Shown here: positions 1 to 64,000 of the stretch, piece by piece
How positions within the stretch are numbered: position 1 is the first letter of the stretch
Layout: every line of letters starts with the position of its first letter
NCBI GenBank assembly: GCA_030041535.1
Contig: JASHNR010000058.1
Span: 103,271 to 167,270, forward strand
Origin: Nitrosopumilaceae archaeon
GTDB lineage: Archaea > Thermoproteota > Nitrososphaeria > Nitrososphaerales > Nitrosopumilaceae
Reading direction: 5' to 3'
DNA length: 64,000 bases
The notes under the pieces: generated by a model
What the model saw: only the letters and a program-made list of their open reading frames with translations
The model's database searches: none
Told to the model about the DNA's origin: nothing
Position numbers and translations under genes: made by a program

Positions 1-123
1 GCAAAGAATTTGGGAATAGCATGTGGGGATGAGATCCCACCACCGATAAAGAGCTATATGGGTATACTAAAGACATATTTTAATATCGAAGTAGAACATT
101 TGCTGAACAAAGATACCTCATAG
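1..123 (+). CDS. C-terminal end of a truncated CDS (...AKNLGIACGDEIPPPIKSYMGILKTYFNIEVEHLLNKDTS*)
   Basis: Open frame 1 from the window edge to TAG at 121-123; product not identifiable. Confidence 0.5.
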   Translation, partial: AKNLGIACGDEIPPPIKSYMGILKTYFNIEVEHLLNKDTS

Positions 124-152
124 GCAGTCATGTTTTTATTTGTAAACCTTGT

Positions 153-512
153 ATGAGTAATGTAATGGAAGAAAGAATAAACATCAATGTTTCTGCAACT
201 GACTATGAATCTACTAGCAAGGCAATCATATCTACATTAAGCAATCTTGAACAAATGGTCCATGGAGAAAAAGACTTTATTGTGACTGATTCAGAATTTG
301 CATTTGGGTGGCATTTTTATGTAGTATGCATTAACAAATCACTTGTAAGAAAACTATCTGATCAATTAGGCCCAGATTTTGAAAAAATAAAGGGAAAGAC
401 CTTGGAACACAAATTTTTGAAATGGCTCGAACAGAAAGTTATTCAAAAAAATACAAAGGTAAAACTTGCCATAAAAGAAGAGATGGAATCTAGCAAGTAC
501 GGTATATTTTAA
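153..512 (+). CDS. hypothetical protein
   Basis: 119-aa ORF. Confidence 0.6.
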   Translation: MSNVMEERININVSATDYESTSKAIISTLSNLEQMVHGEKDFIVTDSEFAFGWHFYVVCINKSLVRKLSDQLGPDFEKIKGKTLEHKFLKWLEQKVIQKNTKVKLAIKEEMESSKYGIF

Positions 513-581
513 CATGTAAAAGCTTTTTTTGTATTTTTTACTTCTGATTTTATTTGTACACACTAATAAAATTAAGATAAA

Positions 582-654
582 GGCCCTTGAGGGGAATCGA
601 ACCCCTGTCCGGGGATCCACAGTCCCCTATACTCGCCACTGTACTACAAGGGCC
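582..654 (-). tRNA. tRNA-His (GTG)
   Basis: Cloverleaf read by eye on minus strand: anticodon arm GGGGA-CTGTGGA-TCCCC, T arm AGGGG-TTCGATT-CCCCT, acceptor GCCCTTG/CAAGGGC, with encoded G-1 and C73 as expected for tRNA-His. Confidence 0.95.
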
Positions 655-762
655 ACATAAAATGAAGTCCTTTTCAATCCAGTATTAATCTTAACTGATT
701 TTGTTCTTGGTAATTTAGCTTGTTTTTGGATGAGATTTGATTATAGTTCACAACATGAAGAG

Positions 763-1815
763 TTATGGATTTATGATTCCTCTACCAACAATCTGTCCCT
801 GTTTTAACATTGTTAGTGCCTCTGTGGCTTGATTTAGTTTGAATCTGTTTGAGATTACGGGTTTTATGATGTTTCGTTGTGCCAGAGATACCAGTTCTAA
901 CATGTCAGGCATAGAACCAGTGTATGAGCCAATTAACCTGTATGCTCTTGTAGGCATGGACACTAGATTTAGTTGCAACGCTCCTCCAAATAATCCAACA
1001 AGAACTACACGTGCTCTTCGTCTGAGTATTTGCATGTCCGTTTCTACGGTCTTGCTTGCGTTAACAAAATCTACCACTGCATCAGCCCCCAAATTTGCCG
1101 TTAACTCCATAATGGCTTTTACAGGATCTTCATTTTTAGAATTGACAACAACATCTGCACCATTCTCTTTTGCTACCTTCAATTTATTATCATCAAGATC
1201 CATCGCTATTACTCTTGCACCAGAAATTGCCTTTGCCAATTGTATTCCCATCAATCCAAGTCCTCCTGCTCCTACTATCACAACATTATCGTTGGGTTTT
1301 AACTGTGCATTCTTAACTGCGCCATATGCAGTTAGGGCCGAACACGATAATGGGGCACTAATATCAGTATCCAAATCATGAATTTTTGCAAGATATTTGT
1401 AACTTGGAACCAAAACATATTCTGCGTATCCACCGTCGTTATAAACTCCCAAAGATCTAGGTTTGTCACATAGATTTTCTTCGCCTATTCTGCAAGCTGG
1501 ACATAGTCCTTCACCAATCCATGGAAATACAAGAACTTTCTCATTTTTTGCAAATCCTTCCACCTCTTCCCCCATACTTTCTACCACACCAGCAACTTCA
1601 TGACCTGGGGTTAGAGGATACTTTACGCCTCGATCAGTCGTCTTCAAGATTTGACCCCCTGGGCCTTCATAACCTCCATCCCAAAGGTGAATATCACTGT
1701 GACACACTCCTGCAGATTCTACTCTAATCAATACTTGAGATCCCTTAGGTTTTGGAGTTTCAAGATTTTGAATTTCAAGCGGTTCTTTTATTTTGACAAT
1801 TCTTGCTGCCTGCAT
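763..1815 (-). CDS. zinc-dependent alcohol dehydrogenase (MDR family)
   Basis: GHEVAGVVE, catalytic/structural Cys motifs, GAGGLGLMG Rossmann; start trimmed to MQAARIVKIKEP. Confidence 0.9.
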   Translation of the reverse strand: MQAARIVKIKEPLEIQNLETPKPKGSQVLIRVESAGVCHSDIHLWDGGYEGPGGQILKTTDRGVKYPLTPGHEVAGVVESMGEEVEGFAKNEKVLVFPWIGEGLCPACRIGEENLCDKPRSLGVYNDGGYAEYVLVPSYKYLAKIHDLDTDISAPLSCSALTAYGAVKNAQLKPNDNVVIVGAGGLGLMGIQLAKAISGARVIAMDLDDNKLKVAKENGADVVVNSKNEDPVKAIMELTANLGADAVVDFVNASKTVETDMQILRRRARVVLVGLFGGALQLNLVSMPTRAYRLIGSYTGSMPDMLELVSLAQRNIIKPVISNRFKLNQATEALTMLKQGQIVGRGIINP

Positions 1816-2029
1816 GGTTCGGTTTACTAATATGTCATATAAGATAGTTTTTGTGATTCTTATGCCTATAGATAATATTACCAAACATGACCAAAATTTT
1901 CAATTCATTTCATAATTGAAAAAGAGCTTTTGATGATTCTATTGTGTACCCTTTTTAAAACTATGAAGCTTTCCTCTAGCCTGACAATCACCCGTAAGTT
2001 TATTACTAACAGAAAAAATATTCGCAAAT

Positions 2030-2164
2030 ATGAAGTTTAGAATGTGGTATGTCGCAATGGGAATCACTGCAGCAGTGATCTTCTATAGCATGATCTATTT
2101 AGGACATGTACTCTGTGTTCCTATGGAAAATGCACCATGTGTCTCAATGCTAAGCTCTACGTAG
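2030..2164 (+). CDS. 44-aa single-TM microprotein (MKFRMWYVAMGITAAVIFYSMIYLGHVLCVPMENAPCVSMLSST)
   Basis: Read directly: ATG at 2030, TAG at 2162-2164; one hydrophobic helix then two Cys; not in ORF track (<60 aa). Confidence 0.5.
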   Translation: MKFRMWYVAMGITAAVIFYSMIYLGHVLCVPMENAPCVSMLSST

Positions 2165-2194
2165 ATTTAATTAAAACCAAGTAAGATATTTGAC

Positions 2195-3223
2195 ATGAGC
2201 TGCTCTGGTGAAACCGTGGAGGCAAACAACGAGTTTATCCAGATAAAACCTGTAATTTTAAATCAACTCAAAAAGGCAAAGTATGGAGTGTCTGATCATA
2301 GTACAGTAGAGCTGTGTCATTGGACAAAAAAGTCGTTTAGGAACGAAGGTGATTGTTACAAACACAAGTTTTATGGCATCTCAACTCACAGGTGTATGGA
2401 ATTCTCACCTGCTGGAATGTTTTGTGAGAATAGGTGTGTATATTGTTGGCGCCCAATGGAATTTTATAGTGCAATGAAAATGCAGCCTGAGAAAGTTGCT
2501 CCACCTGAGACCATACTTTCAAGCTTGATGGAAGAGCGAGAGAGGCTGATAATGGGACATTATGGAGACGTTAAAAGTGATAAGAAAAAAATTGACGAAT
2601 CACTTCTTCCAAGCCATTATGCAATATCACTCTCAGGAGAACCGACAATGTACCCTAGACTGCCTGAATTGATAAAATATCTCAAACAGATTCCTGCAAC
2701 AAAATCTGTGTTTTTGGTTACTAATGGGCAGGAACCTGAGATGTTAAAAAAATTACAAGAGGAAGATGCGCTGCCAACCCAGTTGTATTTATCTACAAAT
2801 GCTCCTAATGAAGAGGTTTTCCAACTTGTCAACAGACCAAAATACAAAGACGCTTGGGAAAGGTGGAATACCAGCCTTGAGATACTTTCAGAGATAAATA
2901 CCAGAACTGTACTTCGTGTTACTTTAATCAGAGGCTACAATGATAGCGACCAATTAATTCCAGAGTATGCCAGAATATTCGATCATGGAAATGTCCACTT
3001 TATAGAGATAAAGTCTTACATGCATATAGGTCGCTCAACTAACAGACTAGAACGCTCCGATATGTTGGACATGCCAGAAGTAAGACACTTTGCTAATGCA
3101 TTGATAAGACAAGGTGAGATATATTCAGTGATGGACGAAAGCGAAATTTCAAGAATTGTGGTACTGCAAAATCAGAAGCGATTTATTGACCGCTGGATTT
3201 CTTCTTACGTAGATACCAATTAG
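2195..3223 (+). CDS. taw1: 4-demethylwyosine synthase (radical SAM, TYW1/Taw1)
   Basis: CMEFSPAGMFCENRCVYCWRP radical SAM motif; SLSGEPTMYPRL. Confidence 0.92.
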   Translation: MSCSGETVEANNEFIQIKPVILNQLKKAKYGVSDHSTVELCHWTKKSFRNEGDCYKHKFYGISTHRCMEFSPAGMFCENRCVYCWRPMEFYSAMKMQPEKVAPPETILSSLMEERERLIMGHYGDVKSDKKKIDESLLPSHYAISLSGEPTMYPRLPELIKYLKQIPATKSVFLVTNGQEPEMLKKLQEEDALPTQLYLSTNAPNEEVFQLVNRPKYKDAWERWNTSLEILSEINTRTVLRVTLIRGYNDSDQLIPEYARIFDHGNVHFIEIKSYMHIGRSTNRLERSDMLDMPEVRHFANALIRQGEIYSVMDESEISRIVVLQNQKRFIDRWISSYVDTN

Positions 3224-3752
3224 CAAATTTTTTTAATGCCAAATACCTGTGTGAAATAATATTTTTATTCTTTAGTTGTGAATATGTCAAAGTTTGCCCC
3301 TCTGGAACAAATATTGGATCAAACCCCCACTTTCTACCTTGTATTTTTCTAGATATTTTTCCACACACATTAGCATCAAAGAACATAACATATTTCTCTG
3401 TTTCACAGTATGCAATAATAGATCTAAATGTGGCATTTCTTTGTTTTGCCAGCAATCTTAGAATACCCTTATTTCCAATAGTATCAAATACAAATGATGA
3501 ATACGGCCCAGGAAAGCCTTTCAGTGATGAAATGAACAATCCATCATCTTCTATTATTACTGGTTTTGAGCAGAATGAAAATGCTTGTCTAGCTTTGTGT
3601 TGTGCTATTTCTTCAAGACTATTTGTTTGTATTTCCTGAAGTTTACACTTGAAAAATTCTAGCGATATACCAAATCCTGACAAAATGGCACGGGCTTCCT
3701 TGAACTTGTTTTCGTTGGATGAAGCAAAAAGGACGCTAGATGACATTTGCAT
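3183..3752 (-). CDS. XTP/dITP pyrophosphatase (RdgB/HAM1 family)
   Basis: FASSNENKFKEARAIL; IIEDDGLFISSLKGFPGPYSSFV. Confidence 0.9.
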   Translation of the reverse strand: MQMSSSVLFASSNENKFKEARAILSGFGISLEFFKCKLQEIQTNSLEEIAQHKARQAFSFCSKPVIIEDDGLFISSLKGFPGPYSSFVFDTIGNKGILRLLAKQRNATFRSIIAYCETEKYVMFFDANVCGKISRKIQGRKWGFDPIFVPEGQTLTYSQLKNKNIISHRYLALKKFANWYLRKKKSSGQ

Positions 3753-4365
3753 ACCTGCCCCTTTTCTCTATATTCAATACCTGTGAGATGACTTTCTCCT
3801 TTCTCGAACTGCCTACAATTTTGCCATATCCCTTCAAAAATGACGACCATGCAGAGTTTACGATTGCAACATGGGCGCTATTTAGTACCTCTTTGAACAA
3901 CCTAAGATCAATGGCATGATCCTCTACTTTTTCTGTTCTCTGGGCAAGTCCAAAATCTAAGATTATCAATTTGTCAGATGTTAGTATGAAATTCGACGTG
4001 GTGACATCTCCATGCATTATACCATTCTTGTGCAAAATGCCTATTATTTTTCCAATTTTTTCACATGTTTTTATTATCACTTTATTTGACAAATCTCTCA
4101 CCAATTCTCCTGATACAAACTGCAAGTATATTTCGAATTTATTTTGATCCACAAAATAGACAAGCGGGGCAGTGACTCCAAATGATTTTACTTCTGAAAT
4201 CATCTTTGCTTCCCGAATAGTTCTCAGTGTACGAATTCTATTATCAAGAATTTCATTACGGTATTCTTTTCTTTTTCTAATTTTGAGAATGGATTTTCTG
4301 CCATTCCATGTTGTTAGATAAATATCAGCCTCTGCTCCCTTTTTCATTAATCTCAATATCATCAA
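3736..4365 (-). CDS. bud32: Kae1-associated kinase Bud32
   Basis: MKKGAEADIYL, HGDVTTSNFIL, ILDFGLAQ motifs; close to kae1. Confidence 0.92.
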   Translation of the reverse strand: MMILRLMKKGAEADIYLTTWNGRKSILKIRKRKEYRNEILDNRIRTLRTIREAKMISEVKSFGVTAPLVYFVDQNKFEIYLQFVSGELVRDLSNKVIIKTCEKIGKIIGILHKNGIMHGDVTTSNFILTSDKLIILDFGLAQRTEKVEDHAIDLRLFKEVLNSAHVAIVNSAWSSFLKGYGKIVGSSRKEKVISQVLNIEKRGRYANVI

Positions 4366-4530
4366 GTGTCATATCACATAATTTAAGTTACAATCATATC
4401 AGAAGAATTACATTGCCAGTGTTTTACCCATGCAGTAATACCGATAATAAATACAAACTTGATATTAACAACTCTCTAAATTAATGACTATGTGATATAC
4501 AGTTATAACATACGATTAAAAAAAGATTTC

Positions 4531-4857
4531 ATGGAACCAAACGAAAAAAAAATCATGCAAGAGGACTGTTCAGAAGATACAATAGGCATAGGCATACTTA
4601 CTCTCACTAACATGAGAATAGCTTTTGACAAAACAGAAGGTCGAATTATGGATTTTTCTAAAAAGTTTGGCGAGACTGTGATAGAAGCTAAACTCAACGA
4701 CATAGTGGAAGTGGCAAAAGAAGGAAGACTTGTCAAAAAACTTCTAATTAAAATCAAAACTAACGAAGGAGAAAAAACGTACAAATTTGGTGTCTTTAAC
4801 AATGGAAAATGGGAAAAGACAGTACAAGACACTATTTCTAACTACAAGGATCAATAA
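4531..4857 (+). CDS. PH/GRAM-like domain protein, hypothetical
   Basis: MEPNEKKI...GIGILTLTNMRIAFDK...; fold call is by pattern only. Confidence 0.5.
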   Translation: MEPNEKKIMQEDCSEDTIGIGILTLTNMRIAFDKTEGRIMDFSKKFGETVIEAKLNDIVEVAKEGRLVKKLLIKIKTNEGEKTYKFGVFNNGKWEKTVQDTISNYKDQ

Positions 4858-5834
4858 AGTATCTCTACAGTATCTAGTCTCCACGATTGTCTTACAAATG
4901 TATTTTCTAACTTTGCACCAGCCTTTTTTGATGATTCTAATAAGCCTACCCAAGAGATCTGAGAGCCACAGTCTCCAGAATATTCTTTTGGAGATACAAA
5001 GAATTTACAATCGTGCCTCTTACATATGCTTTGAAGAATTTCTGATAGCCTCTTGTTGGCTGCTACGCCGCCCACTACTAGAAATTCTTTCTTTCCTGTA
5101 AATGATAAGGCTCTCTCTACAGCTTCACCTATCATTGAAAATGCTGTTTCTTGCAATGAAAAGCATGCAGTCTCGAGTCCTTTTGGAATTATTCGTTTTG
5201 TGGCAGAAAAAAGACCCGAAAAAGATACGTCGTTTCCCTTGACTACATATGGCAGAGGTTCATAATTAGACGACTTGGATGCAAGTTCCTCGATTTTTGT
5301 ACCGCAAGGTGACGCAAATCCAGCATGTCTTCCAATTTGATCTAACAATTGCCCTAACGTTATGTCTAGTGTTTCACCAAATACCCGCCATCTCTTACCT
5401 AGAAATGCAAGAATCATAGTATGTCCCCCTGATACAAGTAAAACTAGAGGATCTTTTGCTCCAGTAAGCATCTTGCCCAATTCAATATGACCAAGGGCGT
5501 GATTTACCGGATATACTGGTATATCGTAATATGAAGAAAGAGATCTTGCTACGACTGCACCAATTCTAAGACAGGGACCAAGACCTGGACCTGCAGCATA
5601 TGAGACTAGATCAAGTTCAGTGATTTTTACATCAGCTTTTTCCAGACATTCTGATAGTACTTGAGGAGAGTTTTCAGCATGATGACGAGATGCTTCTCGT
5701 GGATGTATTCCTTCACCTTCAGGCGGTCGGTATATTTTTCGGACATCTGACAAAATCCTTCCACTTTTGCCTCTTTTCTCAATAATGGCACACGAAAAGG
5801 TATGAGCTGTACTTTCTATTCCCAGACAGAACAT
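4851..5834 (-). CDS. kae1: tRNA N6-threonylcarbamoyladenosine synthase, Kae1
   Basis: MFCLGIESTAHTFSCAI; HALGHIE; LLVSGGHT; GGVAANKRL. Confidence 0.96.
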   Translation of the reverse strand: MFCLGIESTAHTFSCAIIEKRGKSGRILSDVRKIYRPPEGEGIHPREASRHHAENSPQVLSECLEKADVKITELDLVSYAAGPGLGPCLRIGAVVARSLSSYYDIPVYPVNHALGHIELGKMLTGAKDPLVLLVSGGHTMILAFLGKRWRVFGETLDITLGQLLDQIGRHAGFASPCGTKIEELASKSSNYEPLPYVVKGNDVSFSGLFSATKRIIPKGLETACFSLQETAFSMIGEAVERALSFTGKKEFLVVGGVAANKRLSEILQSICKRHDCKFFVSPKEYSGDCGSQISWVGLLESSKKAGAKLENTFVRQSWRLDTVEILY

Positions 5835-5835
5835 A

Positions 5836-7026
5836 TTATCCTCGACTTAGAGTTGACATTATTTTCAACACATCTCCATTTTTTAATTGATGCTCTGCAC
5901 CTACTCGTTGTTTTGTCTTGGCGTCTACTGCATAAAGGAATCCTTTTGCTAGATCTTCATGTACAATCCTAGCAAGATCTCTTGCAGTGGATCCTGCTGG
6001 AAGTAATCTCGCATCTGGTAAGATTTCCCCATTCTTGTTTGATAGTTTTGATTCATCTTCTACTGGAAAAACTGTAATCAATTTTAAAAGATCAAAACAA
6101 GCAGAATCTAGTATTTGTTGAATTCCTGTACCTCCAATCTTAGACAGTACTTTTTGAGCCAAGTCTAATGCTTTTTGTTGTTGTGGGCTCAGACTTGTTC
6201 CTTTTATTTTAAAGTCTTTTTCTCCTGAGAGATAATCCACAAGACCTCCTTTTGCAGCTTTTCTTAACAATAGTTCAGTCTCTGCACTACATGCTATTGT
6301 ATTATGTATTTTTTTTAATTCATCCAATATGCCAAGATCATGGCAGAGATCAGATTTGTTGGCAGCAATTATAATCGGTTTGGTCCTCTTCCTCAATTCT
6401 TTTACAAACGAGAGAATATCATTTTCATCCCAATCCAGAGGTTTTTTTATTTGTAAATTCAAATGATGTAAGATAACTTCCACATCATACTCCACAATTC
6501 CAAGGCCGCTGAATCTTTGAGTAATAGCATGAATGACTTTGCCACTTTTGCTTTCTAGCTCTCGCGTCAACTTATGCCATTCTCTCTGAAGTATTTGCTT
6601 CATCCATTGATCAAATTCTTCTTCTACAAACTTCACATCTTCGAGTGGATCATGAGTGCCAGCTGGAACAGGTTGACCTTGAATATCTGTTGATCCTGAT
6701 GCATCCACCACATGGATCAATACTTCTGCCTGTCTTGCATCATCTAGAAATTTATTTCCTAGCCCTTTTCCCTCATGAGCACCAGGAACAAGACCTGCTA
6801 CATCAATTAGTTTCACGGGAATAAATCTGGTTCCTTTTACACATAGCTGATGAACATGATTTATCCCAAAATGTTTGCATGCACATTCAGTTTTAACATA
6901 AGCAATACCAACGTTGGGCTCAATTGTAGTAAAGGGGTAATTTCCAATCTGTGCGGTGGTTTGAGTTGCAGCTGAGAAGAATGTTGATTTTCCGACATTA
7001 GTTTTGCCCAATAACCCGATCTGCAT
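5836..7026 (-). CDS. YchF/OLA1-type GTP-binding protein with TGS domain
   Basis: [38 protein letters not shown]. Confidence 0.92.
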
Positions 7027-7099
7027 GAAAATTAGTTCAAGGTCTGCTCTTATTAGTATTGCAGAAGTGTTTAATTGAATTCATCCTTCAACTTATTCG

Positions 7100-7651
7100 T
7101 TGAAAATAATAACAGGAAATCCTGGAACGGGAAAACACACAGTAGCTAGAATACTTGCAAGAAATATAGGGTTGGAACTAATCGATGTAAATGAAATGTC
7201 AATGCATGAAGGCATGACTGAAAGAAATGGTCGTGTATTAGAGGTAGATGTTCGAAAACTAAAGAGAGTTTTAGACAAAAAAATACCAAAGAATGCATTG
7301 CTTGTAGGGCATTTAGCTCCCTACATTATTTCAAAAAGTAAGATAGAGATTGCCGTCGTATTGAGGCGTAATCCATACAACTTGGAGGACGTTTACAAAA
7401 AAAGAAGATATGATAAGAAAAAAATGCTTGAAAATTTGGGTAGTGAGATAATAGGAATTACGTACTATGATACAATAAAAAATATAGGGCGCAAGAAAAC
7501 TTTTCAATTTGATACTACTAACAAATCAGTATCCAGTATAGTAAAGAAAATCGAGTCTCTTTTTGTAAAAGGCAAAGCAAAGGAAGACAATGTAGATTGG
7601 TTGAAAATGGTTTCAGAAAAAAAGGACCTGAAGAGATTTTTCCCGTACTAG
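7100..7651 (+). CDS. Fap7-type adenylate kinase / NTPase
   Basis: ITGNPGTGKHTVARILA P-loop; C-terminal region typical of archaeal Fap7; true start may be a few codons upstream. Confidence 0.85.
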   Translation: MKIITGNPGTGKHTVARILARNIGLELIDVNEMSMHEGMTERNGRVLEVDVRKLKRVLDKKIPKNALLVGHLAPYIISKSKIEIAVVLRRNPYNLEDVYKKRRYDKKKMLENLGSEIIGITYYDTIKNIGRKKTFQFDTTNKSVSSIVKKIESLFVKGKAKEDNVDWLKMVSEKKDLKRFFPY

Positions 7652-7685
7652 ATTCAAATTACGTTGTGTTAAATCAAGATATGAA

Positions 7686-9200
7686 ATGTTTGAGATAAAA
7701 AAATCTGATCTAGCAGGAAGAATAGGAATACTGCATACTAATCACGGTAAGATTGAGACTCCAGCATATGTGCCAGTAATTCACCCAGTACGACAGTCAA
7801 TATCCACAAAAAAAATACGAGAAATGGGTTTTGATCTTGTTATAACAAATGCGTTTATCGCACTAAAACAGCGCGGTGATGAAGCCATAGAAAAAGGAAT
7901 CCACAAAATAATTGACTATGACGGTGCAGTGATGACAGATTCTGGTGGATATCAAGTTCTAGAATATGGTAACATAGATACAAATTACAAGACCATGGCA
8001 GCATTTGAAAAAGGAATTGCAACAGATTTTGCTATTCCACTAGATAAACCAACAGGTTTTGGATTATCAAAGAAGAAGGCAAGAGAATATGTCAATCACA
8101 CACTAAAGGTATCAAAAGAAACTCTTGAGACAAGAGATGACAATGGACAGATATGGATGGGACCAATACAGGGAAGCGAGTATTCTGATCTAGTTAAAGA
8201 ATCAACTAAGGCTTTGGTAAAATATGGTTTTCAAATGCTGGCACTAGGAAGTCCAGTAGAATTCATGGAGTCATACGAATACAAACTTTTGGCAAAAATG
8301 ATAATTACTGCAAAAAAAGAGATGCCTGATTCCATTCCGCTTCATCTCTTTGGCGCAGGCCACCCCCTTACAATCCCGCTAGCCGTGGCTCTTGGTTGTG
8401 ATACCTTTGATTCTGCCTCCTATATGCTATATGCAAAACATGATAGGTATATCATGGAAGACGGTACTGCCCATCTTAACGAGATATCATACTTTTCTTG
8501 TACTTGTGAAATATGTAGCAAATACAAGCCAAAGGAGATCCAATCTCTTCCTAGAGATGAAAAAATAAACAGTGTTGCTTTACACAATCTTTATTCTATA
8601 AAGGCTGAGGTTGACAGGGTTAAGGAATGCATCCATGAAGGACGATTATGGGAATATATATTAAAGAAAGCACGTGCACACCCAAAACTCTTTGAAATCA
8701 TATCAGTTCTCACTTCAAACACCCCATTTCTTATCAGAAACACGCCCAGATTCAAAGAAAATGCAATATTCTTGTTTTCAAGGGAGGATCAATTTAGACC
8801 GGAGGTATCTAGATTTCATAGCATGGTGAGGAAATTTAAGACCAGTAAGAAAAATCTTGTAATTATTCCAGACGGTACCATGAGACCATTTTACTTATCA
8901 ATAGAATATAACAAATTGAAAAAGAGGTTTGCAAGTATTGCAGAACACGCTCAGTTCTGTCAGTACAACCCATATCTAGGAATAATACCTCTAGAACTTT
9001 CTGACATTTATCCTGCAGCACATTATGTAATGTCTGATTCTCAAGACAACAAAGATGAGTTTTCGGAATTTGCCAAGACCTGGAACATATTCCTTAAACA
9101 AAACAAATTCAAAACAATCTATGCTGCAAATGATGACTTTCTAAAGTATCATGCAAAACTAACAAAAAAGAAGATCAAATTTTTCAATTTTAAAAAATAA
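7686..9200 (+). CDS. tgtA: archaeosine tRNA-guanine transglycosylase TgtA
   Basis: DSGGYQVLEYG, GPIQGSEYSDL, HLFGAGHP, CTCEIC zinc motif; C-terminal extension. Confidence 0.93.
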   Translation: MFEIKKSDLAGRIGILHTNHGKIETPAYVPVIHPVRQSISTKKIREMGFDLVITNAFIALKQRGDEAIEKGIHKIIDYDGAVMTDSGGYQVLEYGNIDTNYKTMAAFEKGIATDFAIPLDKPTGFGLSKKKAREYVNHTLKVSKETLETRDDNGQIWMGPIQGSEYSDLVKESTKALVKYGFQMLALGSPVEFMESYEYKLLAKMIITAKKEMPDSIPLHLFGAGHPLTIPLAVALGCDTFDSASYMLYAKHDRYIMEDGTAHLNEISYFSCTCEICSKYKPKEIQSLPRDEKINSVALHNLYSIKAEVDRVKECIHEGRLWEYILKKARAHPKLFEIISVLTSNTPFLIRNTPRFKENAIFLFSREDQFRPEVSRFHSMVRKFKTSKKNLVIIPDGTMRPFYLSIEYNKLKKRFASIAEHAQFCQYNPYLGIIPLELSDIYPAAHYVMSDSQDNKDEFSEFAKTWNIFLKQNKFKTIYAANDDFLKYHAKLTKKKIKFFNFKK

Positions 9201-9224
9201 GAAAAAATGGAAGAACGGTTTCGT

Positions 9225-9542
9225 TTATAGTGCAGCGTCTTCTGCCCAGCCTTTTACGAATATACCATTCTTGTGGAGAGGAACTGGTTGACCAGGTGTG
9301 TAAGTCATTGGTCTCATCCAGAAGATTGCTTTTGTTGGGCATACACCTATGCATGCACCGTCTGAGATACATCTCTCTGGATAGAACACAAATGCTTTAC
9401 CTCTCTTCCAGCCTTCAACAGGCTTTACACGAAGAACGTCCGGGCCAAGAGAAGTACATATCTCTACGCAAAGCGCACAGCCTATACATCTCTGTTCATC
9501 GATGTCTGGAATGATTGCTATTGGCATTCTGATTTTGATCAT
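9225..9542 (-). CDS. di-cluster 4Fe-4S ferredoxin
   Basis: CIGCALCVEIC and CISDGACIGVCP motifs. Confidence 0.85.
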   Translation of the reverse strand: MIKIRMPIAIIPDIDEQRCIGCALCVEICTSLGPDVLRVKPVEGWKRGKAFVFYPERCISDGACIGVCPTKAIFWMRPMTYTPGQPVPLHKNGIFVKGWAEDAAL

Positions 9543-9647
9543 CTATCGTTTGCTATTTAAACTATCTGCAAAATTCATAACGGAGTTATAGAATCATTTT
9601 ACTATTACAGAATAAATAAAAACAAAAAGAAAATATAATTGAAATTT

Positions 9648-9869
9648 TTACTTCTTTATTTGGCGCATTGCCTCAATCTGGCCTGATGTTACCCAGTCGA
9701 GCAATTCTGCAGATGTAGGATTTAGATCGCCTTTTTGATTCATCATGTTATGAACCCAAATCCAATTTATCTGGTTTAATAATGGTTTGTTACCCTCATC
9801 GCCTCTTCGAACTTTGTCTCGAAGATCTTTTGGAATGGTACTCCACCATTGTTCAAAGGTTCTACCCAT
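9648..9869 (-). CDS. hypothetical protein, 73 aa
   Basis: ORF MGRTFEQWWSTIPKDLRDKVRRG... Confidence 0.6.
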   Translation of the reverse strand: MGRTFEQWWSTIPKDLRDKVRRGDEGNKPLLNQINWIWVHNMMNQKGDLNPTSAELLDWVTSGQIEAMRQIKK

Positions 9870-9987
9870 ATTCAGATCAATTTGGATTCATATAATTAAG
9901 TCTTTTGTAAATTATACAAGTAATATAACGACGTTAGTTCTTCCAAACGCTAAACGTTTAAAGGTACTCTGAAAAGATTTTCAATTC

Positions 9988-11244
9988 TTGCAGGTTAAAG
10001 TCCTAGGTGCGGCAAAAGAAGTAGGTAGATCCGCCTTTCAAGTTAATTGTGATGGAGTAAGTTTCTTGTTAGATTATGGAGTAGAGTTAGGAAAGGAATC
10101 GTCTTATCCACTGCAAATAAGCCCACATGAAATTAATGCGGCCATCATAACCCATGCCCACCTGGATCACTCAGGCAACGTGCCTTCGCTTTTTGTGCAG
10201 GGTAGCACGGATGTCTATGCAACTCCCCCAACTTTTGATCTTTCAAGATTATTGATAGAGGATATGATAAGACTTGAAAAAAGTAAGCTTCCTTTTGACC
10301 TGTCCGATGTGTCCAAAATGATGATGCATTCAAAAGAAATTGGATATAGAGAAAAGGTGATTCGCGGAAATGCCTCCTTTGAGCTATTAGAATCTGGTCA
10401 TGTGTTAGGCGGTGCCTCAGTTCTAGTAGAGTCGCAAAACAAGAGATTATTCTATACGGGAGATATCAACCCCAAAGGATCACGTATGTTAAGGGAGGCA
10501 GATCTTGATCTAGGCGAGATTGATTTGTTAATCACTGAAAGCACTTACTCACAGACAGATCAGATGCCACGTCTTGAGGCAGAAGAAAAATTCATTGAAT
10601 TTGCGTATGAGGTTTTGGATAGAAAGGGGATACTCTTTGTACCTGCTTTTTCTGTTGAAAGATCACAAGAAATAGCTGTGGTATTAAAAAATGCTAAATT
10701 TAAACACAAAGTCATCATGGATGGCATGGCTGTAAAGGTAAATGAAATAATGTTAAGATATCCAGAATATCTACGCGATGCAAAGGTTTTTGCTGATTCT
10801 GTTAATCATGCAGTTTGGGTAAGAGGAGAAAGAGAAAGAAAAAGTATGTTAGATGAACCGGCAGTAATAATCTCTCCTGCTGGTATGTTAGTTGGAGGGT
10901 CTGCCGTGTTTTATTTACAAAATCTAGCTCTTGACAAGAAAAACGGTATAGCGTTAGTCTCTTATCAGGGAGAAAGAACTCCTGGAAGAAAACTTTTGGA
11001 AACAGGTCGTGTTAGCATCAGAGGTAAGGATTTCAAGGTAGAATCAGAGGTAAGACAGTTTGAATTTTCCGGTCATGCTGACAGAACAGCTCTTTTTGAT
11101 TTTATAAAAAAAATTGAGGGAAATCCAAAGGTTCTCACCATTCATGGCGATAATGAGTCATGTACAAAATTTGCTGAAGAGATACGCCAAAAATTTGGCT
11201 TTGATGCCCATGCACCTGATGCAGGAGAAATAATCACTATATAA
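9988..11244 (+). CDS. beta-CASP family metallo-beta-lactamase ribonuclease
   Basis: THAHLDHSGN, FELLESGHVLGGASVL, EFSGHAD; TTG start. Confidence 0.9.
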   Translation: MQVKVLGAAKEVGRSAFQVNCDGVSFLLDYGVELGKESSYPLQISPHEINAAIITHAHLDHSGNVPSLFVQGSTDVYATPPTFDLSRLLIEDMIRLEKSKLPFDLSDVSKMMMHSKEIGYREKVIRGNASFELLESGHVLGGASVLVESQNKRLFYTGDINPKGSRMLREADLDLGEIDLLITESTYSQTDQMPRLEAEEKFIEFAYEVLDRKGILFVPAFSVERSQEIAVVLKNAKFKHKVIMDGMAVKVNEIMLRYPEYLRDAKVFADSVNHAVWVRGERERKSMLDEPAVIISPAGMLVGGSAVFYLQNLALDKKNGIALVSYQGERTPGRKLLETGRVSIRGKDFKVESEVRQFEFSGHADRTALFDFIKKIEGNPKVLTIHGDNESCTKFAEEIRQKFGFDAHAPDAGEIITI

Positions 11245-11245
11245 A

Positions 11246-12091
11246 ATGCAGAACAATTCTATATTAGATCTAAATTTTACAATCAATAGCGGCCAAGTGT
11301 TTCTTTGGAACAAGATTGAGGACAGATGGTTTGGCATTAACGGTGACGAGCTTTTAGTTATAACAGAACCTTTCCAAATAAGTTCAGCTTCTAAAAGTGT
11401 TCACCGTTTTTTTAGACAGGACGACAATCTGAAGAAGATATTATCAGATATTAGCAGAGACAGACTTGTTGGTACTACAGTAAAACAGTTTTCTGGTTTG
11501 AGATTGATAAGACAGGATCCTTTTCAGTGTTATATTTCATTTATATGCTCATCCAACTCATCTATACAAAACATCAAAAATATGTTAATGAGACTCTGCC
11601 AAAAATTTGGTAATAAAGTAGAATTTGAAAACCGACAGTTTTCTACTTTTCCTAGTGCAGAAATGCTGATAAATGCTACTACCAAAGATTTACTCTCATG
11701 CGGCCTTGGATTCAGAGCAAAATACGTAAGAGAAGCAGTCAAGGCGGTAAATTTGGGAAAGATAGAATTTGAGTCACTAAGGAAAACAGACTACAAAACA
11801 GCGCTAGAGACCCTCAAGACGGTACGAGGCATTGGCAACAAAATTGCAGATTGTATACTTTTATTTTCGCTTGACAAGTTGGAATCTTTTCCCATAGATA
11901 GATGGACACAGAGAATTTTACAAAAATATTATCCAAGTGTATTTGACGGAATACATGGAAAATCTTTAACAGAAAAAAAACACAATAGTCTACATGAAAA
12001 AATTGTAGAACATTTTGGACCCTATGCAGGGTATTCACAACAATTTCTTTTCAAAATGGAAAGGGATCTCAACAAAAAGAAATGGTTGTAA
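11246..12091 (+). CDS. 8-oxoguanine DNA glycosylase (OGG1-type, HhH-GPD)
   Basis: SGQVFLWNK, QDPFQCYISFICSSNSSIQNI, VRGIGNKIADCILLFSLDKLESFPIDRW. Confidence 0.92.
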   Translation: MQNNSILDLNFTINSGQVFLWNKIEDRWFGINGDELLVITEPFQISSASKSVHRFFRQDDNLKKILSDISRDRLVGTTVKQFSGLRLIRQDPFQCYISFICSSNSSIQNIKNMLMRLCQKFGNKVEFENRQFSTFPSAEMLINATTKDLLSCGLGFRAKYVREAVKAVNLGKIEFESLRKTDYKTALETLKTVRGIGNKIADCILLFSLDKLESFPIDRWTQRILQKYYPSVFDGIHGKSLTEKKHNSLHEKIVEHFGPYAGYSQQFLFKMERDLNKKKWL

Positions 12092-12126
12092 AAACCCTTA
12101 ATACGGCTACTAATTGCCCGATATTT

Positions 12127-12201
12127 GGGCCTGTAGCTCAGCTTGGATAGAGTGCTGGACTTCTAATCCAGTGGTCAAGGGATCGAAGCCCTTCGGGCCC
12201 G
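12127..12201 (+). tRNA. tRNA-Arg (TCT)
   Basis: Cloverleaf: GGGCCTG/CGGGCCC acceptor, anticodon arm CTGGA-CTTCTAA-TCCAG, T arm AAGGG-ATCGAAG-CCCTT. Confidence 0.95.
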
Positions 12202-12279
12202 CTTTTAGAGTCTTGAATATTATTTTTAAAAAAATATAACATTACCATAATTTATTATCTTCAACTTTGGAATCATATT

Positions 12280-12630
12280 ATGAAAGACATAGAGCTAAAA
12301 TTGGAAAATTTGAACATAAAGTCTCACGAAATAATCAAAGGCAGAGTACAGGTAAATTATCCTGGCAGGTATGATGGCATAGTCGTAAATACACAGATAT
12401 TAAATTCTAATCAACTCATAGTATACAAATCATACAATAACAAGACAATATCACAGAATGTCTCACGACTATTTATCAATAGAAACGATATGCTACAAAA
12501 TTCTGTTGAATTTACAGCTTCAGTTGAGTTTGAACCAAAGGAGCCTCATGAGGTAAAGTTTAGAGCTTCAATAATACAGGAACATAAGGAAATAGAAAGC
12601 GATATTTTGTTTGCAAAATTAATTCTCTAA
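12280..12630 (+). CDS. hypothetical beta-rich protein (possible arrestin-like fold)
   Basis: 116-aa ORF with alternating beta-strand pattern; fold is speculative. Confidence 0.5.
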   Translation: MKDIELKLENLNIKSHEIIKGRVQVNYPGRYDGIVVNTQILNSNQLIVYKSYNNKTISQNVSRLFINRNDMLQNSVEFTASVEFEPKEPHEVKFRASIIQEHKEIESDILFAKLIL

Positions 12631-12659
12631 GCTATAGATTCGGGTTTTTTACAATTTTA

Positions 12660-13127
12660 CTAAGATGTTAGTGCCCCTGGAACTATGTCAATTTCTCCTT
12701 TCATCCATGGATGAACCTCACAATAATATTGAAGAGCAGTTTGTTGCGTAAACAAGAAGGTGTACTGTTTTCCAGGCATTATTGCATCAGAACCGAAATT
12801 GCCACTATATGCATCCTTGAATGGTGTATCAGGAGTAACATAATGTGCGACAGAATCCTGATTTGTCCATGCTACAAGATTATTTACACCAAGCTGAGCA
12901 TCTTGCTTCTTTGGAACAAAGTTCTGTTGCTGGTCTTGGTTTGAGGAACCAGTAACAATTGATATTTGCATGGTTTCACCAGGTTTTAGAATTTTTTCTG
13001 GAATGATTGGTTTGGCATTAAATTCTGGAATATAATATTCTTGATAGTATGAAATGCCAACTGCTGCTCCCACTATAACTGCAATCAATGCTATTCCATA
13101 TGCGTGGCTTGATGTTGGAACGCTCAA
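12660..13127 (-). CDS. membrane-anchored cupredoxin (plastocyanin-like)
   Basis: N-terminal TM; type-1 Cu ligands AHYVTP and YYCEVHPWMKG. Confidence 0.88.
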   Translation of the reverse strand: MSVPTSSHAYGIALIAVIVGAAVGISYYQEYYIPEFNAKPIIPEKILKPGETMQISIVTGSSNQDQQQNFVPKKQDAQLGVNNLVAWTNQDSVAHYVTPDTPFKDAYSGNFGSDAIMPGKQYTFLFTQQTALQYYCEVHPWMKGEIDIVPGALTS

Positions 13128-13179
13128 CTAGTCGTTGATCTTTTTTAAGTCTTATAAATTTATATGCTCTACTGGATGC

Positions 13180-14745
13180 CTATGGATTTTTGAGGTCAGA
13201 TTTGCCTATTACAGGATCTTTCAAATTCTCTAGGTTTGCAGCTTTTATTTCAGGTGCAATCACAGACGGTTGAGGTTGAGGCGGTTTTACAGACTCTTCC
13301 TTTGGCGGTGGCACTTTTCCTGCTAGTTCAGGTCCTTCTAAGGACTTTGGAGATTCGGCTTGTGGTTGTGGAGGAGGTGCAGGTGCCTTCTTTGCCTCGT
13401 TTAGACCATATCTATAGAGATGGAACAAACCAGCAAACACCATAAGACCTAGTCCTACCAAGAATAGCGAAAAGTTTTTCATCCCTGCCAATACGGCGTT
13501 GTAGGCAGCGATGTTTATGTACACTTGAAATATCAAGAGGGCTACAATGAGCCAGTTTATCCATTTACCTGAGAAATTTATCTGGGCTGTTTTATGAGGT
13601 CCTTTTGAAGCTGCTAATTTTGCCTTTCTTTCTGCTTCCTTGGCAAGTGATATCATCATGTATGAAAATCCAAAACCAATAGGTACAAGAAGTAGCATTA
13701 TCACGTAGAAGAATACTGGATCTATCACAAGCCTTGCAACTAGTGGCTTTGTGACATCTGGCGAGATGTAAAATCCCCAATAAGTGGTTACCATGACTTG
13801 GGTTATACCAGTTATTCCAAAGGCTGTAACTAGTGGTCTTTCTTTCCAAGAGAATTTCTTGTACCTGTCAATGAAAGGCGTCATAGCTAGCGCTACAATG
13901 AATACACCTGGCCACAGAACTCCAGTTACAAATTTGTCATATTCAGTTCTAAGGAAAGCGTAGATTCCCGTAAGATACCATTCAGGTACAGTGATACCTG
14001 GCGGTACGGTGGGCTGGAATTTTGAGCCCAGGTCAACTGGAAACACTCCACCTGTTATTAACACTGCACCAGAAATTGCCATCACCATTGGTACGTCAAA
14101 TACCATGAATCTAGGCAGGTGTACTGCCATCAATCCAAGCATTACTACTGGCAAAACAAAGACATGTAACGTATAGAATCTCAATATGAAGTCTGCAAAG
14201 CCAGAACCAAACATTGCATCTCGTATGGTTGGTCCAACTACAGGCATGGAATTAGTAAGCGAAGCTGCAATGCTAATTGCAAGCTCTGCACGTTCACTGA
14301 AGATGATATCGTAGCCAGTAAAGGCCTCTAGAATTGTTACTGTGCCCAGTACAACGCCTGTTACCCAGATAATCTCATTTCTTATCTTGTATCTTCCACT
14401 AAAATACTGATAATACATGTGAAGAACTGCGAGAAGAACCATTGCGTTTGATGCATGATAATGAATATTTCTGATCATGAATCCATATGGAACGGTATTA
14501 TTGATTTTAGCTACACTGTCCCACGCTCTATCCAATATCGGTTCATAATAGAACATCAGCAATGCACCAGTGACTCCTAGTATTATGAACATGACAAATG
14601 TCAACATTCCAAGGAATCCAAATGGGCTCACAAATCTAGCTGGAAATGAGAATTTTGTACCAATGAATACAGTTCTCTCTAACCCGTCCCATATCCAGTA
14701 GCAGAAATCTGCAAATCCGCTTCTACGTTTTAAGGAAACGACCAT
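13180..14745 (-). CDS. cytochrome b (b6-type, fused C-terminal segment) of a bc/b6f-like complex
   Basis: Multi-TM with heme-ligand His, PEWYLTGIYAFLRTEYDKF motif; Pro-rich tail. Confidence 0.92.
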   Translation of the reverse strand: MVVSLKRRSGFADFCYWIWDGLERTVFIGTKFSFPARFVSPFGFLGMLTFVMFIILGVTGALLMFYYEPILDRAWDSVAKINNTVPYGFMIRNIHYHASNAMVLLAVLHMYYQYFSGRYKIRNEIIWVTGVVLGTVTILEAFTGYDIIFSERAELAISIAASLTNSMPVVGPTIRDAMFGSGFADFILRFYTLHVFVLPVVMLGLMAVHLPRFMVFDVPMVMAISGAVLITGGVFPVDLGSKFQPTVPPGITVPEWYLTGIYAFLRTEYDKFVTGVLWPGVFIVALAMTPFIDRYKKFSWKERPLVTAFGITGITQVMVTTYWGFYISPDVTKPLVARLVIDPVFFYVIMLLLVPIGFGFSYMMISLAKEAERKAKLAASKGPHKTAQINFSGKWINWLIVALLIFQVYINIAAYNAVLAGMKNFSLFLVGLGLMVFAGLFHLYRYGLNEAKKAPAPPPQPQAESPKSLEGPELAGKVPPPKEESVKPPQPQPSVIAPEIKAANLENLKDPVIGKSDLKNP

Positions 14746-15328
14746 ATCCCACTATTCCATTTTCGTTGACATTCCATACTGCTGGTAGTATCCATAGATC
14801 TCCAGTGTCATCAGCTTCAAGATAAAGTGTTGCCAGTACATTTGACGGAGGAGCTTGAAGAGATGCAGGACCTGCAAATGCTTTTCCATTTATCATATTA
14901 TACATGCTTCCGTGACAGGGACATTCTCCTCTTTTCCTACCATCCTGAGGCCAGTATTTCCACAAACACCACAAATGCAAACATACCATACTATAAACAC
15001 GAAAAGCGCTAACATCCTCTGCGTCACCGCCTAACTCAGAAGGTAGTCGAACAAACTGCCACTGTTTAAATGCTTCTTGATCAAGAACTGGATCTCCACT
15101 TTTTGGATATGTTATAACTTCAGAACTATTCTTTGGAAAAGTCTTAACGTTGGCCACTGTTCCGTCTGGCAGTATTACCTGAACTCTTGATGGTACTATA
15201 TTTGAAGGGTTTGGCATGAATTGACCCCATGGAACAAAGGGTGCAAAAGTAGTCGCAACACCCGCAGCGCCTAGAAGTTTAAGAAAGTCTCGCCTAGTGA
15301 CTGTACCCCTAGTATCTTGCTCAGCCAT
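14723..15328 (-). CDS. Rieske iron-sulfur protein with Tat signal
   Basis: TRRDFLKLLGAAG Tat motif; CLHLWCLWK...CPCHGS Rieske motif; overlaps cytochrome b start. Confidence 0.92.
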   Translation of the reverse strand: MAEQDTRGTVTRRDFLKLLGAAGVATTFAPFVPWGQFMPNPSNIVPSRVQVILPDGTVANVKTFPKNSSEVITYPKSGDPVLDQEAFKQWQFVRLPSELGGDAEDVSAFRVYSMVCLHLWCLWKYWPQDGRKRGECPCHGSMYNMINGKAFAGPASLQAPPSNVLATLYLEADDTGDLWILPAVWNVNENGIVGYGRFLKT

Positions 15329-15367
15329 CCAAAGCTTCGTGATTAAAAAATCGCATATAAATCTTGT

Positions 15368-18300
15368 CTAGGTTCTTCTGAAAAATCCCAATTTTTTAAA
15401 AGTAATAATGAATATCAAAGATGCTATTGCAATTCCAACCAATATTTCAATCAAAGTTGTAAAATTCTGATCGCTTTTACCCGAAACAATGCTAGTATTT
15501 TGAATAGAATTATTTACGTTAATTGCGATCTTTTCGCTAGCAACGTTTCCTGCTTTATCTTTAGCAACAGCCGTGATATAGTACGGTCCATTCTGAAGTG
15601 CTCTAGTGTCATATTGTATTGTATCATTATCAAAAACTGTCTGGCCCGGAAGATTTACTGCAAGCCAGTCCTTTTCCAAGGGATTGGTTTCATTGATACT
15701 TAGATTAACATTGATTATCCCTGAAACGGTAGAACCATTTGCTGGCGACTTGAAAATAATTATTGGTGGAGTATTATCTACTACAAATTTGAAATCCTTT
15801 GAAACAACATGCCCGACTGTATCTGATACAACAATTTTAAGATCGTGTGATCCTTCTGAGAGATTTTCAATAATAGTTGAAAATGTAGTTTCATTAAGTA
15901 TCTTCGGTTCCGATGAATCTAGATAATATTTCTCATCTTGTATATTTTGGCCAATTATTGTTGGTGTGATCTTGTAAGTGTTGTTGATGAATTGTGGAAT
16001 TTCTAGATTTATCTGTGGTGAATTCTCGCTTGGTAAAATGGTTGAAAACTTGGATGCCATTGTTATTGGTTCTACAACCGATTCTCCTCCAAACAGTGTG
16101 GTATGAATCAGCACAGAATATACCCCTGTTTGATTAATTGGCGCATAAACTTCGGTTGATGTTGCATCTTTATTTTTTACTGGATAAAATCCTCCTCCTT
16201 CGCTAAATGTCGTGCTTGGACCTAGCCAGTCTCCACTTGGCCATCCCTGAAATTGCCCCAATACTCCAGGTGGAACATTTGTTTGAATTATCCTTCCTTG
16301 CGGATCAATGACAAATACTGATAAATTGGTGTCAGGATCTTTCCAAGAAAAAATCATTGTAGCTGTGTTTATGGTTTTGTCAGCAATATCAAAGTAATAT
16401 TCCCTCCAATCACCTGCATTATAACGGTTAGACATGTCAAATCCCCCTCCCACATAGCCGTTTCCAAAAAGAGGATTTCCATTTGAACCCTGAATAACAG
16501 TTGGTAGATCTTTTGGTTGTAATTTTTTTAACACAACGTATGACACAGGTACGTTAACTGTGTGAGATTCATCTTGAAATGAGATAAATCCTTGGTATAC
16601 TCCTGCTTTTTTATCAGATGGAACAATAAGAGTAGCAGACATGACAGCTTGGCTATGAGGTTTTATTTCCATGTTGTTTGAATCAAGCCATACCTCATTC
16701 CATTGTGTTTTTTTGTAATAGCTAGCAGTAAGGGTATAATCAATCGAAGTAGAATTTTGCTTTGTATCTCCAGACCAGTACGAGTATCTTGTAGGTACAG
16801 GGTATACACCAACTAGAGGTATATGCTCAAATTTTGAATTTGGATCAGAAATTCTTACCTCTTGAACTGTTCCCCAAGAGCCTCCCCTATTGACAAGCGA
16901 AAGTTCTTGTGATGTAGGTTGAGTATCATTGTGTTTATTGTTCCAGTCATAGACATAAAGAGACGATATTTTCATGTCGTCTGCGTAGGTTTTGGCAGAA
17001 GAATTCATAAACTCGGAGAATGGGAATGTAAGGTCAAGTACCATCAAAGATGCATCATACGGAATTGGACTTTGTTTTTGGAAAAAGGACAGCAGGTTTG
17101 TATGGTTTGTTATTTGAGCAAGTGGTACATAGTCAGGCCTGTAAACCCCTTGTTTTTTAATTAGAGAATCCTGTAAGCGAGGTTCTGTTGTTCCATTATA
17201 TTGAGAAATTTTCATCAGATCGAGTTTTTGAGGCTCTATTGTTATTTCGATATTATTATCGGTCGGATTTTCAATGGTAAAGGTTGCAGTAGATCTATCC
17301 CCTGGGTACAATCTTCCAGCAAACCAAGGTGTTTCTGGAAATGATGTGTTTCCTAGCTGAAACATCTTCAATCCAAACGCAGAAGAGTTCATTGAGCTAA
17401 TAGCTGGTTCCAGTATTTTCTGCACATTAGAATATGTCGCGTTGTTGTAAACTGCAAACGTGTCATCATTTCCTAACACATAGTTAACTGCGCTTGTTAC
17501 GTTAACTAGCCCAGATCCTTGTGTAAAAGGATCATTTCCCAGATCTGTTGCAGTGGACATTAGTATGTTTCGTACCATAAATGGGTTGTAAGAAATCCCC
17601 TTGTCGCGTAAGGCTTGCATTACGATTGCAGCTGAACCTGCTACAAGAGGAGCTGCAAGGCTTGTTCCTCCAAATAGAGAAAACGATCCTGTTGAATTTT
17701 TGCTGTATTTTGTAACAGAAGTTGGTGTAAAGCTGTATTCTCCTACTGCCATTATGTCAGGTTTTGGATCTCCTATTAATGATGGTCCCTTACTTGAGAA
17801 ACCTGATATGTCACCATAGTAAACAGTACTATTTCCAAATCTTGGTTGGCCCTTAAAAGGACCATAACCAACAAAGACGTTATCAGTTGCAGCCCCCACC
17901 GTAAGACCAAAAGGTGCAGCGTCAGGACTTCCTATTGTCCCGTATCCAGGTCCAGCATTACCTGAACTACTTACAGTCAATATTCCAGGATATTTTTCAT
18001 CCAGTGAACCTGGGACATTAAGTGCGCTAAGTAAAAGTGACTGGATGTCAAGACCTGGTACTGATCCTAGTGCAGGAAAAGTGGAAATCCCCCAACTGTT
18101 AGATAAAATATCTACTCTAGTATTTCCTGAGAATTTCCAATGGTTGTCATTCTGATCAAATCCTGCCGCCCACAACCATCCATATATTGCATCACCAATC
18201 CATAATGCCTTTATTGGAACTATCTTAGCTCCAGGGGCAATACCTTGAATTACATATTTTGTGGAATTTCCATAGATATCATACTGCTGTTTTCCTTGAG

Positions 18301-19627
18301 ATGTGATAGATGCTGCAGTAGCAGTTCCATGTCCACCATAATCATACATTACACCAAAAAAATTGCCATGTGGATCAAGAGGAGGAAGCAATGTTCCATT
18401 TATTGCTCCGATTTTTTTATCGATTTTAGGTGATTTTGCAATTACGCCGTATAAATCAAGAACTCGTGCACCAACGGTACCAGCACTGTATATCGGATTT
18501 CCATCGTGATTTTTATCATATACTAAAAATTCTTTTCCACTTCCTAATGTAATTGGTGTTTGTGTAGTGAAATCAAAATCATATTTTGGAGATAAAACGT
18601 TCTCAAGTCTCAAAAAATCCTCGTATGAATCATACATGTCTGGAATTATGGTATCGTACACACCTGGTGTCGTGGAATCAACCACAAGAACAGGGACTAA
18701 TTGTAGTATTGAAAACTGACCCTGTGAAACACTTTCATATATCATCCCAAAATGATACATCCCACTTTTTGACACAATAAAATGCCTTGCGTCTTTGCCT
18801 ATTTTATAATCATTAGAAACTGTCCCGTTTACTACAGGCGTACCACCTTTAGGATATTGCGAATTATATACAGGTATGTTCGTCCCTTTCCCTTCCCTGT
18901 TTAGATCAAGAAAAACTCCGTTTGAATTTACATAGACAGAAGAGGTGATATTTTTTGGAATTGGCTGTGTGTAGTTTTGAATAACGCCATTATTACCAAT
19001 ATTTGCAATGAACGTTGCATTTGTCAACACCAATCCTTGACCATCTGCATCGATCATGATAGGAATATTGTTTTCATCTCTGGCAAGAGAAGATCTCACA
19101 TCAAGGTTCGAAAAGTCTGTCCCGGTATCAACTATTCCCACCTTGATACCATTGCCTGTGTAGTTGTATTGTTGAATTACCTTATTTGAACCAAGTATAT
19201 CTCCTACCCTAGAGACATCACTAGGCGTAGGAGAATTGATTTGTGCAGAATCAAATTCCAATGGAAGATCTTCAATTACGTTATAACCATCAAGTTTTAG
19301 ATTTGCAATTTCGTTTGGATTAAAAATACCTACTGCAAATGATCCATGACCAGAATTTAATCCATAAATTATATTATCTGCGCTTTGTGCTATATCCGAA
19401 ATCGATCCTGAACCAAAAATTATGTATCTCTTTTCAGAATTTTCTACTGAAACAGGTTGAAAAGTTATTAGACCAGATGTTTGTTCTGGAACAGAAGTTT
19501 GCATTTGATTTGGAATATCCACATCATAATATGCGTTAATCTGTTTTGGAATTAGAGATATTAGAAGAATGCATATCAAAAAAAATGCTACTTTTGACAT
19601 TGTCCTACGTGATTTTTTGTTTACCAT
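15368..19627 (-). CDS. large secreted, C-terminally membrane-anchored subtilisin-like (S8) protease
   Basis: Signal peptide; VGIVDTGTD (D167), GGHGTATAA (H433), GGTSLAAPLVAG (Ser); C-terminal Ig-like region and TM helix. Confidence 0.93.
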   Translation of the reverse strand: MVNKKSRRTMSKVAFFLICILLISLIPKQINAYYDVDIPNQMQTSVPEQTSGLITFQPVSVENSEKRYIIFGSGSISDIAQSADNIIYGLNSGHGSFAVGIFNPNEIANLKLDGYNVIEDLPLEFDSAQINSPTPSDVSRVGDILGSNKVIQQYNYTGNGIKVGIVDTGTDFSNLDVRSSLARDENNIPIMIDADGQGLVLTNATFIANIGNNGVIQNYTQPIPKNITSSVYVNSNGVFLDLNREGKGTNIPVYNSQYPKGGTPVVNGTVSNDYKIGKDARHFIVSKSGMYHFGMIYESVSQGQFSILQLVPVLVVDSTTPGVYDTIIPDMYDSYEDFLRLENVLSPKYDFDFTTQTPITLGSGKEFLVYDKNHDGNPIYSAGTVGARVLDLYGVIAKSPKIDKKIGAINGTLLPPLDPHGNFFGVMYDYGGHGTATAASITSQGKQQYDIYGNSTKYVIQGIAPGAKIVPIKALWIGDAIYGWLWAAGFDQNDNHWKFSGNTRVDILSNSWGISTFPALGSVPGLDIQSLLLSALNVPGSLDEKYPGILTVSSSGNAGPGYGTIGSPDAAPFGLTVGAATDNVFVGYGPFKGQPRFGNSTVYYGDISGFSSKGPSLIGDPKPDIMAVGEYSFTPTSVTKYSKNSTGSFSLFGGTSLAAPLVAGSAAIVMQALRDKGISYNPFMVRNILMSTATDLGNDPFTQGSGLVNVTSAVNYVLGNDDTFAVYNNATYSNVQKILEPAISSMNSSAFGLKMFQLGNTSFPETPWFAGRLYPGDRSTATFTIENPTDNNIEITIEPQKLDLMKISQYNGTTEPRLQDSLIKKQGVYRPDYVPLAQITNHTNLLSFFQKQSPIPYDASLMVLDLTFPFSEFMNSSAKTYADDMKISSLYVYDWNNKHNDTQPTSQELSLVNRGGSWGTVQEVRISDPNSKFEHIPLVGVYPVPTRYSYWSGDTKQNSTSIDYTLTASYYKKTQWNEVWLDSNNMEIKPHSQAVMSATLIVPSDKKAGVYQGFISFQDESHTVNVPVSYVVLKKLQPKDLPTVIQGSNGNPLFGNGYVGGGFDMSNRYNAGDWREYYFDIADKTINTATMIFSWKDPDTNLSVFVIDPQGRIIQTNVPPGVLGQFQGWPSGDWLGPSTTFSEGGGFYPVKNKDATSTEVYAPINQTGVYSVLIHTTLFGGESVVEPITMASKFSTILPSENSPQINLEIPQFINNTYKITPTIIGQNIQDEKYYLDSSEPKILNETTFSTIIENLSEGSHDLKIVVSDTVGHVVSKDFKFVVDNTPPIIIFKSPANGSTVSGIINVNLSINETNPLEKDWLAVNLPGQTVFDNDTIQYDTRALQNGPYYITAVAKDKAGNVASEKIAINVNNSIQNTSIVSGKSDQNFTTLIEILVGIAIASLIFIITFKKLGFFRRT

Positions 19628-19632
19628 TACTG

Positions 19633-20652
19633 TTATCTTCGCCTAGCAAGAATAGTTATTTGTAATGCAATGATTACAGCAATCAAAGCAACGACTGGTA
19701 GAAAAAGCGAATTAAATTGACCCGAAGCTGCCTCAATATTTTGTACAGTTTGTGACATTGAAGTTACACTCTTGTTCATATTTTCGTTTGCCTGTGATAT
19801 TGAATTCTGACTTGTGTTCAATACATATCCAAAACCTTGAACTTCTGTTTTTATCTTATCAAGTTCACTTGATGTAGTATTTAGTACAGAGTTTAATCTT
19901 ATGATTTGGTTCGAAATTCCTTCTATGCTTTGCTTGAGTACTAGTGTAGCAGCTACTCCATTGGATTCAGTACCTTGACTGAGAGCAATGATATGAAAGA
20001 CATAGGTGCCTTCCTGAGGAGGGGTAAAATCAACATAGTAAAGTCCTTGGTGAAGAGTAGTAAAGGAATTGGTAAGATCAGTTACGTCTCCATTTGGAAG
20101 ATGAACGTGGGAATTAGCAAGTAGTTTTGTTGGATCGCCTGCTACCAGTAGACCATCACTAGTCACTTGAACAAAAACTCGAAATGTTTGGTTAACAGCT
20201 GCAGTTTGTGGAGCATAAACCGATACTAATACAGTTCTCTTTATTTGAGTATGTATCAACGATGAAGATGATGCAAATGCTACATCAACGTTTTGCGAGA
20301 ATCCCTGTTCTTTAGTAGCAATTGCTTCTACAGAGTATGTTCCATACGGATAATTCGTTGTTGCGTTAGGCCATTGCATCAATACTTGGTTAAAGTCTCC
20401 ATTGCTATCAGCTGTAATCTGATCGAATTGTTTTATTGTTCCATCCGGAGCAAACAATCTAAGAATTACAGTCTCGTTTGACAAAGCCTTACCATATACA
20501 AGAAGAGGTTGACCTTCTGAATATACCTGAGAATCAGTATACAGTTCTAATGGTTCTAATGCAGCATAAGCTTGAGTTAGAAAGCTGCTCATGATAACAA
20601 AAAACAAGAGCCCCGCCATCAGTAGTTTCAATCTATTCATGATGACGTCCAC
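19633..20652 (-). CDS. surface protein with N-terminal signal, Ig/MG2-like beta domains, coiled coil and C-terminal TM anchor
   Basis: SQVYSEGQPLLVYGKAL...; heptad-like segment; VVALIAVIIALQITILARRR. Confidence 0.7.
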   Translation of the reverse strand: MDVIMNRLKLLMAGLLFFVIMSSFLTQAYAALEPLELYTDSQVYSEGQPLLVYGKALSNETVILRLFAPDGTIKQFDQITADSNGDFNQVLMQWPNATTNYPYGTYSVEAIATKEQGFSQNVDVAFASSSSLIHTQIKRTVLVSVYAPQTAAVNQTFRVFVQVTSDGLLVAGDPTKLLANSHVHLPNGDVTDLTNSFTTLHQGLYYVDFTPPQEGTYVFHIIALSQGTESNGVAATLVLKQSIEGISNQIIRLNSVLNTTSSELDKIKTEVQGFGYVLNTSQNSISQANENMNKSVTSMSQTVQNIEAASGQFNSLFLPVVALIAVIIALQITILARRR

Positions 20653-20744
20653 CCATAGATATTGGTTCTGTTAGAAAGAATATGTTAGTTTGTTAAAACA
20701 TCTTAGATATTATCAGTGTTGAAAAATAATTCTCTATTTTACAT

Positions 20745-21362
20745 TCACTCTTTCTGGTAACGTTCTGGAGACATGGAATTAATTGATATTATAGAAAGGT
20801 TAGATTGTTGTTCTTTTTTAAACATAGTCAAAGATGCATTTCTAATTATTAATTCGTATAAAGATTCAGGTGTTAATTGCATGACAGTAGAAAGCATGGA
20901 TTTAATTGGATCCATATGAGTTACAAATAATATGTTTTCATCATGATATTTTTTAGAACAATGTTCGACCAAGTCAAGAACTCTTTTTTTAATACTTGCA
21001 AAAGGTTCGATTCCATTTTTCTCTATTATTGGATCTCCCTCATAAAACTTGAGAAAAATATTTCCATATTTTGAAAACATGTTGTCAAAAGTCATTCCAG
21101 ATAGAGATCCCATATCTATTTCTGTTAGTCTGTCGTCTATGCTGTATCCTAGCCCCAATTTTTTTGCCACTATACTTGTAGTTTGTTCTGCTCTTTCTAT
21201 TGGACTTGAATAGATAGCAGATATGTTAAATGGTTTGAGAAAATCAGCTATCTTTTTAGCTTGTTTAATGCCTTGATCTGTTAGAGGATATCCTATCGCT
21301 CGTCCTGCAAGGATTTGTTCTACATTATTTTTGGCCTGTCCGTGACGTAGAAAAAGAAACAA
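20745..21362 (-). CDS. histidine phosphatase superfamily protein
   Basis: FLRHGQAKNN; IYSSPIERAEQT; VTHMDPIKS. Confidence 0.88.
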   Translation of the reverse strand: MFLFLRHGQAKNNVEQILAGRAIGYPLTDQGIKQAKKIADFLKPFNISAIYSSPIERAEQTTSIVAKKLGLGYSIDDRLTEIDMGSLSGMTFDNMFSKYGNIFLKFYEGDPIIEKNGIEPFASIKKRVLDLVEHCSKKYHDENILFVTHMDPIKSMLSTVMQLTPESLYELIIRNASLTMFKKEQQSNLSIISINSMSPERYQKE

Positions 21363-21380
21363 TGTTTATTCTGAGACGAC

Positions 21381-22097
21381 TTGTTGAATAGAGATAATAA
21401 TAAGATTATCAGAGTCAACCATGTAATGAAGATCGGAATAATTGGCGGCACAGGTGGAATGGGAAAAGGATTCGCTTTGCGATGGTGTGTTAATCATGAT
21501 ATCATAATAGGTTCAAGAGATTCTTCAAAGGCTGATGAAGTAGCTCGTGAATATTTTGCCAGTGCAGTTAAAGAGCATGGATCTACAAAGGGCAAGATAA
21601 CAGGGATAGACAATATCTCTGCTGCAAAAGAGAGTGACGTATTAGTACTTTCTATCCCATATGAGAATATAGATGCGACATGTTCTCAGATTCTTCCAAA
21701 TGTTAAGGACAGCTGTATTGTTATATCTCCGATAGTGCCTCTCATTAAAACCGATGCAGGCTTTGAATTAATTTCGTTTAGGGAAAACAAGCCCTCTGCT
21801 TTTGAGTTGGTACAGAAATATATGAAAAACAAGTCGCATCTAGTAGCTGCATTTCACACTATTTCTGAAAAGAAGCTTATCGATACAAAGCTTGTCTTAG
21901 ATTCGGACATATTTGTATGCGGAGATGATAATGATACGATAAATGTTGTAAATGGTTTAATCAAAGAAATAACTAACCTAAGACCCATTTTACTAGGACC
22001 TGGATCTCTCTCATATCTTGCCGAAGCCACAACACCAATTCTTATTAACGCAATGATAAAGAACAAAATGAAAAATCCAGGCATAAAGATAATTTAA
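21381..22097 (+). CDS. F420H2:NADP+ oxidoreductase-like protein
   Basis: MKIGIIGGTGGMGKGFALRW...IIGSRD; real start probably MKIGIIGG at 21426. Confidence 0.85.
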   Translation: MLNRDNNKIIRVNHVMKIGIIGGTGGMGKGFALRWCVNHDIIIGSRDSSKADEVAREYFASAVKEHGSTKGKITGIDNISAAKESDVLVLSIPYENIDATCSQILPNVKDSCIVISPIVPLIKTDAGFELISFRENKPSAFELVQKYMKNKSHLVAAFHTISEKKLIDTKLVLDSDIFVCGDDNDTINVVNGLIKEITNLRPILLGPGSLSYLAEATTPILINAMIKNKMKNPGIKII

Positions 22098-22119
22098 TCA
22101 GTGTTTATAGAAATAAAAG

Positions 22120-22344
22120 ATGGGAGACAGTCCAAAGAAAAATTGGTTTACTGCTATGGGTATTTTATTCATAGTTGTTGCAGTAATTCCCATTATCAGA
22201 GATTTGCTGATCTGGGGTCCTGACTTTGTATCGGATTTTTTCACTTCCCCGGATCTAACAAGTGAGAAAGTGTGTACAGCAGTGTTTGGAATTGGCGGAT
22301 TTTTGATCATTCTAGGTCTTAGAGGCGAAAATTATGAAGGCTAG
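22120..22344 (+). CDS. small two-TM membrane protein
   Basis: 74-aa ORF, two hydrophobic helices. Confidence 0.6.
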   Translation: MGDSPKKNWFTAMGILFIVVAVIPIIRDLLIWGPDFVSDFFTSPDLTSEKVCTAVFGIGGFLIILGLRGENYEG

Positions 22345-22732
22345 GGATTTCATAAAAACACAGAAAATTTTGAGAATTGCCACAATAGACTCTAGAGGCA
22401 ATCCACACATAGTTCCTGTTTGGTATAATTATGAAAACGATAAATTCTATATTGGCACTAATACCAGAACAATAAAAGCAAAAAATGTTAAACAAAATCC
22501 AAAAGTTTCGTTCTGTATAGATATAGGAATCAATTCTCCGGAGATTTTTGGTGTAATGGGAATAGGAAAGGCAAAGTTGATTTTAGAAGATAATTATGTA
22601 AAGCAGGTTACTAAAAAAATTCTCTTGAGATATTTCAAAAGCTTGAAAAACAAATCTGCCCAGCAGCTCTTGAAAGATACTGATTGTATTATTGAAATAA
22701 TGCCAAAAAAGATTGCGACTTGGAAATTTTAA
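22334..22732 (+). CDS. PNPOx-like / F420-dependent split-barrel protein
   Basis: ATIDSRGNPHIVPVWYNYENDKFYIGTNTRTIKAKNV. Confidence 0.85.
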   Translation: MKARDFIKTQKILRIATIDSRGNPHIVPVWYNYENDKFYIGTNTRTIKAKNVKQNPKVSFCIDIGINSPEIFGVMGIGKAKLILEDNYVKQVTKKILLRYFKSLKNKSAQQLLKDTDCIIEIMPKKIATWKF

Positions 22733-23901
22733 CCAACAAATTCTTCTATTTTGTCAAGCGCTTTCTCTAGAACTGGAATCTCTGGAAGGAACACCATTCT
22801 AAAATGTCCGCTACCATATTGAGTTCCAAAACCTGAACCGTGCACTGTAAGAATTCCTTTTGATTTAAGAAGATCTAGAACAAACTCCTTATCTGATCCA
22901 TATTTGTTATTCTCAATCTTTGGGAATACATAGAAGGCACCTTTTGGATTTGAGCAGCTAAGATTATTCATTCCGTTCAATCTCTTAATTGTATAATCTC
23001 TTCTTTTTTTCAGTTCTAAGACAAATTTTTGGATATAGTTTTGCGGTCCTTTGAGAGATTCCAAGGCAGCGTATTGAACAGGCAAGTTTGTAGCAATTCT
23101 AACTCGAGCAAGTTTAGGTACATTCTCTCGCAGAGATTCTAATTTTTTTGATTGATTAAAAGCAATGTAACCAGCCCGCCAGCCTGACATGAGATGAACT
23201 TTAGAAAATCCATTTAGTAGTATCACCGGAGAATCTGCACTAACTTTTCCTATTCCAACAAAATTTTCATCAAATACTATCTGATCGTATATCTCATCAC
23301 ATATGATGTAGAGATTGTGTTCATTAGCAATATCAATCAAATCTTTTAGTGATTTTTCGCTGAAGACTGCACCTGTAGGATTGTTCGGGCTTATCAGACA
23401 TATAGCCACTGTCTTTGAAGAAATTTTTCTTCGGATATCATCCAAGTCTGGCGTGGAGTTGTGTAAATCAACAGCAAATTCAATTGGTTTTCCCCCAAAT
23501 AATCTCACATAGGAAGCATATGGAGGATAATATGGTCCCGGTATGAGGACTTCATCTCCTGATTCTACTATTGATGCAGTAATCATTTCAAGACCTTCTG
23601 AAACACCATTTGTTACAAGAATGTCATCTTCAGAAACTCCAAGACCTTTTTTTCTCTCTTTTTTTGCTATCTCTTCACGTAATTCTGGTAATCCTTCTGA
23701 AACAGCATAATAATTTTGGCCGTCTTTTACTGCCTTTATCAGCGCTTCTTTGACATTTTCAGGTGGCTGAAAACCATGCTGCAGTGGGTCTCCAATGTTA
23801 AGATACGTAATCTGTTTACCCTGTTTTTGCAGCTTTCGTGCTTCAAGTGCAATATCTCTAATGGCATATTCAATACCTGCTACTCTTTGTGATATTTTCA
23901 A
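22729..23901 (-). CDS. class I/II PLP aminotransferase (AlaT/AspC-like)
   Basis: NPNNPTGAVFS; NGFSKVHLMSGWRAGYI. Confidence 0.93.
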   Translation of the reverse strand: MKISQRVAGIEYAIRDIALEARKLQKQGKQITYLNIGDPLQHGFQPPENVKEALIKAVKDGQNYYAVSEGLPELREEIAKKERKKGLGVSEDDILVTNGVSEGLEMITASIVESGDEVLIPGPYYPPYASYVRLFGGKPIEFAVDLHNSTPDLDDIRRKISSKTVAICLISPNNPTGAVFSEKSLKDLIDIANEHNLYIICDEIYDQIVFDENFVGIGKVSADSPVILLNGFSKVHLMSGWRAGYIAFNQSKKLESLRENVPKLARVRIATNLPVQYAALESLKGPQNYIQKFVLELKKRRDYTIKRLNGMNNLSCSNPKGAFYVFPKIENNKYGSDKEFVLDLLKSKGILTVHGSGFGTQYGSGHFRMVFLPEIPVLEKALDKIEEFVG

Positions 23902-23944
23902 TCACCTAGACAGATATTTAGCCCCGTTAAATTCTTAATTGATT

Positions 23945-24019
23945 GGACCCGTTGCATAGCCAGGATAGTGCGGGTGGCTTCGGACCACCAGGTCGAGGGT
24001 TCGAATCCCTCCGGGCCCT
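23945..24019 (+). tRNA. tRNA-Arg (TCG)
   Basis: Anticodon arm GGTGG-CTTCGGA-CCACC, T arm GAGGG-TTCGAAT-CCCTC, D stem GCAT/GTGC, acceptor GGACCCG/CGGGCCC with one A3-C70 mismatch. Confidence 0.88.
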
Positions 24020-24056
24020 AGAAATAGATAGATAATGTTGCTTACTGGCAATAATT

Positions 24057-24539
24057 GTGTATAAAGGATTAACCATGTTCAGAGTGGCTCTAATTGCTAT
24101 AGTAATTGGTTCAGTTTGGATAGGCATAGTTTTCTCATATACCATAAAGGATTTGAAAAATTTCAATGTAGACAAGCTAGATTCAGTTAGTATGCCACTT
24201 TTACTTTATGGAGATGGAATAGGTTTCTATGAGATATCTTCCAATCAATACAATAATTCTATTCTTGTAAAGATACTGGATTCAAATGGTAATTATCTTG
24301 ATCTGAAAACCATAACCAACAAAGAAACGGTCAATTACTTTGTCTTTGAGCATACAGGCGAATTTACTCTTGAATTGACAAATCTTTCTTCGAATCCGGT
24401 ACAATTAACAGTTGAATTTGGTGATACTAGATACCAAGAATTTCTTATTCCATCTTTAATGATTTTCATTGGGGCCTGTTTGTTGATGTTTACAGGATAT
24501 AGAAGATTAAAAAGCTACATAACTGCACAGCCTGAATAA
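24057..24539 (+). CDS. hypothetical membrane protein (two TM, extracellular beta domain)
   Basis: 160-aa ORF. Confidence 0.65.
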   Translation: MYKGLTMFRVALIAIVIGSVWIGIVFSYTIKDLKNFNVDKLDSVSMPLLLYGDGIGFYEISSNQYNNSILVKILDSNGNYLDLKTITNKETVNYFVFEHTGEFTLELTNLSSNPVQLTVEFGDTRYQEFLIPSLMIFIGACLLMFTGYRRLKSYITAQPE

Positions 24540-25105
24540 AATAATTGAAACACTGGGACGCATAGTACAACGGCACTAAACAATAGAATCAGGTTAAATC
24601 CTATCCATGCTGCAGACAGGAGTATTGCCATTATGGATATTGGTGTTATTTTTAAAAGGATGCTGCTTTGAGACTTGGACAGTGTAATGAAACCTCCAAT
24701 TGCACTAAGCAACAAGCCAGTTTCCACGGTAAGATGGGATGGAGTGACAAGACCATCGATTCCATAAATTACATGAAAATTGTAATCAGCATAACCACCA
24801 ATTACTTGTAACATGGCACCCAATAAGATCACTATTATCCCTTTTTTCATGAATTTATCTTCACAATGATTCAAAACTAACATTGCAGCAATAGCAGAAC
24901 AAGCTATCAAAGATGCACCAGAATAGATGGTTGCGTGTTGAACCGTCCAGAACGTCTCTGGAATTTTGAGTTCATGCGATGCTGAATCCCAGATTCCACC
25001 TAACAGTACTATTATCGTACCGCATGTAGCTAGAAAAGATGACATTTGTGTGATCTTTCTAGCTCTTAATAGAGATAACACACGGAACCTGTTTGATGGG
25101 TACAT
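24515..25105 (-). CDS. hypothetical multi-TM membrane protein
   Basis: 196-aa hydrophobic ORF with conserved-looking His residues (HELKIP, HATIYSG). Confidence 0.65.
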   Translation of the reverse strand: MYPSNRFRVLSLLRARKITQMSSFLATCGTIIVLLGGIWDSASHELKIPETFWTVQHATIYSGASLIACSAIAAMLVLNHCEDKFMKKGIIVILLGAMLQVIGGYADYNFHVIYGIDGLVTPSHLTVETGLLLSAIGGFITLSKSQSSILLKITPISIMAILLSAAWIGFNLILLFSAVVLCVPVFQLFYSGCAVM

Positions 25106-25310
25106 GTTGAAAAATACCTTTAATTGTGATATATAGAATTTTGTTTGCCAACCTTTGGCTTTTGGTTTTTGGTTGGAGTAACATCTTTTATTCTCATAAA
25201 TACCAGATTATGTATTTTCAATGACTTTGGGGCTTGTATTAGACAGATAAAGCTAAAACTCTTCATAGATCTTGCAAAATTCTTGACCTGTTATTGAAAA
25301 TAGGATTTCC

Positions 25311-25592
25311 ATGAGACTAACAATTATTATACTTCTACAATCTAGTCAACTCATGAGTCCCGGAATTGGCTTGATGAAAAGAAGACTCCCTACTGAGAAA
25401 GAGGCAATACCATTAGCAATATCTGGAATAATTCAAAAATATGGTGTAAGTGCAGATTCGGTCAAAACTCTTGAAACCAAATATGACTATGATGGTGGAG
25501 ATTGGTATGTTGCTTTAGGATTTGGCGAGAAAAGAGCTATTGTAAAGATGGATTCTGTCCAAGGTACGATAACAGAGATTAAAGAAATTTAA
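25311..25592 (+). CDS. hypothetical protein
   Basis: 93-aa ORF. Confidence 0.5.
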   Translation: MRLTIIILLQSSQLMSPGIGLMKRRLPTEKEAIPLAISGIIQKYGVSADSVKTLETKYDYDGGDWYVALGFGEKRAIVKMDSVQGTITEIKEI

Positions 25593-25595
25593 TAT

Positions 25596-26225
25596 CTACT
25601 TTCTGAATTGAACGTTTGAGACTTGAGGTTCTGGTATTATTAACAAGCCACCGTCTCGTAGTTGTTGCACTAGTTGAAGCACCTCTTTTTCTACTTGATT
25701 TCTTTGTAAACCAATTTTTTCAGAAAACATGTCTACCAGCTCGGTTATTTTCCTTTTACCGTTGCACATTTGCCAGAATTCAACTATTGCCTGATTAACC
25801 ATGAATCCTTGTTGGTTCTCGTCCATCAAGAGTAATGAGCCATCTTCTTGCTTTACAACTGACCCGATTCCTTGCGGCATGGCTGTTTCATAGTTTATTG
25901 GAGTTATTGTCTTCTGTTTACCATAGTTGATCAGTTTCTTGCCCTCCTCTGACATTTTTTCCGGTGTCCACGGCGGATCCCAGACTATTTCTACATTAAC
26001 AGAAGATACTCCTGAAACTTTGTTTACATATCGTTTTACATCATTTACAAGCGTATCATGCAGGGGGCAACCACGTGTAGTCATTGTCATTTTGACATCT
26101 ACTTTGTTGTCATCAGATACATTTACTCCATAAATGAGTCCCATATCTACAACATTAATTGGAATTTCTGGATCCATACATTGTTTTAATGATTCCAATA
26201 CTTGTTGAGCGGTAACAGATATCAT
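25596..26225 (-). CDS. MIP18/SufT (DUF59) domain fused to a PqqD-like domain
   Basis: CMDPEIPINVVDMGLIYGV...TTRGCPLHD...DPPWTPEKMSEEGK; C-terminal FMVNQAIVEFWQMCNGKRKITELVDMF. Confidence 0.82.
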   Translation of the reverse strand: MISVTAQQVLESLKQCMDPEIPINVVDMGLIYGVNVSDDNKVDVKMTMTTRGCPLHDTLVNDVKRYVNKVSGVSSVNVEIVWDPPWTPEKMSEEGKKLINYGKQKTITPINYETAMPQGIGSVVKQEDGSLLLMDENQQGFMVNQAIVEFWQMCNGKRKITELVDMFSEKIGLQRNQVEKEVLQLVQQLRDGGLLIIPEPQVSNVQFRK

Positions 26226-26258
26226 GAAATGACATGAATAAGCCTTGAAATAAATACT

Positions 26259-27323
26259 TTACAGCTTTGATTCAAACAATTTTTTGATTGACCCCTCAAA
26301 AGGAGGTTTTGCAACACCGGCTTCGGTTATTATTCCGGTTATGAGTTCTGGCGGCGTCATGTCAAAGGCAGGATTTATTACATTAATGTCGTCAGGTGCA
26401 GTCTTTTTGCCTGCCATTCCAGTGACCTCACTTGCTTTTCGTTGTTCTATAATAACATCGCTTGGAGCGCTTTTCATATCAAATGTGGAAAGAGGCGCTG
26501 CGACATAGAATGGTATGTTGTGTTGTTTTGCCATCATGGCTACCTGATAGGTCCCAATCTTATTGTATACATGCCCAGTACGTAGTACTCGATCAGCCCC
26601 TACAATTACTTTGGAGACAAGACCATTTGCCATTGAATATCCTACTGCGGTATCAGGAATCAAGATGACATCTATTCCATCATGTTTTAGCTCAAATGCT
26701 GTAAGTCTTGAGCCTTGCATTACAGGTCTAGTTTCTGTTGCAATCACTTTGATCTTTTTTCCACTTTCTTTTGTGGCCCGTATTACTCCAAGTGCTGTTC
26801 CATATGCAACTGTAGCTAGGGCACCAGCATTACAGTGAGTCATTATAGTATCATTGTCATGAAATAACTGTGAACCATGTTTTCCCATACGCATATTTGT
26901 TTCAATATCTTCTTCTGCCATTTTTTTTGCTTCCTCTACAATATTGTTTCTGATTTCTGAGACATTACTTCCTGATCTTGCAACATCTATTATCCTTTCT
27001 AGCCCCCATGACAGGTTAATTGCAGTGGGTCTTGTTTCAAAAAGAATTTTTTTTGCTTGTTCTATATCTTTGATAAGGCCGTCTTTGTCTGTTGCCTTAC
27101 TTTGCAATGCAGCCAAAGCCAGCCCAAAAGCACCGGAAACTCCTATGGCAGGAGCACCTCGCACTACTAGATTTCTTATGGCATCAGCAACATCTTTGTA
27201 ATCGGCATATTTTACGTAGACCAATTCATTTGGTAGCCTAGTTTGATCAATCATTACAACCATGTTATCTTTCCATTCCACGGTTCTAAGGCTGGAATGA
27301 ATTCTAGTGTCCATGATTTTCAT
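26259..27323 (-). CDS. mtnA: S-methyl-5-thioribose-1-phosphate isomerase-like (eIF2B-related)
   Basis: VRGAPAIGVSGAFG; TMTHCNAGALATV; VGADRV. Confidence 0.88.
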   Translation of the reverse strand: MKIMDTRIHSSLRTVEWKDNMVVMIDQTRLPNELVYVKYADYKDVADAIRNLVVRGAPAIGVSGAFGLALAALQSKATDKDGLIKDIEQAKKILFETRPTAINLSWGLERIIDVARSGSNVSEIRNNIVEEAKKMAEEDIETNMRMGKHGSQLFHDNDTIMTHCNAGALATVAYGTALGVIRATKESGKKIKVIATETRPVMQGSRLTAFELKHDGIDVILIPDTAVGYSMANGLVSKVIVGADRVLRTGHVYNKIGTYQVAMMAKQHNIPFYVAAPLSTFDMKSAPSDVIIEQRKASEVTGMAGKKTAPDDINVINPAFDMTPPELITGIITEAGVAKPPFEGSIKKLFESKL

Positions 27324-27372
27324 TTCTTCTGACTATACTATATACTATTCAAATAAAGAAATAGTAATGTAC

Positions 27373-28149
27373 TTAGTATTTTTTTCCAAGCGATCTCCTT
27401 TTCTTTAAGATCTTGGCATAGTCTAAATTAATTTCTCTTATTATCTTGAGAGCATCACCATCCATCAAATCAAGATTTGGGATTACACAGTGCCCACCTA
27501 TGAAACCGGGGAACATTTTTGGCCTGTTTCCAAGATATTTGTGAATCTCATCTGCATATGACCACATTTCATCATAATCCACTTTATGTTTAATTGCAAT
27601 CATATTGCTAAGCTGTGCATAATTAATCAGCCATCCATAGTATGATGTATCAACTATGATCTTGGCAAGTTCAAGAGCGAGTGGATTTGACATTATTTTT
27701 GTTTTCACACCAGCTTTTTTCATCCTGTTTACAAAAATTTTTTTTGCCCAATCTGATTTCTGAACCCAATTATATACGGAATAAAATTTTTGATATCTTT
27801 TGAGATCATCTATCATCCGTTTATGAATTCCTCTTGTTGCGCTATAAATAACCGGAATAGTAAGTTTTTTTTGTAATTTTTCTGTTGTACCAGGTTTTAT
27901 TGTACTATGGATAACAATAGCATCAGGTTTGAACTTTGATACTAGGCTCAAAACATTCCTTTCGAATTTTTCAGAGTAAGGAATACAAACATGCAGTAAT
28001 TCCGTATGAATTGAATCTAGATCTGCAAGCTTTTTCTCATTTGATAAGCGCGGATTAATATCATATCCTACTGCTTCTGCACTTTTGGAAATTAATTCCA
28101 AAATTGGCATACCAATTTCTCCAAGACCACATACAACATCTTTTTTCAA
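27373..28149 (-). CDS. Rossmann NAD-binding protein related to nucleotide-sugar dehydrogenases
   Basis: VVCGLGEIGMPILELISKSAEAVGYDINP; divergent family member. Confidence 0.6.
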   Translation of the reverse strand: MKKDVVCGLGEIGMPILELISKSAEAVGYDINPRLSNEKKLADLDSIHTELLHVCIPYSEKFERNVLSLVSKFKPDAIVIHSTIKPGTTEKLQKKLTIPVIYSATRGIHKRMIDDLKRYQKFYSVYNWVQKSDWAKKIFVNRMKKAGVKTKIMSNPLALELAKIIVDTSYYGWLINYAQLSNMIAIKHKVDYDEMWSYADEIHKYLGNRPKMFPGFIGGHCVIPNLDLMDGDALKIIREINLDYAKILKKRRSLGKKY

Positions 28150-28742
28150 ACATCAGAGATTTTGAGTATGCCCTAAATTAACTAAGTGTTAAGAATTGTC
28201 AATCACCCCAGATCAAATCTCTTTAATCAGTCAAGAGTTACATACTGGATTTTACAAGTTAGCCTAAAGGTCTACACCAATCATGACATTTACGCGCCTT
28301 TTACAACACCAGTCTTAAGGCACTGAAGATGCTTAGTGAGCAACAAACAGTCTTGTCAATGAAGTAACAAGAAGAGAAGAGCTTGAAAAACATGATATGA
28401 CCAATTAGGTATATCATCGTTGAATCAAGCAGTGCCACGGTGTTGAGAGATCGTGTGTTAGAAAAGCAAGATCAATAATTTCCCACATACTCATGCCTAT
28501 CTGAGCTTTTCTGTGCCAAGGCAGGCAACTAAAAACAAGTACAAGTTGTATGAAGTAAAGAGCACCCCATTTTTTATTCTATACTGATAAAGTTACGCAG
28601 TGGGTCTAAATTACAGAATGGACACGATAGATAGTTTCGTATCGCATCCAGGATATGGTCTAGTCAGATTGGCTCTCTTCTTCGCCATATAACAGTTGGA
28701 AAAGTATACAAAGCTTAAAAGATTGATAATTTAAGGAATTTA

Positions 28743-29224
28743 GTGAAAACAGTGGTACTTGCGGATGGATTTAGTATTCACATTAATGAAAAAACACATT
28801 TGAAACCTAAACCTATGGTTAAGATTGGAAGAATTCTAATTCTTTGGCATGTTATGGAAGTTTATTTGGCATATGACATCAATGAATTTGGGATATGTTG
28901 CGGTTACAAGTGTTACTTGATTATTAAAGAATACTTTGCTACTTATTTTCTACATACCCCTGATATCACACTTGATATTAGAAGAAACAAAATGGAAGCA
29001 TACAAGAAATATTCAGAGCCATGGAAAATAATTCTAGGATATCTGATGTAGAAGCAATGACGGGCGGACGTATCAAAAGAATAAAGAAATATGTAGAAGA
29101 TGAAACTTTTTACTTTACTGACGAAGATGGCTTAAGTAACGAAAACATAAATGAAGCGGAAAATTATTTTAAACTGATTATAACTTCTTATAACTATGTA
29201 AAAAAGGAAATTGATAAAGCATGA
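28743..29224 (+). pseudogene. glucose-1-phosphate cytidylyltransferase (RfbF-like), frameshifted and truncated
   Basis: Frame 1 THLKPKPMVKIG...ILWHVMEVY...YDINEFGICCGYKCYLIKEYFATYFLH...EPWK then frame switch to MTGGRIKRIKKYVEDETFYFT; rest of enzyme absent. Confidence 0.82.
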
Positions 29225-30327
29225 GATTGTTAATAGGGGGAGCAAGCTCAAAGTTATTTCATCTAAAAGAATTCGGTGAAGCCCTTACAAAATTAGGTGT
29301 CGAATATAAATTAGTACAAGACACGGATGTGGTTGTAGGGTTAGGCGAGATAGGTTTTAGGAGCAGAACCATCAAACGCTGGTTCGAGGGCACGAAAAAA
29401 TTTGATAAACTCGTTAGAGAGTTCAGACCAGATGCAGTTTTTGTAGATAGTCCAACACATTTTGGATTAGCCGCAATAAAATCCCGTATTCCACTGTTTA
29501 TACTTCTTAGAGGAGATTACTGGTCAGAAATGAAATGGGTAAATGAGACGTTACATAAATCTCCTGTGCAACGCATAGGACTTAGATGGAAAGATCAAAT
29601 AGCCAAAAAATGTTTTAGTGGTGCTACGGCAATCATTCCAATTTGTGAATATCTTGAAGATGTGGTAAAGGAACATTATCCAAACAAACCCACTCATGTG
29701 TTACACGGAGGCATAGACGTTTCTCGTTGGTATCGTGTCAACGGAATGGATCTAAAACATCCCTGTGTTGGATTATTACAAGGAGCACAGATTTGGGGAA
29801 AATCAAAAGAAATGTTAACCTTGACAAAAGTATTAGAAGCAATGCCTAGTGTGACATTTTATTGGGCAGGAGATGGACCTTACAAAGACAAAATTCTTTC
29901 AACATTAAACAAGTATGAAAATTTCAAATGGTTAGGAGCAATACAATATCCCGATAGGGTCAGGGAATATCTTACTGAAATAGATGTCTATGCTCTTGTT
30001 AGTGGAATCGACATGTCGCCGCTTACACTACAAGAGGCACAACTTATGGAAAAACCTGTCGTTGCAACAAATGTTGGAGGCATACCAGAATTAATGAAAA
30101 ATAATGAGACGGGATTTCTTGTTGAGAAGGGGGATCATGTTGGATGGATACAGAAATTATCTATTTTAATTAATGATGACGAAAAAGCGAAACAAATGGG
30201 TGCATCTGGACGTGATTTTGTTAAAGATAACTTTAGTTGGGATAAGGTAACAAAGAAATTTATTACAATTATGGAATCCTACAACCAGAACAATGAAAGA
30301 CGTTTCAAACAAGGAGCCGAGAAGTAA
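29221..30327 (+). CDS. glycosyltransferase family 4
   Basis: LLRGDYW; EAQLMEKPVVATNVGGIPELM. Confidence 0.9.
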   Translation: MRLLIGGASSKLFHLKEFGEALTKLGVEYKLVQDTDVVVGLGEIGFRSRTIKRWFEGTKKFDKLVREFRPDAVFVDSPTHFGLAAIKSRIPLFILLRGDYWSEMKWVNETLHKSPVQRIGLRWKDQIAKKCFSGATAIIPICEYLEDVVKEHYPNKPTHVLHGGIDVSRWYRVNGMDLKHPCVGLLQGAQIWGKSKEMLTLTKVLEAMPSVTFYWAGDGPYKDKILSTLNKYENFKWLGAIQYPDRVREYLTEIDVYALVSGIDMSPLTLQEAQLMEKPVVATNVGGIPELMKNNETGFLVEKGDHVGWIQKLSILINDDEKAKQMGASGRDFVKDNFSWDKVTKKFITIMESYNQNNERRFKQGAEK

Positions 30328-30345
30328 TAGGTATCAAAGCAATAT

Positions 30346-31004
30346 GCGGTACAATTCGTAGACAAATTAAGAGCAGCATTATTGGAAAATCTAGATATGG
30401 AAAATGTTGGGATGTAGCAGACGATAACTGGTATTTACAATTCATGATTCGAATGATCTGTTACATAAAGATTTTCAAGACTTTCTAGGCATAAAAAAGA
30501 TGTTAAAACCGTACTTGAAGTAGGTTGCAGAACAGGTGTGTCTATCCCATAAAATACAAGAATTTGTTCGATGAAATGTATTATACAGGTACAGATATTT
30601 CAAAAGATGCAATAGAATTCTGTAAAAAGAATTCCAGTTTTAACTTCATCCAAGGTGATTTCATAAAAATGGAACTGCCTCAGAAATATGATCTGATATA
30701 TTCTCATGCAGTGGTAGATCACGTATATGATATTGATGCATTCATTGAAAAAATAGTAAAAAATTGCTTAAAATACGCTTACATCAATTCATATCGTGGA
30801 TATTTCCCAGAGTTGCTAAAACACAAAATGAATTAGAACGATAATGATGGTTGTTATTATAATGACATTTCTGTGATCCAAGTTAGAAAGTTGCTTTTGA
30901 CATTAGGGTTGCAGGAAGACGAGTTTGTTATCAGAGCAAACGAAGGAAGTCATGATATCAATGGCGTAAAGTTACAAACTGTGATTGAAATTAATAAGTC
31001 TTAG
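30346..31004 (+). pseudogene. class I SAM-dependent methyltransferase, decayed
   Basis: Reconstructed by eye over several frames: WDVADDNWYLQF/HDSNDLLHKDFQDFLGIK/KDVKTVLEVGC.TG/VYPIKYKNLFDEMYYTGTDISKDAIEF...LLKHKMN* then NDNDGCYYNDISVIQVRKLL...; frameshifts plus in-frame TAG at 30834-30836. Confidence 0.85.
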
Positions 31005-31048
31005 ATAAAGCTACAAACAAGACAAGCCAGAAAAAAGAAACCTCGGCA

Positions 31049-32092
31049 CTATAGTTTTTTCCCGCTAACGCTTATGCCACTTTCTATCTCCTTGAAATGG
31101 TTAACCTTGATCTTTACATCTTTGAACCATTTTCGTACCTCATCAGGCGTATGTCTATAAGCATATTTTGGAAAATACCAGTCAAAATTTACTCCAACAC
31201 TTCTATCAAAATCCCCGTCTTCTGCCCAAAAACATTTTAGAAAATTCCAGTAGACGAACCTCTGCACATCATAAGTACCGGCTTTTATTTTTAGGGTTGG
31301 TATGTCCCTTGGGACTGTTATCTTTTTATTTAATCTCGACAAGCTTCTACCCAAATATGTCATGTCTTTTGAAAATTCCATGCATTCTTTTTGAGACATT
31401 TTAGTGGTTCTTTCTCTGATAAAATCATCTGCAAATTCGCGCATTGGGCTCTTCTTGTTGTAGATATATATCGATATGGCACCATTTTTGGCTAAATATT
31501 TGGTAAGATACTTAAAAGATTTTTCTGTGTTGTCTGTATGGTGTAATACCTGATCCGAGCATATGAAGTCAAAAAAACACTCCTTGAAGGGAAGATTTCT
31601 TAAATCTGATTGTAAAAAATGGATATTTGGAACAGTACCGAATTTTTTGTAGGCAAATTCTATACTATCACTTGCATCTATCGCAAAAACTTGTGCGTTA
31701 CTGCTGGATGAGAATAATTTTGCACTATTGCCTATTCCTGTTCCTGCATCAAGAATTTTATGTCTGCTTTTTAAAAAACTCTTAAAATTTGAAAGTGTCT
31801 CCCAGCCAAATCTTTCCAAAAACCACCTTTTTTGTGTCTCGTACCATTTCTCTGAATGATATGACTTGTTGAATTCTCTCCATTTGGACGAAAAAGCATC
31901 TTCTGTCTTGACAAAATCCTTTGATTTATCAAAAACTAGTCTTGGAATACCTTTGCTGATAGCAAACTTGTGGCCTTTCGAACAAAGCAAGGTACCCTCA
32001 AGAACTTCCTTGTGCAGTTCCTTGAAGATCTTTAGTGTAAAATCATTTCCGCAAGCAGGACATATTATGTGTTCTAATAGATTCTGTTTCAA
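31049..32092 (-). CDS. SAM-dependent methyltransferase with N-terminal Zn-ribbon (Trm112-like)
   Basis: HIICPACGNDFTLK; HKILDAGTGIGNSAKLF. Confidence 0.88.
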   Translation of the reverse strand: MKQNLLEHIICPACGNDFTLKIFKELHKEVLEGTLLCSKGHKFAISKGIPRLVFDKSKDFVKTEDAFSSKWREFNKSYHSEKWYETQKRWFLERFGWETLSNFKSFLKSRHKILDAGTGIGNSAKLFSSSSNAQVFAIDASDSIEFAYKKFGTVPNIHFLQSDLRNLPFKECFFDFICSDQVLHHTDNTEKSFKYLTKYLAKNGAISIYIYNKKSPMREFADDFIRERTTKMSQKECMEFSKDMTYLGRSLSRLNKKITVPRDIPTLKIKAGTYDVQRFVYWNFLKCFWAEDGDFDRSVGVNFDWYFPKYAYRHTPDEVRKWFKDVKIKVNHFKEIESGISVSGKKL

Positions 32093-32151
32093 ACCTGTCC
32101 TATTCGCCTATTCATAGATAATAAAAACTATTAAAATTGATAAAGTAGCGC

Positions 32152-33360
32152 TCAATTTAATAGCGTATTTGGCTTTATTTCCTTTGTAACAAATAATCTA
32201 AACCAAATTTCTAACGCAAGTAATCCCAGGAATTTGTTTACGTATCTTACGTCCAGCTCATAGCGTTTAGAAATATGTACTCGTATCCAATCCCTATTTA
32301 TCAAATTCTCTTTTACAATTCTAGCATCTGATAAATAATAGTCGCACAAACGGTAACCATGAGACCTCCATAGATTCAAAGTGTTTATGGAAAATCCCCG
32401 TTTTTCATTAGAAACTAATGGGCTCATCTTATATTTTGAAAGAATTTTTCTAAAAAGTATCTTTCCCTGATCGTTTTTATAATTATATTTTAATTTATAG
32501 GCTAGATGGGTGGAGTGGGATATCATTTCCTTGGACAAAATGGGAGACAGTGAATTAATTCCAAAATATTTGTGGATTTTTGAGTAGAGTGGAATCCAAT
32601 TGTACAGTAGCTTTCCGTTAAAGTCGGCTAAAAAAACTTGGGCAATAGGCTGTAATGGATTGTCAAAATATGCTTTGAGAAGATTATATATGTTATTCCA
32701 AGAGAATTTCACTCTGCTGCCAAAAATCTTTTCCTGATCTGGAACCCAATCTCTTTCATGGCACTCTAAGTATAATTTGACTTTCTCTGTTGGAGAAAAG
32801 TTTGATCTCACTGTAGATAAAAATTTTCTATAACGAAAGGTATAGCCTCCAAATAGTTCATCTCCGCCATCTCCTGATACTAGAACCTTTGAGATCGATT
32901 TTGCTTTTTTTGCAACATGGTACCAATGAATATCCCAGAAAGGCTCTTTTATGATGCTTATTGCTTTAGGTAATTCCTCAAGATAATTTTCTATGTATAC
33001 TACGTTATGATCTGCGTCCACTTTTCTAGCAATTTTTTCTGCAATTACTGATTCGTCAAAACTATCAGCAAATTTTACCGAAATTGCTTCTATATCTATA
33101 TCTGGAGCAGATTGTCTTAACATTAAAAGTACAAGGGCTGAATCCATACCGCCGCTTAGAGCTATTGAAACCTTCTTTTGCCGTGATTTTTTGAGATATT
33201 CACTAATGGTTCTTGTAAGACGTTTTTCAATATACTCAGCTTGATTCTCTGATGGTTTTTGAGTAAAATCTTTCCAAGTAAGCTTAGGAATTAGAGGCCT
33301 ATTGGCAGGATTGTATCTTAATGTCAAGATGCCGCCTATTGCAGCAGTGCTGATTTTCAT
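32152..33360 (-). CDS. AsnB-like asparagine synthase/amidotransferase lacking N-terminal glutaminase domain
   Basis: SIALSGGMDSALVLLML (PP-loop), VLVSGDGGDELFGGYTFRY; only ~60 aa upstream of PP-loop. Confidence 0.87.
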   Translation of the reverse strand: MKISTAAIGGILTLRYNPANRPLIPKLTWKDFTQKPSENQAEYIEKRLTRTISEYLKKSRQKKVSIALSGGMDSALVLLMLRQSAPDIDIEAISVKFADSFDESVIAEKIARKVDADHNVVYIENYLEELPKAISIIKEPFWDIHWYHVAKKAKSISKVLVSGDGGDELFGGYTFRYRKFLSTVRSNFSPTEKVKLYLECHERDWVPDQEKIFGSRVKFSWNNIYNLLKAYFDNPLQPIAQVFLADFNGKLLYNWIPLYSKIHKYFGINSLSPILSKEMISHSTHLAYKLKYNYKNDQGKILFRKILSKYKMSPLVSNEKRGFSINTLNLWRSHGYRLCDYYLSDARIVKENLINRDWIRVHISKRYELDVRYVNKFLGLLALEIWFRLFVTKEIKPNTLLN

Positions 33361-34751
33361 TTCCGAATAACTTCACGTCCAACCCCTCTAAGTACCAGTC
33401 CTGCCTTTTTGGCCCACGCAGTGTCTACGACTCCTCTTGAATCTACCATTACTGGAGTTCTCATCTTTTCCACTAATAGCGATGGCGGTATATCGCAAAA
33501 CTCTTTATGGGCAGTGACAAGTATTGCTCCGTCAGATCCAGATATAGCATCAATAAGAGAGTTTTCTGTCTTGAGAGAATATGCTTCTTCTCCCTTGAAG
33601 AATGGATCGTAAATTTTCACTCTGGCTTTTAGATCTAGTAGCTCCTTTACAATGTACTCAGCTGGTGATAATTGTGAGTCTTTTACATTCGGTTTGTAGG
33701 AGATGCCAAGAATCGCAATGGTGCTATCATTTACTGATTTTTTGGCCTCGTTTAGAGCGTCAACAAGAAGCTCAATTACATGATGAGGCATATGCTCATT
33801 TATCTCTCTTGCAGCCTTTACGAGTTTCAATTTACCGTTGAGGAATTTTCCAGAGTTGAGTAATTGATATGAATTCACAGGAAGGCAAGGCCCTCCTACT
33901 CCTGCTCCAGGATAATGAACCTCAAAATTGTATTTCTGATCACAGGCTTTGAGTACAGTAAGTATGTCTATACCTAATTTTTCGAACAAAATGGCAAGTT
34001 CATTAACAAAAGCTATGTTTACATCGCGAAAGACATTTGCGGTTAATTTGGAAGCATTTGCAGTTTTACAATCCGGTAGAGAGATAATTTCAGCTTTGAA
34101 CACATGCCTATAGACCTCTTCTACTATCTTGAGAGTTCTTTTGTCTATTGCACCTACTAATCTTGGAACCACACTAAAATCTCTTAAAATTTGTCCCGGA
34201 TTAGCAGTTTCCGGACATGCCGCAACCCCTAAATTCCTTCCTACTTTTAATCTCTCTCCATTTCCTTCTATTAATGGAATCAGCTCATTTTCTATAAAAC
34301 CCGGTTCTACCGTGCTCTCTACTATTACCAAAGAGTTTTGTTCCAATAATTGGTTTAGTTTTTTTCCTACCGAAATAATCGCAGAATAATCCGGTATGTT
34401 ATTCTTATCCATTGGAGTGGGTAATGATAATATGATCACATCAGAATTTGTAATTGCGTCTTTATCATCAATTGTTGCATGCAGCTTTTTATTCTGTACT
34501 GCCTTGTGAAACATTTCATCAAAGTCTGGTTCATCCTTCAGTGGATAATCGTCAGAATTGATCATATGTACTAGATTGGCATTAATGTCATAACCAATAG
34601 TTGAAAATCCTGAATTAGCAAAGGATATTGCAGTAGGAAGACCAATACGCCCTACTCCGACTACACACACCGATATATTTCCAGTTCTTACGAGTTCCTT
34701 CAGATCTTTCTCCTCTAAAGTTAGAATGTTTCTGATTTTGTTGTTGTTCAT
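33357..34751 (-). CDS. nucleotide-sugar dehydrogenase (UDP-GlcNAc/ManNAc 6-dehydrogenase type)
   Basis: VVGVGRIGLPTAISFANSGFSTIGYDIN; GPCLPVNSYQLL; GISYKPNVKDSQLSPA. Confidence 0.92.
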   Translation of the reverse strand: MNNNKIRNILTLEEKDLKELVRTGNISVCVVGVGRIGLPTAISFANSGFSTIGYDINANLVHMINSDDYPLKDEPDFDEMFHKAVQNKKLHATIDDKDAITNSDVIILSLPTPMDKNNIPDYSAIISVGKKLNQLLEQNSLVIVESTVEPGFIENELIPLIEGNGERLKVGRNLGVAACPETANPGQILRDFSVVPRLVGAIDKRTLKIVEEVYRHVFKAEIISLPDCKTANASKLTANVFRDVNIAFVNELAILFEKLGIDILTVLKACDQKYNFEVHYPGAGVGGPCLPVNSYQLLNSGKFLNGKLKLVKAAREINEHMPHHVIELLVDALNEAKKSVNDSTIAILGISYKPNVKDSQLSPAEYIVKELLDLKARVKIYDPFFKGEEAYSLKTENSLIDAISGSDGAILVTAHKEFCDIPPSLLVEKMRTPVMVDSRGVVDTAWAKKAGLVLRGVGREVIRK

Positions 34752-34854
34752 CTTTGAAGACTCTTTCTTGCCATTAGTTACTCCTTTTTTATTACTTTAT
34801 AAACCAATATTTCTTTTTGTTAAAACTTAAAGAAGGTAGTATAATCGTATCCTT

Positions 34855-35772
34855 ATGAAGTTTGTTGTGACCGGAGGAGCCGGATTTATTGGAAGCCATC
34901 TGGTTGAATATCTGATAAAACAAAATCACGATGTAATAATAGTGGACAATCTCCATAGTGGTAAAATAAAAAATTTAGATACAGTTAAAGATAAAATTGA
35001 TTTTTTTGAAATAGACATTAGGAATTTTTCTGCATTGAAAAATTTAGTGAAAGGCGTAGATGGCATATTTCATCAGGCAGCCCTAACCGTTGTACAAGAA
35101 TCCTATGTGAAAGAGAAGGAATACTATGATGTTAATGTCATAGGAACTGAAAACATCTTAAAACTTGCAAAAGAGTTTGGAATTAAGGTAGTTTTTGCTA
35201 GCAGTTCAAGTGTATACGGAAACCCAAAAAAAATTCCTATATCTGAAGATGCTGACAGGAAACCTCTCAATCCTTACGGTCTTACTAAATTAGAAGATGA
35301 GTATCTGGCAGAGAGATATTCAAAAATGGGGGTTGAAATAATCGGTCTGAGATATTTCAATGTGTATGGTTTGGGGCAGAATGATGCTTACGCAGGGGTA
35401 ATAACAAAATTTTTAAAAAATATCAAAATGCGTAAACCTCCAATAATAAACGGAGATGGAACTCAAGTGAGAGATTTTATTTCAGTTCAAGATGTTGCTG
35501 AGGCTAACTTGCTTGCAATGAAGCATGCGCAAAAAAATCTTTTTCTTAATGTTGGAACAGGAAAAGCTACTACCATCTTAGACTTGACAGACATGATTAT
35601 TCGCTCATCAGGCCTAAAACTACATCCAATTTTTGCGCCATCATTGGAAGGGGATGTTAAAACAAGCCAAGCTGATATCGAATTAGTAACTAAGTTGTTT
35701 GGATGGAAGCCAAAAGTAAATCTAGCAGATTGGTTGAATCAAACCATTCCCAAAATGATGACTAGTGATTAA
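34855..35772 (+). CDS. NAD-dependent epimerase/dehydratase (UDP-glucose 4-epimerase-like)
   Basis: VTGGAGFIGSHLVEYL; YGLTKLEDEYLAERY. Confidence 0.92.
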   Translation: MKFVVTGGAGFIGSHLVEYLIKQNHDVIIVDNLHSGKIKNLDTVKDKIDFFEIDIRNFSALKNLVKGVDGIFHQAALTVVQESYVKEKEYYDVNVIGTENILKLAKEFGIKVVFASSSSVYGNPKKIPISEDADRKPLNPYGLTKLEDEYLAERYSKMGVEIIGLRYFNVYGLGQNDAYAGVITKFLKNIKMRKPPIINGDGTQVRDFISVQDVAEANLLAMKHAQKNLFLNVGTGKATTILDLTDMIIRSSGLKLHPIFAPSLEGDVKTSQADIELVTKLFGWKPKVNLADWLNQTIPKMMTSD

Positions 35773-36011
35773 TGTCATATACTTTCCAATATTGAATATA
35801 TTTTTAAAAACAATGAATCTGTTTTACTAAGTTGTCTCACGTACAAGAAACGTCATCTATCACTAATGTGAAGATATGTAATCAAAATATACATGGAAGG
35901 AGCTTAACATTATAATATCAATGAAAAGAGCAATTGATCTTATGCCGAAACATCCTTTGAAGAATATACATTATCAAATTATGATATAGTTAAAATGGGG
36001 AATAAAGAAGA

Positions 36012-37145
36012 ATGATATATATGAAAGTTTTAGTAGTACATGAATCATCTAGTTTTGCTTTTATTTTACAACGTTATTTTCCCGGAGAAGTTACTGCAAT
36101 ATATTTTTCGGAACATGTAGTAATATCACAAGTAAAGAATCCAAAATTTTTTACAAAAGGAAAAGGCTTTTACGCTCAGATACAACAAATAAAAAAACTA
36201 TCAAAAGAATATGATGTTTTACTATGTTTTGGCTGGTTGGCTGCTTCTATTTGTTATCTGGCAGAAGTAAAATACGTCATGTATTTCGTGGATGCGTATA
36301 TTGATCCAGAACACAGGATTAGAAAAAATGTATCATTATTAAAGAAAATTCTTCTAGATAATTTATATAAAGATGCTTTGGAATATGCCCCGACAGTCGT
36401 TGGCGCATTACCGCATGATGTAAAAATTTTACAGAAATATAGGCAAGATGCAAAAACAATATTTCAGCTAATTGATAATGAAATGTTTAATCCCAATGTA
36501 AAAAAGATAGAACTTAAAAAAGACAAGTTTGTTTTTCTTAGCCCTCAAAGAATCGAACCTGATAAGGGACAACATATTTTATGGAAAGCAGTTGAACTGA
36601 CCAAATCTGATTTTGTAGCTTTACAAACTAATTGGGGATCAGGAGATTATTACAATAAGATTTTAAAAGTAAAGCCATCTAAGATAGAAATAATTCCCAA
36701 AATCAAGCGTGAAGACATGCCATCATACTTTATGTCTACTGATGCAACACTTGGACAGGTATCAATGACGGGCTGTTCATCTATTGAAAGAGAGGCTGCC
36801 TTGTGCGGTAAGCCGATATTTTGTTACCCGCCAGAAAATTTTTCTGAGAGTGATCCTTTTTACAAGGGAAGTAGCGATCCTAAAGAAATAGCTGCATACA
36901 TAGACAAAATAGTTTTAGATAAAGAATTTAGAGAACAACTAGCTTTGACACAAAATGCATGGGTAAAAAAAGTATTTGACAACAAAAAAACGATTCAACA
37001 ATGGAAAGAAGTCTTTGAGGAGACAGCGAAGAAAAAACCCCATCGTGCAAAATTGAAGTATAAGATAATTTTTAAGGTATTGTCAATTATTGAGAATTTA
37101 ACTCATAGAGATTTTAGCTCTATTGGAAGAAATATTGTGTCATAG
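36012..37145 (+). CDS. glycosyltransferase, GT-B fold
   Basis: LSPQRIEPDKGQHILWKAVE; GCSSIEREAALCGKPIF. Confidence 0.82.
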   Translation: MIYMKVLVVHESSSFAFILQRYFPGEVTAIYFSEHVVISQVKNPKFFTKGKGFYAQIQQIKKLSKEYDVLLCFGWLAASICYLAEVKYVMYFVDAYIDPEHRIRKNVSLLKKILLDNLYKDALEYAPTVVGALPHDVKILQKYRQDAKTIFQLIDNEMFNPNVKKIELKKDKFVFLSPQRIEPDKGQHILWKAVELTKSDFVALQTNWGSGDYYNKILKVKPSKIEIIPKIKREDMPSYFMSTDATLGQVSMTGCSSIEREAALCGKPIFCYPPENFSESDPFYKGSSDPKEIAAYIDKIVLDKEFREQLALTQNAWVKKVFDNKKTIQQWKEVFEETAKKKPHRAKLKYKIIFKVLSIIENLTHRDFSSIGRNIVS

Positions 37146-37153
37146 ACTATATG

Positions 37154-37687
37154 CTATTGATCTTTCTTATCTGACAAAAATTTAGTATTCTCTGTACCTA
37201 TCAGTCCTCCTTTTATCAGAGCATCCATTTTTTCTTGCATGTCTCGTATTTTTTTTAATTCCTCTTCCGTTAATTTTTCGTTTTTTGTTATCTTCATGAG
37301 AAGAGTTGTGACAATCAAATATGTTGGCATAATTACTTCTCTCCAATAACCTGGAGGAAGTTTGTAATAATATGGATTGGATTCTGTGGTTATGTCTGCT
37401 TCTGCATGATACGCTCGACTTTTTTTATAGTGAAAATATCCGACGCCGACTAATATGGGAATACCAACTCCTGATACGAAAACAAGGTATACCCAAAATG
37501 CAAAAAATATATCTTTCAGAACTGGAACGTCCTTGATTGCCAGATAGTATGTTACAGTCATAGTGTTCACGGCTGCAAATAGAAATGCAAAATATTGAGC
37601 CCAACCCTGCCTGAAATAGAACCAAGCTCGAAATGCAATTCTTTTGACCATGACTTTTCTATCTCTCACCGGTATATCAATTAACAA
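37154..37687 (-). CDS. conserved-looking membrane protein, unknown function
   Basis: 177-aa ORF with several TM helices and NPYYYKLPPGYWREVIMP. Confidence 0.65.
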   Translation of the reverse strand: MLIDIPVRDRKVMVKRIAFRAWFYFRQGWAQYFAFLFAAVNTMTVTYYLAIKDVPVLKDIFFAFWVYLVFVSGVGIPILVGVGYFHYKKSRAYHAEADITTESNPYYYKLPPGYWREVIMPTYLIVTTLLMKITKNEKLTEEELKKIRDMQEKMDALIKGGLIGTENTKFLSDKKDQ

Positions 37688-37722
37688 TTAACCAAAAATA
37701 ACCCCTAGATAAAAGATATTTA

Positions 37723-38613
37723 TTGAATCAACAGCACGATAAAATTTCAATAGTTATTCCTGTGTATAATGCACAAGGATTCTTAGAAGAATGTATCAAC
37801 TCAGCTCTAAACCAAACATATAGCAATATAGAAATCATTGCTGTAGATGACGGATCTACAGATAATTCATCTGAAATCCTAAAAAGATATTCAGACAAAA
37901 TAATGATAATTACAAAGAAAAATGGCGGAACCGCATCGGCATTAAATTATGGAATCAATGCCATGACTGGTACCTGGTTCAAGTGGTTAAGTGCAGACGA
38001 TGTACTATACCCCAATGCTTTAGAAGAAATGATCTTAGAGTCTTCAAAGGTAGAAAACAAGGAAAGCACGATATTTTATTCAAATTATGATATCATAAAT
38101 TCAGATGGAGACGTGGTTGAAAAATTCATAGAACCAAACTACAACCAAATAGAAATTTTTCAACAAGGTGTAATTTTACTTGATCATTATTTTGGAAATG
38201 GAACGACTAGTTTGATCCACAGATCGGCGATTCAGAGATATGGCGCTTTCAATGAAACAATTGGCTACAAGGAAGACTATGAATTTTGGTTAAGATATTG
38301 TATTTTACACAAGTGTAGACTGCATCTAATACCAAAAACATTAGCAAAATACAGAGTACACCAAAAACAACTTACAAAGGAAAAAGTAACCATATCTTTA
38401 GCTCAAACCAATAAGATACGAGAATTTATACTAGATAAGCTCCCCCCAGAAGAGCTAACAAAATACGAAAAAGCCATAAAAGAATACCAAAAGACCAAAC
38501 CATTGATCTCAAGGGGCCGTCATATGCTAAGAGATGTCATGTTCAAAGTATTACCAAAATCTGTTTCAGGTTCAATATTAAAGTCATACATGAACATGAA
38601 AGAAAAAACATAA
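37723..38613 (+). CDS. glycosyltransferase family 2
   Basis: ISIVIPVYNAQGFLEECINSALNQTYSNIEIIAVDDGSTDNS; TTG start. Confidence 0.93.
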   Translation: MNQQHDKISIVIPVYNAQGFLEECINSALNQTYSNIEIIAVDDGSTDNSSEILKRYSDKIMIITKKNGGTASALNYGINAMTGTWFKWLSADDVLYPNALEEMILESSKVENKESTIFYSNYDIINSDGDVVEKFIEPNYNQIEIFQQGVILLDHYFGNGTTSLIHRSAIQRYGAFNETIGYKEDYEFWLRYCILHKCRLHLIPKTLAKYRVHQKQLTKEKVTISLAQTNKIREFILDKLPPEELTKYEKAIKEYQKTKPLISRGRHMLRDVMFKVLPKSVSGSILKSYMNMKEKT

Positions 38614-38651
38614 TATGAAAAAATTACGTGTTTACAAAATACATATAAAAA

Positions 38652-39779
38652 TCAAGTAATCCATTTAAGTTTCTTCATAAGTTCCATTAGCTCATTTTTG
38701 TTTAGATGTTTGACAGTGGCAGAACCATACTCCTTTATTTTGACAGATTTTTTCAATGATTGCATATCAAATTCTTCTTCATGTTTTATCACAAAATGAT
38801 CCTTTCTTTCTTCAACTCGCCGCATCTCTTCTTCCGATACTAGAATTTCATCAATTTTTTCTCCTGCCCGTATACCTATGTATTTTATAGGATAGTTTTT
38901 GTGGTTTGTCTTCAATTGAGCATATGCTTTTGCAAGATCAACTATTTTGGCAGCAGGTGCTTTCTTGACAAATATTTCCCCTCCTTTTCCATTTTTTATT
39001 GAATAAAAAACAAGATCTATAGCCTGGCTCAACGTTAACATGAATCGAGTCATATCAGGATGAGTTATAGGAAGTGGTTCCTTTTTTGCTATCTTCAAAT
39101 CCCATAATGGCATGACACTTCCTCTGCTCCCAAGAACATTGCCATACCTAACACAGGAAAATATGGTGTCATCTTTTGACAAATCATCAGAGAGAATTAT
39201 TTTTTCTTGCAGTGCTTTTGTCATGCCCATGGCATTTACTGGTTTTACTGCCTTGTCAGTACTTATCGCAACTACTTGAGATACTTTTCTGGCAACAGAT
39301 GCTTTGACTATGTTGTATGCCCCGATGATGTTTGTCTTTACTGCCTCAAAAGGATGAGATTCCACAGTTGGAACTTGTTTCAACGCTGCAGCATGAAATA
39401 TTATATCAATATCTTTTGTTACAGTGTAAAGCCTATCATAGTCTCTAACATCTCCTATGGCAAACTGCATTTTCTTAATTATAGGATCATTTGCAAATTC
39501 TTGTCTCATAAGATGCTGTTTATCTTCATCTCTGCTAAAGATTCTGATAACTCTTGGTTTGTATATCATTAATTCTTTTATCATTTGGTGACCAAAGCTT
39601 CCTGTGCCACCTGTTATCAGAATATTTTGGCCATTTATGACCGATGAGTAATCCAACTCAAATGCAATGATTGACGCTGAGTTAATAAGTCTTAATTGCT
39701 CAATAGTGCAAACCTTGAAATTAATTTTACAATCATCTGAAAACCTTTTAAATTTGGCAATAACATCATGCCATATCAT
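38652..39779 (-). CDS. UDP-GlcNAc 4,6-dehydratase/5-epimerase family (CapE/FnlA-like SDR)
   Basis: ILITGGTGSFGHQMIKEL; HAAALKQVPTVESHPFEAVKTNI; IRAGEKIDEILVSEEEMRRV; start probably over-extended. Confidence 0.85.
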   Translation of the reverse strand: MIWHDVIAKFKRFSDDCKINFKVCTIEQLRLINSASIIAFELDYSSVINGQNILITGGTGSFGHQMIKELMIYKPRVIRIFSRDEDKQHLMRQEFANDPIIKKMQFAIGDVRDYDRLYTVTKDIDIIFHAAALKQVPTVESHPFEAVKTNIIGAYNIVKASVARKVSQVVAISTDKAVKPVNAMGMTKALQEKIILSDDLSKDDTIFSCVRYGNVLGSRGSVMPLWDLKIAKKEPLPITHPDMTRFMLTLSQAIDLVFYSIKNGKGGEIFVKKAPAAKIVDLAKAYAQLKTNHKNYPIKYIGIRAGEKIDEILVSEEEMRRVEERKDHFVIKHEEEFDMQSLKKSVKIKEYGSATVKHLNKNELMELMKKLKWIT

Positions 39780-40865
39780 ATGAAAATAATGTCCATTTTT
39801 GGGACAAGACCCGAGATAATCAGATTAAGTAGGATTTTCTCCCTACTAGACGCAAATTTTGATCATGTGATGATCAACACGAGCCAGAATTACACATACG
39901 AGTTAAATTCGGTCTTTTTTGACGAACTTGACATTCGCAAACCTGACTATGACCTGAAAATAAGAACAGGCAAGTACGGGCCAGAGGTTTCAGATATCAT
40001 AACAAAATCAGAAGAGATATTATTGAAGGAAAAACCTGATGTGTTACTAATTTTAGGCGATACAAATAGTGGCCTTGCAGCAATTCCTGCTGCTCACCAT
40101 AGGATAAAGATAGCTCATCTCGAGGCTGGTATGCGTAGTTATGACTTTCGTATGCCTGAAGAAAAAAATCGAGTCATAATTGATCATCTCTCTTCTCTTT
40201 TGTTGCCATATACAACATATTCCAGAGAAAACTTGATTCGAGAAAACATTCATCCAGGCAAAATATACGTTGTAGGAAATCCAATAATTGATGTCATAGA
40301 CTACTTTTCACCCAAGATAGAGTCTAGCAACATCATGGAAAAAATGAATTTGGAACCAAGTAGTTACTTTTTGGTTACAGCACATCGTAGTGAAAACGTT
40401 GATTCCCCAGAGGCCTTGGAAAAAATCTTTTCTTCCCTGCAAGCAATAGGTAAGAAATTCAAAAAGAGAGTGATTTATCCAATACACCCAAGAACTCTAA
40501 GCAAGATCAAGAAAAGAAAGATCCTGAACAATCTAGAGTTGATAAAGCCTCTTGGCTTTTTTGATTTTTCCAAATTAGAGAAGAATGCATTTTGTCTCAT
40601 TACAGATTCTGGTACAGTCCCAGAAGAGGCACTATACTTTAAGAAACCTTGTGTTACAATACGTGAGAGTACTGAGAGACCTGAGTACATAGAAGAAGGT
40701 TCTAACATACTTGCAGGATTAGATCCAAAAAATGTAGAAACTGCAGTCAGAGTTATTACCTCACATGAAAATGATCTAGAGTGGGATAAATCTCTAGGCG
40801 ATGGTAAGACTGCCTTGAGAGTTGCTAACATATTGGGTGGAAAAATGGACAGGCTGCAGTACTAG
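39768..40865 (+). CDS. UDP-GlcNAc 2-epimerase family (CapG/FnlC/WecB-like)
   Basis: IFGTRPEIIRLSRIFSLL; TSQNYTYELNSVFFDELDIRKPDY; LILGDTNSGLAAIPA. Confidence 0.9.
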   Translation: MPYHMKIMSIFGTRPEIIRLSRIFSLLDANFDHVMINTSQNYTYELNSVFFDELDIRKPDYDLKIRTGKYGPEVSDIITKSEEILLKEKPDVLLILGDTNSGLAAIPAAHHRIKIAHLEAGMRSYDFRMPEEKNRVIIDHLSSLLLPYTTYSRENLIRENIHPGKIYVVGNPIIDVIDYFSPKIESSNIMEKMNLEPSSYFLVTAHRSENVDSPEALEKIFSSLQAIGKKFKKRVIYPIHPRTLSKIKKRKILNNLELIKPLGFFDFSKLEKNAFCLITDSGTVPEEALYFKKPCVTIRESTERPEYIEEGSNILAGLDPKNVETAVRVITSHENDLEWDKSLGDGKTALRVANILGGKMDRLQY

Positions 40866-40914
40866 ATTTTTGGGAAAGGTTTACAACACAGTTTACTTAA
40901 GCATCAGAAGAAAG

Positions 40915-41640
40915 TTGAGTGTTTTAATCACAGGTGGAAATGGATCCCTTGGTACCGAATTAAAGAAGATTTTTCCAAGTGCGCTAACACCGTCACACCA
41001 AGAACTTGATATAACTAACAAGAAAAATGTTATTGATTATATAAGAAATCATGACTTTGACACCATAATACACGCTGCTGCTTTGACTCACATAAGACCA
41101 TGTGAAGAGAACAGACCACTTGCATGGAATACAAACGTGGAAGGCACAAAAAACTTGGTGGATGCAGTTCTTGACAAGAAAAAAGACATTAAATTCATCT
41201 ACATAAGTACTGCTTGTGTTTTCGACGGGCATACTGGAATGTATAAAGAAAATTCCATTCCATATCCTGAGAATTTCTATGCTTTGACAAAATTGATAGG
41301 AGAATACGAAGTAAACAGACTTCCTGAATATTTGATTATAAGAACCAATTTTGTGGCAAAGAAAAAATGGCCCTATCCACGTGCGTTTGTAGACAGATTT
41401 GGAACGTATCTTTTTGCCCAAGATGTATCCAAGGGAATAATGGATGTGCAGAAGGAAAATTTGTATGGTTATGTGCACATTGTAGGAGACAAAAGGATTT
41501 CAATGTTTGAATTGGCTAAATTAACCACTCCGGAAATTCAACCTATGACAATCAACGATTATACGGGCCCAAGATTGACAATGGATATGAGTCTAGATAC
41601 AGAACGATGGAAAAAATATCGCATATCAGACCCACAGTAA
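40915..41640 (+). CDS. SDR sugar-nucleotide reductase (RmlD/CapF-like)
   Basis: VLITGGNGSLGTELKKIFP; HAAALTHIRPCEENRPLAWNTNVEGTKNLV; start set at TTG upstream of Rossmann motif (ORF opens at 40822). Confidence 0.85.
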   Translation: MSVLITGGNGSLGTELKKIFPSALTPSHQELDITNKKNVIDYIRNHDFDTIIHAAALTHIRPCEENRPLAWNTNVEGTKNLVDAVLDKKKDIKFIYISTACVFDGHTGMYKENSIPYPENFYALTKLIGEYEVNRLPEYLIIRTNFVAKKKWPYPRAFVDRFGTYLFAQDVSKGIMDVQKENLYGYVHIVGDKRISMFELAKLTTPEIQPMTINDYTGPRLTMDMSLDTERWKKYRISDPQ

Positions 41641-41644
41641 TCAT

Positions 41645-42724
41645 TTAGCTTCCTATATTTTCAATGAAGTTTGTCATAGATTTCTTAAAAGTGTCCTTTC
41701 CATAAGCGCCAATGGAATTTCTAAGTTGAGTTAACAAATTATCATATTCCCCTGAGAGTGCCTTCTTGATTTTTTCTTTAGCATCTCTTTTGTCATTGGG
41801 TTCATATCGTAAGACATCAAATGGAACCGTTTCCACATGAGCAGAGTTGTTTGGCACTATTGGAATACAACCAGCTGCTATGCTTTCAACAACAGAAATT
41901 CCAAATGTTTCAGGCGATGCGTGAAAATACACTTTCGATCTCTTCAGATTATCTATTACTTTGCTGCGTTCTATGTTTTTTAGCAGTGTTTTCCCAGTTG
42001 ATTTTCCATTCTTTATTTTTGTGGAAAGACTCTCATAATATAGCTCATTTACTCTAGTTTTTGTATTGCCAATAATGGTATACTGCGTATCTATCTCATT
42101 TAATGCATCTATTGCAAATTCCAGGTTCTTTTCTTGAGAATATCTCGATATGGTAAGCACTCGTGGTTCCTTATTCATGTCATTCTTAAACATATCAACG
42201 TCAACTGGCGGATAAATTACAATAGAATCTTTCCCAAATCTATCCTTAAGAGAATCTTGTATGAGTCTCGAATTTGCTACAAGTATAATATTTTCATCTC
42301 CTATCTGGCTGACAAATTTTTGGCTTAGAGTGTAGTATGGCTTGTAATATGCTGACCATACGCCCTTGTATTTTGTGATATCTTTTTCCGTTTCGTTTCT
42401 GAAATCATGATGGCAATAAATTATAATTTTTTGGCCTTTTCTATTTGGTATTGCTAGACCTCCAGACACCTGTATGATCAGATCATCGTTTTGTGCCTTT
42501 TCGGTTAGTTTTGATTCAAGATATCTCTGATACAAACCAAAAGCTGGCAAGTGAAAAGGAAAGACAGATTGTACTTTGATTTTTGGCAATTGAATTGTGG
42601 GTTTTGAAACTGTGTATAGGTTCACAGTATGTTTGTGCTCTACCAAAGCATCAATTAGAGTAAGTAGAGTTGTTTCTGTCCCTCCTCCACCACCTACAAA
42701 TCCGTGAATGATTCCTATTTTCAA
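41645..42724 (-). CDS. glycosyltransferase family 4
   Basis: IIHGFVGGGGGTETTLLTLIDAL; VLTISRYSQEKNLEFAIDAL. Confidence 0.9.
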   Translation of the reverse strand: MKIGIIHGFVGGGGGTETTLLTLIDALVEHKHTVNLYTVSKPTIQLPKIKVQSVFPFHLPAFGLYQRYLESKLTEKAQNDDLIIQVSGGLAIPNRKGQKIIIYCHHDFRNETEKDITKYKGVWSAYYKPYYTLSQKFVSQIGDENIILVANSRLIQDSLKDRFGKDSIVIYPPVDVDMFKNDMNKEPRVLTISRYSQEKNLEFAIDALNEIDTQYTIIGNTKTRVNELYYESLSTKIKNGKSTGKTLLKNIERSKVIDNLKRSKVYFHASPETFGISVVESIAAGCIPIVPNNSAHVETVPFDVLRYEPNDKRDAKEKIKKALSGEYDNLLTQLRNSIGAYGKDTFKKSMTNFIENIGS

Positions 42725-42796
42725 TTAGAATTGTGATACAATACCTTACAATTAATCTTTAGAATTTAAAATGTAAAATGTAAAGATTTGAGAAAA

Positions 42797-44461
42797 TTAC
42801 ATTAAAGCTTGAGATGCTTCGTGGAACATCTGGCTTTTTGCACATCCTGCTGCAAGCTCGTCACCTGAACCTCTTCTCATTATACCCCTGTAGAGACCAT
42901 CTTCTAGCTTTGCTCCAACTCTTTGCTCCCATTCTTCTACTGTTGTAGAATATTTCTTTTGGATTCTGTCTCTGTACCATTCTGGAATTACGTTGAATGC
43001 ACAGAATGGAATTATTCTAAGATCTGGTGTCACATAGTGAATATCGCATCTTTGCAGTCTTTCCAAGTCTTCATTATACTTGTCTTGGAAGTGCATCATG
43101 CCTAAGAAGAGTCCCTTTACATGCCATGAACCAACTGAATCAAATGATCTCTTCATCAAGATGTTGCCAAACATCTTTGCCAAGTCAAGGCCTGCTGGCT
43201 GCTTCTTTCTATCTACAAAGCTTGAAAGTTTTCTTACAACTTCTAGCATTGTGAAATACTTGTTTTTACCAGAACGAATTTCTTCTGCCTTGTCTTCAAA
43301 GAGCTCTAACATTCCTTGAATATCTGCAAATTTTGTTAATGGGACAAACTTTTTGGTGTCCTGATCTTCAAAGATGTATGTTCCTGCACCGCATGCAAAG
43401 TGAATTGATAATTCATATTTTGGTTTACTTGAAAATGCCTCAATAACATTTGTCAGCGGCATACAGCTTGGAACTGGGAACCAGTCATCTACTGTTACTT
43501 CAGCACCAGTTTGCTCTTCAATTCTTTGTATACAGTCTGGAATTGTGATTCTGTATTTCTCACGTTCTTTCTTGCCCATTCTTCCTGTCAGCGAGACTGG
43601 CTGGAAGTTAACTGCATGTACAACATCAAGATTCTTTTGTGCATATCGGATAATGCCGCCTAGCTCATGATCATTAATTGACTTGATAACTGTAGGTACA
43701 AAGACAACAGTGGTTCCTGTCTTTCTTGCACTTTCTAATGCATAGGGAATCTCCCAATGATTCTTTGGATTTGTTCTTGGAGTTACGCCGTCAAAGCTAA
43801 GATATAGATTATTTACACCTGCAAGTCTGACTTCTCGCAGTGCTTCCGGATCTAGAGCAAACCTGATTCCGTTTGTGTTCATCTGAATATGGTCTACGCC
43901 TTCTTCTTTCATTATTTTGATAACATCAGCAATATCTTCTCGTAACATTGGTTCACCGCCAGTAATTTGCATAGAGTTACCAGGAATTGGTCTCTCTGCC
44001 TTTAGGGTCTTCATCATTGCTCTTACCTGATCTTGTGTAGGTTCATACATGTATGCGCCTTCAAGACCTTTCTTTACATAAAAGAAGCAATACCAGCAAG
44101 TCAAATCGCATCTGTTAGTTACTATCATGTTTGCTAGTCCACTGTGTGAGAGATGGTTAGAACACAATCCACAGTTGTTTGGACAAGAACATTTGTCAAT
44201 CATCACGTTAGGGGCATGAGCGCCCTTTCCATCCATCCAATAGGTGCTAAACTTCCTATACATCTCGTATGAACCAAAGTAAAGCTCCTCACATTCACCA
44301 TGCGTGGGGCACGTCTTTGTCATGAATACTTTGCTGTCTCTTTCAAAGACCTCGGCATCAAGTATCATATTGCAGTCTGGGCATATACTTTGAGTAAACC
44401 TGATGGTAGATTTTTTACCTATAGTAGGAGTCTTAAGATTAGATATCTGAATTAGTTCCAT
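42797..44461 (-). CDS. radical SAM protein related to tetraether lipid synthase (Tes)
   Basis: N-terminal CPDC...CPTHG metal site; CSCPNNCGLCSNHLSHSGLANMIVTNRCDLTCWYCFF; MQITGGEPMLREDI; start trimmed to MELIQISNLKTP. Confidence 0.8.
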   Translation of the reverse strand: MELIQISNLKTPTIGKKSTIRFTQSICPDCNMILDAEVFERDSKVFMTKTCPTHGECEELYFGSYEMYRKFSTYWMDGKGAHAPNVMIDKCSCPNNCGLCSNHLSHSGLANMIVTNRCDLTCWYCFFYVKKGLEGAYMYEPTQDQVRAMMKTLKAERPIPGNSMQITGGEPMLREDIADVIKIMKEEGVDHIQMNTNGIRFALDPEALREVRLAGVNNLYLSFDGVTPRTNPKNHWEIPYALESARKTGTTVVFVPTVIKSINDHELGGIIRYAQKNLDVVHAVNFQPVSLTGRMGKKEREKYRITIPDCIQRIEEQTGAEVTVDDWFPVPSCMPLTNVIEAFSSKPKYELSIHFACGAGTYIFEDQDTKKFVPLTKFADIQGMLELFEDKAEEIRSGKNKYFTMLEVVRKLSSFVDRKKQPAGLDLAKMFGNILMKRSFDSVGSWHVKGLFLGMMHFQDKYNEDLERLQRCDIHYVTPDLRIIPFCAFNVIPEWYRDRIQKKYSTTVEEWEQRVGAKLEDGLYRGIMRRGSGDELAAGCAKSQMFHEASQALM

Positions 44462-44606
44462 GTCGTTATTGCCATATCTTTGAAAAGAGTATTTAACCCA
44501 TTTCCAACAAGACACCAGATGAATAGGTTAGAACTCGCGCCTGCTGGTTTGCGATCAAGCTCCTAATTCTAGGTATATATATCATGGATCCTTCGATTGA
44601 TATCAC

Positions 44607-45377
44607 ATGAGTCTTTCTGACAAGACTAGGAAGGCCCTTGAGAAGATGGGGCTTACAAGTTATGAGATAAAGACGTATGCTTCCCTTCTTAAGACTGGCC
44701 CAATAACGGCCTCTGACCTGAGTCAAAAGTCTGGAGTACCCTATTCCAAGATATACGAGGTTCTAGGTACCCTAGAAGATAAGGGCTGGATAGGCTCTGA
44801 TGATTCACGTCCCACACAGTATTTTGCAAAATCTCCGGCTACAGCTGTACAGACATCAAGACAGCAAACTGAGGCAGATTTTAGAAATAATGAGAGTGTG
44901 ATACTGAAGGAACTTACGCCACTTTACGAACAAAGTGGAACAAGCGAGAGGCCTGACATTTGGATCATTTCTGGAGTCATAAACATAGCAACCAAGATTC
45001 TTGAAATGGTTGACTCTTGTAGAAATGAGGTACTTATTGCCATACCCAAAGTCGCCGAGGGCGTGGCAAAGGAAGCGCTGCCAAAGCTTAGGTTATTGCA
45101 CGATAGAGGAGTAGATATCACCATTCTAGTATCTGAAGATGTTGATACTGACACATTAAAGTCGCTATCACGGGTATCCAAGGTTAAATTAAAAAAAGGG
45201 CTATTTGGAGGCGGCATCATCTCAGATAAGAGATATGTGGTTTTGCTACTTGGAGAGGAACTTGGTACCTCTGGTTCAAAAGAAGCTGTTGCCATATGGG
45301 CTGATCATTCAGGTCTTGCCGGCTTTGCACGCGAATACTTTGAATATTTATTGAGAGAATCAAAAGACGTAAAGTAA
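44607..45377 (+). CDS. TrmB-family transcriptional regulator
   Basis: LGLTSYEIKTYASLLKTGPITASDLSQKSGVPYSKIYEVLGTLEDKGWI. Confidence 0.9.
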   Translation: MSLSDKTRKALEKMGLTSYEIKTYASLLKTGPITASDLSQKSGVPYSKIYEVLGTLEDKGWIGSDDSRPTQYFAKSPATAVQTSRQQTEADFRNNESVILKELTPLYEQSGTSERPDIWIISGVINIATKILEMVDSCRNEVLIAIPKVAEGVAKEALPKLRLLHDRGVDITILVSEDVDTDTLKSLSRVSKVKLKKGLFGGGIISDKRYVVLLLGEELGTSGSKEAVAIWADHSGLAGFAREYFEYLLRESKDVK

Positions 45378-45385
45378 GGTATGGT

Positions 45386-45838
45386 ATGCAAAATATTATG
45401 AAAGATCAAGAAGTCCTGTTTGTTGGAACTGCAGAGGCCGAACATGTTGAGATGTACTTAAAGGCAATATGGCACATAAAGGAAAGTGGAGATCCCGTAA
45501 AGATAAGCACCATAGCAAAGATGCTAAACGTAAGACAGCCAAGCGTGGTACAGATGTTAAAAAAGCTGGACGATACCAAACTTGTAAACTACAACAAAGG
45601 TGGAGTTTCCCTAACTAAGAATGGAGAACAAATTGGTTCCAATATGATGCGAAATAGCAGACTGCTTGAAGTCTTGATGGATAGTGCCCTTAAGGTTGAC
45701 ATTGATGAAGAAATGGTTTGCGGAATAGAGCATCACATGAATGAACAGTTCACGGACGCCCTATGTACAATGTTAAAGCATCCAAGAAAATGTCCCCATG
45801 AACATGATATCCCGCGTGGAAAGTGTTGTAAGGTTTAG
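45386..45838 (+). CDS. DtxR/MntR-type metal-dependent repressor
   Basis: EMYLKAIWHI...VKISTIAKMLNVRQPSVVQMLKKL; HHMNEQFTDAL. Confidence 0.88.
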   Translation: MQNIMKDQEVLFVGTAEAEHVEMYLKAIWHIKESGDPVKISTIAKMLNVRQPSVVQMLKKLDDTKLVNYNKGGVSLTKNGEQIGSNMMRNSRLLEVLMDSALKVDIDEEMVCGIEHHMNEQFTDALCTMLKHPRKCPHEHDIPRGKCCKV

Positions 45839-45880
45839 TTTTGAAATAAGTTATATCATGGATTAGGTTTTGAAATAAGT

Positions 45881-46036
45881 ATGACTTGTTTCTGCGGTTG
45901 CGAGACATATGTGAAGGATTCTAACGGCTTCAAAGTTGGTTGCGTCAAATGCAGTCATGGCCCCCAGAACCACGAAGAGAGTTTTAAGAACACACCGGTT
46001 ATAGAAGGAAGTCAGAAACGTGGTTCTTTGAGTTAG
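45881..46036 (+). CDS. 51-aa Cys-rich microprotein (MTCFCGCETYVKDSNGFKVGCVKCSHGPQNHEESFKNTPVIEGSQKRGSLS)
   Basis: Read directly; CxCxC...CxxC, possible Zn site; not in ORF track. Confidence 0.5.
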   Translation: MTCFCGCETYVKDSNGFKVGCVKCSHGPQNHEESFKNTPVIEGSQKRGSLS

Positions 46037-46456
46037 TTATTCGCCAATAATCTTTACAAGCACACGTTTTGATCTTCGCCCATCAAACTCACCATAGAAT
46101 ATCTGTTCCCATGGTCCAAAATCAAGTTGACCATTTGTTATCGCAACTACAACTTCTCTTCCCATGATTTGTCTCTTAAGATGTGCGTCTGCATTGTCTT
46201 CTCCTGTTTTATTGTGTTCATATTTTGATATTGGTTCATGAGGCGCCAAGTCTTCTAGCCATCGCTCATAGTCTTTATGAAGACCATTTTCATCATCGTT
46301 GATAAATACACTAGCCGTAATATGCATCGCATTAACTAGGCAGATGCCCTCTTTGATTCCGCTCTTCTGAATTATTTTTTGTACATCAGATGTGATATTC
46401 ACAAATCCTGTTCGTGATTGAACATTAAATATCAGATATTCAGTGAGTGATTTCAT
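46037..46456 (-). CDS. YjbQ/UPF0047 family protein
   Basis: [57 protein letters not shown]. Confidence 0.92.
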
Positions 46457-46491
46457 GGTATGATAGAATTTCTCATTTCATAAAAATCAAG

Positions 46492-46554
46492 TGCAGGCTC
46501 AGAACTCAAGATCCTTCTCATCAAATCAAAGGGATTTGGTCATCAACGCCTGCA
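46492..46554 (-). ncRNA. candidate C/D box sRNA (predicted guide for Cm34 of tRNA-Leu(CAA))
   Basis: Minus strand TGCAGGC-GT-TGATGA-CCAAATCCCTTTGATT-TGATGA-GAAGGATCTTGAGTT-CTGA-GCCTGCA: C, C' and D boxes enclosed by a perfect 7-bp terminal stem. Confidence 0.72.
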
Positions 46555-46627
46555 GCAAGTAATTTTTCTCGTTCCTAATTGAGTCTTTCAAGAAGCTTGA
46601 TAAAAGGCGGTTACGAAATCTAGACAA

Positions 46628-47050
46628 ATGGTAACAATCGATGCTACCTGTTCACTTGAAAGTTTTAGGAAATTCGTAGTCCTAAGTACATGTAATTCGT
46701 TTGTTCCAGAAAGCTACTTGGATGACTATGAAGTGTTTCCTGAACGTGAGACTTCGCCTGGTCTAATCTATGTAGAGGCAGCAGACAAGGTAACTCTCAA
46801 AAAGATTCGTGATATGATTTTTGTCAACGCAAAAGAGGTTCTTGGCATAATTTATTCGTCAAAAAGTGGCAATACAAATCTAAAATGGAGACAAATCAGG
46901 CGCACCACAGGAAAGGTAACTGGCGAGGCATCAACTAATACACTGGTGAACTTGACTGAAGCTGGAGTAATAACACAGGAATGGGTTCAAAATTATCTGA
47001 GGAAAAAGGCAGAAGAGAAACAGGTCAAGCCTGATGAATTAACGAATTAG
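46628..47050 (+). CDS. hypothetical protein
   Basis: 140-aa ORF. Confidence 0.65.
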   Translation: MVTIDATCSLESFRKFVVLSTCNSFVPESYLDDYEVFPERETSPGLIYVEAADKVTLKKIRDMIFVNAKEVLGIIYSSKSGNTNLKWRQIRRTTGKVTGEASTNTLVNLTEAGVITQEWVQNYLRKKAEEKQVKPDELTN

Positions 47051-47092
47051 ATCACTCTTTTTTATTGTTGCATGTTCTTATAGGATACAAAG

Positions 47093-48145
47093 TTGATTAC
47101 AAAGAAAATCGATGATAATTCAGTTGCATTAATACCTGAAGAGTCTGATGATCTTTTTACATTACGAAGAGTCATACGTAATCAAGACAGAATAATAGGA
47201 GATACTACCCGTGTTGTAAAACAAGATAAAGACTTTGCAAGACCTGATAGAGGAGAAAGGATCAAAATTCGTGTTGCATTAGATGTAGAAAAAATCTCTA
47301 TAGATGACGTTGTTGATAGATTAAAAATTCATGGAATCATAACAGAATCAGACAATGAATCCGTTAGCAAGGGTTCACATCATTCCATAACTCTGAGAAT
47401 TAGTGAACCAATAACTCTGATTAAGAAAAATTGGAATGACATTGAAAATAAATTGCTTTTTGGAAAGAAAGACACAGGTAGCTTCTTACTTATTGCGATA
47501 GACACTACGGATTGTGGCATAGGAAGGTTAACTGGTACTCATCTCAAGATTATACCTAACCTATACTCTGGCGCAAGTGGCAAAAGATATAAATCTAAAT
47601 TCAATATAGAAGATTTTTTCAAAGAGGTTCAAGGTGCAGTATCATCTACAATAAGGGAAAGAGATGAGATCATAATATTTGGCCCCGGAGAAACAAAAAA
47701 AAGGTTAGGAAATTTTCTTTTTGAATTACCATCCATTAAGGGACACACAATTCGTGTAATCGATGGAATTGATTCAAGTGGAGAAGATGGCATCTACACA
47801 TTTATCAAGTCAGAAACAATGAGGCAGGCGCTCACCAAAAGTAAGATTGCAAAGGTATCTTCTATTTTAGATGATATAATGCTAATGGTAAATAAAAAAA
47901 TTAACAAGTTTACAATGGGTTTTGAAGAAACATCGAGAGCAAACGAAGCAGGAGCTGTACAATCACTAGTCTTCTCTGACAAGATATTTGAAAATCATGA
48001 TGAAGACAAGATTATTTCATTTCTAAATCAAGCCGAGGGAAAGGGAGTAGAAGTATACGCAGTAGATTCAACAACAGACGTTGGCCTTAGGATCTCATCT
48101 CTTGGAGGCATTGTTTCTCTTCTTAGGTTTAGCCTTACGAGTTGA
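47093..48145 (+). CDS. pelA: Pelota (Dom34) mRNA surveillance/ribosome rescue factor
   Basis: N-terminal Sm-like region, IIFGPGETKKRLGNFLFE, C-terminal eRF1_3-like AVDSTTDVGLRISSLGGIVSLLRF; TTG start. Confidence 0.9.
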   Translation: MITKKIDDNSVALIPEESDDLFTLRRVIRNQDRIIGDTTRVVKQDKDFARPDRGERIKIRVALDVEKISIDDVVDRLKIHGIITESDNESVSKGSHHSITLRISEPITLIKKNWNDIENKLLFGKKDTGSFLLIAIDTTDCGIGRLTGTHLKIIPNLYSGASGKRYKSKFNIEDFFKEVQGAVSSTIRERDEIIIFGPGETKKRLGNFLFELPSIKGHTIRVIDGIDSSGEDGIYTFIKSETMRQALTKSKIAKVSSILDDIMLMVNKKINKFTMGFEETSRANEAGAVQSLVFSDKIFENHDEDKIISFLNQAEGKGVEVYAVDSTTDVGLRISSLGGIVSLLRFSLTS

Positions 48146-48442
48146 ATTCATGAGCCAAATCTGATAGGATGTATTTACCGAGTCCACTTTTAGCTCCACA
48201 ATTTCGGGAACTTTGTATGGATGTGTTTTTGCAATCTCCTTTTTGAGCAATTCTTTTGTTTTTGCCGTAGTCTTGAAAAGTGCCAAAAACTCCTCAGCGT
48301 TTTCTGTCTTTTTTTTCCATGCATATACAGAGTTTATTTTTGTATAATTAACACATGCCGCTAATCCCTTATTTACTATCATATTTGCGATTTTAGATAT
48401 GGATTTTTTGTTTGGATATGTTGAAACTATCACAATTCCCAT
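48095..48442 (-). CDS. cutA: CutA1 divalent-cation tolerance family protein
   Basis: VIVSTYPNKKSISKIANMIVNKGLAACVNY; HPYKVPEIVELKV. Confidence 0.9.
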   Translation of the reverse strand: MGIVIVSTYPNKKSISKIANMIVNKGLAACVNYTKINSVYAWKKKTENAEEFLALFKTTAKTKELLKKEIAKTHPYKVPEIVELKVDSVNTSYQIWLMNSTRKAKPKKRNNASKR

Positions 48443-48488
48443 ATAGCAACTGATAAATTTGCCCTGACTAAAAAGAGTATCAATTAAT

Positions 48489-49691
48489 TTGGCATTTGGA
48501 TTTTTGCAGCAGAATTCTATAATCTATGTTCTGATTGCATGGTGTATCGTATTTGCAATAGCAAAGGTCTCAAAACTGGACAAACGTGGCTTTGAGGTAA
48601 AACCATACAGTATAACCTACAAAAATCAAAACGTTCAGTTACTTTTGACCAGACTTTTGGGCAGGACTGAACATGCAACAAGAATTTTCTCAAACGCAAG
48701 TGTCGTATTGGGATTTATAATGATGGGTGCTGGTTTTTGGTATCTCATTTCTAATCTTTCCAACTTCTTTGTAAAGCCAGAAGCATTTGCAGAGATGACG
48801 GTACTCATACCAGGAGTTACAATTCAATCAAGTGCCAACATAGCATATTTTCTTCTTGCCGTGCCAATTGTGCTAGTAATGCACGAAGGTGCACATGGAA
48901 TAGTAGCAACCCTTGAAAAGATAAAGATCAAGACAGGAGGTTTTGCGGTATTCATTGCACTATTTGCAGGCTTTGTAGAGCCAGATGAGGAAGAATTTGC
49001 AAAAGCCAAAAAAATATCACGACTCAGAGTAATAGGTGCAGGTGCAACATCAAATGTCATATTCTCTTTCGTAATTGCCGGTCTTCTTTTGTTCAATCCA
49101 TCCTTTGCCCTAATCATGCCAGACGGTATACGAAATGTACTCTATAGTGAACCTTTAGGCGTTCCAATAATTTCTGTCGAACCCGGATCAGGAGCTGAAA
49201 AGGCAGGATTGCAAAAAGATGACATCATAACTGAGATTAACGGAGTTCACATAGCTCTTCCACAAGACTTTGCAAAAGTTCAGCTAAAGCCTGGAGATAC
49301 TGCAACTGTGACCCTTACCAGATCAGGACAAACTCTTCAGATTCCGGTGATAGTTACTCCATCAAAAGATGATCCTCAGAAGGGTATGCTTGGAATCATG
49401 AGAGCTGCGTTACCTTCCTATCAGCCAGTAGTACCTTATTACATACACTGGAGTCCAGAGGTATTCATGTTTTTGTTGTGGTTGTGGATGCTATCATTTT
49501 TCATCGGAATATTCAACATGCTACCTTTGCCTATACTTGATGGCGGTAAATTTGTCCATAGCATAATTGAAAAGAGAATGTCTGAAAAAGCATTGAAAGG
49601 AACTATGTTATCTCTGTACACCTTTACTTTTATTTTATTTGCGTTAAACATAGCATTATCAGCACTCAAATCTGGTTTTATTACAATTTAA
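48489..49691 (+). CDS. M50-family intramembrane metalloprotease with PDZ domain (site-2 protease-like)
   Basis: VMHEGAHGIVA (HExxH), PDZ GSGAEKAGLQKDDIITEING, LPLPILDGGKF; TTG start. Confidence 0.9.
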   Translation: MAFGFLQQNSIIYVLIAWCIVFAIAKVSKLDKRGFEVKPYSITYKNQNVQLLLTRLLGRTEHATRIFSNASVVLGFIMMGAGFWYLISNLSNFFVKPEAFAEMTVLIPGVTIQSSANIAYFLLAVPIVLVMHEGAHGIVATLEKIKIKTGGFAVFIALFAGFVEPDEEEFAKAKKISRLRVIGAGATSNVIFSFVIAGLLLFNPSFALIMPDGIRNVLYSEPLGVPIISVEPGSGAEKAGLQKDDIITEINGVHIALPQDFAKVQLKPGDTATVTLTRSGQTLQIPVIVTPSKDDPQKGMLGIMRAALPSYQPVVPYYIHWSPEVFMFLLWLWMLSFFIGIFNMLPLPILDGGKFVHSIIEKRMSEKALKGTMLSLYTFTFILFALNIALSALKSGFITI

Positions 49692-49734
49692 GAAACTCAA
49701 AACAAAATATAGTTAAATTAAGGAATAAGAAGAC

Positions 49735-50655
49735 GTGGTCATGAAATGCGATTGGTGTGAAAATACAACGGTTTATTCTAGGAAATATTCTGGGGAAAAT
49801 CTTTGTTCAGATTGCTTTTCAAAGTCAATTGTGCGAAAGACTGCAAAAACTATCTCAAAATACAAGATGATCAATGGTGGAGATGTAGTCGGTGTTGCTG
49901 TTTCTGGTGGAAAAGATTCACTGTCGCTCTTGCATGTATTGAAGCAAATTTCATTGAATCATGACTTTACGCTCAGGGCGATTACAATTGATGAGGGAAT
50001 TCCCGGATATAGGGATGAGGCATTGGAGATAGTAAGAAATTTTTGCGACAAGATTCAGGTTGAACATGATGTTTATTCATACAAGGAGCTTTTTGGTGCG
50101 ACCTTGGAACAATCACTTGAGCTAAGAGAAAAGAAAAAGATCTCATCTTGTTCCATATGTGGCATATTAAGAAGACGTGCTATTGATTTTGGCGCAAAAG
50201 ACTTGGGAGTAGACACAGTTGCAACGGGCCATAACATGGATGATTTTATCCAGACTTTTATCATTAATCTTCTTTCAGGGGATACAAATAAGATAGGTTG
50301 GATGGACCTAGAACTATCAAATAACAAAACAAGAAAGATAAAGCCATTTTGTGAAATTTATGAAAACGAGATTGTCTTCTATGCTTTTACAAATGATATT
50401 CCATTTCAATCAGAAGAATGCCCTCACATGAATGAGGGTATAAGAACAGAGATACGCAATTTCCTCAATTCATTGGAAAAGAATCATATCGGAATCAAGA
50501 ACAACATGTACAAATCAATTTTGAAAGTTTCCTCAGTACTTAGAGATGAACCGGGCAAGATATGGAAAAATTGCTCAAAATGTGGAGCAGAGTGCACGGG
50601 AGATGTGTGTTCCGTATGCAATACACTATTGAATCTAGGACTAAATCAACCCTAA
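49735..50655 (+). CDS. TtuA/Ncs6-type tRNA 2-thiolation protein
   Basis: CDWCENTTVYSRKYSGENLCSDCF; VAVSGGKDSLSLLHVL; SCSICGILRRRAI; C-terminal Zn finger. Confidence 0.9.
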   Translation: MVMKCDWCENTTVYSRKYSGENLCSDCFSKSIVRKTAKTISKYKMINGGDVVGVAVSGGKDSLSLLHVLKQISLNHDFTLRAITIDEGIPGYRDEALEIVRNFCDKIQVEHDVYSYKELFGATLEQSLELREKKKISSCSICGILRRRAIDFGAKDLGVDTVATGHNMDDFIQTFIINLLSGDTNKIGWMDLELSNNKTRKIKPFCEIYENEIVFYAFTNDIPFQSEECPHMNEGIRTEIRNFLNSLEKNHIGIKNNMYKSILKVSSVLRDEPGKIWKNCSKCGAECTGDVCSVCNTLLNLGLNQP

Positions 50656-50687
50656 TGCACATAAAGATCTTATCATAACGATATTTT

Positions 50688-51002
50688 GGTAGTAGGTAGG
50701 ACTGGGGCGCTTGCCGTTCCCTGTCTCTGAAACCGGCATTGCAGAGGTCAGTAACTGCTAGGTAAATCTCTAGATGGATGATACTCGCTTGACTTGCGGA
50801 GATGAAATCACGCCGAAGCGGGTGGATGCAGGACTGAGACTGTCCGAAGGGATAGATCTCAAGTTCTAACTGCCGAAAGGGATGAGGTCCGGGAGGGAGC
50901 AATCCTAAGGTAGAGCATTCACGCTGCGTCGTCTACGTGGCGGATCTTGCCTGACTTGAGATGAGGCCATTTGCCTAGACTGGAACTAGCAGAGCTACTA
51001 CC
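50688..51002 (+). ncRNA. signal recognition particle (7S) RNA
   Basis: Terminal helix GGTAGTAG/CTACTACC; helix-8 core AGGTCCGGGAGGGAGCA (GNRA loop plus asymmetric-loop motif); ~315 nt, archaeal size; explains the ORF-free gap. Confidence 0.9.
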
Positions 51003-51030
51003 TAAATATTCCATTATAAAATGACAAAAC

Positions 51031-51360
51031 ATGGATGGTCTAATTTCTGGACATACGAGAACATATGATGACTTCAAGAAACAGTTAACGCCTCAGATAA
51101 AACCGTTATTTGAAGAACTGCGAAATTATTGCTTTTCATTAGGCAATAACGTATTAGAAGATGTACGAATGCATAGGATAGTATTTTGTAAATCTATGAC
51201 CTTTAGATACTTTGTTGATATTGAACCACAGAGAGAATCTGTTATTGCAAAAATTAGAAGAGATAGAAAAGAGCCAGTAAAAGAAATCGAGATAAGAGCA
51301 GATCAAAACCTTGATGAAGTCAAGAATATGCTCTCTGATGCTTATTCAAACATACACTAG
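51031..51360 (+). CDS. hypothetical protein
   Basis: 109-aa ORF, resembles small DUF5655-like proteins (weak). Confidence 0.6.
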   Translation: MDGLISGHTRTYDDFKKQLTPQIKPLFEELRNYCFSLGNNVLEDVRMHRIVFCKSMTFRYFVDIEPQRESVIAKIRRDRKEPVKEIEIRADQNLDEVKNMLSDAYSNIH

Positions 51361-51635
51361 GAAAGAATTTCAAAATCTGCGAGTTCTTCAACATTATCTT
51401 CGATTATAACTTTGAGTCCCTCCACTATTGCTCCAGGAGGACCGAAATTGCTCCAATCTATCACAGCATCCACATTAGATTCTTCACCTTCCAAGACTGC
51501 TTCAACACTTTTATCAGGAAGATTTCTAACCCAGCCTTTCACATTATTTTTTTCTGCAGTTTCCTTCATCCCTTGCCGAAAATAAACTCCTTGAACCTTT
51601 CCACTAACGTAAAGATGAACTCTTTTTGATGTCAT
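51357..51635 (-). CDS. acylphosphatase
   Basis: MTSKRVHLYVSGKVQGVYFRQGMKETAEKNNVKGWVRNLPDKSVEAVLEG; start trimmed from ORF. Confidence 0.93.
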   Translation of the reverse strand: MTSKRVHLYVSGKVQGVYFRQGMKETAEKNNVKGWVRNLPDKSVEAVLEGEESNVDAVIDWSNFGPPGAIVEGLKVIIEDNVEELADFEILS

Positions 51636-51675
51636 AAATCCGGTTTTACCTTGACTATTAATTAGCTTTAGTAGA

Positions 51676-52407
51676 TTACACTCTTTCTTTGACTCTGGAT
51701 CTTCCTGTCTTTCTTGCTGCGATGCTACCAACTTTACGTCCCGGAGGAGCATTTCTTGAAACGGTTGAACTTCTACCAACATGTTGATGTCTTCCACCAC
51801 CATGTGGGTGTACATACACTGCCTGAGCAACACCTCTTACTATTGGATACTTTCTACCCCTAGAACGCATTTTACGCCATGCCACACCTGCCCTCATGAA
51901 AGGTCTATCACCTGCTCCGCCCCCTGCAAGAACACCAATCATGGCTCGGTTCTGTGGGTGAAGGGTGGTAAACTTGCCTGATGGCAGTTTTAACGTTACA
52001 CCTTCATTGCCGTGAGAAAAGACAGTAGCATAAGAACCTGCAGATTTTACTAGAGATCCTCCGTCTCCAAAATGTCTTTCCACATTACATACAAGCGTCC
52101 CGTCAGGAATGTTTTGTATACTAATGACGTTTCCAGAAGAAATACCTGATTTTAATCCAAATTGGAATTTTGAACCTATCTTAGTACCTAAAACTGACGG
52201 AACAAGAGACCAAGTTCCATTCTCAAATCTTACTCTGGCAAGAGGCGCATCACGGCCAGTCTCATGAACTATATCAACTACCTCAGCCTCATGTTGTTCA
52301 GATAGGGTAAATCTTGGGTATTTTGCTGGAGATAACTTACCAGTATACGCTGCACGAAATTGTTTTCCGCCTCTACCCCGCCTTCTCACTAGTGGTCTTT
52401 TACCCAA
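51676..52407 (-). CDS. rpl2: 50S ribosomal protein L2
   Basis: GKRPLVRRRGRGGKQFRAAYTG...HPHGGGRHQHVGRSSTVSRNAPPGRKVGSIAARKTGR; TTG start in this frame. Confidence 0.96.
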   Translation of the reverse strand: MGKRPLVRRRGRGGKQFRAAYTGKLSPAKYPRFTLSEQHEAEVVDIVHETGRDAPLARVRFENGTWSLVPSVLGTKIGSKFQFGLKSGISSGNVISIQNIPDGTLVCNVERHFGDGGSLVKSAGSYATVFSHGNEGVTLKLPSGKFTTLHPQNRAMIGVLAGGGAGDRPFMRAGVAWRKMRSRGRKYPIVRGVAQAVYVHPHGGGRHQHVGRSSTVSRNAPPGRKVGSIAARKTGRSRVKERV

Positions 52408-52509
52408 AGCATCGAATGTGCCCTTTCTTGTAAATTTTAATCTTCTGGTCTATTTGTTCTGGATCAAAGACAACAAAGGTATAAAAATTAGTTTGAGGCT
52501 GTTTAAACT

Positions 52510-54711
52510 ATGAGTCAGAACATGCTCTCCCTTAAGGTACTTGAGGCATATACGCGTGATGTGGGAAGAGGGGTGGCTCGTATTGATTATGATTCCATGG
52601 ATTCACTTGGTGCATCTACTGGAGACGTTATTGAGATAAAAGGCAAGAGAAGAACAGTAGCCAAATGTCTTCCACTTTATCCATCTGATGAGGGTAAAGG
52701 AATAATCAGAGTAGATGGACTAGTAAGAAATAACGCAGGTATTGCAATAGGAGATACTGTTGCGGTACGCAAGATCAAGGCGGTTGCTGCAGAAAAGGTA
52801 GTAGTTGCACCACTTGAAGCAATACCTCCAATTGATGAGAGATATCTTGCAGATGCGTTAGAAAGTGTTCCTCTAATAAAAGGAGACAACGTGATGGTTC
52901 CATATTTTGGTGGAAGACTTACTTTCCAAGTAATAGGTGTCACGCCAGCAGCAGATGCAGTGCTTGTAACTCAGAAAACTGTATTTCATATCGCAGAGAA
53001 AGGAGAGACTTTGCGCGGCGTTCCACAGGTAACCTATGAAGATATTGGCGGTCTAACTGATGAAATTAAGAAAGTTCGTGAAATGATTGAGCTTCCACTA
53101 AGACATCCTGAGATATTTGAGAAACTAGGTATTGAAGCTCCAAAGGGTGTGCTTTTGTATGGACCCCCAGGAACTGGAAAGACACTTCTTGCAAAGGCTG
53201 TTGCAAATGAAAGTAATGCTCACTTCATCAGCATTTCAGGTCCAGAGATCATGAGCAAGTTCTATGGTGAAAGCGAAGCTAGACTTAGAGAAATTTTCAA
53301 AGAAGCCAAGGAAAAATCACCGTCAATAATATTCATAGATGAAATTGATTCAATAGCGCCAAAGAGAGAAGAAGTGACAGGAGAAGTAGAAAGAAGAGTT
53401 GTATCTCAATTGTTATCGCTTATGGATGGTCTTGAGGCAAGAGGTAAAGTTATAGTAATTTCTGCCACAAACAGACCTAACGCAATAGATCCTGCACTTA
53501 GAAGACCTGGCAGATTTGATAGAGAAATTGAGATAAAGGTGCCAGACAAGAAAGGTAGAAAAGACATTCTCATGATTCATACAAGAAACATGCCTCTTAG
53601 TGACGATGTGAATTTGGACAAGATTGCCGCAATAAGCCATGGGTATGTTGGTGCAGACTTGGAATACTTGTGCAAAGAAGCAGCAATGAAATGCTTACGA
53701 AGACTGCTACCTGAACTCAACTTAGAGGATGAGAAGCTTCCTCCTGAGACTCTTGACAAGTTAATTGTAAATGATGAGGATTATCAGAATGCGCTCAAAG
53801 AGGTAACACCTTCTGGAATGCGCGAAGTCTTTATTGAAAATCCAGATGTCAGTTGGGATGAAGTTGGAGGACTGGAAACTGTCAAGCGGGAATTACAGGA
53901 GGCGGTAGAATGGCCTATGAAATACCCAACGCTGTATTCAAAGCTAGGACACAGAATGCCAAGAGGAATACTGTTGCATGGCTCAAGTGGAACTGGAAAA
54001 ACTTTGCTTGCAAAGGCCGTTGCTACTGAAAGTGAGGCCAACTTCATATCAGTAAGAGGTCCAGAGTTATTATCAAAATGGGTAGGAGAGTCGGAACGTG
54101 GAATAAGAGAGATATTCAGAAGAGCAAGACAAGCATCACCTTGTGTAATATTTTTTGATGAAATCGATTCAATAGCACCTGTCAGAGGAATTGGAGGAGA
54201 AACAGCTGTGACCGAAAGAGTAGTTAGCCAGTTGCTAACCGAACTTGACGGAATAGAGAGCCTGCGCGGCGTAGTCGTATTAGCTGCCACCAACAGAGCA
54301 GACATGATCGACACGGCACTGCTAAGACCCGGTAGATTTGACAAAATCATTTTGGTGCCTCTACCTGACAAAGAAGGAAGAAAGAAGATATTAGAAATCA
54401 ACGCAAAGGATATTCCAGTTGTAAGAGAGCCAATGATAGACAGTGCAAAGAATCCAGACTATGTAGATTTGGACAAGATTGCAGAGTCAAGTGACGGAAT
54501 GAGTGGTGCAGATGTGGCATCCATAGCCAACACAGCAGTATCCCTTGTCATACACGAGTTTCTTGCCAAGTATCCCGATCAAAAAGAGGCAGAAAAACAA
54601 GCTGCTGACGCCAAAGTAACTATGAGACACTTTGAAGAAGCTGTAAGAAAGGTAAGAACCCAGAAGGAACTCAAGATAGGCGAAAAGGTGGCAGTGCCCT
54701 ACTACAGGTAA
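52510..54711 (+). CDS. cdc48: Cdc48/p97-family AAA ATPase
   Basis: Two AAA modules ([34 protein letters not shown]), N-terminal double-psi barrel. Confidence 0.96.
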
Positions 54712-54743
54712 TTTTAATTAAATAACAATTCTAATCCAAGCAA

Positions 54744-56027
54744 ATGTCACATAGTGGATACCGTGGAAAGGGCCTTGAATTCCTAACTAAAAATAAGATA
54801 GAGATAGGAGATCTAGTGAAAGTTCAGACAGATTCGACCTATTCAGGGATTTTGATGCCTAGATACGAACACAGTGACGATGGTCACATTGTTCTCAAAC
54901 TGAAAAATGGTTACAATATAGGATTACAAATTGAAAAAATTATCAGGATAGAAGCAGAATTACATCCTTCCACGAAGAAGGAGAACAGGGCACAGCCGCA
55001 AACAGATCCTAAATTGCCCAAGATCTTACTGATATCAACCGGAGGTACCATTGCAAGCAAGATTGATTATAGAACTGGAGGAGTGTATCCAGCTCTTACA
55101 GCTGCAGAACTCAATGCAAGCGTATCAGAACTATCCAAAATAGCTAACATTGACACAGAAGTTTTGTTCTCGGAATATTCTGAAAATCTCCTGCCAGAAC
55201 ATTGGATAAAAATTGCAGAAAAACTGAATTCATATTCTAGGTCTGAATACAAAGGCATCATAGTAGCTCACGGTACAGACACTATGCAATATACAGCAGC
55301 AGCACTCTCATTTTCATTGTTAGGATTTCCAAAACCTGTAGCTTTGGTAGGTTCCCAGAGATCTTCAGACCGACCTTCTTCAGACGCTGCACTAAATCTC
55401 ATTTCAGCAGCTAGACTTCTAGTTGAAACTGATACTAATGGGATTTTTGTTGTTATGCACAATTCAATAAGCGATGATGATGTGGCATGTCATTGGGGTA
55501 CAAGGGTTAGAAAGAATCACACCAGTAAGAGAAATGCATTTCAGACAATAGGAGGATCTCCTGTTTTCATTGTAAAGAAAGACACCATTGAGAAGAATCC
55601 ATTGTTTAACCCTTTAAAGAAAACATACAGTCCTAGGATCAATTTCGATAATCAAGTCTTGCTAGTAAAATATTATCCAGGCCTTGATCCAAAGTTGATA
55701 GATTATGCAATTGATTCAGGTTACAAGGCAATTATTTTTGAAGGAACAGGTCTTGGCCATGTAGGTAAGATAATGTATGAATCAATTGTGCGTGCAAAAA
55801 GAAAGGGATTATTCATTGGAATGACATCACAGTGTATAGACGGAATTGTTCGTATGACGGTATATGACAGTGGTAGAGACTTGATGAATCTAGGTGTAGT
55901 TCCACTTGGAAATATTATTCCGGAAACTGCCCTTGTTAAAGCTATGTGGGCATTGGGCAATACTAAAGACATCAACGAAATGGAAAAGATTATGCAAGAG
56001 AACATTGTCTTTGAAATTTCAGACTAA
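54744..56027 (+). CDS. gatD: Glu-tRNA(Gln) amidotransferase subunit D
   Basis: LLISTGGTIASKIDYRTGGVYPALTAAEL; VAHGTDTMQYTAAALSF. Confidence 0.95.
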   Translation: MSHSGYRGKGLEFLTKNKIEIGDLVKVQTDSTYSGILMPRYEHSDDGHIVLKLKNGYNIGLQIEKIIRIEAELHPSTKKENRAQPQTDPKLPKILLISTGGTIASKIDYRTGGVYPALTAAELNASVSELSKIANIDTEVLFSEYSENLLPEHWIKIAEKLNSYSRSEYKGIIVAHGTDTMQYTAAALSFSLLGFPKPVALVGSQRSSDRPSSDAALNLISAARLLVETDTNGIFVVMHNSISDDDVACHWGTRVRKNHTSKRNAFQTIGGSPVFIVKKDTIEKNPLFNPLKKTYSPRINFDNQVLLVKYYPGLDPKLIDYAIDSGYKAIIFEGTGLGHVGKIMYESIVRAKRKGLFIGMTSQCIDGIVRMTVYDSGRDLMNLGVVPLGNIIPETALVKAMWALGNTKDINEMEKIMQENIVFEISD

Positions 56028-56041
56028 GATTTAAAACGAGT

Positions 56042-57976
56042 ATGACGATAAAACCAGAAGTGGCTGATATTCAGATAGACAAAATAGGTCTGAAAGTAGG
56101 CCTTGAGGTACATCAACAGCTTGCAACAGGCACAAAATTATTCTGTAATTGTTCCTCGGTCGAGTCAACTGATTATCCACTGAAATTTGTTCGGAAGTTA
56201 AGAATAGCAAAAAGTGAACTTGGAGAATTGGACCCTAGTGCGTTATTTGAATCTAGTAAACAGAAAACTATACTATACTATGCCAATCCTGAGAGCAGTT
56301 GCCTTGTTGAACAGGATGAAGAGCCTCCCCATGATCTCAGTCCCAACTCAAAAGAGACTGCCTTGATAATGGCTTCTGCGTTAAAAACAAACATCTTCAA
56401 TGAGATTTATGTTATGAGGAAATTGGTCATAGATGGTTCAAACACATCTGGTTTTCAGAGAACCATGCTAATTGGACTTGGCGGGGGCCTTGAAGTGGAT
56501 GGTAAAAATGTTGGTGTACAGAGTATCTGTTTAGAAGAAGATGCTGCAAAACTTCTGAATGATTCAGTTGACTTTAGAGAGTACACTTTGGACAGGTTAG
56601 GAATACCGTTAGTAGAGATTGCACTTGAACCGGTAAGTGGAACACCAGAAGAAATCAAAAAAATCGCATTAACTCTTGGGCGTTTACTGCGAGCAACCAA
56701 GAGGGTTCAGAGAGGACTTGGTTCAATAAGACAAGATGTCAATGTCTCTATAGAAGGGGGTGGAATTGTGGAAGTAAAAGGAGTGCAAAAACTGGATCAG
56801 CTTGAAAAAGTAGTTGAATATGAAGCCAAAAGACAACATGGCCTTAAGATAATATCTGATAAACTAAAAGTTTTAGATACGGAACATATCGCAAAGGAAA
56901 GAGACGTAAAAGATGTAACAGATGCTTTTAGAAATTGTAAATCAAAGACTATTCAGAAAGCGTTAGTTGACGGTGCGGTTGTAAAAGCAATCAGAGTTAA
57001 GAATTTTTCAGGCATATTCGGTTTTGAACCATATTCTGGAATTAGACTCGGTAAGCAATTAGGAGAATTAGTGAGATTCTTTGGTCTGGGAGGAATTTTT
57101 CATTCAGACGAGCTTCCAGACTATGGAATTGAAGAGGCAGAAATACAGCAAGTAAAAAAAATTCTAGAAAGCCAACAAAACGATGGTTTCTTGATTCTTG
57201 CTGGTGAGCCAAAAAAACTAGACATAGTAATTGAATCTATAATTAAAAGAATAGAAGATGCAAAAATTGGTGTACCAGCAGAAACAAGAGTGGCCACAGT
57301 CACGGGTGAAACAGTCTATCTCAGACCCAGACCAGGAGCCTCCAGAATGTATCCAGAGACTGACATACCACCAATCATAGTAACCAATAATGAATTAGAG
57401 GAGGCCAAAAAAAAGATACCAAAATCTTGGGAAGAGAGCATATTAGAACTTCAGAAACAATATGAGTTGAATCCTCAGCTTGCTTTACAGATATTTGATT
57501 CTGAATATCTAGATTTATTTGAATCCATATGCAAAGATAAAAGAATTTCTCCCAATTTTGTATCATCGGTCCTCAGTGGAACCATTACTAATCTTGAGAG
57601 GCGCGGTCTAGACTCGAAGTTATTGAAGAATTCTGACATTTCAAAAGCATTTGGGTTTTTGACAGAAGGAAAAATTGCAAAGGAATCACTTGAGATCATC
57701 TTTGAGAGCATGATGAATAAAACAGCTAGTTCTATAGAAGATGCGATTCAAAAAAATGCAATTAGCTCAGTAGAAGATAGCGATCTGAATAGCATATTAG
57801 ATGAATTGGTATTATCTAATATCAAAATAATCGAGCAACAAGGATTAAGATCTATTGGACCATTGATGGGGCTTGCAATGAAAAACCTTCGCGGAAAAGT
57901 TGACGGACAGAAAATAAATCAGTTGCTAGAAGAAAAAATAAAGTCACGAATTGACACAATCTCAAAAGGAAAGTAA
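56042..57976 (+). CDS. gatE: Glu-tRNA(Gln) amidotransferase subunit E
   Basis: GLKVGLEVHQQLATGTKLFCNC; GSIRQDVNVSI; RMYPETDIPP. Confidence 0.96.
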   Translation: MTIKPEVADIQIDKIGLKVGLEVHQQLATGTKLFCNCSSVESTDYPLKFVRKLRIAKSELGELDPSALFESSKQKTILYYANPESSCLVEQDEEPPHDLSPNSKETALIMASALKTNIFNEIYVMRKLVIDGSNTSGFQRTMLIGLGGGLEVDGKNVGVQSICLEEDAAKLLNDSVDFREYTLDRLGIPLVEIALEPVSGTPEEIKKIALTLGRLLRATKRVQRGLGSIRQDVNVSIEGGGIVEVKGVQKLDQLEKVVEYEAKRQHGLKIISDKLKVLDTEHIAKERDVKDVTDAFRNCKSKTIQKALVDGAVVKAIRVKNFSGIFGFEPYSGIRLGKQLGELVRFFGLGGIFHSDELPDYGIEEAEIQQVKKILESQQNDGFLILAGEPKKLDIVIESIIKRIEDAKIGVPAETRVATVTGETVYLRPRPGASRMYPETDIPPIIVTNNELEEAKKKIPKSWEESILELQKQYELNPQLALQIFDSEYLDLFESICKDKRISPNFVSSVLSGTITNLERRGLDSKLLKNSDISKAFGFLTEGKIAKESLEIIFESMMNKTASSIEDAIQKNAISSVEDSDLNSILDELVLSNIKIIEQQGLRSIGPLMGLAMKNLRGKVDGQKINQLLEEKIKSRIDTISKGK

Positions 57977-57978
57977 CA

Positions 57979-58332
57979 TCATATTGCATGAATTCCCTTT
58001 TGACGGCTTCCTATGTCTACTGCGGTGTCTATGTTATCAACAAAAATCTTTCCGTCGCCTACAGAGCCAGTACTTGCAGTGTCAAGAATAGTACTGATTA
58101 CTTTATCAACAATTGAATCATCCACTACTGTAAGGACATAACTTTTTACATTGAGTTTTGTGTATGAGCCTGGGGTCTTCTTAGCATCACGTATGAGTTT
58201 ACTTGATCTTCCCAATCCTTTAGCATCAAACACAGTAACACCACCAACACCAACCTTCTTTAATGCCTCAATTACGGCATCAAGCTTATCATGTAATATT
58301 ACAGCCTCTACCCTCTTCATGAAAGCCAACAA
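57979..58332 (-). CDS. PII-family nitrogen regulatory protein
   Basis: MKRVEAVILHDKLDAVIEALKKVGVGGVTVFDAKGLGR; VGDGKIFV. Confidence 0.92.
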   Translation of the reverse strand: MLAFMKRVEAVILHDKLDAVIEALKKVGVGGVTVFDAKGLGRSSKLIRDAKKTPGSYTKLNVKSYVLTVVDDSIVDKVISTILDTASTGSVGDGKIFVDNIDTAVDIGSRQKGIHAI

Positions 58333-58382
58333 TTAGTCAATAGATTATAAATTTTTCATTAAGTAGTGCTAAAATTTTGTAA

Positions 58383-58467
58383 TGCGGGAGGTGGGATTTG
58401 AACCCACGAACTCCTAAGAGATAAGGTTCTGAGCCTTACGCCGTTGACCAGGCTAGGCGACCCCCGC
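58383..58467 (-). tRNA. tRNA-Leu (CAG)
   Basis: Class II tRNA: acceptor GCGGGGG/CTCCCGC, anticodon arm TAAGG-CTCAGAA-CCTTA, long variable arm, T arm GTGGG-TTCAAAT-CCCAC. Confidence 0.95.
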
Positions 58468-58503
58468 AACGTGAAAATTAAAACTCCAGCATAAGTGTCT
58501 TTT

Positions 58504-59067
58504 TTATGACAAAGAAGAGCGATTACGACTAATTTCATTGATAACAGAAACCGCGTTCTTTAGTTCATGGATCCTTTTTGCTCTAGTATCAGGAAAGTCA
58601 AGATTCCATGGCTGGTTGTAGAGTATTACTGATTTTCCTGCAGCAAGCATGCTTTTCGCATTCAGGGGCGAGTCATCAATGAAGATATCGTAATCAAGTT
58701 TTGCCTTTTCTGTCCCTTCCATCACGCCCACATAGTTCTTGAAGGTCACATCATGCATTTTGAGCCAATTTTTTACATCATTATGAGTAGAGTTCTCTCG
58801 TGCAGTCACTATATCTACAGTTCCCACCTTTGAAAGTTCCTTTGATGCAGAGGAAATGTTATTTTCAGTTGCAGGAATAGTTTTCCATGATTTCCAGCAC
58901 ATTGAAAGTTCTTCATAGAAATCAAATTTATCTATGTTGTATTTTTTCCAAAAGTCCCATTCTGATATGTCTGACTTCAAGATAGGGGTTCGGATTTTAT
59001 TATTATGCAATATCCAAGAATGTATGACATCTGCAAGAACTCCGTCTACATCTAGTGCAATCTTCAA
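58504..59067 (-). CDS. HAD-superfamily 5'-nucleotidase (NT5C-like)
   Basis: MKIALDVDGVLADV; IDIVTARE; IFIDDSPLNA. Confidence 0.85.
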   Translation of the reverse strand: MKIALDVDGVLADVIHSWILHNNKIRTPILKSDISEWDFWKKYNIDKFDFYEELSMCWKSWKTIPATENNISSASKELSKVGTVDIVTARENSTHNDVKNWLKMHDVTFKNYVGVMEGTEKAKLDYDIFIDDSPLNAKSMLAAGKSVILYNQPWNLDFPDTRAKRIHELKNAVSVINEISRNRSSLS

Positions 59068-59072
59068 AATTC

Positions 59073-60179
59073 CTATTCCTCTCGATTAAAGCTATCATGT
59101 AGCTCTTCGAGCAATTCGCGTTGATGTTTATCTATTTTCTTTGGAATATTGATAACAAGCCGGACATATTGATCTCCTCTTCCTCTAGATCCTTGATGAG
59201 GTAAACCTTTTCCTTTTATCTTTATTATCGTATTTGGTTGACTTCCTGCCTCAACTTCGATTTTTTCAGTTCCTTCCAAGGCAGGTACTGTTAATTTCTT
59301 GCCCAGTATTGCATCAGTGATAGATATGTTTTCATCATAAAATATGTCTGCACCATCTCGCTTGAATTTGTCATGAGACTTTACTTTGATTCTAACAATA
59401 AGATCGCCGCTTATTCCGTTTGACATTGACTCGCCTTCTCCTTTAATTCTATATTCGCCGCTTTCAATACCTGGAGGGATTTCAAACGAGAAATGGTGTT
59501 TCCCTTTTTGTTTACCAGTCCCTTTACATCTAGAACACGGTCTCTCTATTATTTTGCCTTGGCCCCTACAAGTATTACATGGTTGAACAGTAACGAACGT
59601 AGAAAATCCGCTACTACGAGATGTCCTTACCTGACCATGACCGTTACAAACAGAACAGGTTCTCATGGATGTTCCAGGAGCAGCACCTGATCCCTTGCAA
59701 TCACTACATTCAATGTCTCTTGGAAGCTCGATCTCTTCTTGTTTTCCCCTAAGTACATCTTCGAGCGTTATTTCTGTATCGTATACAAGATCTGCCCCTC
59801 TTTCCCTACCGAATCCAAAATCAAAACCACTACCAAATCCAAAGCCTCCCCCTCTACCAAAGAGATTTTGAAAAATTGATTCAAAATTAGAACCAAAAAC
59901 ATCTTCGAAATTGACTTTAGATCCTTGGAATATGTCTTCGGTGCTATATCTTCCATCAACTCCGGCGTGGCCATGAGTATCATAGATCTTACGCTTCTCA
60001 GAATCTGACAAAACTGCATATGCTTCGGATATTTCTTTGAAATGTTCAGCCGCATCAGGCGATTTGTTTCTGTCTGGATGAAACTTGAGAGCCAGTTTCC
60101 GATACTGAGATTTTATCTCATCTTGAGAAGCATTCTTTTGAATACCCAAGACTTCATAATAATCGCGTTTTGTGCTCAT
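59073..60179 (-). CDS. dnaJ: chaperone DnaJ
   Basis: J domain with HPDRN; four CxxCxGxG repeats. Confidence 0.97.
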
Positions 60180-60217
60180 GATTGTAAAATAGCGTTATTT
60201 ACTCTCTGGTATAAGCA

Positions 60218-62044
60218 TCAGTTTGTTTTTTCTCCAGCAGCCTGACCCGAACCTTCGGTAGTTCCTTGTGCACCTGCCTCGGGAGGTGGAGTTGCATTTT
60301 TGTAAAGTTCAGTACTAATGTCATTAACTAGTTTCTTCAAGGCATCAAGTTTTGGTTTTATTTCAGTAACCTCCTTGTCGAGAACATCTTTAAGTTCTTT
60401 TATTGCTTCGCTTACCTTTATTCCCTGATCTTGGGATATCTTATCTTTAAGATCTTGATTTATCAGTTTTTCAGTGGTATAGATATATTGTTGAGCTTCA
60501 TTTTTTACCTCTACCTCTTCTTTCTTCTTTTTATCCTGTTCAGAAAAGATTTCAGCATTCTTTTTCATTTTCTCAATATCATCTTTTGAAAGTTTGGTGC
60601 TTGCTGTGATTGTAATTTTGGCTTCTTTTTGAGTTGCAAGATCTTTTGCTGTAACATTGAGAATTCCGTTTGCATCTATGTCAAATTTTACCTCGATTTG
60701 TGGCACACCTCTTGGAGCTGGAGGAATACCAGACAAGTTAAAACTTCCAAGTGAGACATTATCTGAGGCCATAGGTCTTTCACCCTGCACAATATGGATA
60801 GTTACAGCAGTTTGGTTATCAGCTGCAGTTGTGAAAACTTTACTTTTAGAAGATGGAATCGTAGTATTTCTTTCTATAATAGGTTCTCGCAAACCTCCTA
60901 GTACCTCCACTCCAAGTGTTAATGGTGTGACGTCCAAGAGTACAATATCACTTGTTACTTCACCTGCTATGATGCCTGCTTGTATAGCAGCACCTAATGC
61001 CACAGCTTCCATTGGGTCCACTCCAGATTCTGGGTCCTTTCCCATTACGTTTGCTACGAATTTTCTAATGAGAGGCATTCTCGTTGGACCGCCAACAAGT
61101 ATGATTTTACTTACATCTGACGGTGACAGTTTTGCATCTTCTAATGACTTTGTCATAGACGGTCTGCATCTTTCTACTATTGGATTTATGAGCTCCTCAA
61201 ATTTTGCTCTTGTTATTTTCAGTTCCAGATTTTTCGGTCCAGAAGATGGATCGTGTGATATGAAAGGGAGGTTAACATCGGTTTCAAATACCGATGATAG
61301 TTCAATCTTTGCTTTTTCTGCTGCTTCCCTTATTCTTACCATTGCGGTATTATCTTTGCTAAGATCTATTCCAGATGATTTTCTAAAATTGTCAACGATG
61401 TAATCAATTAGGACCTTATCCATATCTGTCCCACCCAGTTGCGTATCTCCAGAGGTACTCATCACCTCAAAGACGCCTCCTCCCATTTCCATTATTGTTA
61501 CATCTAGAGTTCCACCACCCAGGTCAAATACCATTATTTTCATATCTTGCTTAGATTTATCAAGACCAAAGGCAAGTGCGGCAGCAGTAGGCTCATTAAT
61601 TATTCTAACTACCTCTAGTCCTGCTATTTGTCCAGCATCCTTAGTAGCCTGCCTTTGATTATCGTTAAAATAGGCAGGAACTGTTATCACTGCTTTATCT
61701 ATTTTCTCACCAAGAAATGCTTCAGCATCTTTTTTTATTTTCTGTAAAATGAAGGCAGATATTTGCTGCGGTTTGTACTCTTTGTCATTAATCTTAAAGG
61801 CATGATCAGTTCCCATTTTCCTTTTTGCTGCCACCACAGTTCCCGCAGGATTTGTTACCGCTTGCCTCCTTGCAGGTTCTCCCACTATAAGCTGCCCATC
61901 CTTTGTAAATGCCACCACAGATGGAAAGGCTTTGCCTCCAATAGTAGTACCCTCAGCTGCAGGAACAAGGGTTGGTTTTCCACCCACCATAGCAGCCGCC
62001 GCAGAGTTACTTGTTCCTAAATCAATACCAATAATTTTAGCCAT
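60218..62044 (-). CDS. dnaK: chaperone DnaK (Hsp70)
   Basis: [41 protein letters not shown]. Confidence 0.97.
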
Positions 62045-62045
62045 G

Positions 62046-62654
62046 TTAGTTTTTCATCTCTTTATGTTTTTTCGATATTTCTACTAAACTAGGTCTAATA
62101 ACTCTGTCCTTCAGAATATATCCCTTACGCAATTCTGCCGTAATTGTATCATCATCAAGAGAAGAATCAGATCTTATTGATATAGCTTCATGTAGCCGTG
62201 GATCAAAAACTTCACCCAATGCCTCAATAGGTTTTATTCCGTATTCAGACAGAAAGGAATTCATATTTTTTAAAATGGCATCCAAACCATTCACATTTAC
62301 ATTTTGTTTAGACAAGGCATCTCTAGCACGAATAAAGTCATCATAGATTGATAAAAATTTCAAAATTAGATCATCAATTATGGAATTTACCTTGTTTTGA
62401 ACATCTGACTCTGTTCTTTTCTCTAGATTTTCAAAATCTGCTAACAAGTATTGGATTTTTTTTTCTTGTGATATCACTTTCTCTTTTTCCTCTTCCAGTT
62501 GGTTTTTTAGTTCCTCAATATTTTCAGTTTCTTGCTCCTTTCCTTCCGTACTATTTCCAGTGACTTCATTTAGCAGATCATCGATTTCATCAGTATTACT
62601 GGTCAAGTCTATTCCATTATTTTGCATACTATTACCTTTATTATAATATCTCAC
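62046..62654 (-). CDS. grpE: nucleotide exchange factor GrpE
   Basis: [30 protein letters not shown]. Confidence 0.93.
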
Positions 62655-63774
62655 ATAAGGGGTTGGTTTTTATTATTATCACGTCAGAGTCTTTACCATT
62701 CTTAACAATTTTATCATAATCAGGTTTTGAACATGCTACTATAATGGTAGTTTTATCATTATGGAAAAGATCAAGTCTTGGACCTTCCTGCACCTCTACA
62801 TCCCCTATGTAATCACGCAGTTTGGTAACAAGAGAATTTAACATGTCTACTTTGTCTCCTCTCATCTCATAGGAATCTTGTGTCCAGACTAGAACCACTC
62901 TAGTTCTACTTGCTTTAAGTTCATTCTTCTTCAGAGTAGACCTGATCTCGTCAATAAGTCTTTTAACATATCCCTCAATTCCCTTTATACTTCCATTTAC
63001 TAGATACATCATAGTACCTGCTCCTTCAACAGATGTGCCAAGCGATCTCAGATCATACAGTCCATTAGTAATGTCATCCAAAAACAGATCCTTGTAGTCA
63101 GTGAATACAAGATCATTTCTTGTAGATGAATCTTGCGCAAATTTACAAACCTCAAGGATACTTGCCAAGCTTGAAAATTGTGTCAAGACCTTTATCGCAT
63201 GAATAATTTCAGCAGAAGGTATAGATACAAACTTTTTTGTCTTTTTTTCTACCTCTAGCAATTTACCTAGCTTATCGTCAGCCTTTCCATTAAAGGAGCC
63301 GATTATTTCTGGAACATATCCTTTTGAGAGAGGATAATAAAAATATGATATTCCCTTTCCCATTTCAAGTCCAGTGATGTGTTCCAAAAGCGATATGGTT
63401 TCGTTATTGCCACCTATTCCTGTCGGAAGATTATAGATGACTGATCCACCTTTTTTCATAGGGGATGTAGAATCTTTGAATTTTGAGTGAATCTCCATTT
63501 TTGCCTCTTGTCCAGTTTTTCTGATTCTTGGAGCAAAGAAAAGATATTCAGCGTGAGATATAGCTACATCAATTGGTTCTACACCAAGCAAAGGTTCATC
63601 TTCTTTCAGGGATGTAACATTTGGATATGTTTTAGCTATTTCTGCTTTGAGGGAAATCGCCATATGTGCAGACTCATCTACAATGAAGACATCTGCTCCT
63701 TTTATTGCCATTTGACATGCGATTGAATACCCCTCAGTACTAAGCCCGTAAACAACGATCTTTGTGGCTACCAA
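62641..63774 (-). CDS. conserved-looking Rossmann-fold protein of unknown function (NAD(P)/nucleotide-sugar dehydrogenase-like)
   Basis: IVVYGLSTEGYSIACQMAIKGADVFIVDES; YPLSKGYVPEIIGS. Confidence 0.65.
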   Translation of the reverse strand: MVATKIVVYGLSTEGYSIACQMAIKGADVFIVDESAHMAISLKAEIAKTYPNVTSLKEDEPLLGVEPIDVAISHAEYLFFAPRIRKTGQEAKMEIHSKFKDSTSPMKKGGSVIYNLPTGIGGNNETISLLEHITGLEMGKGISYFYYPLSKGYVPEIIGSFNGKADDKLGKLLEVEKKTKKFVSIPSAEIIHAIKVLTQFSSLASILEVCKFAQDSSTRNDLVFTDYKDLFLDDITNGLYDLRSLGTSVEGAGTMMYLVNGSIKGIEGYVKRLIDEIRSTLKKNELKASRTRVVLVWTQDSYEMRGDKVDMLNSLVTKLRDYIGDVEVQEGPRLDLFHNDKTTIIVACSKPDYDKIVKNGKDSDVIIIKTNPLCEIL

Positions 63775-63839
63775 TTCATTCGAATTAGGAGTATAGGCTA
63801 AGAAAAACTTTTTCCACCCTCAAATTCTATCAAAAATGT

Positions 63840-64000
63840 TTGAAAATCTGGTTTGATATCCTTACGCCAAAACAGTTGCTATTTTTTGGTCCAATGGCAC
63901 AAAAATTAGGTAAAAATCACAAAATATTGTGTACTTCGAGGAATTATAGTCAGGTTGTAGATCTTGCAAAACTAAAACATGTCGATCTGCTCATAGTTGG
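63840..64000 (+). CDS. DUF354-like protein, 5' end only
   Basis: TTG start: MKIWFDILTPKQLLFFGPMAQKLGKNHKILCTSRNYSQVVDLAKLKHVDLLIVG, runs off the window; absent from ORF track. Confidence 0.75.
   Translation, partial: MKIWFDILTPKQLLFFGPMAQKLGKNHKILCTSRNYSQVVDLAKLKHVDLLIV

Follow-up and report, generated by a model that had tools for sequence, protein, structure and literature searches.

Does the intergenic segment at positions 46492-46554 (minus strand) of the 64,000-nt stretch of archaeal DNA analysed here, referred to below as the window, encode a guide RNA, and if so, which nucleotide of which RNA would it mark for modification? Read from 46554 to 46492, the minus strand has the order TGCAGGC-GT-TGATGA-CCAAATCCCT-TTGA-TT-TGATGA-GAAGGATCTTGAGTT-CTGA-GCCTGCA. 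Box C (TGATGA, 46540-46545), box C' (TGATGA, 46518-46523) and box D (CTGA, 46499-46502) are exact, and box D' (TTGA, 46526-46529) is one base off the consensus of C/D box sRNAs, which have RUGAUGA as box C, CUGA as box D and internal C' and D' boxes. The terminal stem that joins boxes C and D in a k-turn is a perfect 7-bp helix between TGCAGGC (46548-46554) and GCCTGCA (46492-46498). The boxes delimit two predicted guides: the D' guide CCAAATCCCT at 46530-46539, and the D guide GAAGGATCTTGAGTT at 46503-46517, which includes the 10-nt core GATCTTGAGT (46504-46513). The exact C, C' and D boxes closed by a perfect stem, as described in an initial annotation of this DNA, were confirmed in the sequence, and the pattern TGATGA-N10-20-TGATGA-N10-16-CTGA has a single occurrence in the window and none in 100 dinucleotide shuffles. 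A looser scan of the window for C/D-like boxes with a flanking stem returned the element with its 7-bp stem and one other candidate, which has a 4-bp stem only and is probably noise.

The host genome (G000; 1.83 Mb) is archaeal and akin to Nitrosopumilus, Nitrosarchaeum and Nitrosotenuis; the window additionally holds an archaeal SRP RNA and four tRNAs. On one side of the element lies the yjbQ/UPF0047 open reading frame (46037-46456, minus strand; PF01894, E = 5e-39), downstream on the same strand, and on the other a divergent plus-strand gene that starts at 46628. The initial annotation was right that the element precedes yjbQ on a shared strand, at a distance it gave as 36 bp; the measured gap to the yjbQ ATG (46456) is 35 bases. 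yjbQ is the downstream neighbour in the genus and in related genera, including the loci of Nitrosopumilus, Nitrosarchaeum and Nitrosotenuis. Upstream of the sRNA, the segment CGCCTTTTATCAAGCTTCTTGAAAGACTCAATTAGGAAC at 46571-46609 (minus strand) is strongly conserved in the genus and in several related genera. Within it lie a TATA-like sequence, which may act for the plus-strand gene starting at 46628, and the inverted repeat TCAAG-CTT-CTTGA.

The predicted target of the D guide is encoded on a separate contig (G000:C7:5487-5588). ARAGORN labels this tRNA-Leu(CAA) as Ser(CGA), a miscall caused by the 15-nt intron AUCAUGGCAUAGGAA after position 37. When the intron is cut out at 37/38, the flanking exons give AAGGA-CUCAAGA-UCCUU, an ordinary anticodon arm for Leu(CAA). 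The spliced target was directly confirmed by an intronless tRNA-Leu(CAA) of another family (L315, L numbers being our locus handles), where it stands in plain genomic sequence as GAGGACUCAAGAUCCUC. Guides were assessed over roughly 10-12 nt upstream of box D or D' for at least 9 Watson-Crick pairs to a stable RNA that cover the N+5 position (PMC4644070). The D guide and the spliced tRNA-Leu(CAA) pair over 15 nt, with 13 Watson-Crick and 2 G-U pairs, and the N+5 position lies within the duplex: G46507, the fifth base upstream of box D, is opposite C34. The initial annotation had deduced from the guide both a Leu(CAA) anticodon arm and C34 as the N+5 nucleotide, together with a stem containing A31-U39 and G30-C40, the latter read with a U-G wobble. 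Each of these predictions agrees with the genome's own tRNA, which the earlier reader had not seen. The next-best match of the D guide to any RNA other than tRNA-Leu(CAA) consists of 8 Watson-Crick pairs and 1 G-U pair, and only one of 2000 shuffled guides reached 13 Watson-Crick pairs when compared with 16S rRNA, 23S rRNA and all tRNAs. The calculated duplex energy was -22.0 kcal/mol for the spliced tRNA and -16.2 kcal/mol for the unspliced tRNA.

The element and an unchanged guide core were present in all 28 same-genus loci found (L031-L058, among them that of the window); nine of 36 sampled genus relatives, mostly less complete genomes, gave no DNA match. Loci from Nitrosopumilus, Nitrosarchaeum and Nitrosotenuis have other stems and other D' guides together with an identical guide core. 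A covariance model built from relatives matched 218 of the order's 250 genomes, or 181 when only the 202 good genomes are counted, and ATCTTGAG was present in the guide position of all 20 divergent order loci that were read. A phylum-wide search with the model matched 180 of 397 genomes, the weakest matches having been read only in part. Outside the order, 33 loci were read, and 32 of them carry the TCTTGAG guide; the total over all loci read is 34, leaving out L287, whose guide instead matches tRNA-Met. Guide conservation among the hits is partly selected, because the model was built from guide-sharing sequences. Over 85 loci the mean entropy was 0.05 bits for the 10-nt core, 1.17 bits for the D' guide, which varies between species, and 1.07 bits for the stem. 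In the lineages sampled, which span a phylum and include Nitrosopumilus with its relatives, the guide keeps one predicted target.

Covariation was examined in two alignments. In a MAFFT alignment of 22 sequences, four of the seven stem pairs had changed on both sides, and the covariation score was equalled by no shuffle. All seven pairs covary in a wide alignment (113 compensatory cells versus 29.3 ± 4.2 in shuffles), although this alignment was fitted to the model and includes 7 weak antisense rows, making the 22-sequence alignment the cleaner test. Conservation of the boxes, guide and terminal stem in relatives, on which the initial annotation had staked its reading, is thus borne out by a stem that covaries and a core that is near-invariant. 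Within box C, TGATG is invariant in the alignment of relatives. Box D' is CTGA at the same place in L066, L245 and L250, and box C' lies 3 nt closer to box D in L058 and the Nitrosopumilus relatives, resulting in a 12-nt guide region. Box D looks degenerate in some families, with AAGA or GGGA in place of CTGA (L252, L264 and L304, and L251 and L254); the GA required for the k-turn is preserved in each of these loci. The guides of L069, L072 and L074 have A at the position facing residue 41, and the guide-tRNA co-variation that they predict at this residue was not found, as the tRNAs of those genomes have C41. Because the target sequence in the tRNA does not vary, co-variation between guide and target could not be demonstrated.

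The D' guide of the window's element has no target of at least 9 bp in the 16S rRNA, 23S rRNA or tRNAs of its genome and is an orphan there, in keeping with the initial annotation, which had described a degenerate D' box with an unclear target. A target for this guide is not required, because sRNAs that act on tRNAs usually carry one guide without a target (PMC7994747). In other classes of the phylum (L269-L302), this sRNA has CTCT(A/G)GCC.. or GTCTGACCAGG as its D' guide, and these sequences resemble complements of tRNA D-loops around G18-G19. The D' guide of L273 forms 10 Watson-Crick pairs with tRNA-Thr(UGU), and that of L279 matches a Nitrosocosmicus Leu(CAA) tRNA at 10/11 positions, the tRNA in both cases coming from another genome. 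Comparison by eye of the D' guide with the D-loop of the own-genome tRNA-Leu(CAA) in two cases (G043 and G049) gave no match, and an rRNA site common to the D' guides was looked for and not found. In the window's family the D' guide has changed to ATCCCT, for which no target was found.

The genome encodes the proteins that such an RNA would need. Genes for fibrillarin (E = 2e-86) and Nop5 (Nop domain, E = 7e-69) are adjacent on contig C36, and the genome also has two proteins of the L7Ae family. By the established archaeal mechanism, the element would be transcribed and its C/D and C'/D' motifs, folded as k-turns, would be bound by L7Ae, after which Nop5 and fibrillarin would join the L7Ae-bound RNA. 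The D guide would then pair with the anticodon arm of tRNA-Leu(CAA) over residues 30-41 and beyond, placing fibrillarin on the wobble base, and 2'-O-methylation of the ribose opposite the fifth guide base would give Cm34. This modification is held to limit C34 to pairing with G (PMC7668247); in tRNA-Leu(CAA) it would be expected to strengthen and restrict the reading of UUG. Taking the boxes, the covarying stem, the complementarity, the position of C34 at N+5 and the protein genes together, all of them read directly from the DNA, we estimate a probability of about 0.9 that the element is an authentic C/D box sRNA, with the direction of Cm34 formation in tRNA-Leu(CAA) as its best-supported role.

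The close same-strand spacing to yjbQ, which recurs in Nitrosopumilus, Nitrosarchaeum and Nitrosotenuis, would also suit a cis-acting leader of that gene, e.g. an L7Ae-bound k-turn controlling translation, rather than a trans-acting guide, and binding of L7Ae to mRNA k-turns has been reported in archaea (PMC5539422). However, 18 of the 20 divergent order loci retain the stem, boxes and guide with no yjbQ found within ~1 kb (one of them, L257, ends at a contig edge), and only L258 and L259 have yjbQ within that distance. The constant association with yjbQ that a leader calls for is therefore absent. Moreover, a leader would have no need of a match to tRNA-Leu(CAA), yet the guide with that match is the near-invariant part of the element. 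A leader function is extremely unlikely on these grounds, and we conclude that yjbQ is no part of the function of the sRNA.

It is also conceivable that the element is a genuine C/D sRNA put to another use, such as antisense blocking or chaperoning of tRNA folding or splicing, with C34 left unmethylated or modified by a stand-alone enzyme. Mass spectrometry of Pyrococcus furiosus tRNAs, in which tRNA coverage was incomplete, did not detect the predicted methylation of Leu(CAA) C34 (PMC7668247). Against such a use, box D is intact and its N+5 position falls precisely on C34, the GA bases of the boxes are retained, and the genome encodes fibrillarin and Nop5; we regard this alternative as very unlikely. 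Each motif of the element is short, and one could imagine that boxes, stem and complementarity came together by chance. The absence of the box pattern from all 100 shuffles and the rarity of such complementarity among shuffled guides (1/2000) both speak against this, and conservation of the element with covariation across families refutes it, leaving chance assembly a negligible probability.

The intron of tRNA-Leu(CAA) interrupts the sequence that this guide is predicted to recognise. Among the tRNA-Leu(CAA) loci sampled (L149, L153-L193 and L309-L316), all 45 intron copies begin with AU followed by C (41 copies) or U (4 copies), and intron positions 4-8 are variable, at 1.4-1.9 bits. The initial AU(C/U) repeats the exon-2 bases 38-40 (AUC). 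As the start of the intron mimics these bases, the unspliced tRNA presents the full 10-nt target, and in the host genome the whole 10-nt core is still paired with the unspliced tRNA-Leu(CAA), through 10 Watson-Crick pairs and 1 G-U pair. Recognition by C/D guides is reported to extend over no more than 10 nt (Yang et al. 2016, cited in PMC6313347). This arrangement of bases suggests that methylation of C34 need not wait for splicing. The relation between intron and guide is correlative and drawn from sequences that are related to one another; the first intron bases could also be fixed by a splice motif. If instead the intron is constrained by the guide, C34 would be methylated before, or independently of, splicing. 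The broader proposal, that a guide RNA for Leu(CAA) C34 has been present since the ancestor of the phylum and that the intron of the tRNA has been held to a sequence which lets this guide function, is tentative, and we consider it rather less probable than not.

Guides of this kind are known from heat-loving archaea, and the usual picture of archaeal C/D guides is one of variable sets that are most numerous in thermophiles. A C/D sRNA acting on C34 of tRNA-Leu(CAA) has been predicted in Pyrococcus (Clouet d'Orval 2001, in the summary given by PMC7994747). This RNA shares its target tRNA, target nucleotide and kind of RNA with the present element, but it belongs to a euryarchaeal hyperthermophile of another phylum and is likened to it by target, not by sequence. 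A predicted Leu(CAA) C34 guide is also cited from the Lowe snoRNAdb in PMC7668247. The target and mechanism are therefore already known from the Pyrococcus prediction; what is unusual is the depth of conservation. The tRNA-Trp guide of Haloferax and Pyrococcus, which directs Cm34 and Um39, is likewise a C/D guide of a wobble C34, although it resides in the intron of its own target and uses both guides, whereas the present sRNA has a gene of its own and an orphan D' guide. Human SNORD97 and SCARNA97 are also C/D RNPs that act on a tRNA wobble cytidine, C34 of elongator tRNA-Met, but they are eukaryotic, address a different tRNA and comprise two RNAs acting together (PMC6601510). TrmL produces the same modification in bacteria (Cm34, as well as cmnm5Um34), but as a stand-alone protein enzyme without a guide RNA (PMC6313347).

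An Rfam search at the element gave weak generic C/D matches only, with no family at threshold: the best score was 25.2 bits against a gathering threshold of 45 (SNORD103), snoPyro_CD scored 10.4 against 45, and sR4 and the other C/D families were likewise below gathering. A literature search that covered subscription journals thinly returned no paper naming both Nitrosopumilus and box sRNA, and no account of this sRNA family or its breadth. The sRNA provides a ready covariance-model family for annotation, and Cm34 of tRNA-Leu(CAA) may rank among the most conserved tRNA modifications that archaea place by means of a guide. The sharing of one anticodon arm between a tRNA intron and a guide RNA is also a case that lends itself to direct testing.

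Two further RNAs were observed in the course of this analysis. The tRNA at G000:C54:58512-58615 (L147), labelled Pro(AGG) by ARAGORN, has the appearance of tRNA-Gln(CUG) interrupted by two introns, one canonical and one in the D-arm region. A second C/D box sRNA is present in relatives from the order (L287:300-390, minus strand, and L288, L305, L306 and L307). Its D guide core GATTATGAGT is complementary to the anticodon arm of elongator tRNA-Met(CAU), ACUCAUAAUC, and this sRNA is therefore likely a guide for C34 of tRNA-Met.
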